A DNA stretch of 53,328 bases from Mucilaginibacter sp. (lineage in GTDB: Bacteria > Bacteroidota > Bacteroidia > Sphingobacteriales > Sphingobacteriaceae), in NCBI GenBank assembly GCA_028288125.1, contig JAQBOH010000069.1:1-53328 (forward strand), written 5' to 3'. Position numbers and translations under genes: made by a program. Positions 1 to 53,328 of this stretch are shown here, piece by piece (the stretch's first letter is position 1; each line of letters begins with the position of its first letter). The notes beneath the pieces were generated by a model. That model was given only the letters and a program-made list of their open reading frames with translations, was not told the origin of the DNA and did not search any database.

Positions 1-1
1 G

Positions 2-439
2 ATAATGGAAGGCAGCTACGAAGATTGGGAGCTGGTTACTAAAACAAATTTGTTAAGTTATATGGCCTGTACCTGGCATGCCATTGACCGCATGCGCCAA
101 CACCGCTCGGGGCATATCGTTAACATAGGGTCGATGAGCGCGGATGTACGGGAGAAAAACAGTTCTGTGTATGTGGCCACCAAATCGGGCATACAGGGGT
201 TTTCGGGGAGCCTGCGCAAGGAAGTAAATGAGCTGGGCATCAAAATTACGCTTATTGAGCCGGGCGCGGTGGTAAGCGACCTGCACGACATTGATGCAGA
301 GGAGCAAAATAAAAAGCAGGAAAAACATGAAATGCTTAAGGCCGAGGATGTTGCCGCGGCCGTGTTTTATACTTTGAGCCAGGCCAGGTGGTGCGACGTG
401 GTGGAGATCAAGATCAAGCCGCTTTTACAGATCGTGTAA
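2..439 (+). CDS. Short-chain dehydrogenase/reductase, C-terminal part (5' end outside window)
   Basis: This is the C-terminal two thirds of a classical SDR, an NAD(P)-dependent cytosolic oxidoreductase. The open frame continues to the left edge, so the ATG at 5 is probably internal and the TGxxxGxG nucleotide-binding part lies upstream. Visible are the catalytic serine in NIGSMSA (about 118-138), the YxxxK pair in YVATK (about 170-184) and the following IEPGAV segment typical of the family. The substrate cannot be told. The stop is 7 bp before the MFS-like gene, so the two are probably co-transcribed. Confidence 0.85.
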   Translation: MMEGSYEDWELVTKTNLLSYMACTWHAIDRMRQHRSGHIVNIGSMSADVREKNSSVYVATKSGIQGFSGSLRKEVNELGIKITLIEPGAVVSDLHDIDAEEQNKKQEKHEMLKAEDVAAAVFYTLSQARWCDVVEIKIKPLLQIV

Positions 440-446
440 CCGACGC

Positions 447-1742
447 ATGAAGCCGCTTCAACAGGAATATCAATTTTTTTGTTCCCAGCCGAGACCGATG
501 CGCATGTTGCTGCTCACCAATATGGTGTATGCGCTGGTCATCCCGGTGATCGAACTATTCCTGGGGGCCTATATCATCCGCAAGTCGAATGATGTTAGTT
601 TGGTGATGGTGTACCAGCTGGCACAGGGAACCGGCATACCGGTAACATTTATCATGAACGGTTACCTGTTAAAACGGTTCCCTATCGCCGCTTTATATGC
701 TTTGGGCATGATCATCAGTGGCATTGATATGGGCGTTATGATGCTGCTGCATGACCTTAACCTGTTTGGCATAGCGGTTATCGGCTTTATCATGGGGCTG
801 TCGTACGGCTTTTTTTGGGCCAACCGTGTTTTTTTGGCGCTCACGAGCACGCGCAACGAAAACAGGAACTATTACTATGGACTGGAAACGTTCTTTTTTA
901 CTGTGGCATCTATAATTATGCCTTTGCTGGCCGGGTATTTTATTGCCACCACGCAAAAGCTTGGCTGGCTCGGCGGCCAGGTGACCACTGCCTATCATAT
1001 CCTTACCGCGGTTGTTCTTTTGCTTACGCTGATCGCTTCGTTTATCGTTTATAAGGGCAATTTCAAGAACCCCGAAAACGCGCGGTTCATCTATTTTAAG
1101 TTCCACCGGCTGTGGCACAAAATGCTGGGTTTGGCCGCGCTTAAGGGTGTAGCCCAGGGGTTTGTTATCGCTGCCCCGGTGATGCTTATCATGCGGCTGG
1201 TGGGGCACGAAGGTTCCATCGGTTCCATACAATCTTCGGGGGCCTGCTTATCGGCTGTGATGCTGTATATATTGGGCCGCAAAAGCACCGCCGACCATCG
1301 CCTGAAAATTTTTACGGCCGGCCTGGGCCTGTTCCTGGTGGGGGCGGTGATCAATATGGCCTTATTTAACGCATTTGGCGTTATTGTGTTTGTGGCGTGT
1401 ATGGTATTTGCACGGCCGCTGCTCGATATGGCGTATTTCCCCATACAGCTGGGTGTTATCGAATGCGTCGCGGCCAAAGAAAAACGCAACCAGTTCGCCT
1501 ATATTTTCAACCACGAGGCCGGGCTGTACATAGGCCGGCTGTTCGGCTGCTTACTGTTCATCATCATCGCCCGCGATATCAGCGAGAACGCCGCCCTGCG
1601 GTATGCTTTGCTGGCCGTGGCCGTTATACAGTTCTTCTCGGTATTTGTAGCGCGTTCCATTTTAAACGACGGCGAATGGTGCGAGGCCACCACACAACAA
1701 CCGCTTAACCCGCAAACATTAAAGGAGCCGTCCGAATTGTGA
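447..1742 (+). CDS. MFS-like permease (YxiO-like), 431 aa
   Basis: A polytopic inner-membrane protein with about ten to twelve hydrophobic helices, no signal peptide and a short cytoplasmic N-terminus. The mid-N-terminal stretch around residues 108-135 (GLSYGFFWANR) and the repeated pattern of paired helices resemble major facilitator transporters of Bacteroidota and Firmicutes. The substrate is unknown. It follows the SDR stop by 7 bp and converges on the zinc alcohol dehydrogenase, whose stop lies 9 bp beyond. The C-terminus (after about residue 405) is a hydrophilic tail. Assignment to MFS rests on topology and general resemblance; a specific subfamily is not claimed. Confidence 0.7.
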   Translation: MKPLQQEYQFFCSQPRPMRMLLLTNMVYALVIPVIELFLGAYIIRKSNDVSLVMVYQLAQGTGIPVTFIMNGYLLKRFPIAALYALGMIISGIDMGVMMLLHDLNLFGIAVIGFIMGLSYGFFWANRVFLALTSTRNENRNYYYGLETFFFTVASIIMPLLAGYFIATTQKLGWLGGQVTTAYHILTAVVLLLTLIASFIVYKGNFKNPENARFIYFKFHRLWHKMLGLAALKGVAQGFVIAAPVMLIMRLVGHEGSIGSIQSSGACLSAVMLYILGRKSTADHRLKIFTAGLGLFLVGAVINMALFNAFGVIVFVACMVFARPLLDMAYFPIQLGVIECVAAKEKRNQFAYIFNHEAGLYIGRLFGCLLFIIIARDISENAALRYALLAVAVIQFFSVFVARSILNDGEWCEATTQQPLNPQTLKEPSEL

Positions 1743-1751
1743 GCGGCCGTG

Positions 1752-2804
1752 TTAAATGTTAAGCGCGACAAACACCGCGTTGGTTTCCTCTTTTTTCCGG
1801 GCCGTGTCAAAGGCTTTATTGATGTCATCGATCGGGAAGCTGTGCGTAATCAGCTTGCGTGCGTTCAGCTTGCCTTTTGCCAGCAGGTCGAGGCACATTT
1901 GCATTTCGGGGTAAATGCCCCAAAACGAATAGCTCGCGCTGGGGATAAGGCTTATCTCCGACATTTGTATATGGCTCCAATCAAGCTCTAGGGCCTTCTG
2001 ATCTTTTTCAAACCCACCTACGATCACCACTTTCCCGCCGATCCTGGCGAATGAGACAGCCTCGGACAGCGTCATGGGCATGGCCGAGCCGCCGGCACAT
2101 TCAAACACAATGTCGGCGCCGCGGTTATCGGTGAACTCCAGTACTTTTTTACGGCCGTCTTCCGTTTTGGTGTTTACCACGGCATCCGCACCCAGCTCCT
2201 TAGCCAGCTGCAAGGCAGGATCGACAATATCCGTTACCATCACGTCGGCCCCGCAGGCCTTGGCCAGCTGTAACTGGCCCAGGCCGATGCAGCCCGCGCC
2301 GATCACCACCACTTTATCATTCAACTTTATCCCGCTTAGCTGTATGCCGTGCATGCCCACCGAAAACGTATCCAGCAGCGTGGCCTCCTCAAAGCTCACA
2401 TGCCCGGGCAGCTTATAGCACTTCTTTGACGGCGCGATCACATATTCCGCGAAGGCCCTCGAAACGGTTTCCATGCGCACTTTGTACAGGTTTGGGCACA
2501 GGTTATACTGCTGTACGCGGCACCAGTCGCAGGTATCGTCGCCAAGCAGCGTTTCAATAACCACCCGGTCCCCGGGCTTAACGTTAGTAACCGCTTCGCC
2601 CACCTCCACTATCTCGCCGGCAAGCTCGTGCCCCATTATCTTGCATGCCAGTTGCGGCTCCTCCTGTTTCCAATGCCTCAGGTCTGTCCCGCAAATACCG
2701 GCAACCCGCACCCTTGCCAGTACCCAGTCGGGGTGTGGTATAGCGGGCCGTTCAACATCTGTAACTTCAAATTCCCCTTTGGCCGTTTTTAGCGCAGCTT
2801 TCAT
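1752..2804 (-). CDS. Zinc-dependent alcohol dehydrogenase (MDR superfamily), 350 aa
   Basis: A cytosolic NAD(P)-dependent medium-chain dehydrogenase of the sorbitol/threonine dehydrogenase type. Catalytic zinc residues are visible: Cys38 in GICGTD and His59-Glu60 in GHE. The Rossmann motif is in VVIGAGCIGLG (about residues 167-177). The structural zinc loop has Cys92, Cys95 and Cys103 in the usual spacing, but the first ligand position holds Asp89 instead of Cys. Length is normal for the family. It reads towards the SDR/MFS pair and ends 9 bp from it, so it is a separate transcription unit. Substrate is probably a polyol or sugar alcohol, which is inference only. Confidence 0.9.
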   Translation of the reverse strand: MKAALKTAKGEFEVTDVERPAIPHPDWVLARVRVAGICGTDLRHWKQEEPQLACKIMGHELAGEIVEVGEAVTNVKPGDRVVIETLLGDDTCDWCRVQQYNLCPNLYKVRMETVSRAFAEYVIAPSKKCYKLPGHVSFEEATLLDTFSVGMHGIQLSGIKLNDKVVVIGAGCIGLGQLQLAKACGADVMVTDIVDPALQLAKELGADAVVNTKTEDGRKKVLEFTDNRGADIVFECAGGSAMPMTLSEAVSFARIGGKVVIVGGFEKDQKALELDWSHIQMSEISLIPSASYSFWGIYPEMQMCLDLLAKGKLNARKLITHSFPIDDINKAFDTARKKEETNAVFVALNI

Positions 2805-3163
2805 TGGTATTAAATTTAGTTGTGTAATTGATATTTTAAACCTGTTAATTAACTTGGTTTATTGGCTGAATATTTACCCAGCACATATCATATACAACAT
2901 GACCGCGCGATTGGTTTTACAAAATTGCAAGGCTTTAATTTTTGATAATTGGATATGCTGGCTCAGTGGAATGGTGCGGGCGCTCAAAATTAAATACGGG
3001 TTTAAGCGTGGTTGCCTGACCGGGCGGGAAACTCCGGGTCGCTTGATCTGGGATTTTTTGTGAACATGTGCGGGAAAGTTTAAATACGCTATGGCATTGA
3101 CGCCTGGCAGGGCTGGTTGGCGATGATGAGCGAAGCTTAAAGCGAAGCCAGGCAACATATAAA
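2805..3163. other. Intergenic stretch without a credible gene
   Basis: About 360 bp between two minus-strand units. Frames open in both directions here but lack ribosome binding signals, family motifs or normal composition, so I call none. The part next to the dehydrogenase start (2805-2870) is AT-rich and probably carries its promoter; no clear TTTG / TAnnTTTG pair could be fixed. The middle (2960-3140) is more GC-rich and may be decayed coding DNA. Confidence 0.4.
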
Positions 3164-3192
3164 CAAAAAAAGGCCCCGTTTTCACGAGGCCT
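3164..3192 (-). terminator. Rho-independent terminator of the T9SS protein gene
   Basis: An AGGCC/GGCCT hairpin at 3171-3192 (one internal mismatch) is followed, on the minus strand, by a run of T residues (A at 3164-3170 on the plus strand). It lies 28 bp after the stop of the minus-strand gene ending at 3221. Confidence 0.8.
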
Positions 3193-3220
3193 CATATGCT
3201 ATGATATTGTTATTCTAAAA

Positions 3221-6200
3221 CTATTCCAGCATGCTTAGTCTGAATGTATAAGCACCTGTGGATGTGGTAAGCCTTACAAAATAAACGCCGAACATCAAAC
3301 GCGTCCCATCAAATGGATAGGAATAGGTTTGACCCGCTTCGGCCTTTCCTGAATATAAACTTGCCACTTTTCTACCCATTGTATCATACACATCCAGCGT
3401 TACATTTTGTTCAGCGGATGGAACGGTGAAGCTAACGGTTGTACGTTTACCGAAAGGATTTGGATAAGCGATAAGTGTTACCACTTTCGGCGCTTCAGGT
3501 ATAGTCACCTCAAGCGTTCTTGTTTTAGCCAAAATCGGCGTTGCACAGGTGCCCAGCGTTCCGCCGTTGGCAAGCTGAACGGCGACAGCGTTAGCGCTTA
3601 TGCATAACTGCGTGTAAGGATTGCTGCTGCTTCCTGTATTGTGGCATACGGATACTTTATCGTCATTGCCGCAGCGTGCATCAATAACGGTAATAGTAAC
3701 CGAGGCACTGGCCTGGCAACCGTATTCGCTCGTTACCAGTACATTGAAGGTATAACTACCCGCCTGGGTTGGGGTAAATACCGGGTTAGCAATATTAGCG
3801 TTACTTAAGCCGGCTGACGGGCTCCATTTAAAAGTGCTTGCACCCGGCGCAGAATTCGGATTTGAAGCAGTTAATGTCAATTTTTGCGCGCCATAGCCCA
3901 ATGCTATTGTATTGGCATCTAACTTGGTACTGGTGTTATCAGCCCGGCTAACAGCGATTGAAGGGGTTGGTGTTTTACCTATTACGGTTACCGATGCTGT
4001 TCCGGTAGATACGTTGCCGTGATTATCAGTAACTGTTAACGTTACGGTGTTGGCGCCCTGTGTTGAACAATCAAATGTGGTTTTATCTAAACTCATTGAT
4101 TTAATACCACAAGCATCATTACTGCCGTTATCCACCTGCGCTGGTATAATTGTTGCGTTGCCGCCGCTCAGGTATACGGTAATGTTTTTTGTTAATACAA
4201 CCGGCGGAACATTGTCCTGTACGGTTACCACTGCTAATGCGGTGGAAACATTGCCGTGGGTGTCAGTGACGGTCAGCGTAACATTATTCGTACCAACGTT
4301 TGAACAATCAAATGAGATTTTGTCCAGGGCATAATCGGCAATAGCGCAATTATCGAACGAGCCATTGTTAACCTGCGAAGGCGTGATGGTAACTTTGCCT
4401 GTTGCGTCTAATTGAACCGTTATATTTTGCGCGATGGCAGTTGGCTTAATGTTATCCTGCACGGTTACTATCGCTGTTGCTGTGGAAGCATTGCCATTAA
4501 CGTCGGTAACCGTCAAGATCACCGTATTCGGGCCAACATTGGAGCAGGTAAATGCAGACTTATCTAAGGTATAAGTCGAGATAGTGCAATTGTCAGTTGA
4601 TCCGTTGTTGATCTGTGCCGGTGTAATAGTGGCTTTGCCCGATGCGTCCAGCTGAACAGTCAGGTTTTGAGCTAATGCAGTCGGTGGGATATTATCCTGA
4701 ACGGTAACCACAGCTGTCGCTGCCGCAGCGTTGCCATGAATATCCGTAACCGTTAGCGTAACCGTATTTGGACCTACATTTGAACAATCAAACGCCAGTT
4801 TGTTTAACGTGTAAGTAGCAATAGCGCAATTATCGGTTGATCCGTTATTGATCTGCGCCGGTGTGATAGTGGCTTTTCCTGTCGCATCCAATTGAACGGT
4901 GATGGCTTGAGCGATAGCGATCGGCGGAACATTGTCCTGAACGGTTACCACCGCTGTTGCGACAGAAGCGTTGCCATGTATATCGGTAACAGTTAAGGTT
5001 ACTGTATTTGCACCAAAGTTTGAGCAGTCAAACGTGGATTTATTCAAAGCATACGTACCGATAGCGCAATTATCGGTTGAGCCGTTGTTTATTTGTTCGG
5101 GTGTGATGGTAACCTTTCCTGTCGCGTCTAATTGAACGGTTATATTTTGCGCAATGGCAATAGGTGGGATATTATCCTGAACAGTTACTACAGCAGTTGT
5201 TGTGGAAACATTGCCGTGTGTGTCAGTAACTGTTAGGGTAACTGTATTCGTACCTACAGTTGAACAATCAAACGCTGTTTTGTCTAAGGCATAAGTCGCA
5301 ATAGCGCAATTGTCAGTGGATCCATTGTTGATTTGTGCCGGAGTGATAGTAACATTTCCCGTTGCATCAAGTTGAACTGTAATGTTTTGGGCGATCGCTG
5401 CCGGTTTGGTGGTATCCTGAACGGTTACAATCGCGCTGCCGGATGTTTGATTTCCCGCAGCATCACTTACCGTTAAGTTAACAGTATTTGCACCAACAGA
5501 TGTGCAGTCGAATGCTGATTTGTCTAAACTGTAAGTTGTAATACCTACGTTATCGGTCGAACCATTGTCAACCGAAGCCGGTGTAATGGTCGCGTTTCCG
5601 CTTGCATCAAGGTAAACGGTGATATTTTTGGTTGATAGCACCGGCGGTGTCTGATCGGTCGCTGTTACAGTAAAGCTTTGTGTTGCCTTATTTCCCGAAG
5701 GATCGGTAGCGGTTAAAGTAACGGTAGCCGGTACATTATTAACCAACGCTGTTCCCGCAGCCGGAAATTGGGTGATGCCCGAAAGAATACAATTATCTGT
5801 AGCGGTGGCTGACGAGGCGTAATCTGCCAGAAACGCGTTGCCCGTTGCGTCTAAAGCTACAATGATATTTGCTTGTGCTGACGTAAATACAGGCGGATTC
5901 AAATCCTGAACCACTACAACCTGGTCGGCTGAAGTTGCACTACAACCATTATTAGTTACAATAACATTATAGGTGCCGCTGTCCGTTGCTGTGTAAGTAG
6001 CCGAATTAGCCCCTATTATGCCATTATTGTTTTTTAACCATTCGTAGCTTAGGCCGCTACCCGTGTTTGCAGTAAATACAACTGAACCCGATGGGCAAAA
6101 ACTTAACGGGCCACTTGCTGTAACAGTTGCCGTTGGTTGAACAAAAGGGGGAGCTGTGGCTGTTATCGCACCGGGTATCCAGTTTGATGCGGTGCCCGTT

Positions 6201-8293
6201 AAGTCAAAGTTAACCAGGGTGCCTGTCCTGTTATTTCCGCTCGACTCTACCGCTGTAGTAACAGTGGTATTAATATCGTTGGCATTACCCTGGTTAAGTT
6301 TATAATACTCTTCCAGGCCGGTTTGAGGGCCCGATAGTTCACCGTTAACATTGTTTTGTATCTCTCCTGCGCAAAGGGCCCTGCTCCAGATACGAACTTC
6401 ATCCATCTTTCCTGTAAAAAATCTTCCTGTAGCATAACGTACATCTTTACCCAGGTTAATTACAGAGCCGGGAACGTTTAAAATTGCCCCACTAACGCCG
6501 TTTGCGTTGGTATTCACAAGTGTACCATCCATATAAAGGTAAATGCCGGTAGCGTTCGCTACGCCAGTCCAATGGTGCCATCCTGGAGGTACAGCTGCCC
6601 TGGCCGCTTTCCATGTGCCGTTATCACTTATATAAAACTCTATGTTAGGTGCAACGTAATGCATTAGCCAAACCATGGAGTTAGCACCGTCAATATTAAA
6701 AGTTGATTGCCCTATACCGGTACCCAACGGGTTCGATGGGTTAATATCCGCCGTCCATTCCACCGTTATCTCTTTTCCATAAGCCGTAAACGGATTGTTG
6801 ATATTTACGTAGTTTGAGCCATTAAAGCTCAAAGCGCCACCCGGAATAGTGTTTACTACAACAACTGTTGACGATGTAGCGGTACATCCGTTATGGCTAA
6901 CTGTTACCGTATAAGTACCAGCGTTCGCAGTGGTTGCATTTGCTATAGACGGATTTTGTAAGGTCGACGTAAAACTGTTCGGACCCGTCCAGCTGTAAGT
7001 ATCGCCGCCGGCTGCGGCTAAATTAATAGTTGCTCCTGATGTTACAGGGCCGCTGTTACTTGCTGTTGCAATTGGCAATGGGTTAACAGTTACATCGGTT
7101 GGAGCCGATGTGCCGGAACAACCACCGGTATTGGTAACCGTTACGGTGTAGTTGCCGGCTGTAGATACTTCAATGCTTTGTGTTGTAGCGCCGTTACTCC
7201 AATGATATGAAGTCCCCGCACTTGCTGTTAACGTTACTGAACTGCCGGCACAAATATTTGTAGGGCTGGCAGCAGTTATTGTTGGGGTTGTTGGGGTTAC
7301 GACAACTGTTGTAGTTGCGGTAACGGAGCATCCGCCACCGGTTATGTTGGTAAGTGTTGCAGTGTATACGCCAGCGTTGGCAGCAGTTACATTAGTAATT
7401 GTAGCGTTTGCATCGTTTGAAGTAAACCCATTTGGCCCGGTCCAGGTAATACCTGATTGATTAGCTTTAAGAAAATCTATTTGATTCAGGCAAATTTGAT
7501 ATTGGTTTCGTTCCGTTGAATTACCTCCCCTGAAGGCATGAAAGTCTTGGTCTGGTCCTTGAACAATTAACCTTCCTCCGTTGCCCGCCGGGTAAATACC
7601 GGCTACTGCCAGGTTTTGAGACCCAAAAGCGATATAGGTTTTCATCCATGAGGGAAAGGTACTAATCATTAAATGGTGATTTTCAAAACAGCCGTTTACA
7701 CCATTGGCAACTAATGTTGGAAAAGGCGCAGGGCTCACGAGTTGGTAGGAACATCCGTAACTTCCATCGGTAGAAAATCCATTTACGCTGTTGCTTGTTC
7801 CGTCGTTTAGCCTGTAAACATTATTATAATCGCCATCAACAAATACACTACCGCCGGTACTAAGATAGGCGGTTATAAGGCCCCAGTTGATATTGTTATC
7901 GGTTGGTGAAGCCCAGGTAAACATTAATACATCATATTTGGCCTTAAGTGCGGCCGCCCTGGCAGCATCTGTTGGCTGACCGGCAAAAATTGCGTCAAAC
8001 TGCGCATTGGTGATACGCGCTATAGAGCCCGCGCGGTCGCCCGACGAGAAAACCTGGTCGAATGCCCTGTTGCCGTCATTTGCCCCAATACCGGCCATGC
8101 GTATAAACCCCGATGAAACCCCGCCCACCGTGCCGGCAGCATTTAATGACAAAGTTCCGCCCTGGCACACGGGACCCGAGTTTCCAATAGAAGTAAACAC
8201 AGGTAAAACGCACTGTGCCAAAGCGGCACTGCGAATAAATACGCTAATTAAAAGCGTAAATAATATTTTAGTTATTTGAGTAAAATTTTTCAT
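3221..8293 (-). CDS. Very large T9SS-exported multidomain protein (Ig-like, LamG, seven 80-aa repeats), 1690 aa
   Basis: A secreted or surface protein. Residues 1-27 are a signal peptide ending near SAALAQ. Residues 30-330 form an Ig-like domain that seems split by a 220-residue amidotransferase-like insert (YDVLMFTWAS, GGSVFVDGD, GGRLIVQGPDQDFHA). Further Ig-like domains follow (about 335-480), then a LamG/concanavalin-like jelly roll (about 483-645, with MDEVRIWSRAL), another Ig-like domain, an HYR-like domain, and seven tandem 80-residue HYR-like repeats (about 879-1438). The C-terminal 90 residues (YPNPF..., YDTMGRKV, GVYFVRL) are a type A T9SS sorting domain, so export across the outer membrane by the type IX system is expected. 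Role is probably adhesion or glycan binding. A small exported protein gene lies 35 bp upstream on the same strand and is likely co-transcribed. Confidence 0.88.
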   Translation of the reverse strand: MKNFTQITKILFTLLISVFIRSAALAQCVLPVFTSIGNSGPVCQGGTLSLNAAGTVGGVSSGFIRMAGIGANDGNRAFDQVFSSGDRAGSIARITNAQFDAIFAGQPTDAARAAALKAKYDVLMFTWASPTDNNINWGLITAYLSTGGSVFVDGDYNNVYRLNDGTSNSVNGFSTDGSYGCSYQLVSPAPFPTLVANGVNGCFENHHLMISTFPSWMKTYIAFGSQNLAVAGIYPAGNGGRLIVQGPDQDFHAFRGGNSTERNQYQICLNQIDFLKANQSGITWTGPNGFTSNDANATITNVTAANAGVYTATLTNITGGGCSVTATTTVVVTPTTPTITAASPTNICAGSSVTLTASAGTSYHWSNGATTQSIEVSTAGNYTVTVTNTGGCSGTSAPTDVTVNPLPIATASNSGPVTSGATINLAAAGGDTYSWTGPNSFTSTLQNPSIANATTANAGTYTVTVSHNGCTATSSTVVVVNTIPGGALSFNGSNYVNINNPFTAYGKEITVEWTADINPSNPLGTGIGQSTFNIDGANSMVWLMHYVAPNIEFYISDNGTWKAARAAVPPGWHHWTGVANATGIYLYMDGTLVNTNANGVSGAILNVPGSVINLGKDVRYATGRFFTGKMDEVRIWSRALCAGEIQNNVNGELSGPQTGLEEYYKLNQGNANDINTTVTTAVESSGNNRTGTLVNFDLTGTASNWIPGAITATAPPFVQPTATVTASGPLSFCPSGSVVFTANTGSGLSYEWLKNNNGIIGANSATYTATDSGTYNVIVTNNGCSATSADQVVVVQDLNPPVFTSAQANIIVALDATGNAFLADYASSATATDNCILSGITQFPAAGTALVNNVPATVTLTATDPSGNKATQSFTVTATDQTPPVLSTKNITVYLDASGNATITPASVDNGSTDNVGITTYSLDKSAFDCTSVGANTVNLTVSDAAGNQTSGSAIVTVQDTTKPAAIAQNITVQLDATGNVTITPAQINNGSTDNCAIATYALDKTAFDCSTVGTNTVTLTVTDTHGNVSTTTAVVTVQDNIPPIAIAQNITVQLDATGKVTITPEQINNGSTDNCAIGTYALNKSTFDCSNFGANTVTLTVTDIHGNASVATAVVTVQDNVPPIAIAQAITVQLDATGKATITPAQINNGSTDNCAIATYTLNKLAFDCSNVGPNTVTLTVTDIHGNAAAATAVVTVQDNIPPTALAQNLTVQLDASGKATITPAQINNGSTDNCTISTYTLDKSAFTCSNVGPNTVILTVTDVNGNASTATAIVTVQDNIKPTAIAQNITVQLDATGKVTITPSQVNNGSFDNCAIADYALDKISFDCSNVGTNNVTLTVTDTHGNVSTALAVVTVQDNVPPVVLTKNITVYLSGGNATIIPAQVDNGSNDACGIKSMSLDKTTFDCSTQGANTVTLTVTDNHGNVSTGTASVTVIGKTPTPSIAVSRADNTSTKLDANTIALGYGAQKLTLTASNPNSAPGASTFKWSPSAGLSNANIANPVFTPTQAGSYTFNVLVTSEYGCQASASVTITVIDARCGNDDKVSVCHNTGSSSNPYTQLCISANAVAVQLANGGTLGTCATPILAKTRTLEVTIPEAPKVVTLIAYPNPFGKRTTVSFTVPSAEQNVTLDVYDTMGRKVASLYSGKAEAGQTYSYPFDGTRLMFGVYFVRLTTSTGAYTFRLSMLE
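3978..5657 (-). repeat. Seven tandem 240-bp coding repeats
   Basis: Within the T9SS protein gene a unit of exactly 240 bp (80 codons) recurs seven times. The plus-strand landmark tcctg before the conserved VTVQD codons sits at 4215 and 4455, and further copies follow at 240-bp steps up to about 5415. The protein unit carries ITVQLDATG, INNGSTDNC, LDKxxFDC and NTVTLTVTD. Central units are most alike; the outer two diverge. Two cysteines per unit (DNC and FDC) suggest a disulfide; unit 1 has Val in place of the first Cys, and unit 5 has FTC instead of FDC. Confidence 0.92.
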
Positions 8294-8328
8294 TTCTTTT
8301 GCTTGAATGGTGAATACCTAAAAATTAA

Positions 8329-8718
8329 TTACAACTGACTAATAATTGTCCATTGCGCTTTTAGGTCGTAATACAAATCTTTTTGGTCGGCTGGCAAAAG
8401 CGTTACATCTGTTTCTTTTAAATATTTATCGATTGCCGTTTTGTAAGCCGGAACTTCGGCAGGGTAGTCAACCGTCCATTTCTTCATCACATCCTTGTTT
8501 TCAAAAAGGTATTTTATATCGTTGCCTCCGTAAAATATTCTACCGCTGCCGCTATATCTTACCATCAAAGGAAGGTGTGGAGCAGCTATTTTAATTGGGT
8601 TACTGTTTGGCAGGGGCGAACTTTGCGCCTGGCTGCTGGTGCTAAAGCAAAATAAGAAGATACAGATACTCAATATCAGTTTAAGTAATCCGGATAAGTT
8701 TTGGATTGGTTTTCTCAT
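8329..8718 (-). CDS. Small exported protein of unknown function, 129 aa
   Basis: I do not recognise a family. Residues 1-32 form a signal peptide (basic start, leucine/isoleucine-rich core, SSQAQ cleavage region). The mature part is about 97 residues with mixed charge, aromatic residues (YSGSGRIFYGG, WTVDYPAEVP, DLYYDLKAQW) and no cysteine. It sits 35 bp upstream of the giant T9SS gene on the same strand, so the two are probably one operon; it may be a periplasmic or surface partner of that protein (inference). Confidence 0.65.
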   Translation of the reverse strand: MRKPIQNLSGLLKLILSICIFLFCFSTSSQAQSSPLPNSNPIKIAAPHLPLMVRYSGSGRIFYGGNDIKYLFENKDVMKKWTVDYPAEVPAYKTAIDKYLKETDVTLLPADQKDLYYDLKAQWTIISQL

Positions 8719-8878
8719 ATAATTTAAATTTTGTGCAATTAGGGATGGCTTTGCCGTTTAAAGCTGCGTTAAATTCTTTAGCTATTTTTAACTAATCGAT
8801 TATCTTGTTCGTATTGTAGATGAAAGGGTAGTTATAGTAGATATTTATTATTATATTTAAGCTCTAATAATAAACTAT

Positions 8879-9646
8879 ATGATTTACCGTTGCCTCGTTG
8901 CGGATGATAACCTCATTGACCGCGACCTGATCGTTAAATATCTGAGCAAGATTGACGGTATCACTATTGCCGCGGTGTGTGCTGACGGTTTCGAAGCATC
9001 GAAAGTATTAGCGGACCAGCATATAGATATTTTGTTTTCGGATATTGATATGCCCTACTTGTCGGGCATTGGTTTGGTTAAATCCCTAAAGCAACAACCT
9101 GTTACTATATTCATTACCTCTCATAAAGAATATGCTGTGGAAGGCTTTAACCTGGATGTTATAGATTTTATTGTAAAGCCCCTGAACTTTGACAGGTTTT
9201 ATAAAGCGGTTAATAAGGCCATGGCGTACTTATCGTTAAAAAATATAGCAAATGGAAATAGCGACGACGCCAACGACAAACAAGAAACATCAGATAATAA
9301 CATCCATGCCGCTTCTGAATATTTTTTTATAAAAGAGACAAACGGTATTACGAGGATAAAGTATAGCGAAGTACTTTATATAGAGAGCATTGGGGATTAC
9401 TCAAAAGTTTTTACGCAAAACGGCCACAAGCACGTGACTTTGGTTAGCCTTAAAAGCATGCAAAGGCAATTACCTGAACTTCAATTTAAAAGGATACATA
9501 AGCAATATATTGTAAACTTATTTCATATCGTTACCATTACCGCCAACGACGTGGTTTTGTTTGATAAGCAATTGATCCCTATAAGTGCGCCCGCCCGCCA
9601 GGAAGTGATCGAGCTGCTCACCAATAACAACGTGTTAACCAGGTAA
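8879..9646 (+). CDS. LytTR-family response regulator, 255 aa
   Basis: A cytosolic two-component regulator. The receiver domain (about 1-120) has the acidic pair Asp9-Asp10, the phospho-acceptor Asp55 in FSDIDMP, the switch Thr/Ser in FITSHKEYA and the conserved Lys in VKPLNF. A polar linker (about 122-145) leads to a LytTR DNA-binding domain (about 148-250) with the typical YIESIGDYSKV and FKRIHKQYIVN segments. It converges on a TPR sensor kinase ending 8 bp after it, its likely partner. It is divergent from the operon of the giant T9SS protein (160-bp gap), which could be one of its targets. Confidence 0.93.
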   Translation: MIYRCLVADDNLIDRDLIVKYLSKIDGITIAAVCADGFEASKVLADQHIDILFSDIDMPYLSGIGLVKSLKQQPVTIFITSHKEYAVEGFNLDVIDFIVKPLNFDRFYKAVNKAMAYLSLKNIANGNSDDANDKQETSDNNIHAASEYFFIKETNGITRIKYSEVLYIESIGDYSKVFTQNGHKHVTLVSLKSMQRQLPELQFKRIHKQYIVNLFHIVTITANDVVLFDKQLIPISAPARQEVIELLTNNNVLTR

Positions 9647-9654
9647 ATCCCTGG

Positions 9655-11745
9655 TTAATTAATCCTTTTTGGTAAGGTTAAAAAAAATGTGCTTCCCGTA
9701 TTTGGCTCGCTTTCAACGTAAATGGCCCCATTCATAAGCTTAGTAAAATTTTTGCTTAACATAAGGCCCAGCCCGGTCCCTTTTTCCTTGTTTGTACCCG
9801 GGGTGCTTTCCACGAATTGCAAATAACCATCCGTGTTAAACTCTTTTACCTGCCTTTGAGACATGCCGATGCCGTTGTCCTTAATGATTAATTTGATATC
9901 CGGTCCGTTCGTTTCCGCATTAAGCGTTACCAGGCCATTATCATGAGTAAACTTTATTGCATTCGTGATCAAATTTCTTAATACTACCTGTATCATATTA
10001 ATATCAGCAATAACAAGGGTTCGCGGAGAAATATTATTTTCAAGCGTTATATTTTTGATCGACGCAAAGTCATTTAACGACTCCACAACATCCCGGGTTA
10101 CCACACTCATATCAACCTCCTGTTTTACCGGTTTTAAAACCTGCATCTGACCCGATGCCCAGTTAAGCAAATTTTCAATTAAAACGTAAGTGTGATTTAA
10201 AGACCCTTTAATCTCCGCAAAATATTTAGTCTTATTGTCCGCAGAAACATCGTCATACTCTAATAATTGGGTAAACGCGATCAGGGTGTTAATCGGTGCC
10301 CGCATGTCGTGGCTAACTACGCTAAATAAATGATCCTTAACCTTTCCTGCAGTTTCAAGATCAGCCTTTTGCGCTGAAATTATATTGTTTAATTTTTTTG
10401 TCTTATTATAATTATAAAAAAGAAATACAGCCACCAGCAATACAGATTCCAGAATGATGATCAGCAAAAGCTTGGTCATCTTATTTGAACCGATGAGGAC
10501 TTGCTGCCCGGCTATCCGCCTGTCTTTATTTTGATTATTAAGCTTAAAAAGGAGAGATTGTTTTTCCCGTAAGGCAGTTTGCGTGATCTCCTGGTTTGTA
10601 AGCTGGTATTGTTTGTGCGAAAGCGCTAAGGCTGCTATTTCGTTTTCCTTTTTAAACAAGGCCAATTGATATTTTTTGGATTGTATTTCCTGGTTTTGCC
10701 GCAAAGATAAAAGCGCTTGATTAGCTAACTTATCGTCTTTTAACGCACCCTGATATTTAGCTTCTGCTTCACCGCTGAGTTCTGTTTTTTCCTTTACAAA
10801 AAGGCCATCTGTGATTTTTTCTGATGAATCGGCATACAACAAGGCAGTTTTATAGTCACCTTTTTTAGTATAGATTTTTTTAAGTCGGGTTAAGAAAGTG
10901 GCACGCAAAACGGGTTCCTGATTCGTTTTGGAGCTTTGATAAGCTTCACGAATATAAGTTTCGGCAGTTTTGTAGTCGTTATTATCAAATGCGGTTTCAC
11001 CAATATGTTGTAAAATGGTTTGCCTATAATAATTATTACCTACAGAATCGGACATCTTTTTTGCCCTGAACAGGGTTTTTAATGCTTCGCCATATTGTTT
11101 TAAATGTCGTTGACTCTCAGCCGTTTTAGTTAAAATATTTATTTGCCCAAATAGCGTCCCGTATTTTTTATTAACGATGAGGGCTTTGTTATAGCATGTT
11201 ATTGAATTATCAAACTTTGATTGATCGCTATAAAAATCGCCAAACATACCATTTACATCTTCTTCTTTATCCTTTAAATCATATTTAATGGCCAAATCAA
11301 GGGCTTTGGAAAGATATTCGCCGGTTTTTTTGTTATCTCTGAATTGGATCTGTATCCAGGCTAAATCCTGGTATATTCCAATTATTTGTTTTGGACTTCC
11401 ATATTTTTTCATTAGCAGCAGGGCGCTTGTATATTCGCCCTCTGCCTGCCTAAACTCCCCTAAACTTAAATAGGCAAAGCCAGAGGCACTTAGCACCTTT
11501 GCTATAGTTAAACTATCGTGCTGATGATGAGCCCATGTTAGTAATTCTTGTTTGAGGTCATTAGCGTGCGGAGATTTTTTGACAATAAGTTTGCTGAGAT
11601 ATTCGATAAGACGCTCCGTGCGAACCGACTCGTTTTTTAGTGCCTGAATGGAATGATAAACACTATCCTTTTGTAATGTTGTTTGCGCAAATAAATTATT
11701 AACACAAATAAGGAATATTATTGAGCAGAAAAATTTCAGATACAT
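9655..11745 (-). CDS. TPR sensor histidine kinase, 696 aa
   Basis: A membrane-bound sensor kinase of a form common in Bacteroidota. A signal peptide (1-20) is followed by a periplasmic TPR array (about 30-330), a coiled-coil segment, one transmembrane helix near residue 430, a HisKA domain with phospho-acceptor His479 in VVSHDMRAP, and a HATPase_c domain with N-box NLITNAIKF, DNGIGM and GTGLGLML. All catalytic motifs are present. The adjacent convergent LytTR regulator is its probable partner; convergent genes whose ends almost touch may be mutually regulated through antisense read-through (inference). Confidence 0.92.
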   Translation of the reverse strand: MYLKFFCSIIFLICVNNLFAQTTLQKDSVYHSIQALKNESVRTERLIEYLSKLIVKKSPHANDLKQELLTWAHHQHDSLTIAKVLSASGFAYLSLGEFRQAEGEYTSALLLMKKYGSPKQIIGIYQDLAWIQIQFRDNKKTGEYLSKALDLAIKYDLKDKEEDVNGMFGDFYSDQSKFDNSITCYNKALIVNKKYGTLFGQINILTKTAESQRHLKQYGEALKTLFRAKKMSDSVGNNYYRQTILQHIGETAFDNNDYKTAETYIREAYQSSKTNQEPVLRATFLTRLKKIYTKKGDYKTALLYADSSEKITDGLFVKEKTELSGEAEAKYQGALKDDKLANQALLSLRQNQEIQSKKYQLALFKKENEIAALALSHKQYQLTNQEITQTALREKQSLLFKLNNQNKDRRIAGQQVLIGSNKMTKLLLIIILESVLLVAVFLFYNYNKTKKLNNIISAQKADLETAGKVKDHLFSVVSHDMRAPINTLIAFTQLLEYDDVSADNKTKYFAEIKGSLNHTYVLIENLLNWASGQMQVLKPVKQEVDMSVVTRDVVESLNDFASIKNITLENNISPRTLVIADINMIQVVLRNLITNAIKFTHDNGLVTLNAETNGPDIKLIIKDNGIGMSQRQVKEFNTDGYLQFVESTPGTNKEKGTGLGLMLSKNFTKLMNGAIYVESEPNTGSTFFLTLPKRIN

Positions 11746-11839
11746 TAATCAGGAGGTACGTTATTACGCAGAGGCTAACATAGTCATAATTATAATGTTA
11801 ACCCAATATTATAATATCTTTCATAAGTGAGTGTCAACC

Positions 11840-11858
11840 TTTGTTCTGACAGAACAAA
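11840..11858. promoter_or_regulatory. 19-nt perfect palindrome, possible operator
   Basis: TTTGTTCTG at 11840-11848 and CAGAACAAA at 11850-11858 are perfect reverse complements around one central base. The site lies between the minus-strand TPR kinase gene (start 11745) and the plus-strand DUF1801-like gene (start 12000). The form suits a dimeric repressor; it has no U-tract and is too tight to be a terminator. The cognate protein is unknown. Confidence 0.45.
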
Positions 11859-11999
11859 AGAGAGAGGTTCCCAATAAATTTAATTTAATGAATAAGGGAA
11901 AACGATTACGCCGTATAATCGAGGAATTCGAAAATCCTAAGTATCTTTAAAGCTATTGCACGTATACGCCGACTTATGCCCGTATCATTGTAACTTATT

Positions 12000-12392
12000 A
12001 TGACCATACCAGATCACATCAGCAGTGCGCCTACGGAAAGGCAGGCCATCTTAACCACAATGCATGAAGCCATACTGGCGAACGACCCAACGGTGGTGTC
12101 GGCGGTGAAGCCGATGATGGGCAAGGAAATGATATTATATGAGGAGCGCTGTTATATGAAATACGGGCTGGCCAGTACCAAGAACTATATGTCGCTGCAT
12201 TGCCTGCCGATGTATATGAACCCGGCATTGCATACCAAGTACAGCGCCCTGTTACCCGCCGCCAAATTCCAGAAGGGCTGTATCAATTTTACCGACGCGG
12301 GGGAGTTTCCGACAAAGGTATTAGCAGCGCTGGTTACCGAATGCTCGGCCATCAGCATTGCTGATATGCTTGAAAAGCGGAAGAAGAAGTAG
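12000..12392 (+). CDS. DUF1801-like protein, 130 aa
   Basis: A small cytosolic protein with no signal peptide. The core (about 40-115), with a glycine-lysine turn, MILYEERCYMKYG, a YMSLHCLPMY strand and a final region GCINFTD, resembles DUF1801 (YdhG/YdeI-like, frataxin-like fold) proteins, whose role is poorly defined. The assignment is by general pattern only. It starts with ATG and ends in a lysine-rich tail. A purine-rich repeat stretch and a tRNA-like fragment follow it. Confidence 0.6.
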   Translation: MTIPDHISSAPTERQAILTTMHEAILANDPTVVSAVKPMMGKEMILYEERCYMKYGLASTKNYMSLHCLPMYMNPALHTKYSALLPAAKFQKGCINFTDAGEFPTKVLAALVTECSAISIADMLEKRKKK

Positions 12393-12401
12393 ATCGAGAA
12401 A

Positions 12402-12480
12402 AAAGAAGCAAGATTTTAAGAGGCAAGAAGCAAGGAAAAAAGAAGTAAGAAACAAGAGCCAAGAATCAAGAGTCAGGAAA
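12402..12480. repeat. Purine-rich degenerate word repeat (AAGAAGCAAG type)
   Basis: The spacer after the DUF1801-like gene is built from variants of AAGAAGCAAG, AAGAGCCAAG and AAGAATCAAG. No reverse-complement arm is seen nearby. It is one of several spacers in this window made from a local short word. Confidence 0.6.
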
Positions 12481-12526
12481 AAATCTTGCGTGAGCGTTGA
12501 ACGAAATTCGAACTCGTATGCCTCTT

Positions 12527-12551
12527 GAGAGTTCGAGTCTCTCTTCGGACA
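12527..12551 (+). other. tRNA 3'-end-like fragment (T-arm plus acceptor strand)
   Basis: GAGAG (12527-12531), TTCGAGT (12532-12538) and CTCTC (12539-12543) form a perfect T-arm with the canonical TTCGA loop. TTCGGAC plus A (12544-12551) would be a 3' acceptor strand and discriminator base. No matching 5' acceptor strand GTCCGAA, D-arm or anticodon arm lies upstream, so this is not a complete tRNA. Such fragments are left where elements integrate into tRNA 3' ends. Confidence 0.55.
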
Positions 12552-12607
12552 CTTTTACGAAAAAACCTTTTCCACACACCGTTGTTCCAATAAAAAAAGG
12601 AGGTACT

Positions 12608-12793
12608 ATGCCCTGGTACAACGGCGATTACCCGCCAAGCTATAAAAACCAGCCCAAAAAGATACGGGACAAAGCAGTGGAAATCGCCAACGAAGTGTTA
12701 AAGACCACCGGCAATGAAGGCGAAGCCATAGCCACCGGCCTGAAGCAGGCGCGTGCGCACTTTAAAAACGAAGAAGAAGCGAAAAAAGCATGA
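12608..12793 (+). CDS. Small YdaT-like protein, 61 aa
   Basis: A small basic cytosolic protein. The N-terminus MPWYNGDYPPSYKNQPKK followed by KAVEIANEVL and EGEAIATGLKQA matches the pattern of small YdaT-like bacterial proteins (MPW..YP.S.KN, then K..IAN...EG.AI..A), whose function is unknown. A longer open frame from 12497 exists, but AGGAGG lies just before the ATG at 12608 and the upstream codons cross the tRNA-like fragment, so the short start is chosen. The stop overlaps the next reading frame (ATGA). Confidence 0.65.
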   Translation: MPWYNGDYPPSYKNQPKKIRDKAVEIANEVLKTTGNEGEAIATGLKQARAHFKNEEEAKKA

Positions 12794-13131
12794 ACCTGAC
12801 GGACGAGGAATTTCGCGAGGAATACAAACCGCTGGCAGTACCCGCGCATTTCGACGCGTCGGATACACAGCAAAACAAAATGATATTCGCCCTGGCCGAA
12901 ATTGGCGAGGGCAGCGCGGAAGATGTGCTAACCGAAATGGAACGGCTGGAGCCCGGCATTACCGGCTAACAGCTGCGCGCGCTGGTTAAACAGGCGCTGC
13001 AAAACCTATACGACAAGGGCCTGCTCAGCGGCACTGAGCAAAACGGCGCCATGCGGTACAACCTGCACAAGATGACCCGGCCTAACACCGGCCGCACCAA
13101 CCCCAACCTGCTTGCGCCGGGGCTTGACTGA
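12790..13131 (+). pseudogene. Broken small gene: 113 codons interrupted by one in-frame TAA
   Basis: ATG at 12790 overlaps the YdaT-like stop (ATGA). The frame reads MNLTDEEFREEYKPLAVPAH, then an alpha-helical part, up to TAA at 12967-12969 (after 59 codons). The same frame continues with QLRALVKQALQNLYDKGLL, then NLHKMTRP and NTGRTNPNLLAPGLD to TGA at 13129-13131. The two halves read as one winged-helix-like protein (helix, recognition helix, wing). The single stop could have arisen from AAA, GAA or CAA. Read-through, a sequencing error or a truncated 59-residue product are alternatives. Confidence 0.6.
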
Positions 13132-13252
13132 AGGACAATAGCAATAAGCTTCAAAATTCGCAATTTAAGTTAGAAACATCAGGAGTAATCTGCAAAGCTG
13201 TTTGGAGATATCCGTGCGATAACAGCATCTTTGCTTCCATATCTATAAAAAT

Positions 13253-13975
13253 ATGAAGTTATCGGGCAATAAAATTTTAATTACCGGCGGGGCAACGGGC
13301 ATTGGCCTGGGGCTTACCGAACGGTTTGTACAGGAAGGCAATACCGTTATTATTTGCGGCCGGCGCGCGGATGTTTTAAAGCAAGTTTCAGACAAATATC
13401 CTTTGGTGATGACGAAAGTGTGCGACCTGGCTGTCGAGGCGGAGCGTACCGCGCTTTACGAATGGGTGGCGGCAGAGCACCCTGATTTGAACGTGCTGAT
13501 AAACAACGCTGGCATACAGCAATGGATGAGCATTACGGACGAGAACTTTTTTGAGCGCACAAAAAACGAGATCGTTACCAATATCGAGGCGCCGCTGCAT
13601 TTGACGTCGCTGTTTATCCGGTTGAGGTCGTTAACCACCATTGTAAATGTAACGTCGGGCCTGTCGTTTGCGCCATTGGCAAAGGTGCCGGTGTATTCGG
13701 CTACCAAGGCGTTTTTCCACTCGTTCACGCTGTCGGCGCGTTATTTGCTGAAGCAGAAGAATATTGAGGTGGTCGAGCTCATCCCTCCTGCCCTCAACAC
13801 CGACCTCGGCGGCAAGGGCCTGCACGACGCCGCCCCGCCGGTAAGTGATTTCATCGCGTCGGTATTTGAACAGCTAAAGGAAGGGAAAACCGAGGCCAGC
13901 TTCGGCTTCAGCCAGGCGATGGCCGGCGGCAGCGCCGAAGATTTTAAAAACGCTTTTAATAGGATGAACCCGTAA
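13253..13975 (+). CDS. Short-chain dehydrogenase, DltE-like, 240 aa
   Basis: A classical SDR, complete. The cofactor motif TGGATGIG is at about residues 11-18, NNAG near 84-87, the catalytic serine in VTSGLSF and the YxxxK pair in YSATKAF. The sequence from residue 140 on (FHSFTLSARYLL, VELIPPALNTDLGG) is like DltE-type SDRs of unknown substrate. No operon partner: the broken gene ends 121 bp upstream, and the rhamnosidase starts 228 bp downstream. Confidence 0.87.
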   Translation: MKLSGNKILITGGATGIGLGLTERFVQEGNTVIICGRRADVLKQVSDKYPLVMTKVCDLAVEAERTALYEWVAAEHPDLNVLINNAGIQQWMSITDENFFERTKNEIVTNIEAPLHLTSLFIRLRSLTTIVNVTSGLSFAPLAKVPVYSATKAFFHSFTLSARYLLKQKNIEVVELIPPALNTDLGGKGLHDAAPPVSDFIASVFEQLKEGKTEASFGFSQAMAGGSAEDFKNAFNRMNP

Positions 13976-14025
13976 CGGCCCGGTTAAAAATCTTATAGCC
14001 TGTCCGTTGTGTCGTTTATTTTAAG

Positions 14026-14088
14026 TGTATCAGCTGTATCTCTTGTATCTGTTGTATCTCCTGTATCTGTTGTATCTGTTGTATTCAA
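14026..14088. repeat. Tandem 9-bp repeat TGTATCNNN
   Basis: TGTATC recurs with an exact 9-bp step at 14026, 14035, 14044, 14053, 14062 and 14071, with a final TGTATT at 14080. The three variable bases are mostly TGT or YYY. It lies in the 228-bp gap between the SDR and the rhamnosidase, about 115 bp before the latter's start. Confidence 0.85.
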
Positions 14089-14203
14089 GAAGCGTTGATC
14101 GGGCGAGTCGGTAGGCGGCGTATAAATTACAACGCGAATTTCAGATTACTTGCCCGGATTGCCTATATTGCCTTGTCCAATTAAAGTAATCTATTAGTCT
14201 GCA

Positions 14204-16951
14204 ATGAGAAAATTTATTTTTTTAATTCTTGCCGCGTTTTTTGTCGCAAACTGTTTTGCACAGGTAAAAGTTCAGCATCTGTTAATTGAAAACCAGGTCG
14301 ACCCGCTCAGTATCGACGCGCTAACGCCGCGGTTCAGCTGGCAGCTTTTTGCCGGCGATAAACGGAATGTAATGCAGGCGGCCTACGAGATCAGGGTAAA
14401 AAAAGGCGGGCACGAGGTGTGGAAAACGGGAAAAGTAAATTCCGGTCAGTCGGTTTATGTGCCTTACAAGGGCGAGCCGCTGGTGTCGGGCGAAAAATAT
14501 ACCTGGCAGGTGCGGGTTTGGGATAATTCGGGCAAAGCATCGGATTGGAGCGGGCCTGCCACCTGGCAAATGGGCCTGCTAAAGCCCGCGGACTGGAAGG
14601 CTGAATGGATAACGCCGGGGTATGTTGAGGATTCGGTTTTCCGGCCGAGCCCGCTGTTCCGCAAAAGTTTTTCGCTGACAAAAAAAGTGAAATCGGCTGT
14701 GGCTTACATTACCGCGCATGGCTTATACGAGGCACAGGTCAACGGCCACCGGGTGGGAGACGCTTATTTAACACCGGGCTGGACAAGCTATAACAAGCGC
14801 CTGCAATACCAGGCTTATGACGTAACTTCCTTATTGCGGCGGGGCGATAACGCCGCGGGAGCGATATTAGGCAATGGCTGGTACCGCGGCTATATCGGCT
14901 ATAACCCCAAACCCGGCTTGTATGGAAAAGATATCGCGCTGCTGTTTCAACTGCAGGTGACCTATACCGACGGCACTACGGATTATATCGTATCTGACGG
15001 CAGCTGGAAATCGTCGACCGGGCCTGTGCGTTTCGCCGAGATCTATTATGGAGCAACAATTGACAACCGCATGCAGCAGCCAGGCTGGGCGGCGATAAAT
15101 TTCGATGATAAAAGCTGGTCGGGCGTGAAGGTTCAGAATTTTGCAAAAGATATTTTGGTGTCTACCATAAACGAGCCGGTAAGGAAACATGAAATATTTA
15201 AACCGGTAAAGGTTTTTAAAACGCCGAAAGGTGAAAAAGTGATCGACTTTGGGCAAAACCTGGTGGGATGGGTGCAAATGAAGGTGAGCGGTAAGGCAGG
15301 TGATAAGATCACCATATCACACGCCGAAGTAATAGATAAAGCCGGCAATTTTTATACGGACAATTTGCGTACCGCGCGGTCGCAGGATGTGTATATCCTG
15401 AAAGGCGGCGGCGAGGAAATATTTGAACCGCAGTTTACCTGGCAGGGGTTCAGGTATATCAAGGTGGAAGGCGCAACGGGCGATTTAAATCCGGGAAATT
15501 TTACGGCTGTAGCACTTTATTCGGATATGGCGCCTACGGGGACGTTCTCGTGTTCAAACGCACTCATCAATCAATTGCAGCACAATATTCAATGGGGACA
15601 AAAGGGTAATTTTTTGGATGTACCAACGGATTGCCCGCAACGGGATGAGCGCTTAGGCTGGACGGGCGACGCGCAGGTGTTTTCGCGCACGGCATCGTAC
15701 AATATGAATGTGCATAATTTTTTTGCCAAATGGCTTAAAGATGTCGCCGCCGACCAATATCCCAGCGGCAGCGTGCCTTTCGTGATACCGAATGTGATCG
15801 GCAATAGCACTACCGGTCCCGGGGCCAGTACCGGCTGGGCGGATGTGGCTACCATTATCCCGTGGAATATGTACCTGGCCTACGGTGACAAAAGAATACT
15901 GGAAGACCAGTATGCCAGCATGAAAGCGTGGGTTAATTACATGCAGCAGCAAAGCCGGAACGATTTATGGAATACAGGTAACCACTTTGGCGATTGGCTG
16001 TTTTACAGTTTGAATGATGATACCGATGGCAGCTCGGCCATTACCAACAAATATTTGATAGCGCAATGTTTTTATGCTTATTCAACACAGCTGCTTATCA
16101 ACGCCGCAAATGTATTAGGCAAGGCAGATGACGCGGCTAATTATATGAAGCTGCTTGCTAAAATCAAGGAGGCCTATTTAAGGGAATATGTAACGCCAAA
16201 CGGATTGATCTCGTCGGATACGCAAACTGCCTATGTGCTTGCCCTGCAATTTGATATGCTGCCCGAAAATTTAAGGCAACAGGCTGCCGACAGGCTGGTG
16301 AGCAATATCAGGCGGTACAGCAATCACCTAACAACCGGATTCCTGGGTACACCGTATTTATGTCACGTGTTAAGCCGGTTTGGACATACCAATGTAGCGT
16401 ACCGGCTTTTACTGCAGGATACCTACCCTTCGTGGCTGTACCCTGTGAAAATGGGCGCTACCACGATATGGGAAAGATGGGACGGCATACGGCCCGACAG
16501 CACATTTGAAACGCCGGGCATGAACTCATATAACCATTATGCCTATGGTGCTATAGGCGACTGGATGTACCGGGTTATAGCCGGAATTGATACTAAAACC
16601 GAGGCGCCGGGGTACAAGGAGATTGTTATCAAACCTTCTATCGGTGGAGGTTTAACTAACGCTTCCGCGGATTATGAAACCAACTATGGCAAAATAAGCT
16701 CGCACTGGAAAATAGATAATGGCCAGTTGTTATTTGATGTCGAGGTTCCGGCGAATACGACGGCAACTGTGTATGTCCCGGTAGACGAAGGCAATAGCGT
16801 AGTGGCCGAAGCTGGCAGACCGGTTGCATCTGTACCCGGTATTAGGCCCGGGCCCGCAGAGCCGGGGTATATGGTTTTTAATGTTGGTTCAGGAAGTTAT
16901 CATTTCAGCACGGCCTGGTCACAGCAAACCACGGGCCCGAGGTCGAGGTAG
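14204..16951 (+). CDS. Alpha-L-rhamnosidase, GH78 family, 915 aa
   Basis: An exported glycoside hydrolase that removes terminal alpha-L-rhamnose from plant polysaccharides or glycosides. A signal peptide (1-19, ending CFAQ) is followed by an N-terminal Fn3-like domain (about 20-125), the rhamnosidase N domain (about 150-330), a concanavalin-like domain with DFGQNLVGWVQ, the (alpha/alpha)6 barrel (about 450-800) and a C-terminal beta domain. The family signature CPQRDER carries the probable general acid Glu482, and WERWDG the probable general base Glu757. Not in a polysaccharide utilisation locus: no SusC/SusD pair is adjacent. A strong terminator follows. Confidence 0.95.
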   Translation: MRKFIFLILAAFFVANCFAQVKVQHLLIENQVDPLSIDALTPRFSWQLFAGDKRNVMQAAYEIRVKKGGHEVWKTGKVNSGQSVYVPYKGEPLVSGEKYTWQVRVWDNSGKASDWSGPATWQMGLLKPADWKAEWITPGYVEDSVFRPSPLFRKSFSLTKKVKSAVAYITAHGLYEAQVNGHRVGDAYLTPGWTSYNKRLQYQAYDVTSLLRRGDNAAGAILGNGWYRGYIGYNPKPGLYGKDIALLFQLQVTYTDGTTDYIVSDGSWKSSTGPVRFAEIYYGATIDNRMQQPGWAAINFDDKSWSGVKVQNFAKDILVSTINEPVRKHEIFKPVKVFKTPKGEKVIDFGQNLVGWVQMKVSGKAGDKITISHAEVIDKAGNFYTDNLRTARSQDVYILKGGGEEIFEPQFTWQGFRYIKVEGATGDLNPGNFTAVALYSDMAPTGTFSCSNALINQLQHNIQWGQKGNFLDVPTDCPQRDERLGWTGDAQVFSRTASYNMNVHNFFAKWLKDVAADQYPSGSVPFVIPNVIGNSTTGPGASTGWADVATIIPWNMYLAYGDKRILEDQYASMKAWVNYMQQQSRNDLWNTGNHFGDWLFYSLNDDTDGSSAITNKYLIAQCFYAYSTQLLINAANVLGKADDAANYMKLLAKIKEAYLREYVTPNGLISSDTQTAYVLALQFDMLPENLRQQAADRLVSNIRRYSNHLTTGFLGTPYLCHVLSRFGHTNVAYRLLLQDTYPSWLYPVKMGATTIWERWDGIRPDSTFETPGMNSYNHYAYGAIGDWMYRVIAGIDTKTEAPGYKEIVIKPSIGGGLTNASADYETNYGKISSHWKIDNGQLLFDVEVPANTTATVYVPVDEGNSVVAEAGRPVASVPGIRPGPAEPGYMVFNVGSGSYHFSTAWSQQTTGPRSR

Positions 16952-16967
16952 TCAGATGTTGTTTGAT

Positions 16968-17012
16968 AAAAAAGAAAGTGCCTCGGCTACTCGCTGAGGC
17001 ACTTTCTTTTTT
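16968..17012. terminator. Bidirectional terminator
   Basis: A 17-bp perfect stem: left arm 16968-16984, right arm 16996-17012, core GAAAGTGCCTC / GAGGCACTTTC, with an 11-nt gap between the arms. T-tracts arise on both strands. It serves the rhamnosidase (+) and the small lipoprotein gene (-). Confidence 0.9.
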
Positions 17013-17023
17013 ATTGCGTTAGA

Positions 17024-17188
17024 TTATTTTCCGCGGAACATCGAAAATATCCAAATGATAATTAATATCACAACAATTACAGCTATGATACCAACGGCGG
17101 CCCCGGCTTTAAAAATGCCTGCAATGGCTGAACAACTGCTCAGGCACAGCATAAGCAGGACTATAAATGGAAAATGTAATTTTTTCAT
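17024..17188 (-). CDS. Small membrane lipoprotein, 54 aa
   Basis: ATG at 17188 is preferred to an upstream start. The N-terminus (MKKLHFPFIVLLMLCLSSC) is a lipoprotein signal with a lipobox near LSSC, followed by a second hydrophobic segment (VGIIAVIVVILIIIWIF) and a basic end (MFRGK). Bacteroidota genomes often carry such tiny lipoproteins; no function is known. It is the last minus-strand gene after rplS, but a terminator between them makes it separate. Confidence 0.65.
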   Translation of the reverse strand: MKKLHFPFIVLLMLCLSSCSAIAGIFKAGAAVGIIAVIVVILIIIWIFSMFRGK

Positions 17189-17324
17189 AATTGGTTTTTT
17201 TAAATGATATAAGTATTTAAATGCCAAATAGTTTTAAACCAGTTGTTTTTTAACACCGCGGCCGGTTATGGATAAATCAGGCAGTTACCCCTTTGTTTGG
17301 ATGGCTGCATTTTTATCCAAAAAA

Positions 17325-17353
17325 AAGCCTTACAGAATTGCTCTGTAAGGCTT
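17325..17353 (-). terminator. Terminator of rplS
   Basis: AAGCCTTACAGA (17325-17336) and TCTGTAAGGCTT (17342-17353) form a 12-bp perfect stem with a 5-nt loop. The plus-strand A-run before it (17319-17326) gives the U-tract on the minus strand. It lies 22 bp after the rplS stop. Confidence 0.92.
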
Positions 17354-17375
17354 CAATATATTATGGTTTGTATAA

Positions 17376-17723
17376 CTAAACTCTTTTTGATTTGATACGG
17401 GCGGCTTTACCGGTAAGCTCGCGCAGGTAGTATAGTTTAGCGCGGCGCACTTTACCGTGGCTGTTCACCTCAATTTTATCAATGTTTGGCGAATTGATAG
17501 GGAATATACGCTCAACGCCAATGCCGTTTGAAACTTTACGAACGGTAAAGGTTTCGTTGTTACCTGTACTGTTACGCTGAATAACAACGCCCTGGTAAAG
17601 CTGTATACGTTCCTTATTTCCTTCGCGTATTTTATAGTGCACACTCACTGTATCACCGGCCTTGAAGGACGGAAGTTGTCTTTTTTCTACTGATTGTTCT
17701 TCAACAAATTTTACTAAATCCAT
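17376..17723 (-). CDS. rplS: Ribosomal protein L19 (bL19), 115 aa
   Basis: A component of the large ribosomal subunit. The whole sequence follows the family: [62 protein letters not shown] and a C-terminal [20 protein letters not shown]. Length is normal. It follows trmD by about 170 bp in the conserved rpsP-rimM-trmD-rplS order and ends in a strong terminator. Confidence 0.98.
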
Positions 17724-17821
17724 GATTTTTAGCTCTTAAAGCGATTTTTAGCCCGTAAAAATCGGCTTGCAATAATAGGGATTTTTTTTAATAAATAAAA
17801 GCGGGTTTGAAAAATTTAAGA

Positions 17822-17875
17822 TTTAAGATTTACGGGTCTTCGATTTGGCTAAAAATATGGAATCGTAAATCTAAA
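17822..17875. repeat. Inverted word repeat (GATTTACG) in the trmD-rplS gap
   Basis: TTAAGATTTACG (17823-17834) faces CGTAAATCTAAA (17864-17875), complementary at 11 of 12 positions; further copies of CGTAAATC and AAGATTT flank them. It fills the 172-bp gap between trmD and rplS. Confidence 0.6.
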
Positions 17876-17895
17876 ATCGTAGTTCGTAAATCAAA

Positions 17896-18570
17896 TCATT
17901 CCAACAAATCGGGCCGTCTTTTCCTGGTTCGTTCTATCGCTTGTTCAAAGCGCCATTTTTCAACTTCGGGCGTATTGCCGCTTAGCAGGATGTCGGGCAC
18001 TTTATGGCCGTTCCAGTCGGCAGGGCGGGTGTAAACCGGGGCATCGAGCAAACCGTCCTGGAAGGAATCGGACAACGCCGATGTTTCGTCGGATAATACG
18101 CCCGGTATCAGCCGAACTACCGCGTCAACCAGCACAGCTGCGGGCAGTTCTCCGCCTGATAAAACATAATCGCCGATAGATATTTCGCGGGTAACATAAA
18201 TATCCCGTATGCGCTGGTCGATCCCTTTATAGTGACCGCATAAAATGATAATATTTTTCTTTATGGAAAGCTGGTTAGCCGTTGCCTGGTTAAGCGTTTC
18301 GCCATCCGGCGACATAAAAATGATCTCATCATAGCCCCGTTCGGCTTTTAGTTTTTCAATGCACCTGGCAAAGGGCTCAATCGTCATCACCATACCGCTG
18401 CCGCCGCCATAGGGGTAATCGTCAACGCTTTTTTGCTTTTGGGTTGAGTAATCGCGCAGGTTATGGACATGTATTTCGGCAATGCCCTTTTTTTGCGCAC
18501 GCTGTAAAATTGAGTGTGCAAAAGGGCTTTCCAGCAACCCCGGTAAAACAGAAACGATATCAAAACGCAT
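17896..18570 (-). CDS. trmD: tRNA (guanine-N1)-methyltransferase TrmD, 224 aa
   Basis: Transfers a methyl group from S-adenosylmethionine to N1 of G37 in tRNAs, which keeps the reading frame. The trefoil-knot SPOUT motifs are present: [38 protein letters not shown] and [16 protein letters not shown], the last carrying the knot. The C-terminal part ends in [25 protein letters not shown]. Length is normal. It is separated from rimM by about 2 kb of unrelated genes, whereas these are usually adjacent. Confidence 0.98.
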
Positions 18571-18593
18571 GGGGCAAAGATAGGGTTGTTCGA

Positions 18594-18623
18594 GGTGAAA
18601 GGCGAAAGGTAAAAGGTGAAAGG
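18594..18623. repeat. GGTGAAAGG-type word repeat
   Basis: Variants of GGTGAAAGG, GGCGAAAGG and GGTAAAAGG follow one another without a gap in the spacer upstream of trmD. Purine-rich, with no inverted arm seen. Confidence 0.6.
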
Positions 18624-18675
18624 TTGGGAAGAAGAGGTTAGAGACTGGAGATTAAAGATTGGTTAAGCCATTAAT

Positions 18676-19404
18676 TCATTCTGGATTTTGATAGATGCCC
18701 AGTACATTTCCGAATGGGTCGGCGAAACGGGCGGTTATCTCGGGCGCGTCGCGGCCTAAGGGCTGAACTATTTTGCCGCCATGGGCGTTTACCGCGTCAA
18801 CGGCCGCTGCCGCATCATCTACCATTACATAGATCATCAATCCCTGCTCGGCCGAGGGTTTACGGTCATTCACCCACATCCCGCTTACAATGCCCACACC
18901 ATCGTCAAACGACAAGATGCCGGAGTTTCTATCTCTTAGGGGCCAGCCAAAAACGGCATGGTAAAAATTAGCGGAAGCGGCGATATCTGCAGTCGGTATT
19001 TCTACGTAGCATATTTTGCCATTGCCGCCGCCGGGATGCTGGTAGAGGCCAAAGATATTGCCGGTCGGGTCGGCAAACCAGGCCACTTCTTCCATTTCGC
19101 TAATTTTTATGCGGTTTACTATTTTACTGCCATTTGCAGTTAACAGATTCACTGTTTCGTCAAGGCTGTCGACCATGATCGAAACCACCAGGCCAGCCTC
19201 GGTATGCGGTTTTCGCCCCATCACCCATGCACCGCTTACTTCGCCAATGCCATCATCAAAAGCTGTATTGCCGTCGCCGCGTGTCCGGATGTGCCAGCCA
19301 AATATCTTTTGATAAAAAGCGGAAGATTCTTCAACATTATTTGCCGGGATCTCCAGGTAGCATATTTTGCCGTTTCCTAAAGTTGGTTCTTTTATACTAT
19401 TCAT
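18676..19404 (-). CDS. Two-domain VOC (glyoxalase-fold) protein, 242 aa
   Basis: A cytosolic protein with two vicinal-oxygen-chelate domains in tandem (about 10-120 and 125-240). Each has the motif G.GKICY.EIP, a FYQ/FYH..FGW segment, a FDDG...SG.WV strand and a final DP.GN..G.YQ.P, so it arose by internal duplication. Such proteins bind or act on small molecules through a metal; the substrate here is unknown. It lies 20 bp downstream of the HTH gene in the same direction and may be co-transcribed. Confidence 0.88.
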   Translation of the reverse strand: MNSIKEPTLGNGKICYLEIPANNVEESSAFYQKIFGWHIRTRGDGNTAFDDGIGEVSGAWVMGRKPHTEAGLVVSIMVDSLDETVNLLTANGSKIVNRIKISEMEEVAWFADPTGNIFGLYQHPGGGNGKICYVEIPTADIAASANFYHAVFGWPLRDRNSGILSFDDGVGIVSGMWVNDRKPSAEQGLMIYVMVDDAAAAVDAVNAHGGKIVQPLGRDAPEITARFADPFGNVLGIYQNPE

Positions 19405-19424
19405 AGATTTTTTCTTGACTCTAT

Positions 19425-19625
19425 TTAATCCCTGTCTTCCAGCATAAAAATTTCTTCAAGCGGTTTGCTGAATACCCTGGCGATCTTTAATGCCAGTACC
19501 GTTGATGGTACGTATTTATTGCTCTCGATGGTATTGATGGTTTGCCTTGATACGCCCACCTGTTCGGCGAGATCGGCCTGTGTGATATTTTTTATGGCAC
19601 GCTCAACCCGGATGTTATTTTTCAT
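19425..19625 (-). CDS. Xre-family HTH regulator, 66 aa
   Basis: A small DNA-binding protein of the Cro/CI type. After MKNNIRVERAIK the helix-turn-helix reads TQADLAEQVGVSRQTINTIES, followed by NKYVPS and LKIARVFSKPLEEIF. The ATG at 19625 has a good ribosome binding site, GGGAGGG, and is preferred to an upstream start that would overlap the preceding gene. It follows the membrane-protein gene by 2 bp, so the pair is translationally linked. It is the likely user of the 21-bp-spaced direct repeats upstream of the operon. Confidence 0.88.
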   Translation of the reverse strand: MKNNIRVERAIKNITQADLAEQVGVSRQTINTIESNKYVPSTVLALKIARVFSKPLEEIFMLEDRD

Positions 19626-19627
19626 GA

Positions 19628-20056
19628 TTATCCCTCCCGGCTTAACGAACTGTTCAAACGAAAAATAACCCACCTGAAACGGATGATGAAAAAGGCAAGC
19701 GGTACCAGTAAGTTTAAAAACAATATATGCTCCGTATCATTAGTGAAAACCAGGCTGATGATCAGCAATAAATAGTTCACATAGATTGCCCATTGCAATG
19801 AATCGAGGCGTAACTGGGATATCTGCTCGTCTTCAATTTTTTCTTTTGAAAAGGCAACAATGAACAAGCCAACAGCCATTAATAAAGTCGTGGTCATGAA
19901 AAACACATGGTGGCTGTTGAAAAGGTCATCGTTTACCGATCCATGGCTCAGATCAAATCCAAGCGTCCGTTTAAATACAACAACAGGAATATGGGCCAGT
20001 ATAAGTGCGTAACCCAAAAACCTGCACCAGTGTGGAAATAAGAACCGTGATTTCAT
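19628..20056 (-). CDS. Four-helix membrane protein paired with the HTH regulator, 142 aa
   Basis: An integral membrane protein with about four hydrophobic segments (near 13-30, 50-68, 91-106 and 110-125) and a charged loop. The second half (AIYVNYLLLIISLVF, HILFLNLLVPLAFFIIRFRW) is typical of DUF-type small membrane proteins paired with an Xre regulator. The start at 20056 (MKSRFLFP) is chosen over an upstream one that runs into the operator repeats. Function unknown; the gene order suggests a membrane component controlled by the HTH protein. Confidence 0.7.
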   Translation of the reverse strand: MKSRFLFPHWCRFLGYALILAHIPVVVFKRTLGFDLSHGSVNDDLFNSHHVFFMTTTLLMAVGLFIVAFSKEKIEDEQISQLRLDSLQWAIYVNYLLLIISLVFTNDTEHILFLNLLVPLAFFIIRFRWVIFRLNSSLSREG

Positions 20057-20084
20057 AACTGTCAACTTTAATTTACCAAATGTA

Positions 20085-20130
20085 AAATAAACTTTACAAA
20101 TATACAAATAAACTTTACATGATATACAAA
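20085..20130 (-). promoter_or_regulatory. Promoter and operator-like repeats of the membrane protein/HTH operon
   Basis: AAATAAACTTTACA occurs twice, at 20085-20098 and 20106-20119, exactly 21 bp apart (two helical turns). On the minus strand a Bacteroidota-type promoter lies in the same place: TTTG (20127-20130), 22 bp, then TATATTTG (20097-20104). Both copies lie within or next to the core promoter, as expected for autorepression by the HTH protein (inference). Confidence 0.65.
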
Positions 20131-20308
20131 TTCAAACCCCATGAATAAATTAAACGGAAATCAAAATGATTGCCATTGAAGTAGGTTACATTAACTGGTA
20201 AGAATTTCAATAATTACAAAAATGGCCTGATTAATGTATTACCATATTGACATATTTCTCAGCTGAGGATAATAAGTATCCGGAATAAAGAGGGATGATT
20301 TTAAAACG

Positions 20309-20473
20309 ATGCGTACAGGTATAAAGATTTCAGTTGTGTTTGCTCTGTTACTATTAACGATTGGGTTGATTTTATATCTCCCGCGTCATTACATCATAGC
20401 CGTATTGTTAGGGGTGATTTGGCTGGGGGTTTTATTGTTAAACGCGTTTGCCTCCACGATAAGCCCGCAATAA
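20309..20473 (+). CDS. Small two-helix membrane protein, 54 aa
   Basis: A short frame on the opposite strand to its neighbours. It begins MRTGIKISVV and has two hydrophobic segments (about 7-23 and 28-46) joined by YLPRHY, ending FASTISPQ. The positive-inside pattern and regular codons support it as a real small membrane protein. A GAGG (about 15 nt upstream) is only a weak ribosome binding signal. No family recognised. Confidence 0.5.
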   Translation: MRTGIKISVVFALLLLTIGLILYLPRHYIIAVLLGVIWLGVLLLNAFASTISPQ

Positions 20474-20564
20474 GTACAGATATTATTTCTCACTCCGGGG
20501 ATTTAATTCCAAGCTCTTTGTCTTAACTCATATATAATTACCAGCAGGAGCAGCCTGACAAATT

Positions 20565-21089
20565 TTAATCCAGGTAAATATCCAACAAGCCTTCGGGCAG
20601 GTTTACCAGTACAATTTCCTTAACTACGTCGATGCTTTTAATGATATCCTCGTTTAGCGGGAAAAGCACTTCGCAGTTTTTATAGGTAACAGCGGCTATG
20701 AATTGTTTTGGATATTCGTGCACATCTGTAATTGTGCCCAGTTCGCCTTCATCTTCATCAATGGCGGTAAATCCAACAAGGTCCATTAAGGTAAATTCGC
20801 CTTTTTTTGGTTTGGGCTTTAATTTATTAGAGAGATAAATGTGCTTTTTGACAAGCGTAGAGGCTTTTTCAATGGTATCCACATCTTCCAAAACCAGGTA
20901 AGCGGCATTTTTTTGCAGATATTTTATGGAGCTTACAAAGTATGGAACCGGTTTGCCGGCGATATCAAGGAAAATAGTTGTAAATTTTATACTGTCGAGG
21001 CCCTCGAAATCCACGTATACATGCAGTTCGCCTTTTAATCCTTTGGGTTTCAGTATGCTTCCTACCCTGAAATAACTTTCGGTATCCAT
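20565..21089 (-). CDS. rimM: 16S rRNA processing protein RimM, 174 aa
   Basis: Binds protein S19 and assists maturation of the 30S subunit head. The N-terminal beta-barrel shows YFRVGSILKPKGLKGELHV, and the C-terminal PRC-barrel shows LVGFTAIDEDEGELGTITDV, FPLNEDIIKSID and LPEGLLDIY. The ATG at 21089 (MDTESYFRVG) is chosen over an earlier start that has no family match. It follows rpsP by about 136 bp, with a 10-bp hairpin in between. Confidence 0.95.
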   Translation of the reverse strand: MDTESYFRVGSILKPKGLKGELHVYVDFEGLDSIKFTTIFLDIAGKPVPYFVSSIKYLQKNAAYLVLEDVDTIEKASTLVKKHIYLSNKLKPKPKKGEFTLMDLVGFTAIDEDEGELGTITDVHEYPKQFIAAVTYKNCEVLFPLNEDIIKSIDVVKEIVLVNLPEGLLDIYLD

Positions 21090-21109
21090 ATAAAATGCCT
21101 TTAAACAAC

Positions 21110-21142
21110 AATGGCGAAGAACCCGGGGGATGCTTCGCCATT
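21110..21142 (-). promoter_or_regulatory. Hairpin between rpsP and rimM
   Basis: AATGGCGAAG (21110-21119) and CTTCGCCATT (21133-21142) form a perfect 10-bp stem with a 13-nt loop containing CCCGGGGG. It has no U-tract, so it is more likely a processing or attenuation hairpin than a full terminator. It lies 20 bp before the rimM start on the minus-strand transcript. Confidence 0.6.
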
Positions 21143-21225
21143 TGGTTAAGAGCCAAGAGCCACGAAACCAAGACACGGGAACATTCGATCCTGCTTCTTG
21201 CTTCTGTTAGTCTTGCTTCTTGTAT

Positions 21226-21972
21226 TTATTCAGCGCTGCCGGCTTTAGGCTCAGCAGGTGCTTCGGTTTCAGTTTCAGCAGCAGGTGTTTCAACTTCGGC
21301 TTCAGCAACAGGTGCTTCAGTTTCGGCTTCAGCGGCAGGCGTTTCAGCTTCAGCAACAGGTGCTTCTATTTCAGTTTCAGCCGCAGGCACTTCGGCTTCA
21401 GCGACAGGTGCTTCGGTTTCATCAACCGCGGCTACTTCAGCAACAGGTGCTTCAGTCTCAACTTCAGCAACCGGAGCTTCTTCTTCGGCAGGTTCTTCAA
21501 CCTCTTCGGCCGGCGGTGTATTTTTGGCTACAATAGCGGCTGCTTTTTCTTCTTTTTTCTTCGCTTCGGCAGCCAGGGCAGCTTTGCGCGCTTCGTCTTT
21601 AGCAGAAACTAAGTTTGTTTTTTTACCGGTGATCTTTCCTTCTTTCTGATCAAGCCATTGCTGGAATTTTGCTTCGGCCTGTTCCTGGGTCAAGGCGCCT
21701 TTTAGAACGCCGCCCTGTAAGTGTTTTTTGTATAAAACGCCTTTGTATGAAAGAATAGCCCGGCAGGTATCGGTTGGCTGTGCGCCATTGTTCACCCAAT
21801 CAAGGGTTTTATCGAAATTGATATCGATTGTTGCAGGGTTGGTGTTTGGATTGTATGATCCTAAACGCTCAATAAAACGCCCGTCTCGCGGAGCGCGTGC
21901 ATCGGCCACTATGATGTAATAAAAAGGTTTTCCTTTTTTACCGTGGCGCTGCAGTCTGATTTTAGTTGCCAT
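21226..21972 (-). CDS. rpsP: Ribosomal protein S16 (bS16) with long acidic tail, 248 aa
   Basis: A small-subunit ribosomal protein. Residues 1-80 are the normal S16 domain ([52 protein letters not shown]). The usual bacterial protein is about 80-100 residues, but this one goes on through a charged helix (about 100-150) into a 100-residue tail of EAPVAEAE and PAAETE units. The tail is low-complexity, strongly acidic and rich in Ala, Pro, Val and Glu, unlike the rest of the basic protein. It starts the rpsP-rimM-...-trmD-rplS order. Confidence 0.96.
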
Positions 21973-21997
21973 TTTTAAATTTTATGTATTCAACATG

Positions 21998-22031
21998 TCC
22001 CCGGAGTTCTTTCTGCGGGGATGCAAAGGTA
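21998..22031 (-). promoter_or_regulatory. rpsP promoter element and leader hairpin
   Basis: On the minus strand TACCTTTG (22024-22031) matches the Bacteroidota -7 element TAnnTTTG. The transcript would begin about 45 nt before the rpsP ATG and carry a hairpin with stem TCCCCG / CGGGGA (21998-22003 and 22016-22021). Such a hairpin in a ribosomal protein leader may be a binding site for the protein itself (inference). Confidence 0.55.
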
Positions 22032-22226
22032 ATAATAATATGGTTAATTTAAAATTAGTTGTTTAAATTAGTAGATGACTGATTGGCGCGGGTAAAGATT
22101 GCAGAATAGCAAAATAGCTTATATGGTTGATCAGCTGAAACACAGATATATATGAATGAAAAACAAACTAGATTACCGATTGTATTTTAAATAAGAGGTA
22201 GTAATTACGTACAAATTGGATATTAT

Positions 22227-23249
22227 ATGCCGGATCTGCTCACTACATTAAATGATTGCGTTATTGCCTTTGATCTGGATAAACAAAAATTCCTGTTCAT
22301 CAGCCCGAATGTAAACGGTGTTTTGGGGTACGCGGCTGATAGTTTTTATAATAATTCAAATCTCCCTTATGAAATGACTGATCCCATCGACCGGGACAGG
22401 ATAAAAAGGGTAACAGATAAAATAATTGAAGGCGAAGGGGCGCAGCTAACGTACCGGATTGTTACCGCCCATGGTGAAAGGAAGTGGGTTCATGAGAAAA
22501 AAAACCTGATCACCGATGAACAAACCGGGCATAAGGTTTTAATGAGCGTTATCACTGAGCACCATCCGGAAGCAACCGATATAGCCCCCGCTAATAAGAT
22601 TGATGAACAAGTAGCGTGGACCAGGGGCCATCTGGAATTATTATTTAACAATACTGACGAGTTAATATGGGCGATAAATAAAGACCGCTATTATTTGTAT
22701 ATGAATAATGCTTTCCGCGAGATCATATTCGCGGAAACAGAAACCATACCTAAGGACGGCGATCATGTTTATCTCAACACAAATTTTTCGCATGAAAAAA
22801 TACGGGAGTGGGAGACATTTTATACCCGCGCGTTCAAGGGAGAAATATTTACCGCCCGAACGGAAACCACAGATATTGAAAGCGGGCAGCCTGTCTGCTT
22901 CGAAATAAGCTTTAATCAGCTATGCAAATCTAAAGGAAAAGTTACCGCGATTGGCTGTTTTGCCCGGAATGTTACCGAACTGATTAAAAATGAAAAAGCC
23001 ATAATAGATCAAAACGAGCGGTTGCGGCATATCGCGTCCGTCAGCTCGCATGAGCTGCGGCGGCCGATAGCGAGCTTGCTCGGATTAATTAATGTTATGG
23101 ACATGGAAAACTTCCAAAACCCGGATAACAAAGAAATCATTGAACACCTGCTTACTGTTGGAAAAGAAATTGACGGGGTGATCCGCGAAATTATCGACAA
23201 AACTTTTCCTAACGAAGATATTTCAGATAAAAAGTACCAGTCGCCATAG
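22227..23249 (+). CDS. PAS-PAS-HisKA protein without kinase domain, 340 aa
   Basis: A cytosolic signalling protein. Two PAS domains are seen (about 5-110: CVIAFDLDKQKFLFISPNV; about 135-250: LIWAINKDRYYLYMNN), then a coiled coil and a HisKA dimerisation domain with the H-box ASVSSHELRRPIAS, His near residue 275. The stop comes about 65 residues after the histidine; no N-box or GxGxG of a HATPase_c domain follows. It may be a histidine phosphotransfer/dimerisation protein phosphorylated by another kinase. It converges on the giant kinase gene with a 17-bp gap. Confidence 0.85.
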   Translation: MPDLLTTLNDCVIAFDLDKQKFLFISPNVNGVLGYAADSFYNNSNLPYEMTDPIDRDRIKRVTDKIIEGEGAQLTYRIVTAHGERKWVHEKKNLITDEQTGHKVLMSVITEHHPEATDIAPANKIDEQVAWTRGHLELLFNNTDELIWAINKDRYYLYMNNAFREIIFAETETIPKDGDHVYLNTNFSHEKIREWETFYTRAFKGEIFTARTETTDIESGQPVCFEISFNQLCKSKGKVTAIGCFARNVTELIKNEKAIIDQNERLRHIASVSSHELRRPIASLLGLINVMDMENFQNPDNKEIIEHLLTVGKEIDGVIREIIDKTFPNEDISDKKYQSP

Positions 23250-23266
23250 ATTGAGCAAATCAAGAT

Positions 23267-26200
23267 TTATGTGCCGACCGGTAGTGCGACAATAAATTCG
23301 GTAAACTCCCCTTCTTCTGAGTTTACCCGGATTTGCCCGCTATGCCCTTTCACCACCATATCATAACTTAAAGATAATCCCAATCCTGTACCTTCACCAG
23401 TAGGTTTAGTCGTAAAAAAGGGCTGCATGATCTTGTCCTTAATAGCATCAGGTATGCCAATTCCATTGTCTTTTACTTTAATAACAACGCTGCCATTTTC
23501 AGATGAGGTATTTACTGTCACTTCGGGCTTATAAATTGCTCCGGATATTTTTTGTTTTTGACTTACCGCGTAAAACGCGTTGTTAAACAAATTGAGCAGT
23601 ACCCTGCCAATGTCCTGTTGTACCACATTTACTTTTGGCAAGCCAGGATCGAAATGTGAGATCATTTCGGCATTGAATGACTTGTCTTTTGCCCGGAGGC
23701 CATGATAGGAAAGTTTGATAAACTCGTCGGCCAGCACATTGATATTGGTCAGCTGCTTTTCGCCGGTGCTGGTGCGCGAATGCTGAAGCATGCCTTTTAC
23801 AATAAAGTCGGCGCGTTTGCCGTGGTGATTTATCTTTTCCTCGTTTTGCCGGATACTGTCGGCAATGGCTATTGCTTCCTCCAGGTTACCGCCTTTTAGT
23901 TCTTCTTTTAATTCGTCGATCATCTCCTGGTTTACCTCCGAAAAATTATTGACAAAGTTGAGCGGATTTTGTATCTCGTGGGCTATACCGGCAGTAAGCT
24001 CGCCAAGTGATGCCATTTTTTCGGATTGGATGAGCTGGGTTTGAGCGGCTTTGAGTCCTGTTAAAGTTTGCTCCACCTCCTGCTTGGCCGCTTCCAGCTT
24101 ATTGAAATCTTCGTACCGGGCGTAAGCTGTTGAGAAGGCGTCGGCTAACGATTGTACCAGGTTTTTTTCGTCGTCACCGAGCTGGGTTATGTTCCCAACA
24201 TATAACATCCCCTGTAAAAAAGGGAAGAAATGCAGATCGAGGCTGGTAGGCGGATGGGCTGTGAGGTATTTTTCTTCCGACGCGATGGCGCCTTGCTGCA
24301 CAAGCTGAACGGATAATTTTTTAAATTCCTCCTCATTCCAATGGACGGCGGCAAATTGTTTTTTTTGCCAGCTGGCCAACACGGTTTTGGCGATGCCGTC
24401 GGCGTTAAAACCCAATGGGAACGCGGCGATGGCTTTTCCATCGGGAGTGGAAAGATAGGAATGGATAACTTCTTGCTGTTCATCTACGATAAAAACGCCG
24501 CAGCGGATAAAAGGTATGCCTAAGGCGGTTAGCTCATTCCAAACTAAAGGCGTGATGCTTTGCAGGTCGTTGGTTGAGCGCATGGAGGCGATTTGGGCGC
24601 GCATACGGTCGAGCGAGGCCTGTCTTATTGCCCCGCGGGCACTGGCTTCTGATTTCTGCAATTCAATGTACCGCCTGAAGGTAAGATCGATTACGGAGGC
24701 AAACCGCTTTAAAATTTTCATGTCCGGTTCACCATAAGGCTTTTCTGACCACGCGTACAGGCAGCCGTCCTGGAACGGAAAAAAATGGCCGAATTGCTCG
24801 TTTCCGGTTTCCCAATCAGGGACAGAAGGAAGCGACAAGCCTGATAAAAGCTTTTCATAATACAATTTAAGCTGTTTTCCTTTTAATACCGGGAAATAAT
24901 CTTCATTGGTTGCTATCGATTGCTGTATCTTTTCCAACACGGGATGGCCGGCCAGCATTACCCAGCCCATCAGCGCCAGGTTATCACCCTCAGCAGAAGT
25001 AGTTGCTGAGTAAAGCAGCACTTTACGCGAACCCTTACCGGCTATCCCCACACCGCAGCGTAAGGGATCAATACCAAGCTTTCTTAATTCCGTAAAAACC
25101 ATGCTGGCAGTGGAAGACAAGTCCTTACTGTTATACATAGCCATGGCTTTACCCCGCACTTTTTCCAACGCCGCTTCAATTTGCGCGTCACGTGCTTGTT
25201 CTTCAGCTTGTTTAAGGTCGAGATAGCGCCTATAGGTAAGAGCAAACACCGCGGCAAACTTTTCTAATATTTTGCTTTCCTGGGGCGGGAATGGTTCCTT
25301 AGTAAAAGTGAACAACCCGCCTTCGGCGAATAAAAAACAGCTGCAATACTGCCTGGTATTAGAAGGATCACCCAAAACGGCGTAACCGGGGTCGATTTCG
25401 GGCGCATTGTAGCCTGGCGCGCCTGAAATTGCCTTATAATAACTCAAAAGGTCCGGCCCCGCCAGTTCGTACGTAAACGTAGTTTTCTTTTGTTTCCAGA
25501 TATTGAAAAGGTTTTGCCATAAGGGATGGGTGGTCATATCCAGCTTTCCGCTTCCCTGATCCACCTTGCCCTCCCCGGGCGAGGTAGCAGACCAAACCTC
25601 CATAAGCTTTGTGGACTCTTCAATGATCACAACGCCGCACCTGATGGTACTTATTCCCAGCTTATACAATTCGCTGAATACAAGGGCGGTAGCATCGCCC
25701 ACATCCCGGCTATTGTGCATGGCCATGGCTTTGCCCCGCACTTTTTCTAAAGCTGTTTCTATCCTTGCCTCGCGGGCCTGTGCTTCCGCTTTTTGCAGGT
25801 CAAGGAAACGGCGGTATGTTAAACCAAAAACGCCGGCAAACCGCTTAAACAGTTGCATCGCCTCGGCTGATAGGGGTTCATCGGTAAAAGCGTAAAGCGT
25901 GCCTTCGGGAAAAACAAATGAATTATGGAAACGTCTTTCGGGCAACGTATCTATATTCAATTGAAACGGGTAATCTGCGTATTCGCTAAGTATCCTGTAG
26001 TAATCCGCCACGTCATTACCAGCCAGGACATAGGAAAAAACGGTTTCTTGTTTTTTCCATGCGTCATATGCACCGCGCAGCAGGGGATGCAATGTCATAT
26101 CTATATAGCCTTTACTCAGGGCAGCGCTTCCATCATGGCTTGATGCGGCCGTCCATAGTTCCATTTTTTTTATGTTATGAATGATCGCAACACCACATCT

Positions 26201-29200
26201 AATTGTGGTTTCAACACCCAGCTTAACCAATTCATCAAACATTGTGATAGCCACGTCATCAATATCCTCGCTGCTATACATAGCCATCGTTTTGCTGCGC
26301 ACCCGTTCCAAAGCGGCTTCAATTCGGGCTTCCCTTGCCTGCGCTTCGGCTTGTTTCAGGTCGTTGAAGCGGGTATAGCTCATGTCGAACACTTTGGCAA
26401 AGCGAAGCAGCAGGTCAAAATGTTCATCAGATAACGGCTCGAGACTAACCAGCGTGAGGCAGCCGAAATTGTTAAACGATGCCGACAGGATCACCTGTTC
26501 GGGCGCTTTCATGCCGGTTATGACCGGGTCCGGCAAAAGTGATAACTCTGTTTCTGTAAACAGAAAATCATCCCACGTTTTTTTCACTTTTCCCTTCAGT
26601 TCATACTGCCATTTTAAAACTCGTTCCTCCCACGCATTTATATAGCTTGTATAAGCATCATGCTCGTGGTATTGTACAAGGTAATTCATCGGCTCCGCCG
26701 GCGCCTCGGAATTGGCCATCCACCACCGTGACGACTTTATTTCCGGATCAAAGATCATGATGAGGCAACGGGTAAGCACAACGTCGAGTTTGGTCAATTC
26801 GCCGAAGACCGTTCCGATCAACTCGTTTAATTCCTCCGAAGTCTGCATCGACATCGCTTTTGCCCGAACCCTTTCTAAACCCACTTCTATTTTGGCTTCG
26901 TGCGCCTGGGCTTCTGCTTGCTGCAAATCATTGAAACGGGTATAGGTTTGTTCAAAAACATTGGCAAATCTTTCCTGCGCCAAAATTATTTCCCCCGAAA
27001 CATTTTTATTGAAAGAAAATGACAGCCATCCTTTCGAAAAAAAACTGATATTGACAACCCACCGGTCTTCGGGGAAATTTGTTTCCGTTTCCATAAAACT
27101 ATTGCGCAGCTCATTATAATTTTTCAATTCTTCTCCTTCAAACTCCAATGTCAACGACTTCCGATTTGCTTTCCATGCAGTAACTGCTTTAGCCATTAAA
27201 TAGGGGTCGTCTATTGGCACATTCAGCGTTTTTAGCAAATGACTGCCATGTACAGTAGTAGATAACTCAACAACTCCTTCATTCTCATTAACTATCCCAA
27301 TTGAATTTTGTATAGCCATTTCACCCAATTCTTTCAATTGTTGAAAAAGTAAAAAAGATATTTCCGGCAGCTCGCTGCTATGGTGCATGGCCATCGTGCG
27401 ACCGCGCACACGCTCCAATGCTGCTTCAATGTTTGCCTCCCTGGCTTGTGCCTCGGCTTTTTTCAGGTCGAGATAGCGCCGGTAGGTTTGTTCGAAAACC
27501 TTACCGAAGCGCATAAATGCCGCTATCTCTGCTTCAGAATAGGGAATCCCATCAAGATTAGTAATAAACAGGGTCACGTTTTCCAGCAATACAGTGGTTG
27601 TAAACCAGCCGGGGCGGCTATAGATAAATTCTTTTGCTTCATCGGATACCCGCCCATGCTTAAAACATTCTTCAAAAAATTTATTCTTCTCTTCAAACGT
27701 CATTTCGTCGGAAAAATGATCCAACCCCTTATCCCTGGCTTCAATAAACAGGTTAAACTGCGGGGTATCGAAATATGGGATATGAACAAGGTCGGGGTGT
27801 TCATGGCCCTGATCGGCTATCCACAGATTCCAGTCATTACTTTCCCTGTAATCCATGCCAAAGCCGGCCTGGTCAACCTGTGTGCCCAATTGAACCAACT
27901 GATCATATACCACCTGGATAACCTCTCTCAGCTCCTCGCTCTTTTGCATGGCCATGGTACGCGCGCGTACGCGCTCCAATGCCAGTTGGATCTGAGATTC
28001 TTTGGCTTGTGCCTCCGCTTGCTTAATATCAGTAAAACGGGTGTAACACAGATCAAATGCTTTCGCAAACCGGTAAACTATATCGAGATTGTCTTCCGAT
28101 AAAGGGTCCGTAGTATCGGTGCGTAAATAGCCGAAGTTGTTAAACGAGTGCGACAAAATAATACTATCGAACGCAGCCATTCCTTCCTTTACCGCATTGG
28201 ATACGTACATAGTTTCCTGGCTGCTTGCGTAATAATCATGCATGGCTTTTTTTTCAGCCCCTTTTAAGTGATACACCCATTTCGGGGTTCCTTTTTTCCA
28301 TTCCTTATATGCCGCATTGGGATAAGGATGATCAAACGATTTTCTGTAAAAGGAAACCGGGGGCTGATCAGCTTCGGAATTGGCCTGCCAGAGCGTGAGG
28401 CCCACCGAATCGGCATCTGCAATAGCGATAGCACAATGCGTAAGCCCAAAATCGAGCTTGGTCAATTCTTTAAAAACCATGTCAACCATTTCGGCCAGCT
28501 CGCCAGAACTTTGCATAGCCATAGCTCTTGCGCGCACACGTTCGAGCCCCAATTGGATCTGCGATTCCCGAACCTGCGCTTCTGCTTTTAGAAGATCGAG
28601 ATAGCGGCGGTAGGTTAAGCCAAAAACACCGGTAAATCTCTTGAATATTTGTATAGCTTCCGGCGTTAACGGGTTAGGTGAAAAAGCAAAAATGGTACCC
28701 TCCGGGAAAAAGAAATCATAGTGAAATTGTTTAGCCGGTAACGATGCCATGTCAAATTGTGTGGGGTAATCAGGCGCATCGTTTATAACACGGTAATATG
28801 CGATTAAATCATCGCCGGCCATTTCGTATGAAGCATGATCTTCTTTGTTTTTCCAGGCGTTGTACAAATTTCGAAGCAGGGGGTGGGTCGTCATATCAAG
28901 GCTTCCAATGATCAAAGAAACCTGACCCTCCGGGTTATTAAACGCTGTCCACAACTCTATATGCTCCGTGTCATCTAGAATCCCAATGCCGCAGCGTATA
29001 TTTTTTTCAATGCCGAGTTTAACCAGCTCGTCAAACATAAGGGCAACGGTATCCGCAACGTCCTGGCTGCTGTGCATCGCCATGGTTTTGCTGCGCACAC
29101 GTTCGAGGGCTACCTCTATTTGTCCTTCCCGTGCTTGGGCTTCCGCTTTTTGCAAGTCGAGGAAGCGGGTATAGGTTTGTTCGAATACGGCAGCGAATCG

Positions 29201-30847
29201 TTCCAATACCGTTATTGTTTCTGCCGAAAGAGGGTGATGTGTGGTATAATTAATCCACCCCTGGGAGAAATAGCCTACGGTATGTATCCTTTGTTCCTTT
29301 AGCAGATCATCCCTGATAATTATACCCATTTCTTCCCTGCAAAAGCGAACCCACTCGTTTAGTTCCACTCCCTGCATATCTATGCTGAGTGATTTTATTT
29401 TTTCTTTCCATCCCGCATACATTTTCGACATGGTTCGCTCGTTCAACCTTGCCGAAAAGCTGATGTTGATTTGATCACCTTCCTGGTCTGTAGCCCAAAA
29501 TTTAACGATGGCATTTTCTTCATCCGGTATGCCTATTGAAATTCGGGCGGGTTGATTACCTAATTCACTTAATTGCTGAAAAAGGACAGCGGCTGTTTCG
29601 GCTAGTTCTTCACTGTGGTGCATTGCCATGGTTTTGCCGCGCACACGTTCGAGCGCCGCCTCGATCACCGCCAGGGCTTTTTGCGCTTCAATTTCATCCT
29701 TTTGCTGTTGCAGCAGCAGGTAGGCTTTTTTGCGCTGGCGGCTGTTGCGCCATTGCAGCAATGCGGCGACCAAAAGGATAAACAACCCCAAAATTAATAC
29801 GTATAGCCTTGCCTGGTTTTGATAGGCGATCTTTTGCGCGTCTATCTCTTTTTTGCGGGCATTATCCTGCGCTATTATTTCATTTATGGCCTGTATATTA
29901 CCTGCCCCAAACAAACCTTCTTTTGTTTTTGCCGCAAGCTCCCGGTAAAGCAACGCATTTTTGAAATCGTTTTTGGTTTTATAGGCCCTTACAAGCAATT
30001 CGGCCGACATCAATATAAACTTGTTATATGGCCCGAATTTCGCCTCTTGCAAACCTAACTTTGAATAAAAGATAACGGAATCAGTTTGATTCGTTTTTTC
30101 AAACACATTGGCCTGCAGAACATCGACATAAGCTACATTTCGGTGATCATGGTCGCGCAGCGCTATTTGACCTGATTTTTTTAAATGAATCAATGCAAGC
30201 GGATAATTCAGGGATTTTGCTTCAAGGCGACCCATGTCCCGCCAGAGGTAGATGGCACTGCCACTTTGCAAGTTTACTAAATCATGATATGCAATCCGGA
30301 TACAGGAATCAGCGGAATTTAGTTTACCGAGTTCAAGATAACATGAGGCAACATTGAGCGCACCCGCATCTATAAGTAACTGGTTGTTCGATCCTTTAGC
30401 AATTTCTATCATTTGCTGATAGTAACCGATCGCCTTTATGAAATCTCCCAAATCGAAATAAATCACCCCCAATAAGTTGAGCGCGCGGCCTTTTTCTGAT
30501 AAGTCATGATTTTGCTCACTAATTATTAATGATTTGATCGCAAAATCTAAAGCTTTGGGCAGGTTGCCTGTCTCCCTATATAAAAAACCTAAGCGGTTTA
30601 ATAGGTTTGCTTCGCCTTTCGGATAGTTTGTTTTTTGTAACAGTTTTAACCCGCTTGCGCCGTATTTAAACGCCGAGTCGGGTTTATTGTAAATATAATA
30701 ACTGATCAGGTCTGAAATGAGTAATATCCGGCTGGTATCCTGCTTCGCAATAGCCAATTGATGTTTTAGGCTGTCGCCTTTGCTGTTTTGGGCAAAACTT
30801 TTACCATAAATGATCGATAAAAAGGCTAATAAAATGATTTTCTTCAT
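23267..30847 (-). CDS. Giant sensor histidine kinase with ten tandem modules, about 2526 aa
   Basis: A membrane sensor kinase far longer than usual. A signal peptide (about 1-20), a periplasmic TPR array (about 30-340) and one transmembrane helix (about 348-368) are followed by ten cytoplasmic modules of about 170-195 residues (about 397-2265), each opening with LERVR..TMAM and closing with YTRF.DL.KAEAQARE. The C-terminal kinase core has His2290 in AGIAHEIQNPLNF, N-box NLFNNAFYAV, DNGIGIP and GEGTGLGLS. The module fold is unknown to me; a GAF-like sensory fold is a guess. ATG at 30847 overlaps the upstream kinase stop (TGATG), so translation is coupled. No response regulator is adjacent. Confidence 0.9.
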   Translation of the reverse strand: MKKIILLAFLSIIYGKSFAQNSKGDSLKHQLAIAKQDTSRILLISDLISYYIYNKPDSAFKYGASGLKLLQKTNYPKGEANLLNRLGFLYRETGNLPKALDFAIKSLIISEQNHDLSEKGRALNLLGVIYFDLGDFIKAIGYYQQMIEIAKGSNNQLLIDAGALNVASCYLELGKLNSADSCIRIAYHDLVNLQSGSAIYLWRDMGRLEAKSLNYPLALIHLKKSGQIALRDHDHRNVAYVDVLQANVFEKTNQTDSVIFYSKLGLQEAKFGPYNKFILMSAELLVRAYKTKNDFKNALLYRELAAKTKEGLFGAGNIQAINEIIAQDNARKKEIDAQKIAYQNQARLYVLILGLFILLVAALLQWRNSRQRKKAYLLLQQQKDEIEAQKALAVIEAALERVRGKTMAMHHSEELAETAAVLFQQLSELGNQPARISIGIPDEENAIVKFWATDQEGDQINISFSARLNERTMSKMYAGWKEKIKSLSIDMQGVELNEWVRFCREEMGIIIRDDLLKEQRIHTVGYFSQGWINYTTHHPLSAETITVLERFAAVFEQTYTRFLDLQKAEAQAREGQIEVALERVRSKTMAMHSSQDVADTVALMFDELVKLGIEKNIRCGIGILDDTEHIELWTAFNNPEGQVSLIIGSLDMTTHPLLRNLYNAWKNKEDHASYEMAGDDLIAYYRVINDAPDYPTQFDMASLPAKQFHYDFFFPEGTIFAFSPNPLTPEAIQIFKRFTGVFGLTYRRYLDLLKAEAQVRESQIQLGLERVRARAMAMQSSGELAEMVDMVFKELTKLDFGLTHCAIAIADADSVGLTLWQANSEADQPPVSFYRKSFDHPYPNAAYKEWKKGTPKWVYHLKGAEKKAMHDYYASSQETMYVSNAVKEGMAAFDSIILSHSFNNFGYLRTDTTDPLSEDNLDIVYRFAKAFDLCYTRFTDIKQAEAQAKESQIQLALERVRARTMAMQKSEELREVIQVVYDQLVQLGTQVDQAGFGMDYRESNDWNLWIADQGHEHPDLVHIPYFDTPQFNLFIEARDKGLDHFSDEMTFEEKNKFFEECFKHGRVSDEAKEFIYSRPGWFTTTVLLENVTLFITNLDGIPYSEAEIAAFMRFGKVFEQTYRRYLDLKKAEAQAREANIEAALERVRGRTMAMHHSSELPEISFLLFQQLKELGEMAIQNSIGIVNENEGVVELSTTVHGSHLLKTLNVPIDDPYLMAKAVTAWKANRKSLTLEFEGEELKNYNELRNSFMETETNFPEDRWVVNISFFSKGWLSFSFNKNVSGEIILAQERFANVFEQTYTRFNDLQQAEAQAHEAKIEVGLERVRAKAMSMQTSEELNELIGTVFGELTKLDVVLTRCLIMIFDPEIKSSRWWMANSEAPAEPMNYLVQYHEHDAYTSYINAWEERVLKWQYELKGKVKKTWDDFLFTETELSLLPDPVITGMKAPEQVILSASFNNFGCLTLVSLEPLSDEHFDLLLRFAKVFDMSYTRFNDLKQAEAQAREARIEAALERVRSKTMAMYSSEDIDDVAITMFDELVKLGVETTIRCGVAIIHNIKKMELWTAASSHDGSAALSKGYIDMTLHPLLRGAYDAWKKQETVFSYVLAGNDVADYYRILSEYADYPFQLNIDTLPERRFHNSFVFPEGTLYAFTDEPLSAEAMQLFKRFAGVFGLTYRRFLDLQKAEAQAREARIETALEKVRGKAMAMHNSRDVGDATALVFSELYKLGISTIRCGVVIIEESTKLMEVWSATSPGEGKVDQGSGKLDMTTHPLWQNLFNIWKQKKTTFTYELAGPDLLSYYKAISGAPGYNAPEIDPGYAVLGDPSNTRQYCSCFLFAEGGLFTFTKEPFPPQESKILEKFAAVFALTYRRYLDLKQAEEQARDAQIEAALEKVRGKAMAMYNSKDLSSTASMVFTELRKLGIDPLRCGVGIAGKGSRKVLLYSATTSAEGDNLALMGWVMLAGHPVLEKIQQSIATNEDYFPVLKGKQLKLYYEKLLSGLSLPSVPDWETGNEQFGHFFPFQDGCLYAWSEKPYGEPDMKILKRFASVIDLTFRRYIELQKSEASARGAIRQASLDRMRAQIASMRSTNDLQSITPLVWNELTALGIPFIRCGVFIVDEQQEVIHSYLSTPDGKAIAAFPLGFNADGIAKTVLASWQKKQFAAVHWNEEEFKKLSVQLVQQGAIASEEKYLTAHPPTSLDLHFFPFLQGMLYVGNITQLGDDEKNLVQSLADAFSTAYARYEDFNKLEAAKQEVEQTLTGLKAAQTQLIQSEKMASLGELTAGIAHEIQNPLNFVNNFSEVNQEMIDELKEELKGGNLEEAIAIADSIRQNEEKINHHGKRADFIVKGMLQHSRTSTGEKQLTNINVLADEFIKLSYHGLRAKDKSFNAEMISHFDPGLPKVNVVQQDIGRVLLNLFNNAFYAVSQKQKISGAIYKPEVTVNTSSENGSVVIKVKDNGIGIPDAIKDKIMQPFFTTKPTGEGTGLGLSLSYDMVVKGHSGQIRVNSEEGEFTEFIVALPVGT
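24065..29665 (-). repeat. Ten tandem sensory modules encoded in the giant kinase
   Basis: Module starts, read from the LERVR codons on the minus strand, lie near 29660, 29112, 28555, 27985, 27428, 26888, 26320, 25760, 25175 and 24622. By internal motifs I group them as B-A-C-D-B-C-A-A-A-A: A has RCGV and LDMTTHPLL; B has ISIG and FSQGW; C has SFNNFG and W.YxLKG; D (module 4) is unlike the rest. Modules 9 and 10 are diverged A types. Confidence 0.85.
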
Positions 30848-32982
30848 CACGAATTAGATTTGATGGGCAATGAAACAATAAATTCCGATCCCTCTCCTTC
30901 TGCACTATCAACACGGATACCTCCGCCATGCCCTTTTACTACAATATCGTAGCTTAACGACAATCCCAGTCCCGTCCCTTCGCCGGTCGGTTTGGTAGTA
31001 AAAAAAGGCTGCATGATCTTATCCTTTATTGCATCAGGAATGCCAGTACCATTATCATTCACTTTAATGATGACCTGGCCGTTTTCAGTTAAAGTGGTTG
31101 CTGTTACTTCAGGCTTATAATCCCCGCTGGTACCTTTCTGCTTTTCATGTACGGCGTAGAAAGCATTGTTAAACAGGTTGAGCAGCACCCGGCCAATATC
31201 CTGTTGTACAATATTTATTTGAGGTAGGTTTTTATCGAAATGAACCGTTAGTTCGGCATTGAACGATTTGTCTTTTGCACGCAGGCCGTGATAGGAAAGC
31301 CGCATATATTCGTCGGCTAATGCATTGATATTTGTCAGTTCTTTGGTACCGCTGTTTGCCTTGCTGTGCTGCAGCATACCTTTAACTATGCTGTCGGCGC
31401 GTTTGCCGTGGTGGGTGATCTTTTGTTCGTTCGCTTTAATTTCTGCCGTGATCGCTAAAGCCCCATCTACATTGCCCGATTTGAGTTCGCCTTCAAGTTC
31501 GTCGATCATCTCGGTATTGACCTCCGAAAAGTTATTTACAAAGTTTAACGGATTCTGAATCTCATGTGCTATGCCTGCCGTCAACTCGCCAAGCGATGCC
31601 ATTTTTTCGGACTGGATCAGTTGATTTTGGGCGGCTTTGAGGTTGTTAAGAGAGCTATTAAGCTCGGTAGTGCGTTCAGTTACTTTCTGCTCAAGTATTT
31701 CATTTTGCTTCGAGAGTATTTGCTGTTTTTCTATTTCCTGCTGCAAGTTGCGTGCCGACAATGTTTGTATTTCAACCAGTTTACTGCGAAGAAAAATTAG
31801 GTTTTGGGCAAACTCTCGTGCCAAAAGTATCGAAAGAATGATTGCGGGGGTAAGAAAAGCCAAGGCCACTTCAAAGCAGATAAGCAAATACGGTTGCAGT
31901 AAAGTAAAATTAGCAATATTAAATGATATGAAAAAAAGCAGGGCGATCATGATACCTGTTAAGAATAGCCCGGCGCCGCTCTTCTTTTCTCGCATGGCTT
32001 TAACTGATATCCTGATAATTTCGAGATAACAAACAATAGCAAAAATAGCCAGTATATGTTCATCTTGAGCATTGTCACCAATAAACTGAATAATGATAAC
32101 CACAAAGGAAAGTGCCGACAGACAATTAAAGTATACGCTCCGCACATAACCGAAAAACGCATAGGCCATCGCCATAAAAAAAATAAAATCTAAGGGTGCT
32201 GCTATATTAAAGACGACCGTCATAAAGGTGGCCCATCCTGTGCTTCGCAGCATTGGTATTAGTAGCCCGTCGGAGAGTGTGACAAGCTGCATAAGGGCAT
32301 AAAGTGCAAGATAGAGGTTTACCTTTCGTTCGCGGTTAAAAAAGTAAATGGCAAGTTGTAGAATGGCCAACAGCATAAAACCGCCCGATACCCATGAGCG
32401 GGTGGTGTAGAAATCGACTTTGTCGAAAAAAGAATCCCAGGCTTGTTCAACCTGCTTAAATGTGGCGACTATAACCGGGTTGCCATAGCCAACTATCATG
32501 TTTGAGCGATTGAACGAATACCTGATAGCAACATATTGACGCGGAGCATCTGTAAGTTGCAGGGTTAACGGTTCGCGTACAGAACGAACGGCTTGCTCCC
32601 TGGTATTTTCGGCACCTACCTGGCCCACCTTGCGGACCAACACACCATTGAAATAAATTTCTGCTGCGCCATATTGGTTTACTATAAGCGCAACAAACTT
32701 ATTCTGCAATGCTGGCGACACATTGATGGCAAGCCGGAACCAGCTGATCTGCGCATTGCGTACCTGTGGTAAAAAATGTTGTTCCTGTGTAAGGTCAACA
32801 TGCTGCCAACCACTATCGTTAAAAGCTGTATCAGCCCAGTTTGGATCGTCGCCGGCGTGAAATTTCCATTGATTGGTTACGTTTGCCGGAAGGGAATTAA
32901 GATTAAAATTGCTATTATTTTGAGATTGCCCGTAAGCAGACGAAAAAAACAAAAGAAGGAATGCAAACAAAAGTTTTTTCAT
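30847..32982 (-). CDS. 7TM-DISM sensor histidine kinase, 711 aa
   Basis: A membrane sensor kinase. A signal peptide (1-18) is followed by a periplasmic jelly-roll sensor domain (about 20-165, WKFHAGDDPNWADTAF), seven transmembrane helices (about 180-400; 7TMR-DISM type), a coiled coil and a kinase core with His473 in AGIAHEIQNPLNF, N-box NLFNNAFYAV, DNGTGIP and GEGTGLGLS. Its core is nearly identical in protein and DNA to the kinase next upstream. Start ATG overlaps the preceding stop (ATGA), and its own stop overlaps the giant kinase start. Confidence 0.93.
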   Translation of the reverse strand: MKKLLFAFLLLFFSSAYGQSQNNSNFNLNSLPANVTNQWKFHAGDDPNWADTAFNDSGWQHVDLTQEQHFLPQVRNAQISWFRLAINVSPALQNKFVALIVNQYGAAEIYFNGVLVRKVGQVGAENTREQAVRSVREPLTLQLTDAPRQYVAIRYSFNRSNMIVGYGNPVIVATFKQVEQAWDSFFDKVDFYTTRSWVSGGFMLLAILQLAIYFFNRERKVNLYLALYALMQLVTLSDGLLIPMLRSTGWATFMTVVFNIAAPLDFIFFMAMAYAFFGYVRSVYFNCLSALSFVVIIIQFIGDNAQDEHILAIFAIVCYLEIIRISVKAMREKKSGAGLFLTGIMIALLFFISFNIANFTLLQPYLLICFEVALAFLTPAIILSILLAREFAQNLIFLRSKLVEIQTLSARNLQQEIEKQQILSKQNEILEQKVTERTTELNSSLNNLKAAQNQLIQSEKMASLGELTAGIAHEIQNPLNFVNNFSEVNTEMIDELEGELKSGNVDGALAITAEIKANEQKITHHGKRADSIVKGMLQHSKANSGTKELTNINALADEYMRLSYHGLRAKDKSFNAELTVHFDKNLPQINIVQQDIGRVLLNLFNNAFYAVHEKQKGTSGDYKPEVTATTLTENGQVIIKVNDNGTGIPDAIKDKIMQPFFTTKPTGEGTGLGLSLSYDIVVKGHGGGIRVDSAEGEGSEFIVSLPIKSNS

Positions 32983-34991
32983 GATAACGGTAATAAAATG
33001 GTAAACATAGTGTATTCGCCTTCTTGTGTATCCAAAGACATTTGCCCCCCATACCCCTTCACCACAATATCATAACTTAATGATAAGCCCAATCCTGTTC
33101 CTTCGCCGGTAGGTTTAGTAGTAAAAAAAGGCTGCATGATCTTATCCTTTATTGCATCAGGAATGCCAGTACCATTATCATTCACTTTAATGATGACCTG
33201 GCCATTTTCAGTTAATGTTGTTGCTGTTACTTCGGGCTTGTAATCCGCGCCGGTAGTTTTCTGCTTTTCATGTACGGCATAAAAAGCATTGTTAAAAAGG
33301 TTAAGCAGCACCCGGCCAATATCCTGTTGTACAATATTTATTTGTGGGAGGTTTTTATCAAAATGCGTGGTTAATTCAGCGTTGAATGATTTGTCTTTTG
33401 CACGCAAGCCGTGGTAAGCCAGACGCATATATTCATCGGCAAGGGCATTGATATTTGTCGCCTCTTTGTCGCCGCTGCTGGCTTTGCTATGCTGCAGCAT
33501 GCCTTTTACAATGCTGTCGGCGCGTTTACCGTGCATATTTATCTTTTTCTCATTTTCCTTAATATCCAGGGCGATGGCTTTTATTTCTGCCAGATCACCT
33601 TTCTCTATCTCTTGTTCCATCTCATCAAGCAACTCTGTATTCACTTCCGAAAAATTATTCACAAAATTTAACGGGTTCTGTATCTCGTGCGCAATACCTG
33701 CGGTAAGCTCGCCAAGCGAAGCCATTTTTTCGGATTGGATGAGCTGGGTTTGGGTAGATTTGAGATCAGTGAGTGTATTTTCCAATACCTTATTGGCTTT
33801 TTGTTTCTGCTGATTATTGCGGTAAAGTATCAATGCCACGATGACGAAAACACCAAGCCCGGTAAGCAGCCCATCGGTTCTGATCTTACTTTGGTAAAGC
33901 GCTTTTTCTTTTTCAATGTCCTGTAAACGCAGCTGCTCCTGAAAGGACATATTCTGGAACCGGGCCAGGTTTGCAATCCTTTCTTTATACAGGCTGTCTT
34001 TTTTAACCAGGGCAATTTGAGCATATTTAAAAGCGCTGTCCGGCTGATTCCTTAATTTATAACTGAGATACAGTTCCTCATAAGCCGTGCCGATGTTAGC
34101 CTGCTGACTTGTTGAAGCGCCCAAAGTTTTGAAAGCGCCGAGTAATTTTGCAGCAAAATAAAGACTTGAATCTTTTTGGCCTTCGGCAAGGTAAAGACTG
34201 GCCAGTTTACGATAATTCCATATCTGGTTAGCTACGTTGTTTTGCTCAACAGACAAATAAACGCCTTCATAGTACAACTGCTTTGCTTTTGTCTTGTCGC
34301 CTTTTTTCAACGCAATGTCTCCCAGGGCGCCTAACACGTAGCCCAGGTATCTTTTTTGCCTGGTTTTTATAGCGATGTTTCTCGCCTCGTTTTCAAAAAT
34401 TAAAGCGGAATCAATCCTGTTAATGATGATATATGCATTTCCAAGGTTCATGTCGGCAAGCATAACACGTAACGGGTTATTGATTTGCAGGGCGATTTTT
34501 TTTGCCTCCCTGAAATGGAAGATCATCTGCCCTGTATTTTCTGTTCTGTCCATCAGTATGGCAAACATGTGATGTGTGAGCGCCAGCATTAAAAGCCTTG
34601 TTTTTTCGGGCGTTAGCTTAGGATTAAAAAACCAGCTATTATCAGCGTTTTTTGGATCGCCGGCAATGGCAAACGCCTGGAGAAAGAGCTTAAGCGCTTC
34701 CGCGTATCTTCCAGAGCCTGTTAGTTGATAGCCTTTACTGTCAAGCGCCCTTGCAATGAGCAGTGGTTTATTGTTTTTCTTTGCCAGGGGTAAGATATTG
34801 TCAATATAGTAAAGCGCGCTATCCCTGTTTGTTTCTTCGAAATAGAAATAGGCCTGTGTATTTGCCACGTAACGTAATGAGTCGTTTGATGCATGTTTTA
34901 ATGCCTGGGCAGTACTATCAGGTAAATGCTGTTGTGCATTGGCTAATGCTGAGGTGAAGAGCAGCAATATTACTTTTATACCGGTTTTCAT
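32979..34991 (-). CDS. TPR sensor histidine kinase, 670 aa, first of the three-kinase operon
   Basis: A signal peptide (1-19, ALANAQ), a periplasmic TPR array (about 30-350), a transmembrane helix near residues 373-390, a coiled coil and a kinase core with His435 in AGIAHEIQNPLNF plus N-box, DNGTGIP and GEGTGLGLS. The ATG at 34991 is preferred to a TTG two codons earlier. It is the first gene of the operon; the 241-bp gap upstream to lpxH should hold the promoter, but no clear Bacteroidota element was fixed there. Confidence 0.92.
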   Translation of the reverse strand: MKTGIKVILLLFTSALANAQQHLPDSTAQALKHASNDSLRYVANTQAYFYFEETNRDSALYYIDNILPLAKKNNKPLLIARALDSKGYQLTGSGRYAEALKLFLQAFAIAGDPKNADNSWFFNPKLTPEKTRLLMLALTHHMFAILMDRTENTGQMIFHFREAKKIALQINNPLRVMLADMNLGNAYIIINRIDSALIFENEARNIAIKTRQKRYLGYVLGALGDIALKKGDKTKAKQLYYEGVYLSVEQNNVANQIWNYRKLASLYLAEGQKDSSLYFAAKLLGAFKTLGASTSQQANIGTAYEELYLSYKLRNQPDSAFKYAQIALVKKDSLYKERIANLARFQNMSFQEQLRLQDIEKEKALYQSKIRTDGLLTGLGVFVIVALILYRNNQQKQKANKVLENTLTDLKSTQTQLIQSEKMASLGELTAGIAHEIQNPLNFVNNFSEVNTELLDEMEQEIEKGDLAEIKAIALDIKENEKKINMHGKRADSIVKGMLQHSKASSGDKEATNINALADEYMRLAYHGLRAKDKSFNAELTTHFDKNLPQINIVQQDIGRVLLNLFNNAFYAVHEKQKTTGADYKPEVTATTLTENGQVIIKVNDNGTGIPDAIKDKIMQPFFTTKPTGEGTGLGLSLSYDIVVKGYGGQMSLDTQEGEYTMFTILLPLS

Positions 34992-35167
34992 GTGCAAATT
35001 TCAATTCAATGGTCACACTAAAAACCTGCGTTATGCAATTACGCGGCGGGATATTTAAATGTGATAAGTTAGTTTTTGCCTAATTTAAAAAAAATAAGAT
35101 ATAATAGTGTCATTTCATATCGCTTTGTAAACCGGCGTAGCCGACCTGTAACTTTCAGCTAAAATTC

Positions 35168-35215
35168 AGGTGTTCGCGCGTTCGCGGTGTTCATCTCTTA
35201 ATAAAGCGAACACCT
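35168..35215. repeat. Inverted repeat AGGTGTTCGC / GCGAACACCT
   Basis: A 10-bp perfect inverted repeat, arms 35168-35177 and 35206-35215, with extra GTTCGCG and GGTGTTC words inside. It lies just after lpxH (minus strand), about 25 bp from its stop, so it could also act in termination, but no T-tract is seen on that strand. Confidence 0.6.
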
Positions 35216-35238
35216 GGTGATTGCGGGAGGAGGAAAGA

Positions 35239-36006
35239 TTACGCGATAACAGGGGCCGCGTTTTCGAAATAATGGAGGGTAACGCTTTCACCATCAAACA
35301 CGGCGTAGGTATGGTAATTCACCCATTCGCCCAGGTTAAAGTAACGGCTTTTTTCGTTTAGCTGAATATCCAGCGGCAAATGGCGGTGACCGAAAATGAG
35401 GTAGTCGTAAAAATGTGTTTTGAGCAGTTCGTTGCTATAGGTAACCAGCCACTCGTGCTGGCCTGGTTTATTGACTTCTTTTTTCTCGCTGGTTATCCGG
35501 CTATGCCGCGACCAGTAATTGGCAATTCCCACACCCAGGTTAGGGTGTATGCGGGCAAACAGCCACTGGCAAAACCGGCTGCGGAAAAACCACTTTAAAA
35601 ATTTATAAAATGTGTCGCCGGGGCCTAAGCCGTCGCCATGGTGCAGGTAAAACTTTTTTCCGTTTCGCTCAATTTCCAATTCATCACTTATAATGGTTGC
35701 ACCCAGCTCATGCTCAAAGTAATCAAACATCCACATGTCGTGGTTACCTTTAAACAGGTAAATTTTTACGCCTGCATCGGCCAGTTCGGCCAGCTTGCCT
35801 AAAAAGCGGATGTATCCCTTAGGTACCACAGTTTTGTATTCGAACCAGAAATCAAAAATATCGCCCATCAAAAAAACTTCGGCGGCATCGGTTTTTATGG
35901 TGTCGAGCCAACGCACCAGCCGGTCCTCGCGTTCGCGGCTATTGGCATAGTTGCCCGTGCCGAGGTGAAAGTCGGAGGCGAAATATAATTTTGTGCGGGT
36001 GGCCAT
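35239..36006 (-). CDS. lpxH: UDP-2,3-diacylglucosamine diphosphatase, LpxH-like, 255 aa
   Basis: A calcineurin-like metallophosphoesterase that splits UDP-2,3-diacylglucosamine to lipid X in lipid A synthesis, on the cytoplasmic face of the inner membrane. The metal-binding motifs are complete: SDFHLG (Asp12, His14), GDIFDFWFEY, GNHDMW, HHGDG and GHRHLP. Length is normal, with a hydrophobic insertion near FKWFFRSRFCQWLF. The Bacteroidota homologue group is well established; the symbol is given on motif grounds. Confidence 0.9.
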   Translation of the reverse strand: MATRTKLYFASDFHLGTGNYANSREREDRLVRWLDTIKTDAAEVFLMGDIFDFWFEYKTVVPKGYIRFLGKLAELADAGVKIYLFKGNHDMWMFDYFEHELGATIISDELEIERNGKKFYLHHGDGLGPGDTFYKFLKWFFRSRFCQWLFARIHPNLGVGIANYWSRHSRITSEKKEVNKPGQHEWLVTYSNELLKTHFYDYLIFGHRHLPLDIQLNEKSRYFNLGEWVNYHTYAVFDGESVTLHYFENAAPVIA

Positions 36007-36059
36007 TACGGCCGTAAAAATAAGATAATTATGGGCAGATGTGCAACGCAGGCTTTGAC

Positions 36060-36093
36060 ATTACCGGGGATGCCCGAGGACATCCCCGGTAAT
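36060..36093 (-). terminator. Strong hairpin after the VWA gene, without U-tract
   Basis: ATTACCGGGGATG (36060-36072) and CATCCCCGGTAAT (36081-36093) form a perfect 13-bp stem with an 8-nt loop. It begins 3 bp after the VWA stop. No T-run follows on the minus strand, so it may stabilise the mRNA 3' end rather than terminate on its own. Confidence 0.65.
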
Positions 36094-36096
36094 AGC

Positions 36097-38046
36097 CTAT
36101 TTGGTTGACAACAACTCGTTTTTTACCAGTAGCTTAGCGCTTTCAGCGAGCCGTATAAATTCAGAGCGGTAGCCGTCCTCATCCTGGCCTTTGGCGGCCC
36201 TGGCCATACTAATAACCTGGTCGAATGTTGCATGCTGTTTATATTGCGAATCGCGAAGCAGCATACCAAACCCGGCCACCGCAGCAGCAAACCTGAAATC
36301 AGCAGATGTGGAATCCAGGTTTTTGGGTTCATCGCTTACGGTAACAGAGCTCATTTTGCTGGCCGACGAATCATTTTGTTTGTACCGGAATTTGATGGTC
36401 AGCATTTCGCCGGACACCCTAGTAGCCGGAAACGGCGCGGGCTTTTGGTATTTAAGCGGATCGACGCTGACTGAATAATCGTCTTTTATTCCGGCAGGTA
36501 CTATCTCATAAAAAGCTGTTACGGTATGGCCCGAGCCCATGTCACCGGCGTCCTTTTTGTCATTGTTAAAGTCTTCTTTATTTAACATCCTGTCTTCATA
36601 ACCTAATAACCGGTACGCCTGTACCTTAGCGGGATTAAATTCAATTTGAATTTTTACATCTTTGGCTACGGTAAATAAGGTGCCGCCAAATTCGGTCACC
36701 AACGCCTTCCGGGCTTCAGTAATGTTATCAATATACGCGTAGTTTCCGTTGCCTTTATCGGCCAGGGTTTCCATTTTGCTATCCTTTAAATTACCCATTC
36801 CAAAGCCCATAATCGAAATGGCCACCTTGCTTTCACGCTCTTTCACTATCAAGTGCTCCATGTCCTCGTCGCTATTCGGGCCAACGTTAAAATCGCCGTC
36901 GGTTGCCATTATAATACGGTTGTTTCCTTTAGTCATAAAATTTTCCCTGGCAATGCGATAAGCTAGTTTTATGCCTTCGCCTCCTGCAGTTGAGCCGCCC
37001 GCGCTTAAATTATCGATGGCACTATTGATGGTTTCCTTTTTATTTCCGTTTGTTGCCGGAAGCACAAGCCCGGCCTGGCCGGCATATACTACAATGGCTA
37101 CTTTATCTTCAGATCTCAACTGTTCTGTTAGCATTTTCATTGAGGCTTTAACAAGTGGGAGCTTATTGGGCTCATCCATAGAACCGGATACATCAATTAA
37201 AAACACCAGGTTTGATGGTGGCAATTTGTTAACGTCGATAGTTTTTGCCTTCAGGCCGATGCGCAGCAGGCGATGATTGCTGTTCCACGGAGCTGACGAA
37301 AGCTCGGTGTGTATAGCCACAGGGTCGTTATTGGTTGGGCCGGACAAGTTATAGTGGAAATAATTGATCATTTCCTCAATACGCACAGCATCCGGCGGCG
37401 GCAATTGCCCGTTGTTTATATAACGCCGTACATTGCTGTATGAAGCCGCATCCACATCAACTGAAAAAGTTGATAACGGGTTACTTATAACATCGTTAAA
37501 ACCATTTTCAGAAATGTTTTTATAGCTTTCGTCGGTAATAGAAGCTGGGTTACTGATCTGTGTTGTGCGGATACTGTTTAATGTAACTGCTGACCTATCC
37601 CTTACACTTACGCCGGCAACTTGGCTTTGCAACAACGACTTTTCTGCAAGCGTTTTTGCCGGGGCAGCGTTGATAACCGACACGGAGGCCGTAATATCTC
37701 TTTTTTGTTTCACAGCGTACCCGGTAACCACAACTTCGGCGAGCGTGTGTGAGTCAGCTTCAAGATAAACATTCAGAATATTGTTTTTACCAGGTTTTAC
37801 GGTTTTAGTTTGGTACCCTGTGAAGCTAAAAGATAAACGCTCTGTACCATTCGGCAAATTAATACTATATGCGCCGGTTGCGTCGGTTTGGGTGCCGATG
37901 TTTGTTCCTTCAATTTTAACCGTCACTCCGGGTATGGATGAGCCATCAGCCCTGTCGTAAACCTTGCCGCTGATGCGCCGGGTATTGCTTTGCTTAAACC
38001 CGGTTAAGCCCCCAAATAATAAAATCATTAATAATAGCTTTTTCAT
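36097..38046 (-). CDS. VWA-domain protein (YfbK-like) with carboxypeptidase-regulatory-like domain, 649 aa
   Basis: Probably an envelope protein. An N-terminal hydrophobic signal (1-19), a CarboxypepD_reg-like beta domain (about 22-98), a SusC-plug-like segment EVVVTGYAVKQKRDITASVS (about 104-123) ending LLQSQVAGVSVR, a vWF-A N-terminal domain (FSVDVDAASYSNVRRY, near 194-209), a VWA domain (about 278-450) with MIDAS motif DVSGSM, and a C-terminal DUF3520-like part. This core is like E. coli YfbK, of unknown role. It is divergent from the sigma factor gene 87 bp away, whose regulon it may belong to. Confidence 0.88.
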   Translation of the reverse strand: MKKLLLMILLFGGLTGFKQSNTRRISGKVYDRADGSSIPGVTVKIEGTNIGTQTDATGAYSINLPNGTERLSFSFTGYQTKTVKPGKNNILNVYLEADSHTLAEVVVTGYAVKQKRDITASVSVINAAPAKTLAEKSLLQSQVAGVSVRDRSAVTLNSIRTTQISNPASITDESYKNISENGFNDVISNPLSTFSVDVDAASYSNVRRYINNGQLPPPDAVRIEEMINYFHYNLSGPTNNDPVAIHTELSSAPWNSNHRLLRIGLKAKTIDVNKLPPSNLVFLIDVSGSMDEPNKLPLVKASMKMLTEQLRSEDKVAIVVYAGQAGLVLPATNGNKKETINSAIDNLSAGGSTAGGEGIKLAYRIARENFMTKGNNRIIMATDGDFNVGPNSDEDMEHLIVKERESKVAISIMGFGMGNLKDSKMETLADKGNGNYAYIDNITEARKALVTEFGGTLFTVAKDVKIQIEFNPAKVQAYRLLGYEDRMLNKEDFNNDKKDAGDMGSGHTVTAFYEIVPAGIKDDYSVSVDPLKYQKPAPFPATRVSGEMLTIKFRYKQNDSSASKMSSVTVSDEPKNLDSTSADFRFAAAVAGFGMLLRDSQYKQHATFDQVISMARAAKGQDEDGYRSEFIRLAESAKLLVKNELLSTK

Positions 38047-38133
38047 GATCGTGTGGTTTTAATTTTTGATAAGGATGCGCCGGGAAACGAATTTCCATAA
38101 CCCGGTAAAAAAAATTATTTTAGCCGCCCCGTA

Positions 38134-38703
38134 ATGGATTTTTTTAACCGGCCAATTAAACCTAATGATGCAGGCGATGAGCAACTGCTAAACAGCTATC
38201 GTAAAAACGGTGACCTGGCTGTTTTAGGCCGGCTTTTTGAAGGATATGTACCCCTGGTATATGGCGTATGCCTTAAATACCTGCGGGACGAGGAAGAGTC
38301 AAAAGATGCCGTAATGGCAATATTTGAGGAGCTCACCGTCAAGGTAAAAAAATACGAAATAAAACAATTCCGTAGCTGGTTATATGTACTGAGCCGGAAC
38401 TATTGTTTGATGCAGCTGCGTTCTGGAAAAAAAATGGATGTAATCAGTTTGAATGATATTATGGAATTACCGGTCTTTTTGAATCCTGATAGTGATAGAA
38501 GCGAAGCGACAATGATAGCCCTGGAGCGTTGTATGGATAAGCTGCCCCCGGCTCAAAAACAAAGCATCGGGTTATTTTACTTGAAAGAACAATGTTATAA
38601 GGAAATAGCCGGCGCTACAGGTTTCAGTTTAAATGAAGTGAAAAGCTACATTCAGAATGGTAAACGCAATCTTAAAATTTGTTTAGAGAAAAATAGTGAG
38701 TAA
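38134..38703 (+). CDS. ECF-type RNA polymerase sigma factor, 189 aa
   Basis: A sigma-70 family factor of the ECF group. Region 2 (about 28-95) has GRLFEGYVPLVYGVCLKYL, DEEESKDAVMAIFEEL and FRSWLYVLSRN; region 4 (about 128-180) has MDKLPPAQKQSIGLFYLKEQ and YKEIAGATGFSLNEVKSYI. It is the first gene of a two-gene unit with the partner that follows, overlapping it by 8 nt, and is divergent from the VWA gene. Confidence 0.95.
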   Translation: MDFFNRPIKPNDAGDEQLLNSYRKNGDLAVLGRLFEGYVPLVYGVCLKYLRDEEESKDAVMAIFEELTVKVKKYEIKQFRSWLYVLSRNYCLMQLRSGKKMDVISLNDIMELPVFLNPDSDRSEATMIALERCMDKLPPAQKQSIGLFYLKEQCYKEIAGATGFSLNEVKSYIQNGKRNLKICLEKNSE

Positions 38704-39991
38704 AAAAGAAACTGACATATCATTGATCAGGAAGTATCTGAACGGAGAGCTTGATGCCCGGGCTATGCACCAGTTTGAGAAACGGGCGCAGGATGACCCG
38801 TTTTTAATGGATGCGCTTGACGGGTATGAAAAGACACGCGGCAATCAGCAGCCTCACCTGGATGAACTGGCCGGTCGTTTGCAACAGCGCGTGGCCAGAA
38901 GGGAAAAGCGTATAATTCCTTTGCAATTTATCGCCATCGCGGCTTCCATATTTGTGGTTTTAACTATTGGCGGACTTTGGCTTTACAAAAGTCAGCCGGA
39001 AAAAACAAAGTTCGGACAGGTAACTACGACCGAAATTAAAGCAAAGCCAGTTCTGCCCCCACAATCCGACATCGCAAAACCTGACACCACAAAACCGGTT
39101 GAGATAGCAACTTTAAGGGCAAAGCCTCGTCTCGTACATATAAAAAAATCAGCCGCAGCAAACAAGCAGGTTACTGCCGTTCCCGGTCCAGCTATTGTTG
39201 CCGACCAAATAGCCAGCATTAGTGATAAAAGCAAAGCTAAGGAACTAAAAGATGTTTCTCTAAATGAAGTTATCGTGATGGGGTACACCAGCCAAAAGAA
39301 AAAGGATTTATCAGCGGCGGTATCGACAGTTTCACCCGGGGCTGAGCAGTTATTGCAGGGCCGCGCAGCCGGAGTGATGATACGGGGGACGGGATCATTC
39401 CCCAATAATGCTATGGTCCCCAGGAAAACGATAAAGGGCAAGATAATCGGCGAGGACGATGGACGACCTATTGTGGGCGCCACCGTTAGGGTGCCGGGAA
39501 CAAACGCAAGCGCCGTTACCGATGCAAACGGCATGTTTAACTTATCTGCTGACAGCAGCAAAACAAAGCTGGTTGTTGGCTATATCGGTTACTCCACCCG
39601 CCAGGTAAATATCCAAAACCGCGACTCGCTCAACACCATAGCGCTTGAACCGGCCAATAGCACACTTAATGAAGTGGTGGTAACTGGTTATGGTGCTTCG
39701 GGAACGACAGACAATGTCACTGTCGTAAACGCGCATCCACAAGCAGGATGGAGCGGCTTTAAAAAGTATTTAAAAGAAAATGCTGTTTCTCCTGATGGCA
39801 AAAAAGGAGTTGTAAAATTATCATTCCTGGTGGACAGAACGGGGACAATAAGTGATATCGCTATTATAAAAGGATTGAGTCCGGCAGCCAACCAAAAAGC
39901 GGTCGAACTGGTAAAAAACGGCCCCGCCTGGACAGGCAATTCGACAAGACAGCCCGAAAAAGTGAAAATACGTGTGAAATTTGTAAAATAA
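38696..39991 (+). CDS. Anti-sigma-like membrane protein with plug-like motifs and TonB C-terminal domain, 431 aa
   Basis: Begins with GTG inside the sigma gene (8-nt overlap). A cytoplasmic N-terminus (LIRKYLNGELDARAMHQFEK) like that of Bacteroidota sigma partners is followed by a transmembrane helix (about 76-97), a basic linker, a SusC-plug-like stretch (about 189-230: LNEVIVMGYTSQKKKDLS, LLQGRAAGVMIRG), a CarboxypepD_reg-like domain (about 243-320), a second plug-like LNEVVVTGYGASG and a TonB C-terminal domain (about 345-431, LSFLVDRTGTISDI). It likely controls the sigma factor across the membrane. Confidence 0.8.
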   Translation: MSKKETDISLIRKYLNGELDARAMHQFEKRAQDDPFLMDALDGYEKTRGNQQPHLDELAGRLQQRVARREKRIIPLQFIAIAASIFVVLTIGGLWLYKSQPEKTKFGQVTTTEIKAKPVLPPQSDIAKPDTTKPVEIATLRAKPRLVHIKKSAAANKQVTAVPGPAIVADQIASISDKSKAKELKDVSLNEVIVMGYTSQKKKDLSAAVSTVSPGAEQLLQGRAAGVMIRGTGSFPNNAMVPRKTIKGKIIGEDDGRPIVGATVRVPGTNASAVTDANGMFNLSADSSKTKLVVGYIGYSTRQVNIQNRDSLNTIALEPANSTLNEVVVTGYGASGTTDNVTVVNAHPQAGWSGFKKYLKENAVSPDGKKGVVKLSFLVDRTGTISDIAIIKGLSPAANQKAVELVKNGPAWTGNSTRQPEKVKIRVKFVK

Positions 39992-39993
39992 GC

Positions 39994-40698
39994 TTACAGC
40001 TTCTGGTTCTTATCCGCGAAAGCGAAAACCTTTTGCAATAACGGGGTACTGCGGGCGCCTATGTTTTTACGTATGTTCAGCTCTTCTAACGCTATCTCAT
40101 AAAACAGGCCGTCGATAGCCTTTTGTGTTACGTATTCACTGATATCTGGGTTTATTTTACTCACGAACGGTATTTTGTTGTACTCACGGGCGGCATCACC
40201 GTAATATTTTGTCGCCCCTGTTTTATCCAGGCTAACTTGTATAACCGGCTTAAAGGTAATGGTGAGCTGTCCGGTAGTGGTGTGTTTAAAGTATTGGGTT
40301 GCCGCATCCTGGCCGCCAAGCAATATATTGGTGACATCTTGTAACGACATTTGCTTTATCGCGCTGATAAAAATAGGCTTTGCCTGTTTGGCGGCGTCTT
40401 CGGCGGCGCGGTTTAGCGAAAGGATTACATTGTCGCAAAGCTTGTTGAACCCAAATTTGCGTAACGTTTTTTCGGCTTTTTGCGCCTGCGGCGGGAAAAT
40501 GATCTTTACGGCAACGTTTGCAAAAAAACCATCAACCTGCGAAAGCCGGTCAGCGCTTTTTGACGTGCCCAATTCCAGCGCCTGCTTTAAGCCATTCCCA
40601 ATCTCAAAAGGCGAGGGCTTGGCTGGTTGTGCGCTATTAAAACTCGTCAAAGCGACCGATAAAAAAATCGCAGGAAAAATTAAATATGATTTTTTCAT
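39994..40698 (-). CDS. DUF4197 exported protein, 234 aa
   Basis: A secreted or periplasmic protein of unknown role. After a signal peptide (1-24) the sequence has the DUF4197 pattern: GLKQALELGTSKSADRLS, VAVKIIFPPQ, LNRAAEDAAKQAKPIF, LLGGQDAATQYFKHTT and KAIDGLFYEIALEE, mainly helical. It follows the PiT gene by 32 bp on the same strand and could be co-transcribed; any link to phosphate is not established. It converges on the anti-sigma-like gene (2-bp gap). Confidence 0.88.
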   Translation of the reverse strand: MKKSYLIFPAIFLSVALTSFNSAQPAKPSPFEIGNGLKQALELGTSKSADRLSQVDGFFANVAVKIIFPPQAQKAEKTLRKFGFNKLCDNVILSLNRAAEDAAKQAKPIFISAIKQMSLQDVTNILLGGQDAATQYFKHTTTGQLTITFKPVIQVSLDKTGATKYYGDAAREYNKIPFVSKINPDISEYVTQKAIDGLFYEIALEELNIRKNIGARSTPLLQKVFAFADKNQKL

Positions 40699-40730
40699 AA
40701 TATGCTCGTTTATAAACGACGATCAAGCAA

Positions 40731-41741
40731 TTATAGTACCGCTCTTAATAATGTGAATATGCCCGCGGCAACAAGCGCAGATACCGGTATGGTGATGATC
40801 CATGCCCATATAATATTAATGGTTAACCCCCAGCGCACGGCCGAAAGGCGTTTTGTTAAGCCCACGCCGACGATGGAGCCGGTTGTTGTATGCGTTGTTG
40901 AAACAGGAATACCAAATTTTTGTGTGAAAAATAATGTTAACGCTGCCGCGGTTTCGGCGCTGACACCCTCGAGCGGGGTTATCTTGGTTATCCTGGAACC
41001 CATGGTTTTAACAATTCGCCAGCCGCCCGACATTGTGCCCAGCGCGATAGCCGAATAGCAGGCCAGCGGTATCCAATTGGGCATGGGATCGCCCGCTTTA
41101 ATGATATGTGCCGTGAAAATCGCGACATATAATATGCCCATTACTTTTTGCGCATCGTTACCGCCGTGTGCAAAACTTAGCGCGGCTGAAGAGACCAGCT
41201 GCAGCCTTTTAAACCAGCGTTCGGCGGTTGATGGCCGTGCATTTTTACAGATGTGCAGTATCGTTACGGTTACAATATAAGCCATTATTAAACCTATAAA
41301 CGGCGCCAGCACAATGTAGGCCAGTATGGGCAGTATATAATGCATGTTGACAGCGCTTAACCCGTTTGCTCCCATATACAGGGCATTGGTGATGCCCGCG
41401 CCGGCAAATCCGCCAATAAGCGTATGCGATGAGCTTGACGGTATACCGAACCACCAGGTGATCAAATTCCACGTAATGGCTGCTATCAATCCGGCAAGTA
41501 TTACGTTCATTGTAATAAAGTTTGCCTGTACAATTTTCGAAATGGTATTGGCAACATTATGTTCCTTTACAAAAAAGTACACCAAAAAATTAAAAACCGC
41601 GGCCCATAAAACTGCCTGGAACGGCGTTAACACTTTGGTGGACACAATTGTGGCGATAGAGTTAGCGGCGTCATGAAAGCCGTTTGTATAGTCGAATATA
41701 AGCGCCAGGCAAACAACAATTACAAGTACAGGAGTTACCAT
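40731..41741 (-). CDS. Inorganic phosphate transporter, PiT family, 336 aa
   Basis: A low-affinity inner-membrane phosphate carrier, usually coupled to cations. The two PiT signature repeats are visible: FDYTNGFHDAANSIATIVST near the N-terminus and FAHGGNDAQKVMGIL near residue 190. About ten transmembrane helices. It is shorter than the large PitA proteins but typical of Bacteroidota PiT. It follows the DUF47 gene by only 6 bp, the usual pit-accessory/pit arrangement. Confidence 0.95.
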   Translation of the reverse strand: MVTPVLVIVVCLALIFDYTNGFHDAANSIATIVSTKVLTPFQAVLWAAVFNFLVYFFVKEHNVANTISKIVQANFITMNVILAGLIAAITWNLITWWFGIPSSSSHTLIGGFAGAGITNALYMGANGLSAVNMHYILPILAYIVLAPFIGLIMAYIVTVTILHICKNARPSTAERWFKRLQLVSSAALSFAHGGNDAQKVMGILYVAIFTAHIIKAGDPMPNWIPLACYSAIALGTMSGGWRIVKTMGSRITKITPLEGVSAETAAALTLFFTQKFGIPVSTTHTTTGSIVGVGLTKRLSAVRWGLTINIIWAWIITIPVSALVAAGIFTLLRAVL

Positions 41742-41747
41742 TGCTTA

Positions 41748-42398
41748 TTATGCGTTTTTAACTAAAATAGATTCCATAACATCCGCGGCGTCTTCGCACA
41801 TATCGGTGGCGGTTTCCAGTGTGGCTAATATCTCTTTGTATTTAATTAAGCGAATGGCGTCTTTTTCATATAAAAACAAATCGGCAACAGCGCGATCAAA
41901 AACATAATCAGCCTGGTTTTCGATACTATTGATGCGGATGCATGAGTCGGCGATATTCCGGACATTTTTTAAATCTTTTAATTCTCTTATTGCTTTTTCC
42001 ATCTCGCCGCTGGCCTGTAAAATTAGCTCTGAAAGTTTTTTAATGGGTACATTAAAGTCATCTATCCTGTACAGGCTCATGCGGTTGGCGGCGCCCTGTA
42101 TGTTATCGGCAACATCGTCAATAGCCGATGCCAGTAAGTGTATATCTTCGCGGTCAAATGGTGTTATAAAGTTTTTCCCCAACTCCAGGTGTATCTGGTG
42201 GGTTATCTCATCTCCTTTATTTTCAAGCTTATCTATCTGTTTGATCAATTCTTCGCGCGTTTCCGGATTGGTGGAATTAACGGTTTCCACTAACACAGTT
42301 GCCATGGCAACTACATTGTTGGCAGCCTGTTCAAATAACGCGGAAAATATCTTTTTATCCTTTGGTACAAAGTATTGAAATATACTGTTAAGTGACAT
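41748..42398 (-). CDS. DUF47/PhoU-like PiT accessory protein, 216 aa
   Basis: A cytosolic all-helical protein of the DUF47 family, which is distantly related to PhoU and typically encoded next to PiT transporters. Motifs: IFQYFVPKDKKIFSALFEQA, IDKLENKGDEITHQIHLEL, TPFDREDIHLLASAIDDVAD and ATDMCEDAADVMESILVKNA. The ATG at 42398 (MSLNSIF) is chosen over a TTG further upstream. It probably modulates PiT (inference from the family). It lies between the PhoR-like kinase and PiT. Confidence 0.92.
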   Translation of the reverse strand: MSLNSIFQYFVPKDKKIFSALFEQAANNVVAMATVLVETVNSTNPETREELIKQIDKLENKGDEITHQIHLELGKNFITPFDREDIHLLASAIDDVADNIQGAANRMSLYRIDDFNVPIKKLSELILQASGEMEKAIRELKDLKNVRNIADSCIRINSIENQADYVFDRAVADLFLYEKDAIRLIKYKEILATLETATDMCEDAADVMESILVKNA

Positions 42399-42446
42399 TT
42401 TTGTTGAGATTTTGGCCAAAGGTAACTTTGCAATGTTAAATTAATG

Positions 42447-43511
42447 TTAATTTTTTAGAATTGGTATGTTAGGAAAAGGTAAAGTTTGTTTTGATTTTTG
42501 TAATGTAAAGCCAAAGGTTGACCCTAAACCTTCGGTGCTGCGAACATTTATGGTTTGCTCATGTGCCTCAATAATGTGCTTAACAATGGCGAGGCCTAAA
42601 CCCGATCCGCCAATTTGCCTTGAGCGGCTGGTATCCGTCCTGAAAAAGCGCTCAAATAAGCGCGGGAGATATTTTTCTTCGATTCCGATACCATCGTCTG
42701 TAACTTCAACCAAAACCTGGTCGTGCAATTCAAAAATGCTCACCGCAGTAGTACCTTCATCTTTTCCGTATTTTAACGAATTATCTATCAGGTTAACCAG
42801 CACTTGCCGTATCTTTTCCCTATCGGCATTCACCAACACAGGTTCATCATACTTTTGCTTGAATACTAATTTGATGTCGTGTTTACGGGCCTTGGTTTCC
42901 ATTGATTCAAACACCTCCTTAATAAGGTCATTTATTTTAAATCGGGTAAGATTCACCGGTATTTCACCCGATTCCAGTTTGGATATTTCATCAAGATCCT
43001 CGATAAGATAACTCAGCCTGTCGACATTTTTAGCGGCTTTTTCCAAAAACTGCTGCGCCAGTTCCTTGTTGTCAAAGCCGTCTTCCTGCAAAGCTTCAAT
43101 ATAGCCCTGGATAGCGAAAAGCGGGGTTTTAAATTCGTGGGAGATATTCGATAAAAAATCGCGGCGGAACTTTTCCTGTTTGCGCAACTCATCTATCTCG
43201 GTTTTCTTTTCGCGGGCCCATTCTTTTACCTCGGCTTCCACATCGTTGATCGGGTCGGCGCTGATGTGTTCGCCCAGCGCATCCCGCAGGTCGCGGCCCA
43301 GTTTTAAGTTATGGATCAGTTTATAGATGATTTTTATTTTTGAGTAAACATATTTTTCTATCAGGTAATAGAAAACCACAAAGCTGGTAATCAGTGTAAC
43401 CACGAATGTTATGGCTACATCGTACCAGCTATGGCGAAAATAAAAATTTACAGCCGCAAGGGTTATGGCAACAGCCGCCGCGTTGATCAGGACAAGTATG
43501 CGAAATTTCAT
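42447..43511 (-). CDS. PhoR-like sensor histidine kinase, 354 aa
   Basis: A membrane sensor kinase. Two transmembrane helices (about 7-23 and 33-52) leave almost no periplasmic domain, as in PhoR. A cytoplasmic linker is followed by HisKA with His125 in SNISHEFKTPLFAIQG and HATPase_c with NLIDNSLKYG, DDGIGIEE, FERFFRTD and GSGLGLAIVKHI. It is the first gene of the unit with DUF47, PiT and DUF4197, so a role in phosphate sensing is likely. The partner regulator PhoB is not in the window. Confidence 0.9.
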   Translation of the reverse strand: MKFRILVLINAAAVAITLAAVNFYFRHSWYDVAITFVVTLITSFVVFYYLIEKYVYSKIKIIYKLIHNLKLGRDLRDALGEHISADPINDVEAEVKEWAREKKTEIDELRKQEKFRRDFLSNISHEFKTPLFAIQGYIEALQEDGFDNKELAQQFLEKAAKNVDRLSYLIEDLDEISKLESGEIPVNLTRFKINDLIKEVFESMETKARKHDIKLVFKQKYDEPVLVNADREKIRQVLVNLIDNSLKYGKDEGTTAVSIFELHDQVLVEVTDDGIGIEEKYLPRLFERFFRTDTSRSRQIGGSGLGLAIVKHIIEAHEQTINVRSTEGLGSTFGFTLQKSKQTLPFPNIPILKN

Positions 43512-43548
43512 ACTTATAAAGATAGTGATTAGTTAGAAAAGATTGGGA

Positions 43549-43614
43549 ATTAGAGATTAGCCCGAAAGTCGGAAAAGTCAGTAAAGTCCGAAAGATGCTC
43601 GATTAATCTCTAAT
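43549..43614. repeat. Inverted word repeat ATTAGAGATTA
   Basis: ATTAGAGATTA (43549-43559) and TAATCTCTAAT (43604-43614) are perfect complements; between them AAAGTC and GTCCGAAAG words recur. The right arm runs into the end of the YceI gene, so that gene's last codons are part of the element. Confidence 0.65.
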
Positions 43615-44152
43615 CTCTGACCTCTAACTCAGCGTCAATATTAACCGTTACATCATTTGACAGTATCATACTGTTTTCGCCAACGCCAAAATCAAGGCGG
43701 TTTAATTTAAAGGAGCTCTTGAACGCCATCGCGTTACCCTTTTGAACGCAGCTAAAAGGTATTTCGACGGTTTTTACCCTGCCTTTAATAGTAAGATTAA
43801 ACTGGCCTGTATAATTGTTTCCGCTTCTGTGCTTCAACGAAACCGACTTCATCGTGATCTTCGGATAATGTGCCGTATCAAAAAACGCGTCGCTTTTTAA
43901 GTGGTCATCGCGATCCGGGTTATCAGTATTAATAGTATTTGCATCTACGGAAGCCTCAATCGAGCTGGATGATAAGTTGGCTGGATTAAACCGGATATCG
44001 GCCTGTAACCCGCTTATTGTTCCTGTAGTGTTAATGCCCAGGTTCTTTATCCGGAAGGTAATAGACGAACGTGTAACTGCGCTTTTCGGCTGGGTAAATC
44101 CGGCATTGGCTATAAAAACCAGCAGCAATGGAAGCAAAAATCTTTTTATCAT
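43610..44152 (-). CDS. YceI-family exported protein, 180 aa
   Basis: A periplasmic lipocalin-like beta-barrel protein that in this family binds isoprenoid-type lipids. A signal peptide (1-20, NAGFTQ) is followed by the YceI fold: SSITFRIKNLGI, GLQADIRFNPANLS, ASVDANTINTDNPDRDDHLK, FFDTAHYPKITMKS, GQFNLTIKGRVKTVEIPF and MILSNDVTVNIDAELEV. The start at 44152 (MIKRFLL) is chosen over a GTG four codons upstream. Its 3' end overlaps an intergenic inverted repeat. Confidence 0.93.
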   Translation of the reverse strand: MIKRFLLPLLLVFIANAGFTQPKSAVTRSSITFRIKNLGINTTGTISGLQADIRFNPANLSSSSIEASVDANTINTDNPDRDDHLKSDAFFDTAHYPKITMKSVSLKHRSGNNYTGQFNLTIKGRVKTVEIPFSCVQKGNAMAFKSSFKLNRLDFGVGENSMILSNDVTVNIDAELEVRD

Positions 44153-44270
44153 ATAAAATAGCACGCTTTATTGTGGTAGATATTGAGCATTTAAGGAAGT
44201 TACTGTGTAATAATGTTTTTACACCATGCTAATAGTAATTAAACTTTTCCTGCGGCAAAAGGTTTAGCCG

Positions 44271-45608
44271 CTAAAATTCAACGTGGGCCCGTATTGAAAA
44301 AACATTCACCGGGCCGCGGTCTTTATTATACGCCGGGTTTACAATAAACTGGTAATCCGGCGTCAGGAAGAATTTCTTTTCGAAAACGTCAAACTTATAA
44401 TACACCTCAGCTATCATTTCGGGCGAATAATTTAGTTTGCCGTCGCCTATTAAAAAACCGTAACCTCCTGCCGCCAGGTAGTTGCGGTGCGGTGCTGATA
44501 AACCATTGGCTATAAAGGCTAAACCCGCCTCGTCGAAAATCCGTTTCCATTTGGTGCCTTTCATAATGCCACCAAAGGTTACTGAGCGGTCGATCTCCGT
44601 AAAAAACCAGGTTTGGGTATGACCATCGTTAAAGCTGGCCTTGGCAAATATGCCAAAGTCATGGGTTAGGTATTGGTCCATGTTAATGCCAAATCCAAAT
44701 TTATGGCGGCCGTAGGCTTGCGTTGTATCCACATTTGGATCTGTTGGGCTTAACGCTATAGCCTGCTCATAATTTCCAAATTTGCCATTGTTCAAAAAAC
44801 CCAATAGCCGTAAAGTCCCTTTTTGGCCGCCAAGTATATAGCGCTTTTCATACTCGATTGTTTCCGTATTGGCTTTGGTAATTTTAGCATCCCAGGTTGA
44901 GGAGTTTGCCTGGGTTACCGACATTGTTATCGCAAAACGAAGCGTCCAGTCCGGTTGCCCCAATTCGGTATAAACGCCTAACACGTAACCCCGCGTATTA
45001 GCAGGGTAATCCCAGGCAGCGTTGTCCATTAGTGCCCAATTTATGAATTGCGAGCGCGGGTCGTGACTGAAATTATTCTGATCAAAAAAATCACCCATAT
45101 TAAATTTGCCCGCCGCGAACGAGAAATAACGTTTGCTTTTTAACCCGGCTAACTGGTTCGCATCATTTTCAATGGTGTCTTTTTCCTTTCCCCATTCAAA
45201 ATTTTGCTTGAAATACAGGCGGGCTATATAAATTTTATTCTGTACGCCGCCAACCCTGAAAGTTTCGCCGTTCGGGAACCCGGCGACACCCAGAGTCTGA
45301 CTCAATCCGGATCCGCCCGAAAGTTCCGGATTAAAATAGGCTTCAGCCCCTTTCCATAGCCGTGTAACGCCAAAAAAAGTGGTGGTAATTGAGCTTTCTG
45401 TTTCTTCTTTTGTAGATAAGCTATTTTTCCCGCTATAGAGTGCGTTAAAAGCAGGTTTATTTTGGGTAATGATGGTTTGCTGGAAATGAAAGTTATAACG
45501 CTCCGGTTTAAATGTCGGTTGACTGCCGGTGTCTTTTTTGACAGGCGCTTGCGCGGTAACCGCTTTTACCATCGCCATTAATATAATAAAAACGTAGATT
45601 TTGTTCAT
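44271..45608 (-). CDS. Carbohydrate porin, OprB-like, 445 aa
   Basis: An outer-membrane beta-barrel of the carbohydrate-selective porin type. A signal peptide (to about residue 20, KAVTAQ) is followed by alternating strand-like segments rich in aromatic girdle residues. Typical parts are WKGAEAYFNPELSGGSGLS, FSFAAGKFNMGDFFDQN, NTRGYVLGVYTELGQPDW and LNYSPEMIAEVYYKFDV, ending HVEF with a terminal Phe as in barrel proteins. The ATG at 45608 is chosen over an upstream TTG. It faces the same way as its neighbours but is well separated from them. Confidence 0.85.
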   Translation of the reverse strand: MNKIYVFIILMAMVKAVTAQAPVKKDTGSQPTFKPERYNFHFQQTIITQNKPAFNALYSGKNSLSTKEETESSITTTFFGVTRLWKGAEAYFNPELSGGSGLSQTLGVAGFPNGETFRVGGVQNKIYIARLYFKQNFEWGKEKDTIENDANQLAGLKSKRYFSFAAGKFNMGDFFDQNNFSHDPRSQFINWALMDNAAWDYPANTRGYVLGVYTELGQPDWTLRFAITMSVTQANSSTWDAKITKANTETIEYEKRYILGGQKGTLRLLGFLNNGKFGNYEQAIALSPTDPNVDTTQAYGRHKFGFGINMDQYLTHDFGIFAKASFNDGHTQTWFFTEIDRSVTFGGIMKGTKWKRIFDEAGLAFIANGLSAPHRNYLAAGGYGFLIGDGKLNYSPEMIAEVYYKFDVFEKKFFLTPDYQFIVNPAYNKDRGPVNVFSIRAHVEF

Positions 45609-45697
45609 AAACAATAGCTAAACCGCTAATTGGGCGCAAAAGTATAACTTTTGTTTAAACAGATTGTTTAACTGATGAATTAAACCGCGATAGCGCC

Positions 45698-46312
45698 TTA
45701 AGTGTTTTCTACCACTTCAACCTCGGCCACGGCGCTAAACAGGTAAATGCGCCTTGAGTTTACTTCGGTGCATTTATAGCGTTTGCGCAATTTCTCTTCT
45801 TTACGGAATACCCGGCCATCCTTTAGCTTAAACAGCGATTGAGCCGGGAGCTTCTCCACAGTGGTATGCAATTCCTTGGGAGTATCATATTTGCGCAGCG
45901 CCCGGTAAAGTGAAAGGTCTGAGCAGCTTGAGGCCGCAGGGTTGTTGAGATAACTGGTGATGGCATGCTTAACATCGGACGGGAAGACATCTGTTTCGAA
46001 AAAGGGCTGCATCATTTTTTTGAAATTATTTTTCCATTCGGCGCCATGGGGCTTAGCCTTGTGCTTGTGCTCGTTCCAGGTATGCAGGTGCGCGAATTCA
46101 TGCACCGTTGTAACCAGGAAAGCATATGGATTTAAATCGTAATTTACAGAGATTCGATGCCCTTTGCCGGAGTGCGGCGGCCTGTAATCGCCAAATTTAG
46201 TATTGCGGTTGCGTGAAATTTTGAATTCACATTTAAAGTAGTCGATCCAGCGACCAATGAGCGGGGCGGCATCGGGCGGAAGATATGTAGCAAGAATTTT
46301 TACTTTATCCAA
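45698..46312 (-). CDS. SprT-like zinc metalloprotease-fold protein, 204 aa
   Basis: A cytosolic protein of the SprT-like family. The zinc site is complete: HEFAH (His71, Glu72, His75), with a third ligand probably His89 in PHGAEW. A short N-terminal part (DKVKILATYLPP) precedes the domain. No ATG gives a full domain; the likely start is TTG at 46312, with AGAGG 8 nt upstream. Bacterial SprT proteins are of uncertain role, possibly in DNA-protein damage. Confidence 0.85.
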   Translation of the reverse strand: MDKVKILATYLPPDAAPLIGRWIDYFKCEFKISRNRNTKFGDYRPPHSGKGHRISVNYDLNPYAFLVTTVHEFAHLHTWNEHKHKAKPHGAEWKNNFKKMMQPFFETDVFPSDVKHAITSYLNNPAASSCSDLSLYRALRKYDTPKELHTTVEKLPAQSLFKLKDGRVFRKEEKLRKRYKCTEVNSRRIYLFSAVAEVEVVENT

Positions 46313-46347
46313 TTTTTACCTCTGGTCAAAGATAGGGATTTGAGCTT

Positions 46348-46442
46348 AAAGCAGAAAGCTGAAAGCGAAAAGCAAAATTTTATAATTAAAATTCACGGAC
46401 CAATCAGGCCGGAAAAATGTCATGCTTTAAGCTTTCTGCTTT
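46348..46442. repeat. Long inverted word repeat (AAAGCAGAAAGCT / AGCTTTCTGCTTT)
   Basis: A 13-bp perfect inverted repeat, arms 46348-46360 and 46430-46442, flanked by further AGCTGAAAGC and GCTTTCAGCT words (from 46342, and to about 46455). The extra right-hand words reach into the end of feoB. A large stem could form in the transcript. Confidence 0.75.
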
Positions 46443-46448
46443 GAGCTT

Positions 46449-48563
46449 TCAGCTCAAAAGATTAAATGCCAGCAAACTAACCGCATAGGCAAGAACGCCC
46501 ATATAAGCGAATTGAATAGCCGGCCAGCGCCAGTTTTTTGTTTCGCGGTACACCACCGCCACGGTACTGGCGCACTGCATGGCGAATGCATAAAACATCA
46601 TCAGGGAGAAAGCTACCGCAAGCGAAAATACAGGTTTGCCGGTTTCGGGATTTACCGCGGATTTCATTTTTTTCTGTACCGTTTCCATTTTCTCGGCGCT
46701 GCCCTCAACGCTGTAAATGGTTGCCATAGTACCCACAAAAACTTCGCGGGCAGCAAAGGAGGTTATCAGCGCGATACCGATTTTCCAGTCGAACCCTAAA
46801 GGCTTGATAACTGGTTCTATGACGTGGCCGAGTACGCCGGCGTAGGAGTTCTCCAGCTTTTCAGATCTGATGGCCCTGTTAAGGTCATCGGGCTTAAGCT
46901 TTTGCATGTATTGGGGCTGCTGGTATTTTTGTTCTATCTGTTTAAACCGGTCGCCGGGGCCGTATGACGCTAAAACCCATAATATGACCGAAATGGCTAT
47001 AATTACCTTCCCGGCCTGCAAAACGAAGGTTTTTACACGCTCGTACATCGAATAAGCCACATTGTTCCAGCGGGGCATGCGGTAAACGGGGAGCTCCATG
47101 ATAAAATATCCGCGCTCGCGGCCCTTTAATATCAGCTTGAATACGAACGCGACAACGATAGCGGATACCAGGCTGAATATATACATCCCCGTAAGGGCCA
47201 AACCCTGCATATTGAACAGCCACCATACATTACGGTTAGGCACAACCAGGCTGATAAGCAACACATATATAGGCAGCCGTGCCGAGCACGTAACCAGCGG
47301 CGTAACCATAATGGTGATCATCCGGTCCTTCCAGTTTTCAATGGTACGGGTGCTCATAATAGAAGGAACCGCGCAGGCGAACCCACCGATGAGCGGAACG
47401 ACCGATTTGCCATTCAGCCCCACCTTGCGCATCAGCTTATCCATCATAAATGTTACCCGCGACATATAACCCGTATCTTCCAGTGTCGAAATAAATGCGA
47501 ACAGGATAGCTATTTGCGGGATAAATACCATTACCCCGCTTAACCCGCCGATAACCCCATCGACCAGCAAACCGGTTAGCGGGCCTGCCGGTAAAAGTTG
47601 ATGCAGATTGTTTTGTATCCACACAAAAAGATCAGCTATCAGTTCCATCGGGTATGCCGACCATGCGAAAATAGACTGGAACATGAATAGCAATACACTA
47701 AAAAAAATGATAAAGCCAAATACCTTGTGCGTTAATATTTTATCTATTTTGTTGCTCGCGGTTTCGTCGCGGGCGGTTTCGGGCACTTTTACCGTGTCGT
47801 ACAGCAGGTCGTTAATAAAGTTGTAACGGGCAATGGTTTCGGCAGCCTGCGCTTTTTGGGAGTGGAACGAAAACTCTTTTTCCAGTTCTTCAATACGCTC
47901 GCTTTCGGCAGGCGATATAAATTTTATGGTTTCGTGCTGATGTGCAAGCTGCAGGGCGTAATATGGATTGTCGAGATTTAATTCCCGGCCTATCTGCCCT
48001 ATCAATTCGGGTGCAATAGTTTCAACGTCGATTGATTCTTCCTGTAATGCTATTTTATTGGCGAAGTTTATGGCTGCTTTTAACTTGTCAATGCCTTCTT
48101 TTTTCCTGGCAGAGATCGGCACAACGGGTACGCCCAGTTTTTTTGCGAAGAGATCGATATTGATGGATATACCTCCCTTATCCGCAAGGTCGATCATGTT
48201 TAAAGCGATGATAACCGGTATCTTTAAATCAGCCACCTGGGTATAAAGCAGTAAATTTCTTTTTAAGTTACTCGCATCCAGGACGACAACAACAAGATCG
48301 GGTTTGTGCGGATTTGATGGATCGGCCAGTACCGAAAATACAATGGATTCGTCCTGGCTTTTGGGATAAAGGCTGTATGTGCCGGGCAGATCGATTATTT
48401 CGGCCACGCGGCCATCGGGCAACGGGCAATAGCCTGTTTTTTTATCGACAGTAACGCCAGGAAAATTTCCTATTTTTTGATTTAAACCGGTTAATAAATT
48501 GAAAAGGGTGGATTTACCGGTGTTTGGATTTCCTGTAAGTGCAACTTTTATATCGGCTTTCAA
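46449..48563 (-). CDS. feoB: Ferrous iron transporter FeoB, 704 aa
   Basis: The GTPase-linked ferrous iron channel of the inner membrane. The N-terminal G domain has G1 GNPNTGKST (residues 11-19), G3 DLPGTYSLYP and G4 NMIDLAD, followed by a helical GDI-like part and a C-terminal membrane domain with about eight helices, including the Gate regions (VPLIGGFACAVPSIMSTRTI). The start is TTG at 48563; the first residues (MKADIKVALTG) match the family. It follows feoA by 8 bp. No FeoC is seen. The 3' end overlaps an inverted repeat. Confidence 0.97.
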   Translation of the reverse strand: MKADIKVALTGNPNTGKSTLFNLLTGLNQKIGNFPGVTVDKKTGYCPLPDGRVAEIIDLPGTYSLYPKSQDESIVFSVLADPSNPHKPDLVVVVLDASNLKRNLLLYTQVADLKIPVIIALNMIDLADKGGISINIDLFAKKLGVPVVPISARKKEGIDKLKAAINFANKIALQEESIDVETIAPELIGQIGRELNLDNPYYALQLAHQHETIKFISPAESERIEELEKEFSFHSQKAQAAETIARYNFINDLLYDTVKVPETARDETASNKIDKILTHKVFGFIIFFSVLLFMFQSIFAWSAYPMELIADLFVWIQNNLHQLLPAGPLTGLLVDGVIGGLSGVMVFIPQIAILFAFISTLEDTGYMSRVTFMMDKLMRKVGLNGKSVVPLIGGFACAVPSIMSTRTIENWKDRMITIMVTPLVTCSARLPIYVLLISLVVPNRNVWWLFNMQGLALTGMYIFSLVSAIVVAFVFKLILKGRERGYFIMELPVYRMPRWNNVAYSMYERVKTFVLQAGKVIIAISVILWVLASYGPGDRFKQIEQKYQQPQYMQKLKPDDLNRAIRSEKLENSYAGVLGHVIEPVIKPLGFDWKIGIALITSFAAREVFVGTMATIYSVEGSAEKMETVQKKMKSAVNPETGKPVFSLAVAFSLMMFYAFAMQCASTVAVVYRETKNWRWPAIQFAYMGVLAYAVSLLAFNLLS

Positions 48564-48571
48564 TGGTCAAA

Positions 48572-48787
48572 CTATTGCAAAATAATGGTCGAGGCTTCAA
48601 ATTTGCGTAAGCTTAACTGGTATCCGGCTACAGTGATAGCTATCGGATCGCCAAGCGGGGCAATACGCGAAACGGTAACCTCTTCACCAGGCAAACATCC
48701 CATTTCCATCAATTTTACTGACATTTCAAGGTCTGTAAACTCTTTTACAATTCCAATTTCGCCGACTTCTAGTTGTGAAAGCTTCAT
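48572..48787 (-). CDS. feoA: Ferrous iron transport protein FeoA, 71 aa
   Basis: A small cytosolic SH3-like protein needed with FeoB for ferrous iron uptake. Motifs: KLSQLEVGEIGIVKEFT, MEMGCLPGEEVTVSRIAPLG and GYQLSLRKFEASTIIL, as in the FeoA family. Complete and of normal length. First gene of feoAB, with a good Bacteroidota promoter directly upstream. Confidence 0.95.
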   Translation of the reverse strand: MKLSQLEVGEIGIVKEFTDLEMSVKLMEMGCLPGEEVTVSRIAPLGDPIAITVAGYQLSLRKFEASTIILQ

Positions 48788-48807
48788 ATTTGAGTTAAAA
48801 CTTAGGC

Positions 48808-48839
48808 CAAATGTAAAGCTTATTTATATTAAATCCAAA
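48808..48839 (-). promoter_or_regulatory. Bacteroidota-type promoter of feoAB
   Basis: On the minus strand TTTG (48836-48839), a 20-bp spacer and TACATTTG (48808-48815) match the -33/-7 consensus exactly. Transcription would start about 14-16 nt before the feoA ATG. Iron control would be expected, but no clear Fur box was identified. Confidence 0.7.
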
Positions 48840-48857
48840 TAAGATTAAGAAGATTAC

Positions 48858-48957
48858 AAATGTGCGGATTTGCAGATTTCAGATGAGAATTAACATCACA
48901 TTTTGAATCAATCAGGCTAATTCATCAGCACAACTGCACATCTGCATATTTGCACAT
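48858..48957. repeat. Imperfect inverted word repeat (ATGTGC...TGCAGAT)
   Basis: An arm with ATGTGCGGATTTGCAGAT at about 48860-48877 faces ATCTGCATATTTGCACAT at 48940-48957; 15 of 18 positions pair. It fills most of the 267-bp gap between feoA and the VanZ-like gene, where I see no gene. Confidence 0.6.
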
Positions 48958-49054
48958 CGGTTTAATTTTTCCAAAATGCGGACAATTGCAGCTTTTATGA
49001 AAAATGCCGCAAGATGAAAGAGAGATCAATCCCAATAGCGCGATAATTTTTAAT

Positions 49055-49450
49055 TTATTTTTTAACATAACCCATTGTGTAAATAACCACCGATACACTA
49101 AACGTCCCCATCATTGCCCCGACCGAGTCGGCAAATAAGTCGGCCCAATCGCCCGTCCGCCAGGTAAAAACGTAGTTTTGTAATAACTCAATAATACCCC
49201 CGTATAGTATAGCGAATAAGGTAAATATTATTATTGGTTTATACGATAGATACCTTGGTAATTGTTGCCTGATTGAACCAAATCTATAACAGACAACCAG
49301 CACAAAAAAGAAGCCACAATGAACCAATTTATCGAAGCCGGGGAAAAATAAGGGCGAATTGCCCACGTCGCCCAATTTAATGGTGCACATCATAAAAATA
49401 AATAAGGCCCACAAAATAGCGGGCCCGTAATATTTAAATGCGGGTTTCAT
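49055..49450 (-). CDS. VanZ-like membrane protein, 131 aa
   Basis: A small inner-membrane protein with four hydrophobic segments. The pattern LVHCGFFFVLVVCYRF, AILYGGIIELLQNYV and DWADLFADSVGAMMG is that of the VanZ-like family, whose general role is unknown. The ATG overlaps the gcvH stop by one base (TAATG), so the two are translationally coupled. Confidence 0.85.
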   Translation of the reverse strand: MKPAFKYYGPAILWALFIFMMCTIKLGDVGNSPLFFPGFDKLVHCGFFFVLVVCYRFGSIRQQLPRYLSYKPIIIFTLFAILYGGIIELLQNYVFTWRTGDWADLFADSVGAMMGTFSVSVVIYTMGYVKK

Positions 49451-49830
49451 TAAACGCCGATCAATGATTTATAGCTATCGGCAGAGAGGAGGCCGCCTAA
49501 TTCGGCTTCATCCTTCAAAGAAATTTTAACCATCCAGCCATCGCCGTAAGGATCGGTGTTTACCAATTCAGGCTTACTGTCAAGTCCCTTGTTGACTTCA
49601 TTTATTGTCCCGGTAACCGGCATAAACAGATCAGATACCGTTTTAACCGCCTCAACAGTCCCAAAAACCTCGTCTTTGGCAATTTCCTTTCCTATCGCGG
49701 TGATGTCGATATAAACGATATCACCCAATTCGCGTTGCGCAAATTCGGTAATGCCGATATAAGCATTGCTGCCTTCAACTTTTATCCATTCATGGTCCTT
49801 GGTATACTTTAGTTCTGCCGGGAAATTCAT
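49450..49830 (-). CDS. gcvH: Glycine cleavage system H protein, 126 aa
   Basis: The lipoyl carrier of the glycine cleavage system, which shuttles the methylamine group between the P, T and L proteins in the cytosol. The lipoylation lysine is Lys63 in [15 protein letters not shown]. Other family motifs: [29 protein letters not shown] and [15 protein letters not shown]. The ATG at 49830 is chosen over an upstream TTG. P, T and L genes are not in the window. It is coupled to the VanZ-like gene. Confidence 0.97.
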
Positions 49831-49972
49831 ATTTTTTTGATTTGTGGTCAAAAATAATAAAACTTTAAGCTAACGCAATAAATAACACTATATTAACTGG
49901 CGGAACCTTTTGTACATATAAAAACCAAATAAAAAATAATTTGTTAATTATTGCTCACACAAAACATTTGTT

Positions 49973-50557
49973 ATGAAAAAGTTAGGTATAGTAATCGTGC
50001 TAAGCGCATGGCTACTCCAGGCATGCAACAGCAATACAAAAAGCAATAGCAACGCGATCACCGACAGTGCCGCCCAGGATAACACCGCGGTGAAAGACAC
50101 TTCAACAAAAATGGTCACCACTCCCGAGAAGGAAGATGTGGAATTTGCAGCCGAGGCAGCCAGCGGCGGTATGACGGAAGTTGAATTGGGTAAACTAGCA
50201 CAAGAAAAAGGACAAAACGCACGTGTAAAAAAGTTTGGCGCCATGATGGTTATGGATCACTCAAAAGCCAATGATAAACTGGCCGCGCTGGCAAAAACTA
50301 AAAAGATCACTTTGCCAACCGGGCCTAACGCGACCGACCAGAAAGTTATTGATAAACTAAGTAAACTATCGGGCAAGGACTTCGACAAGGCTTATGTTGA
50401 CGATATGATCGACGACCATAAAAACGATATCAAAGCATTTGATAATGCAACAAAAAATTGCAAGGATCCGGATATTAAAGCATTTGCCACAAAAACATTA
50501 CCTGTTTTAAAAGCGCACCTGGATGCCATTAACGCCGTTCATGACAGCATGAGGTAA
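49973..50557 (+). CDS. DUF4142 lipoprotein, 194 aa
   Basis: An envelope lipoprotein. The signal ends in a lipobox LLQAC with Cys18, followed by a Ser/Asn-rich linker. The helical DUF4142 domain (about 50-190) has FAAEAASGGMTEVELGKLAQ, VKKFGAMMVMDHSKANDKLA, DFDKAYVDDMIDDHKNDI and a final LPVLKAHLDAINAVHD. Proteins of this family are ferritin-like in fold and of unknown role. It is a single transcription unit divergent from gcvH, 142 bp from that gene's start. Confidence 0.92.
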   Translation: MKKLGIVIVLSAWLLQACNSNTKSNSNAITDSAAQDNTAVKDTSTKMVTTPEKEDVEFAAEAASGGMTEVELGKLAQEKGQNARVKKFGAMMVMDHSKANDKLAALAKTKKITLPTGPNATDQKVIDKLSKLSGKDFDKAYVDDMIDDHKNDIKAFDNATKNCKDPDIKAFATKTLPVLKAHLDAINAVHDSMR

Positions 50558-50804
50558 TTGGCGATAAGCGCAGATTTGATTTATCCTTCATTGTTTCTAT
50601 GCCGGATGGAAGAAAATAATGAGGGATATTCTTTTTATAGTGCCCTACTAATTTGCATTGAACATTTCTTGACATTATGTGTTATATAGCGGCCTCACTT
50701 TATTAAATGAAGACGTTAATTTCAGTTTGACTTTTTAAGCAAAAAAATCGCCAAAATATTAGTAAGTTGCATAAGTTGTTTGCGTTTAGCGAACAATCAG
50801 TTTT

Positions 50805-52049
50805 ATGAATTATAAAATATATCTGTCCATTTTTTTTCTTTTCGTAACTTTTAATTTGGCCCGGGGGCAAAATGTAACTTCGCCTGATGATCTGTTGAAG
50901 CAGGCTCGTATCGTTGCGTTCGATCAGAAAAATTATCCTTTAGCTATCAGTTTAATGAAGCAGGGAATAGCTAAAAGCCCTGATTATTCGGACCTTCACG
51001 TTTTTTTGGGACGACTTTATACATGGTCGAACAAATTAGACAGCGCACGTACCGAATTTACATTTGTTTTAAATAAACATCCTGATTATGAAGACGCGTC
51101 GTTCGCTTTTGGCGACCTCGAATATTGGAACCATAATCCGGAAAAAGCGTTAGGCCTAATAGATAACGGGTTAAAATATCACCCCGGGTCAAAGGATTTG
51201 TCATTTTTAAAAGCCCGTGTCCTGCATGATGTGCGGAAAGATCGCGAAGCAAATATTATTTTGAATAAGCTCATCAAAGCCGATCCGAAGAATGCGGAAG
51301 TACGGGCATTTGCTGCTAAGATCAGCGACAAATCGGCAAGCAATAAAATCGGGATCAGCTATGATTACATTTACTTTGACAAACAATTTAACACTCCCTG
51401 GCACCTGGCCGAGGTAGATTATACCAGGCAAACCGCTTTGGGATCCATCAGCGGGATTCTGAATTATGCAAACCGCTTTAATTCAAATGGATTGCAGTAC
51501 GAGATTGACGCTTACCCCCATATTTCGAGGGTTTTTTACGCCTATGTAAGCGGCGCCTATTCGGGCAACGAGGGGGTGTTCCCAAAATACCGGTCCGGAT
51601 TTTCTTTATATGCCAACTTGCCGGAGAGCTTTGAAGGCGAACTCGGTTTCAGGTATTTGTATTTTACCGGCGCTACATGGCTGTATACCGCGTCGCTGGG
51701 AAAGTATTATAAAAACTTCCGGTTTAATTTGCGTACTTATTTAACCCCGTCGAATAATTCGATCTCGCAGTCGTATACATTAAGTGCTCGTTATTACACC
51801 GGCGGCTCTGATGATTATTTTTCTTTAAGCCTAGGTACGGGTGTCTCCCCGGATGATCCGCGCAATATCATCCTGCTTAATAGCGGCAACAATTATAAAC
51901 TGCGGTCGAACAACATTTCGGCAGGGTACAGACACACGATCAAGAATAATATCATATTTATCAATGCGAGCCTTGATCACCAGGAATATCAATTTCAAAC
52001 CCACGGCAACCAGCTGGATATAGGGGTTGGTTATCAAAAGCGATTTTAG
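50805..52049 (+). CDS. YaiO-family outer-membrane barrel with TPR N-terminus, 414 aa
   Basis: An outer-membrane protein. A signal peptide (1-21, ARGQN) is followed by a helical TPR-like part (about 25-175: FLGRLYTWSNKLDSARTEF), then a 12-14-strand barrel of the YaiO type (about 180-414: GSISGILNYANRFN, YVSGAYSGNEGVFPKYRSG, LGFRYLYFTGATWLYTASLG, YTLSARYYTGG) ending QKRF. In this family the barrel is often encoded with polysaccharide genes; here a membrane glycosyltransferase converges on it, so a role in exopolysaccharide export is possible. Confidence 0.87.
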   Translation: MNYKIYLSIFFLFVTFNLARGQNVTSPDDLLKQARIVAFDQKNYPLAISLMKQGIAKSPDYSDLHVFLGRLYTWSNKLDSARTEFTFVLNKHPDYEDASFAFGDLEYWNHNPEKALGLIDNGLKYHPGSKDLSFLKARVLHDVRKDREANIILNKLIKADPKNAEVRAFAAKISDKSASNKIGISYDYIYFDKQFNTPWHLAEVDYTRQTALGSISGILNYANRFNSNGLQYEIDAYPHISRVFYAYVSGAYSGNEGVFPKYRSGFSLYANLPESFEGELGFRYLYFTGATWLYTASLGKYYKNFRFNLRTYLTPSNNSISQSYTLSARYYTGGSDDYFSLSLGTGVSPDDPRNIILLNSGNNYKLRSNNISAGYRHTIKNNIIFINASLDHQEYQFQTHGNQLDIGVGYQKRF

Positions 52050-52074
52050 CTGGAATATATGTAAATGAGGTTAC

Positions 52075-52124
52075 GGTGTCGCACTTTGGTGTCGCAGGTT
52101 GTCGCACTGTCGCAGTGCGACACC
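52075..52124. repeat. GGTGTCGCA word repeat and hairpin between convergent genes
   Basis: GGTGTCGCACT (52075-52085) faces AGTGCGACACC (52114-52124); an inner pair GTCGCACT (52101-52108) and AGTGCGAC (52114-52121) closes a tight 8-bp hairpin with a 5-nt loop. Further GTCGCA copies lie between. It probably ends transcription from both sides. Confidence 0.7.
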
Positions 52125-52137
52125 ATATAAATCTTTT

Positions 52138-53328
52138 CTATTCTGCGATTTTTTTGTTTGCAAACCCCTGCCTGGTCATTTCGCCCCACGAATTCTTTTT
52201 CCTTAACAGATCGATATTACCTCTGATGGCTGACCATACAACAAAAGGATGATAAATGAAAGGCTCCAGGATAGCAACCAGCAGGAGCCGAAAAATATCC
52301 TTATTATGCTTGTATTGGTTGTACGTTAATACTTCCATCAGGATAGCAAAAACCGAATATAAAATCCCGAGGACGATAATACCTATCATAAGCAAAACTA
52401 CTGCATAGCTGATAACACCTGTTAAACAAGCCACTATGAATAAAATAATGCCGATAAACTCAACTATTGGCGCCAGAAATTCAAAAAACACCCAGTAGGG
52501 ATAACTTAACATACCCAACAATCCGTAATTCGGGTTTAGGAACATTTTTTTATGCATGCGAAGCGTTTCGATCGTACCACGTGTCCAGCGGTTGCGCTGA
52601 CGGCCTAATATTTTAAACGAGGCCGGCGCTTCCGTCCAGCACAACGGGTCGGGTATAAAATTTACGCGGTATGGTATTTTGGACTCTTCCATATAACGGC
52701 GCATCCGCACCACCAATTCCATGTCTTCGCCAACCGTTTTAACATTATAGCCCCCGCACTTTATAACAATTTCCTTGTCAAAAACCCCAAATGCCCCCGA
52801 AATAAGTAATAGGCCGTTTATGCGGGCCCAGGCCATCCGCCCCAGCAAAAACGCCCGTATATATTCAAGCGTCTGCATTCTTGGCAACAACTGTTTGGGT
52901 AAATTTACCTTCACAATGCGGCCCCCTTCTATTTCGCAGCTGTTGGCAATGCGTACCACGCCGCCTACGGCTATCACCCGTTTGGCGGTACTTTCTAAAA
53001 ATGGCTTTGCAAGCTTTAATATTGCATCCTGTTCAAGCACGCAGTCAACATCAATGCATACGTAGTATTTGTTTTGCGCGATATTAACGCCCACATTTAG
53101 CGCGTCGGCCTTGCCGCCGTTTACTTTGTCAACTACCGTTAATTTACTGTATACCGGGTTTTGGCTTTTATAAACCCCTTTTACCGGTTTGGTGGGTATC
53201 TGCTCGTTCACAAAATAATCGATCTTGTGCAGATCGTACGTCTTTATGAGCTTATTTAATGAATCGTCTTTACTCCCATCGTTTATGATGATTACTTCAA
53301 GGCTATTATAATGCAGCGACAGCAATGA
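52138..53328 (-). CDS. Family 2 membrane glycosyltransferase (N-terminus outside window)
   Basis: A processive inner-membrane glycosyltransferase like PgaC, hyaluronan or cellulose synthases. The open frame runs through the right edge, so the start is missing. The GT-A domain shows the first Asp region VIIINDGSKDD, the DVDC metal motif (CIDVDCVLEQDA), GGVVRI, GEDMEL and the RQRNRW (QxxRW) product-binding motif, followed by three or four membrane helices. It makes a surface polysaccharide of unknown kind and converges on the YaiO-barrel gene. Confidence 0.9.
   Translation of the reverse strand, partial: SLLSLHYNSLEVIIINDGSKDDSLNKLIKTYDLHKIDYFVNEQIPTKPVKGVYKSQNPVYSKLTVVDKVNGGKADALNVGVNIAQNKYYVCIDVDCVLEQDAILKLAKPFLESTAKRVIAVGGVVRIANSCEIEGGRIVKVNLPKQLLPRMQTLEYIRAFLLGRMAWARINGLLLISGAFGVFDKEIVIKCGGYNVKTVGEDMELVVRMRRYMEESKIPYRVNFIPDPLCWTEAPASFKILGRQRNRWTRGTIETLRMHKKMFLNPNYGLLGMLSYPYWVFFEFLAPIVEFIGIILFIVACLTGVISYAVVLLMIGIIVLGILYSVFAILMEVLTYNQYKHNKDIFRLLLVAILEPFIYHPFVVWSAIRGNIDLLRKKNSWGEMTRQGFANKKIAE

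Follow-up and report, generated by a model that had tools for sequence, protein, structure and literature searches.

Gene content and organization of the rpsP locus

The window, i.e., the whole 53,328-nucleotide stretch of Mucilaginibacter sp. DNA that was analysed, encodes ribosomal protein bS16 (gene rpsP) in a single, uninterrupted open reading frame (ORF) that begins with ATG. The following features were assigned at and around this gene:

21973 to 22031, reverse strand: promoter-like element (TACCTTTG) and conserved two-hairpin 5' leader of rpsP (alignments; covariance model R1)
21226 to 21972, reverse strand: bS16 (rpsP) ORF, 248 codons
21718 to 21972, reverse strand: bS16 globular domain, residues 1 to 85 (PF00886; TIGR00002; omega 0.014 over 14 pairs)
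21520 to 21717, reverse strand: conserved C-terminal extension, residues 86 to 151, mostly a long charged helix (NF011094; pLDDT 77 to 96; omega 0.069)
21229 to 21519, reverse strand: acidic low-complexity tail, residues 152 to 248, 97 aa (tandem repeats; codon layout; net charge -31)
20565 to 21089, reverse strand: rimM, directly downstream of rpsP (ORF; PF24986 and PF01782 on the translation from 21092)
18676 to 20107, reverse strand: three small ORFs between rimM and trmD (one each without a Pfam match, with an HTH and with a two-stretch glyoxalase fold)
17896 to 18570, reverse strand: trmD (PF01746, 208.5 bits)

The Pfam S16 domain (PF00886) covered residues 9 to 67 with 85.9 bits (cut-off 27), and the bS16 model TIGR00002 matched the protein with 98.1 bits (cut-off 45.3). 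One S16 was found in the window genome, the assembly of which is 79.89% complete and comprises 206 contigs. Excerpts of a 2024 review (PMC10931766) term S16 essential. For rimM, the ATG at 21089 was taken as the start; a longer frame, beginning with GTG, is open as far as 21176. Both rimM and trmD lie downstream of rpsP on the same strand, the arrangement by which the operon was recognized.

Elsewhere in the window, a 2527-aa protein (23267 to 30850, reverse strand) combines N-terminal TPR repeats with a C-terminal histidine kinase ATPase, and its middle consists of repeated segments beginning ALERVR..TMAM with almost no Pfam match. A tandem array at 4176 to 5389 has a 240-bp unit in 5.1 copies (71% matches).

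A conserved leader upstream of rpsP

Directly upstream of rpsP lie, in this order, a TAnnTTTG promoter-like element, a hairpin (H1, CCCCG..CGGGG) and ATGTTGAATACATAA. A second hairpin (H2) reads AUGU-UGAAU-ACAU, and 11 nt separate the end of ACAT from the start codon in the window. Of 161 rpsP upstream regions examined, 126 contained the word ATGTTGAANACATAA. Covariance model R1, built from 47 leaders, matched the window genome once (72.6 bits). Within the genus it was found in 23 of 25 genomes, this one included; the two misses were 58% and 71% complete. The phylum sample was searched with strict filters, under which weak matches can be lost: all eight sampled genomes of the window's family carried one copy, each directly upstream of S16, and none was found among the other genomes (0/288).

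An S16 leader in Flavobacteria is proposed in excerpts of PMC7247131, and the 2024 review states, in the excerpted text, that information on how the rpsP operon is regulated is lacking. With the Rfam model S16-Flavobacteria (RF03138), window positions 21900 to 22200 gave no match up to E 10, and 10 further loci, six of them from the window's family, gave none at the gathering score; it scored above gathering in three of eight other Bacteroidota rpsP loci.

RNAalifold returned H2 only, with no both-sided change. In the structure proposed here, 84.5% of cells were paired and the covariation score was matched by none of 500 shuffles; 428 of the 500, however, had at least as many pairs changed on both sides, and slid versions of the structure had covariation of 0.028 to 0.056 versus 0.050 for the proposed one. 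With so little variation in the element, covariation support is weak, and the case therefore rests on conservation and position. From these, a new S16 leader specific to the window's family is a plausible candidate. A four-codon upstream ORF within the leader (ATG TTG AAT ACA TAA) was not favoured: in four loci (L023, L025, L085 and L168) TAT replaces the stop and the ATGT..ACAT pairing stays.

Five-base loops occur both in the Flavobacteria-type leader hairpin (CGNGU) and in H2 of the window (UGAAU). If common to the two lineages, a YGNRY loop could mark the same putative S16-binding site in each. This loop was sought upstream of rpsP at 52 loci outside the family; the stretch was located in 33 (not in 19), and eight of the 33 matched. 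Five matches fell at the hairpin expected from RF03138 (L196, L197, L199, L209 and L037; families f3, f4 and f8). Among the others, L202 (f2) has a 4-bp A/T stem, and those at L175 and L181 lie far from the start.

Architecture of the S16 protein and its tail

In an AlphaFold prediction made with 79 sequences, the domain was confident, a long helix spanned residues 96 to 151, and pLDDT was below 50 from residue 156 to 248. An alignment of 79 sequences has many invariant columns in the C-terminal extension. The order given in the original prediction, an S16 domain followed by a charged helix and an acidic low-complexity tail, was thereby borne out. The long-form S16 model NF011094 was matched by residues 1 to 184 with 253 bits (curated cut-off 209).

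The 97 tail residues include 31 Glu, 28 Ala, 13 Pro, 11 Val and 9 Thr; the net charge is -31 for the tail and -18 for the whole protein. By codon layout the units are E(A/T)P(V/A)AE-like. Tandem Repeats Finder reported periods of 48 bp (4.5 copies) and 27 bp (5.8 copies) in the tail-coding DNA, with scores of at most 192. Copies in the longer arrays had only 71 to 76% matches and are therefore diverged duplications. Judged from these repeats, the tail has grown about threefold, to 97 residues, as units of about 7 to 16 residues were duplicated in tandem and in frame. No second copy of the tail module was found in the window genome: a tail query, of the low-complexity kind that may miss matches, hit only S16. 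Among other ribosomal proteins considered for a tail, L25 is present without a long acidic one, and searches of the incomplete genome turned up neither L17 nor L21. Read in the +1 frame, the tail-coding stretch (21229 to 21519, reverse strand) has two stops only and gives a Lys/Leu-rich peptide; a one-base slip would yield a basic tail.

Tail presence and length across relatives

An acidic tail was present in frame in all 79 complete relatives, with a net charge of -4 to -35 and a shortest length of 19 residues. The median S16 among them was 180 aa long. Most of the nearest named relatives belong to Mucilaginibacter. Comparison of tail length in related genomes, which the original prediction had proposed, set the 97 residues of the window tail against a median of 30 in this set. 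The protein had been put at about 2.5 times the usual length; this holds against short-form S16 only (many PDB chains have about 80 to 90 aa, making it about three times as long), and it is 1.4 times the median length of the 79 relatives. That having such a tail is unusual was not supported, in view of its presence in every one of these relatives, of the existence of a model for the type (NF011094) and of a 2019 publication excerpted below (PMC6821194).

Tails of at least 60 residues occurred in five of the 79 complete relatives, among them L065, whose 251-aa S16 exceeds the window protein. S16 from 20 genomes of the same genus, partly overlapping the set of 79, measured 171 to 195 aa. For the wider family, length was ranked by stop-to-stop frames: 249 genomes had a match, and among the 150 listed matches that were used, six frames were at least as long as that of the window (251). 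No S16 match was found in two of 251 family genomes. L062, which is the closest relative and belongs to a different assembly record, has an in-frame tail of the same kind that shares the EPKAGSAE end and is 27 residues shorter. The longest form came from another genus (L168, genome G093): an S16 of 520 aa with a 369-residue tail of net charge -128. It contains nine units of 87 bp that differ by no more than one base; with repeats so nearly identical, assembly could have altered their number.

In family f17 of the phylum sample, all seven fetched S16 proteins (L050, L051, L055 to L058 and L061) had a short basic extension and no acidic tail. Their net charge was +14 to +17 (7/7), and that of one S16 from another family was +18. 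Tail counts left out 19 fetched loci for which the motif script returned no S16, and a further 19 proteins that lack the tail anchor; L121 was truncated by the contig end.

Evolution of tail length and composition

Tail length differed in 14 of the 28 closest independent pairs, by 1 to 57 residues, in agreement with the original prediction that the coding repeats make length change easy. Omega was estimated from the 14 pairs of equal tail length. The tail came out at 0.47 (bootstrap 0.15 to 0.67), as against 0.069 in the remainder of the conserved part and 0.014 in the domain. Tail omega was thus about seven times as high as in the helix part and about 33 times as high as in the domain. Strict purifying selection on the tail was considered and rejected, as a first omega of 0.22 (16 pairs) was biased by filtering the pairs on tail identity and the unfiltered value was 0.47.

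Composition was compared among 135 distinct proteins, 20 of whose loci had been picked for long frames, so that their length distribution is not a fair sample. Tail charge was linear with tail length (r -0.98), the acidic fraction was 0.37 ± 0.04, and Trp, Phe, Tyr, Cys, Met and His were absent (0 of 5860 residues). Only one of 63 tail differences touched Lys, Arg or one of these six residues, versus 13.6% of the amino-acid changes that a single base substitution can produce (P 0.001, calculated without a mutation-bias model). On these comparisons, tail composition is held far more tightly than sequence, while length drifts.

Charge balance and explanations for the tail

Among 93 distinct proteins (relatives, including those of the same genus, plus the window protein), median charges were +12 for the body, -11 for the tail and +1 for the whole, which suggests that the ordinary tail may offset the charge of the body. 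This balance is broken in the window protein and in other long tails. Charge offset cannot explain the extra tail length, because the whole window protein stands at -18. Exact neutrality as a phylum-wide rule was ruled out by the f17 proteins (7/7 at +14 to +17). Since the offset fails for the window protein and across the phylum, surplus length is read as a tolerated by-product of slippage, with composition maintained.

The best explanation, which we give about an even chance of being right, is a disordered polyanion that acts by composition, first offsetting the +12 body and then forming a bristle on the 30S, its surplus length mostly tolerated. The tail would act through composition rather than sequence. 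As an unstructured polyanion, it would offset the +12 of the RNA-binding body, leading to fewer wrong RNA contacts and less aggregation before assembly. After assembly it would hang off the 30S as a soluble bristle at the end of the helix. Length beyond the usual 30 residues or so would be mostly tolerated and not selected.

A possible but somewhat less probable alternative is that the tail is a neutral passenger: replication slippage would lengthen a disordered tail that is of no use at such a length, and selection would purge only sticky, basic or out-of-frame changes. The length differences in half of the closest pairs (14/28, up to 57 residues), the raised tail omega (about seven times the helix part and 33 times the domain) and the 369-residue tail tolerated in L168 all agree with it. 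So does the Lys/Leu-rich +1 frame, because of which frameshifts should be purged even if length has no function. Against it stand the strict composition and an acidic tail of at least 19 residues in 79 of 79 complete relatives; from these two together it follows that some tail is kept.

Three further readings concern what the tail might do or what becomes of it. The S16 tail could be a length-tunable polyanionic brush on the small subunit, in which repeat slippage lets lineages repeatedly reset ribosome surface charge and crowding behaviour. We consider this unlikely; if true, the gene involved would be an essential one, of which the window genome showed a single copy, and tail charge per ribosome would span values between a median near -12 and an extreme of -128.

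Acidic tails of other proteins can bind defined partners. That the S16 tail is such a platform, for a cation, a chaperone or a translation or hibernation factor, is decidedly doubtful. The bS16 extension that contacts uS4 in Cutibacterium acnes (excerpts of PMC10085706) speaks for it, whereas the order of units and the length vary between close relatives and the 135 tails hold no aromatic residue, Cys, Met or His. These absences (0/5860) argue against a specific docking motif, although loose electrostatic binding is compatible with them. The sole good candidate for a contact is the conserved helix, not the tail.

It is very improbable that the tail is made and then cut by a protease, leaving a shorter form on mature ribosomes: three checked Bacteroidota S16 chains do lack residues beyond positions 86 to 119, but missing residues are equally expected from disorder. 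Least credible of all is that a frameshift or repeat misassembly made the tail. In its favour, the assembly is incomplete (79.89%, 206 contigs) and repeats are prone to misassembly; against it, the repeat copies are distinguishable (71 to 76% matches in the longer arrays), L062 in its separate assembly record has a like in-frame tail with the same C-terminal end, and 79 of 79 complete relatives carry an acidic tail. A frameshift at the tail junction, which the original prediction had named as its refuter, is very unlikely judging from the single uninterrupted ORF and the in-frame tails of L062 and all 79 relatives.

Core ribosomal proteins are usually regarded as rigid in length. In S16, an essential ribosomal protein, the make-up of the tail is held while its length shifts between close relatives, reaching a 520-aa S16. 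S16 tails thus offer a clean natural series in which to ask whether disordered ribosomal tails act by composition.

Comparison with known S16 proteins

One of the nearest described forms is the 186-position S16 model NF011094 (PRK14521), which shares the domain, the helix and the start of the tail with the window protein; the latter runs 64 residues past the match through repeat expansion. Two Bacteroidota bS16 proteins of known structure, from Flavobacterium johnsoniae (7jil_u, 188 aa) and Porphyromonas gingivalis (9i5v_c/9i5x_c, 192 aa), align to window residues 1 to 180 and 1 to 200, respectively, with the acidic end included, but are 56 to 60 residues shorter. Their S16 coordinates cover residues 2 to 86 in 7jil (85 residues), 2 to 119 in 9i5v (118) and 2 to 99 in 9i5x (97), and the acidic tail is absent from all three models. 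The pLDDT below 50 and this absence from three solved relatives fit a tail that is predicted to be disordered.

A literature search found no paper on repeat-length change of S16 within a lineage, and S16 is not mentioned in PMC10039652 or PMC9976891. According to excerpts of PMC6821194 (2019), S16 is among the bacterial proteins richest in low-complexity regions (186), with 157 of 187 made mostly of Ala and Glu. The window tail is of the same kind with a slightly different mix: by a plain residue count, Ala plus Glu make up 59 of its 97 residues (61%), below the more than 70% used in that study. Change in tail length, the helix and a Mucilaginibacter-type lineage are not treated in the excerpted text.

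The C. acnes bS16, as described in excerpts of PMC10085706, is also extended, and its far C-terminus is likewise not seen in the map; it differs in belonging to another phylum, and its extension, 65 residues long, binds uS4 at a place where h17 is short. Set beside these systems, the window tail is a long example of a generally described feature and not a new kind, and its function is a prediction.
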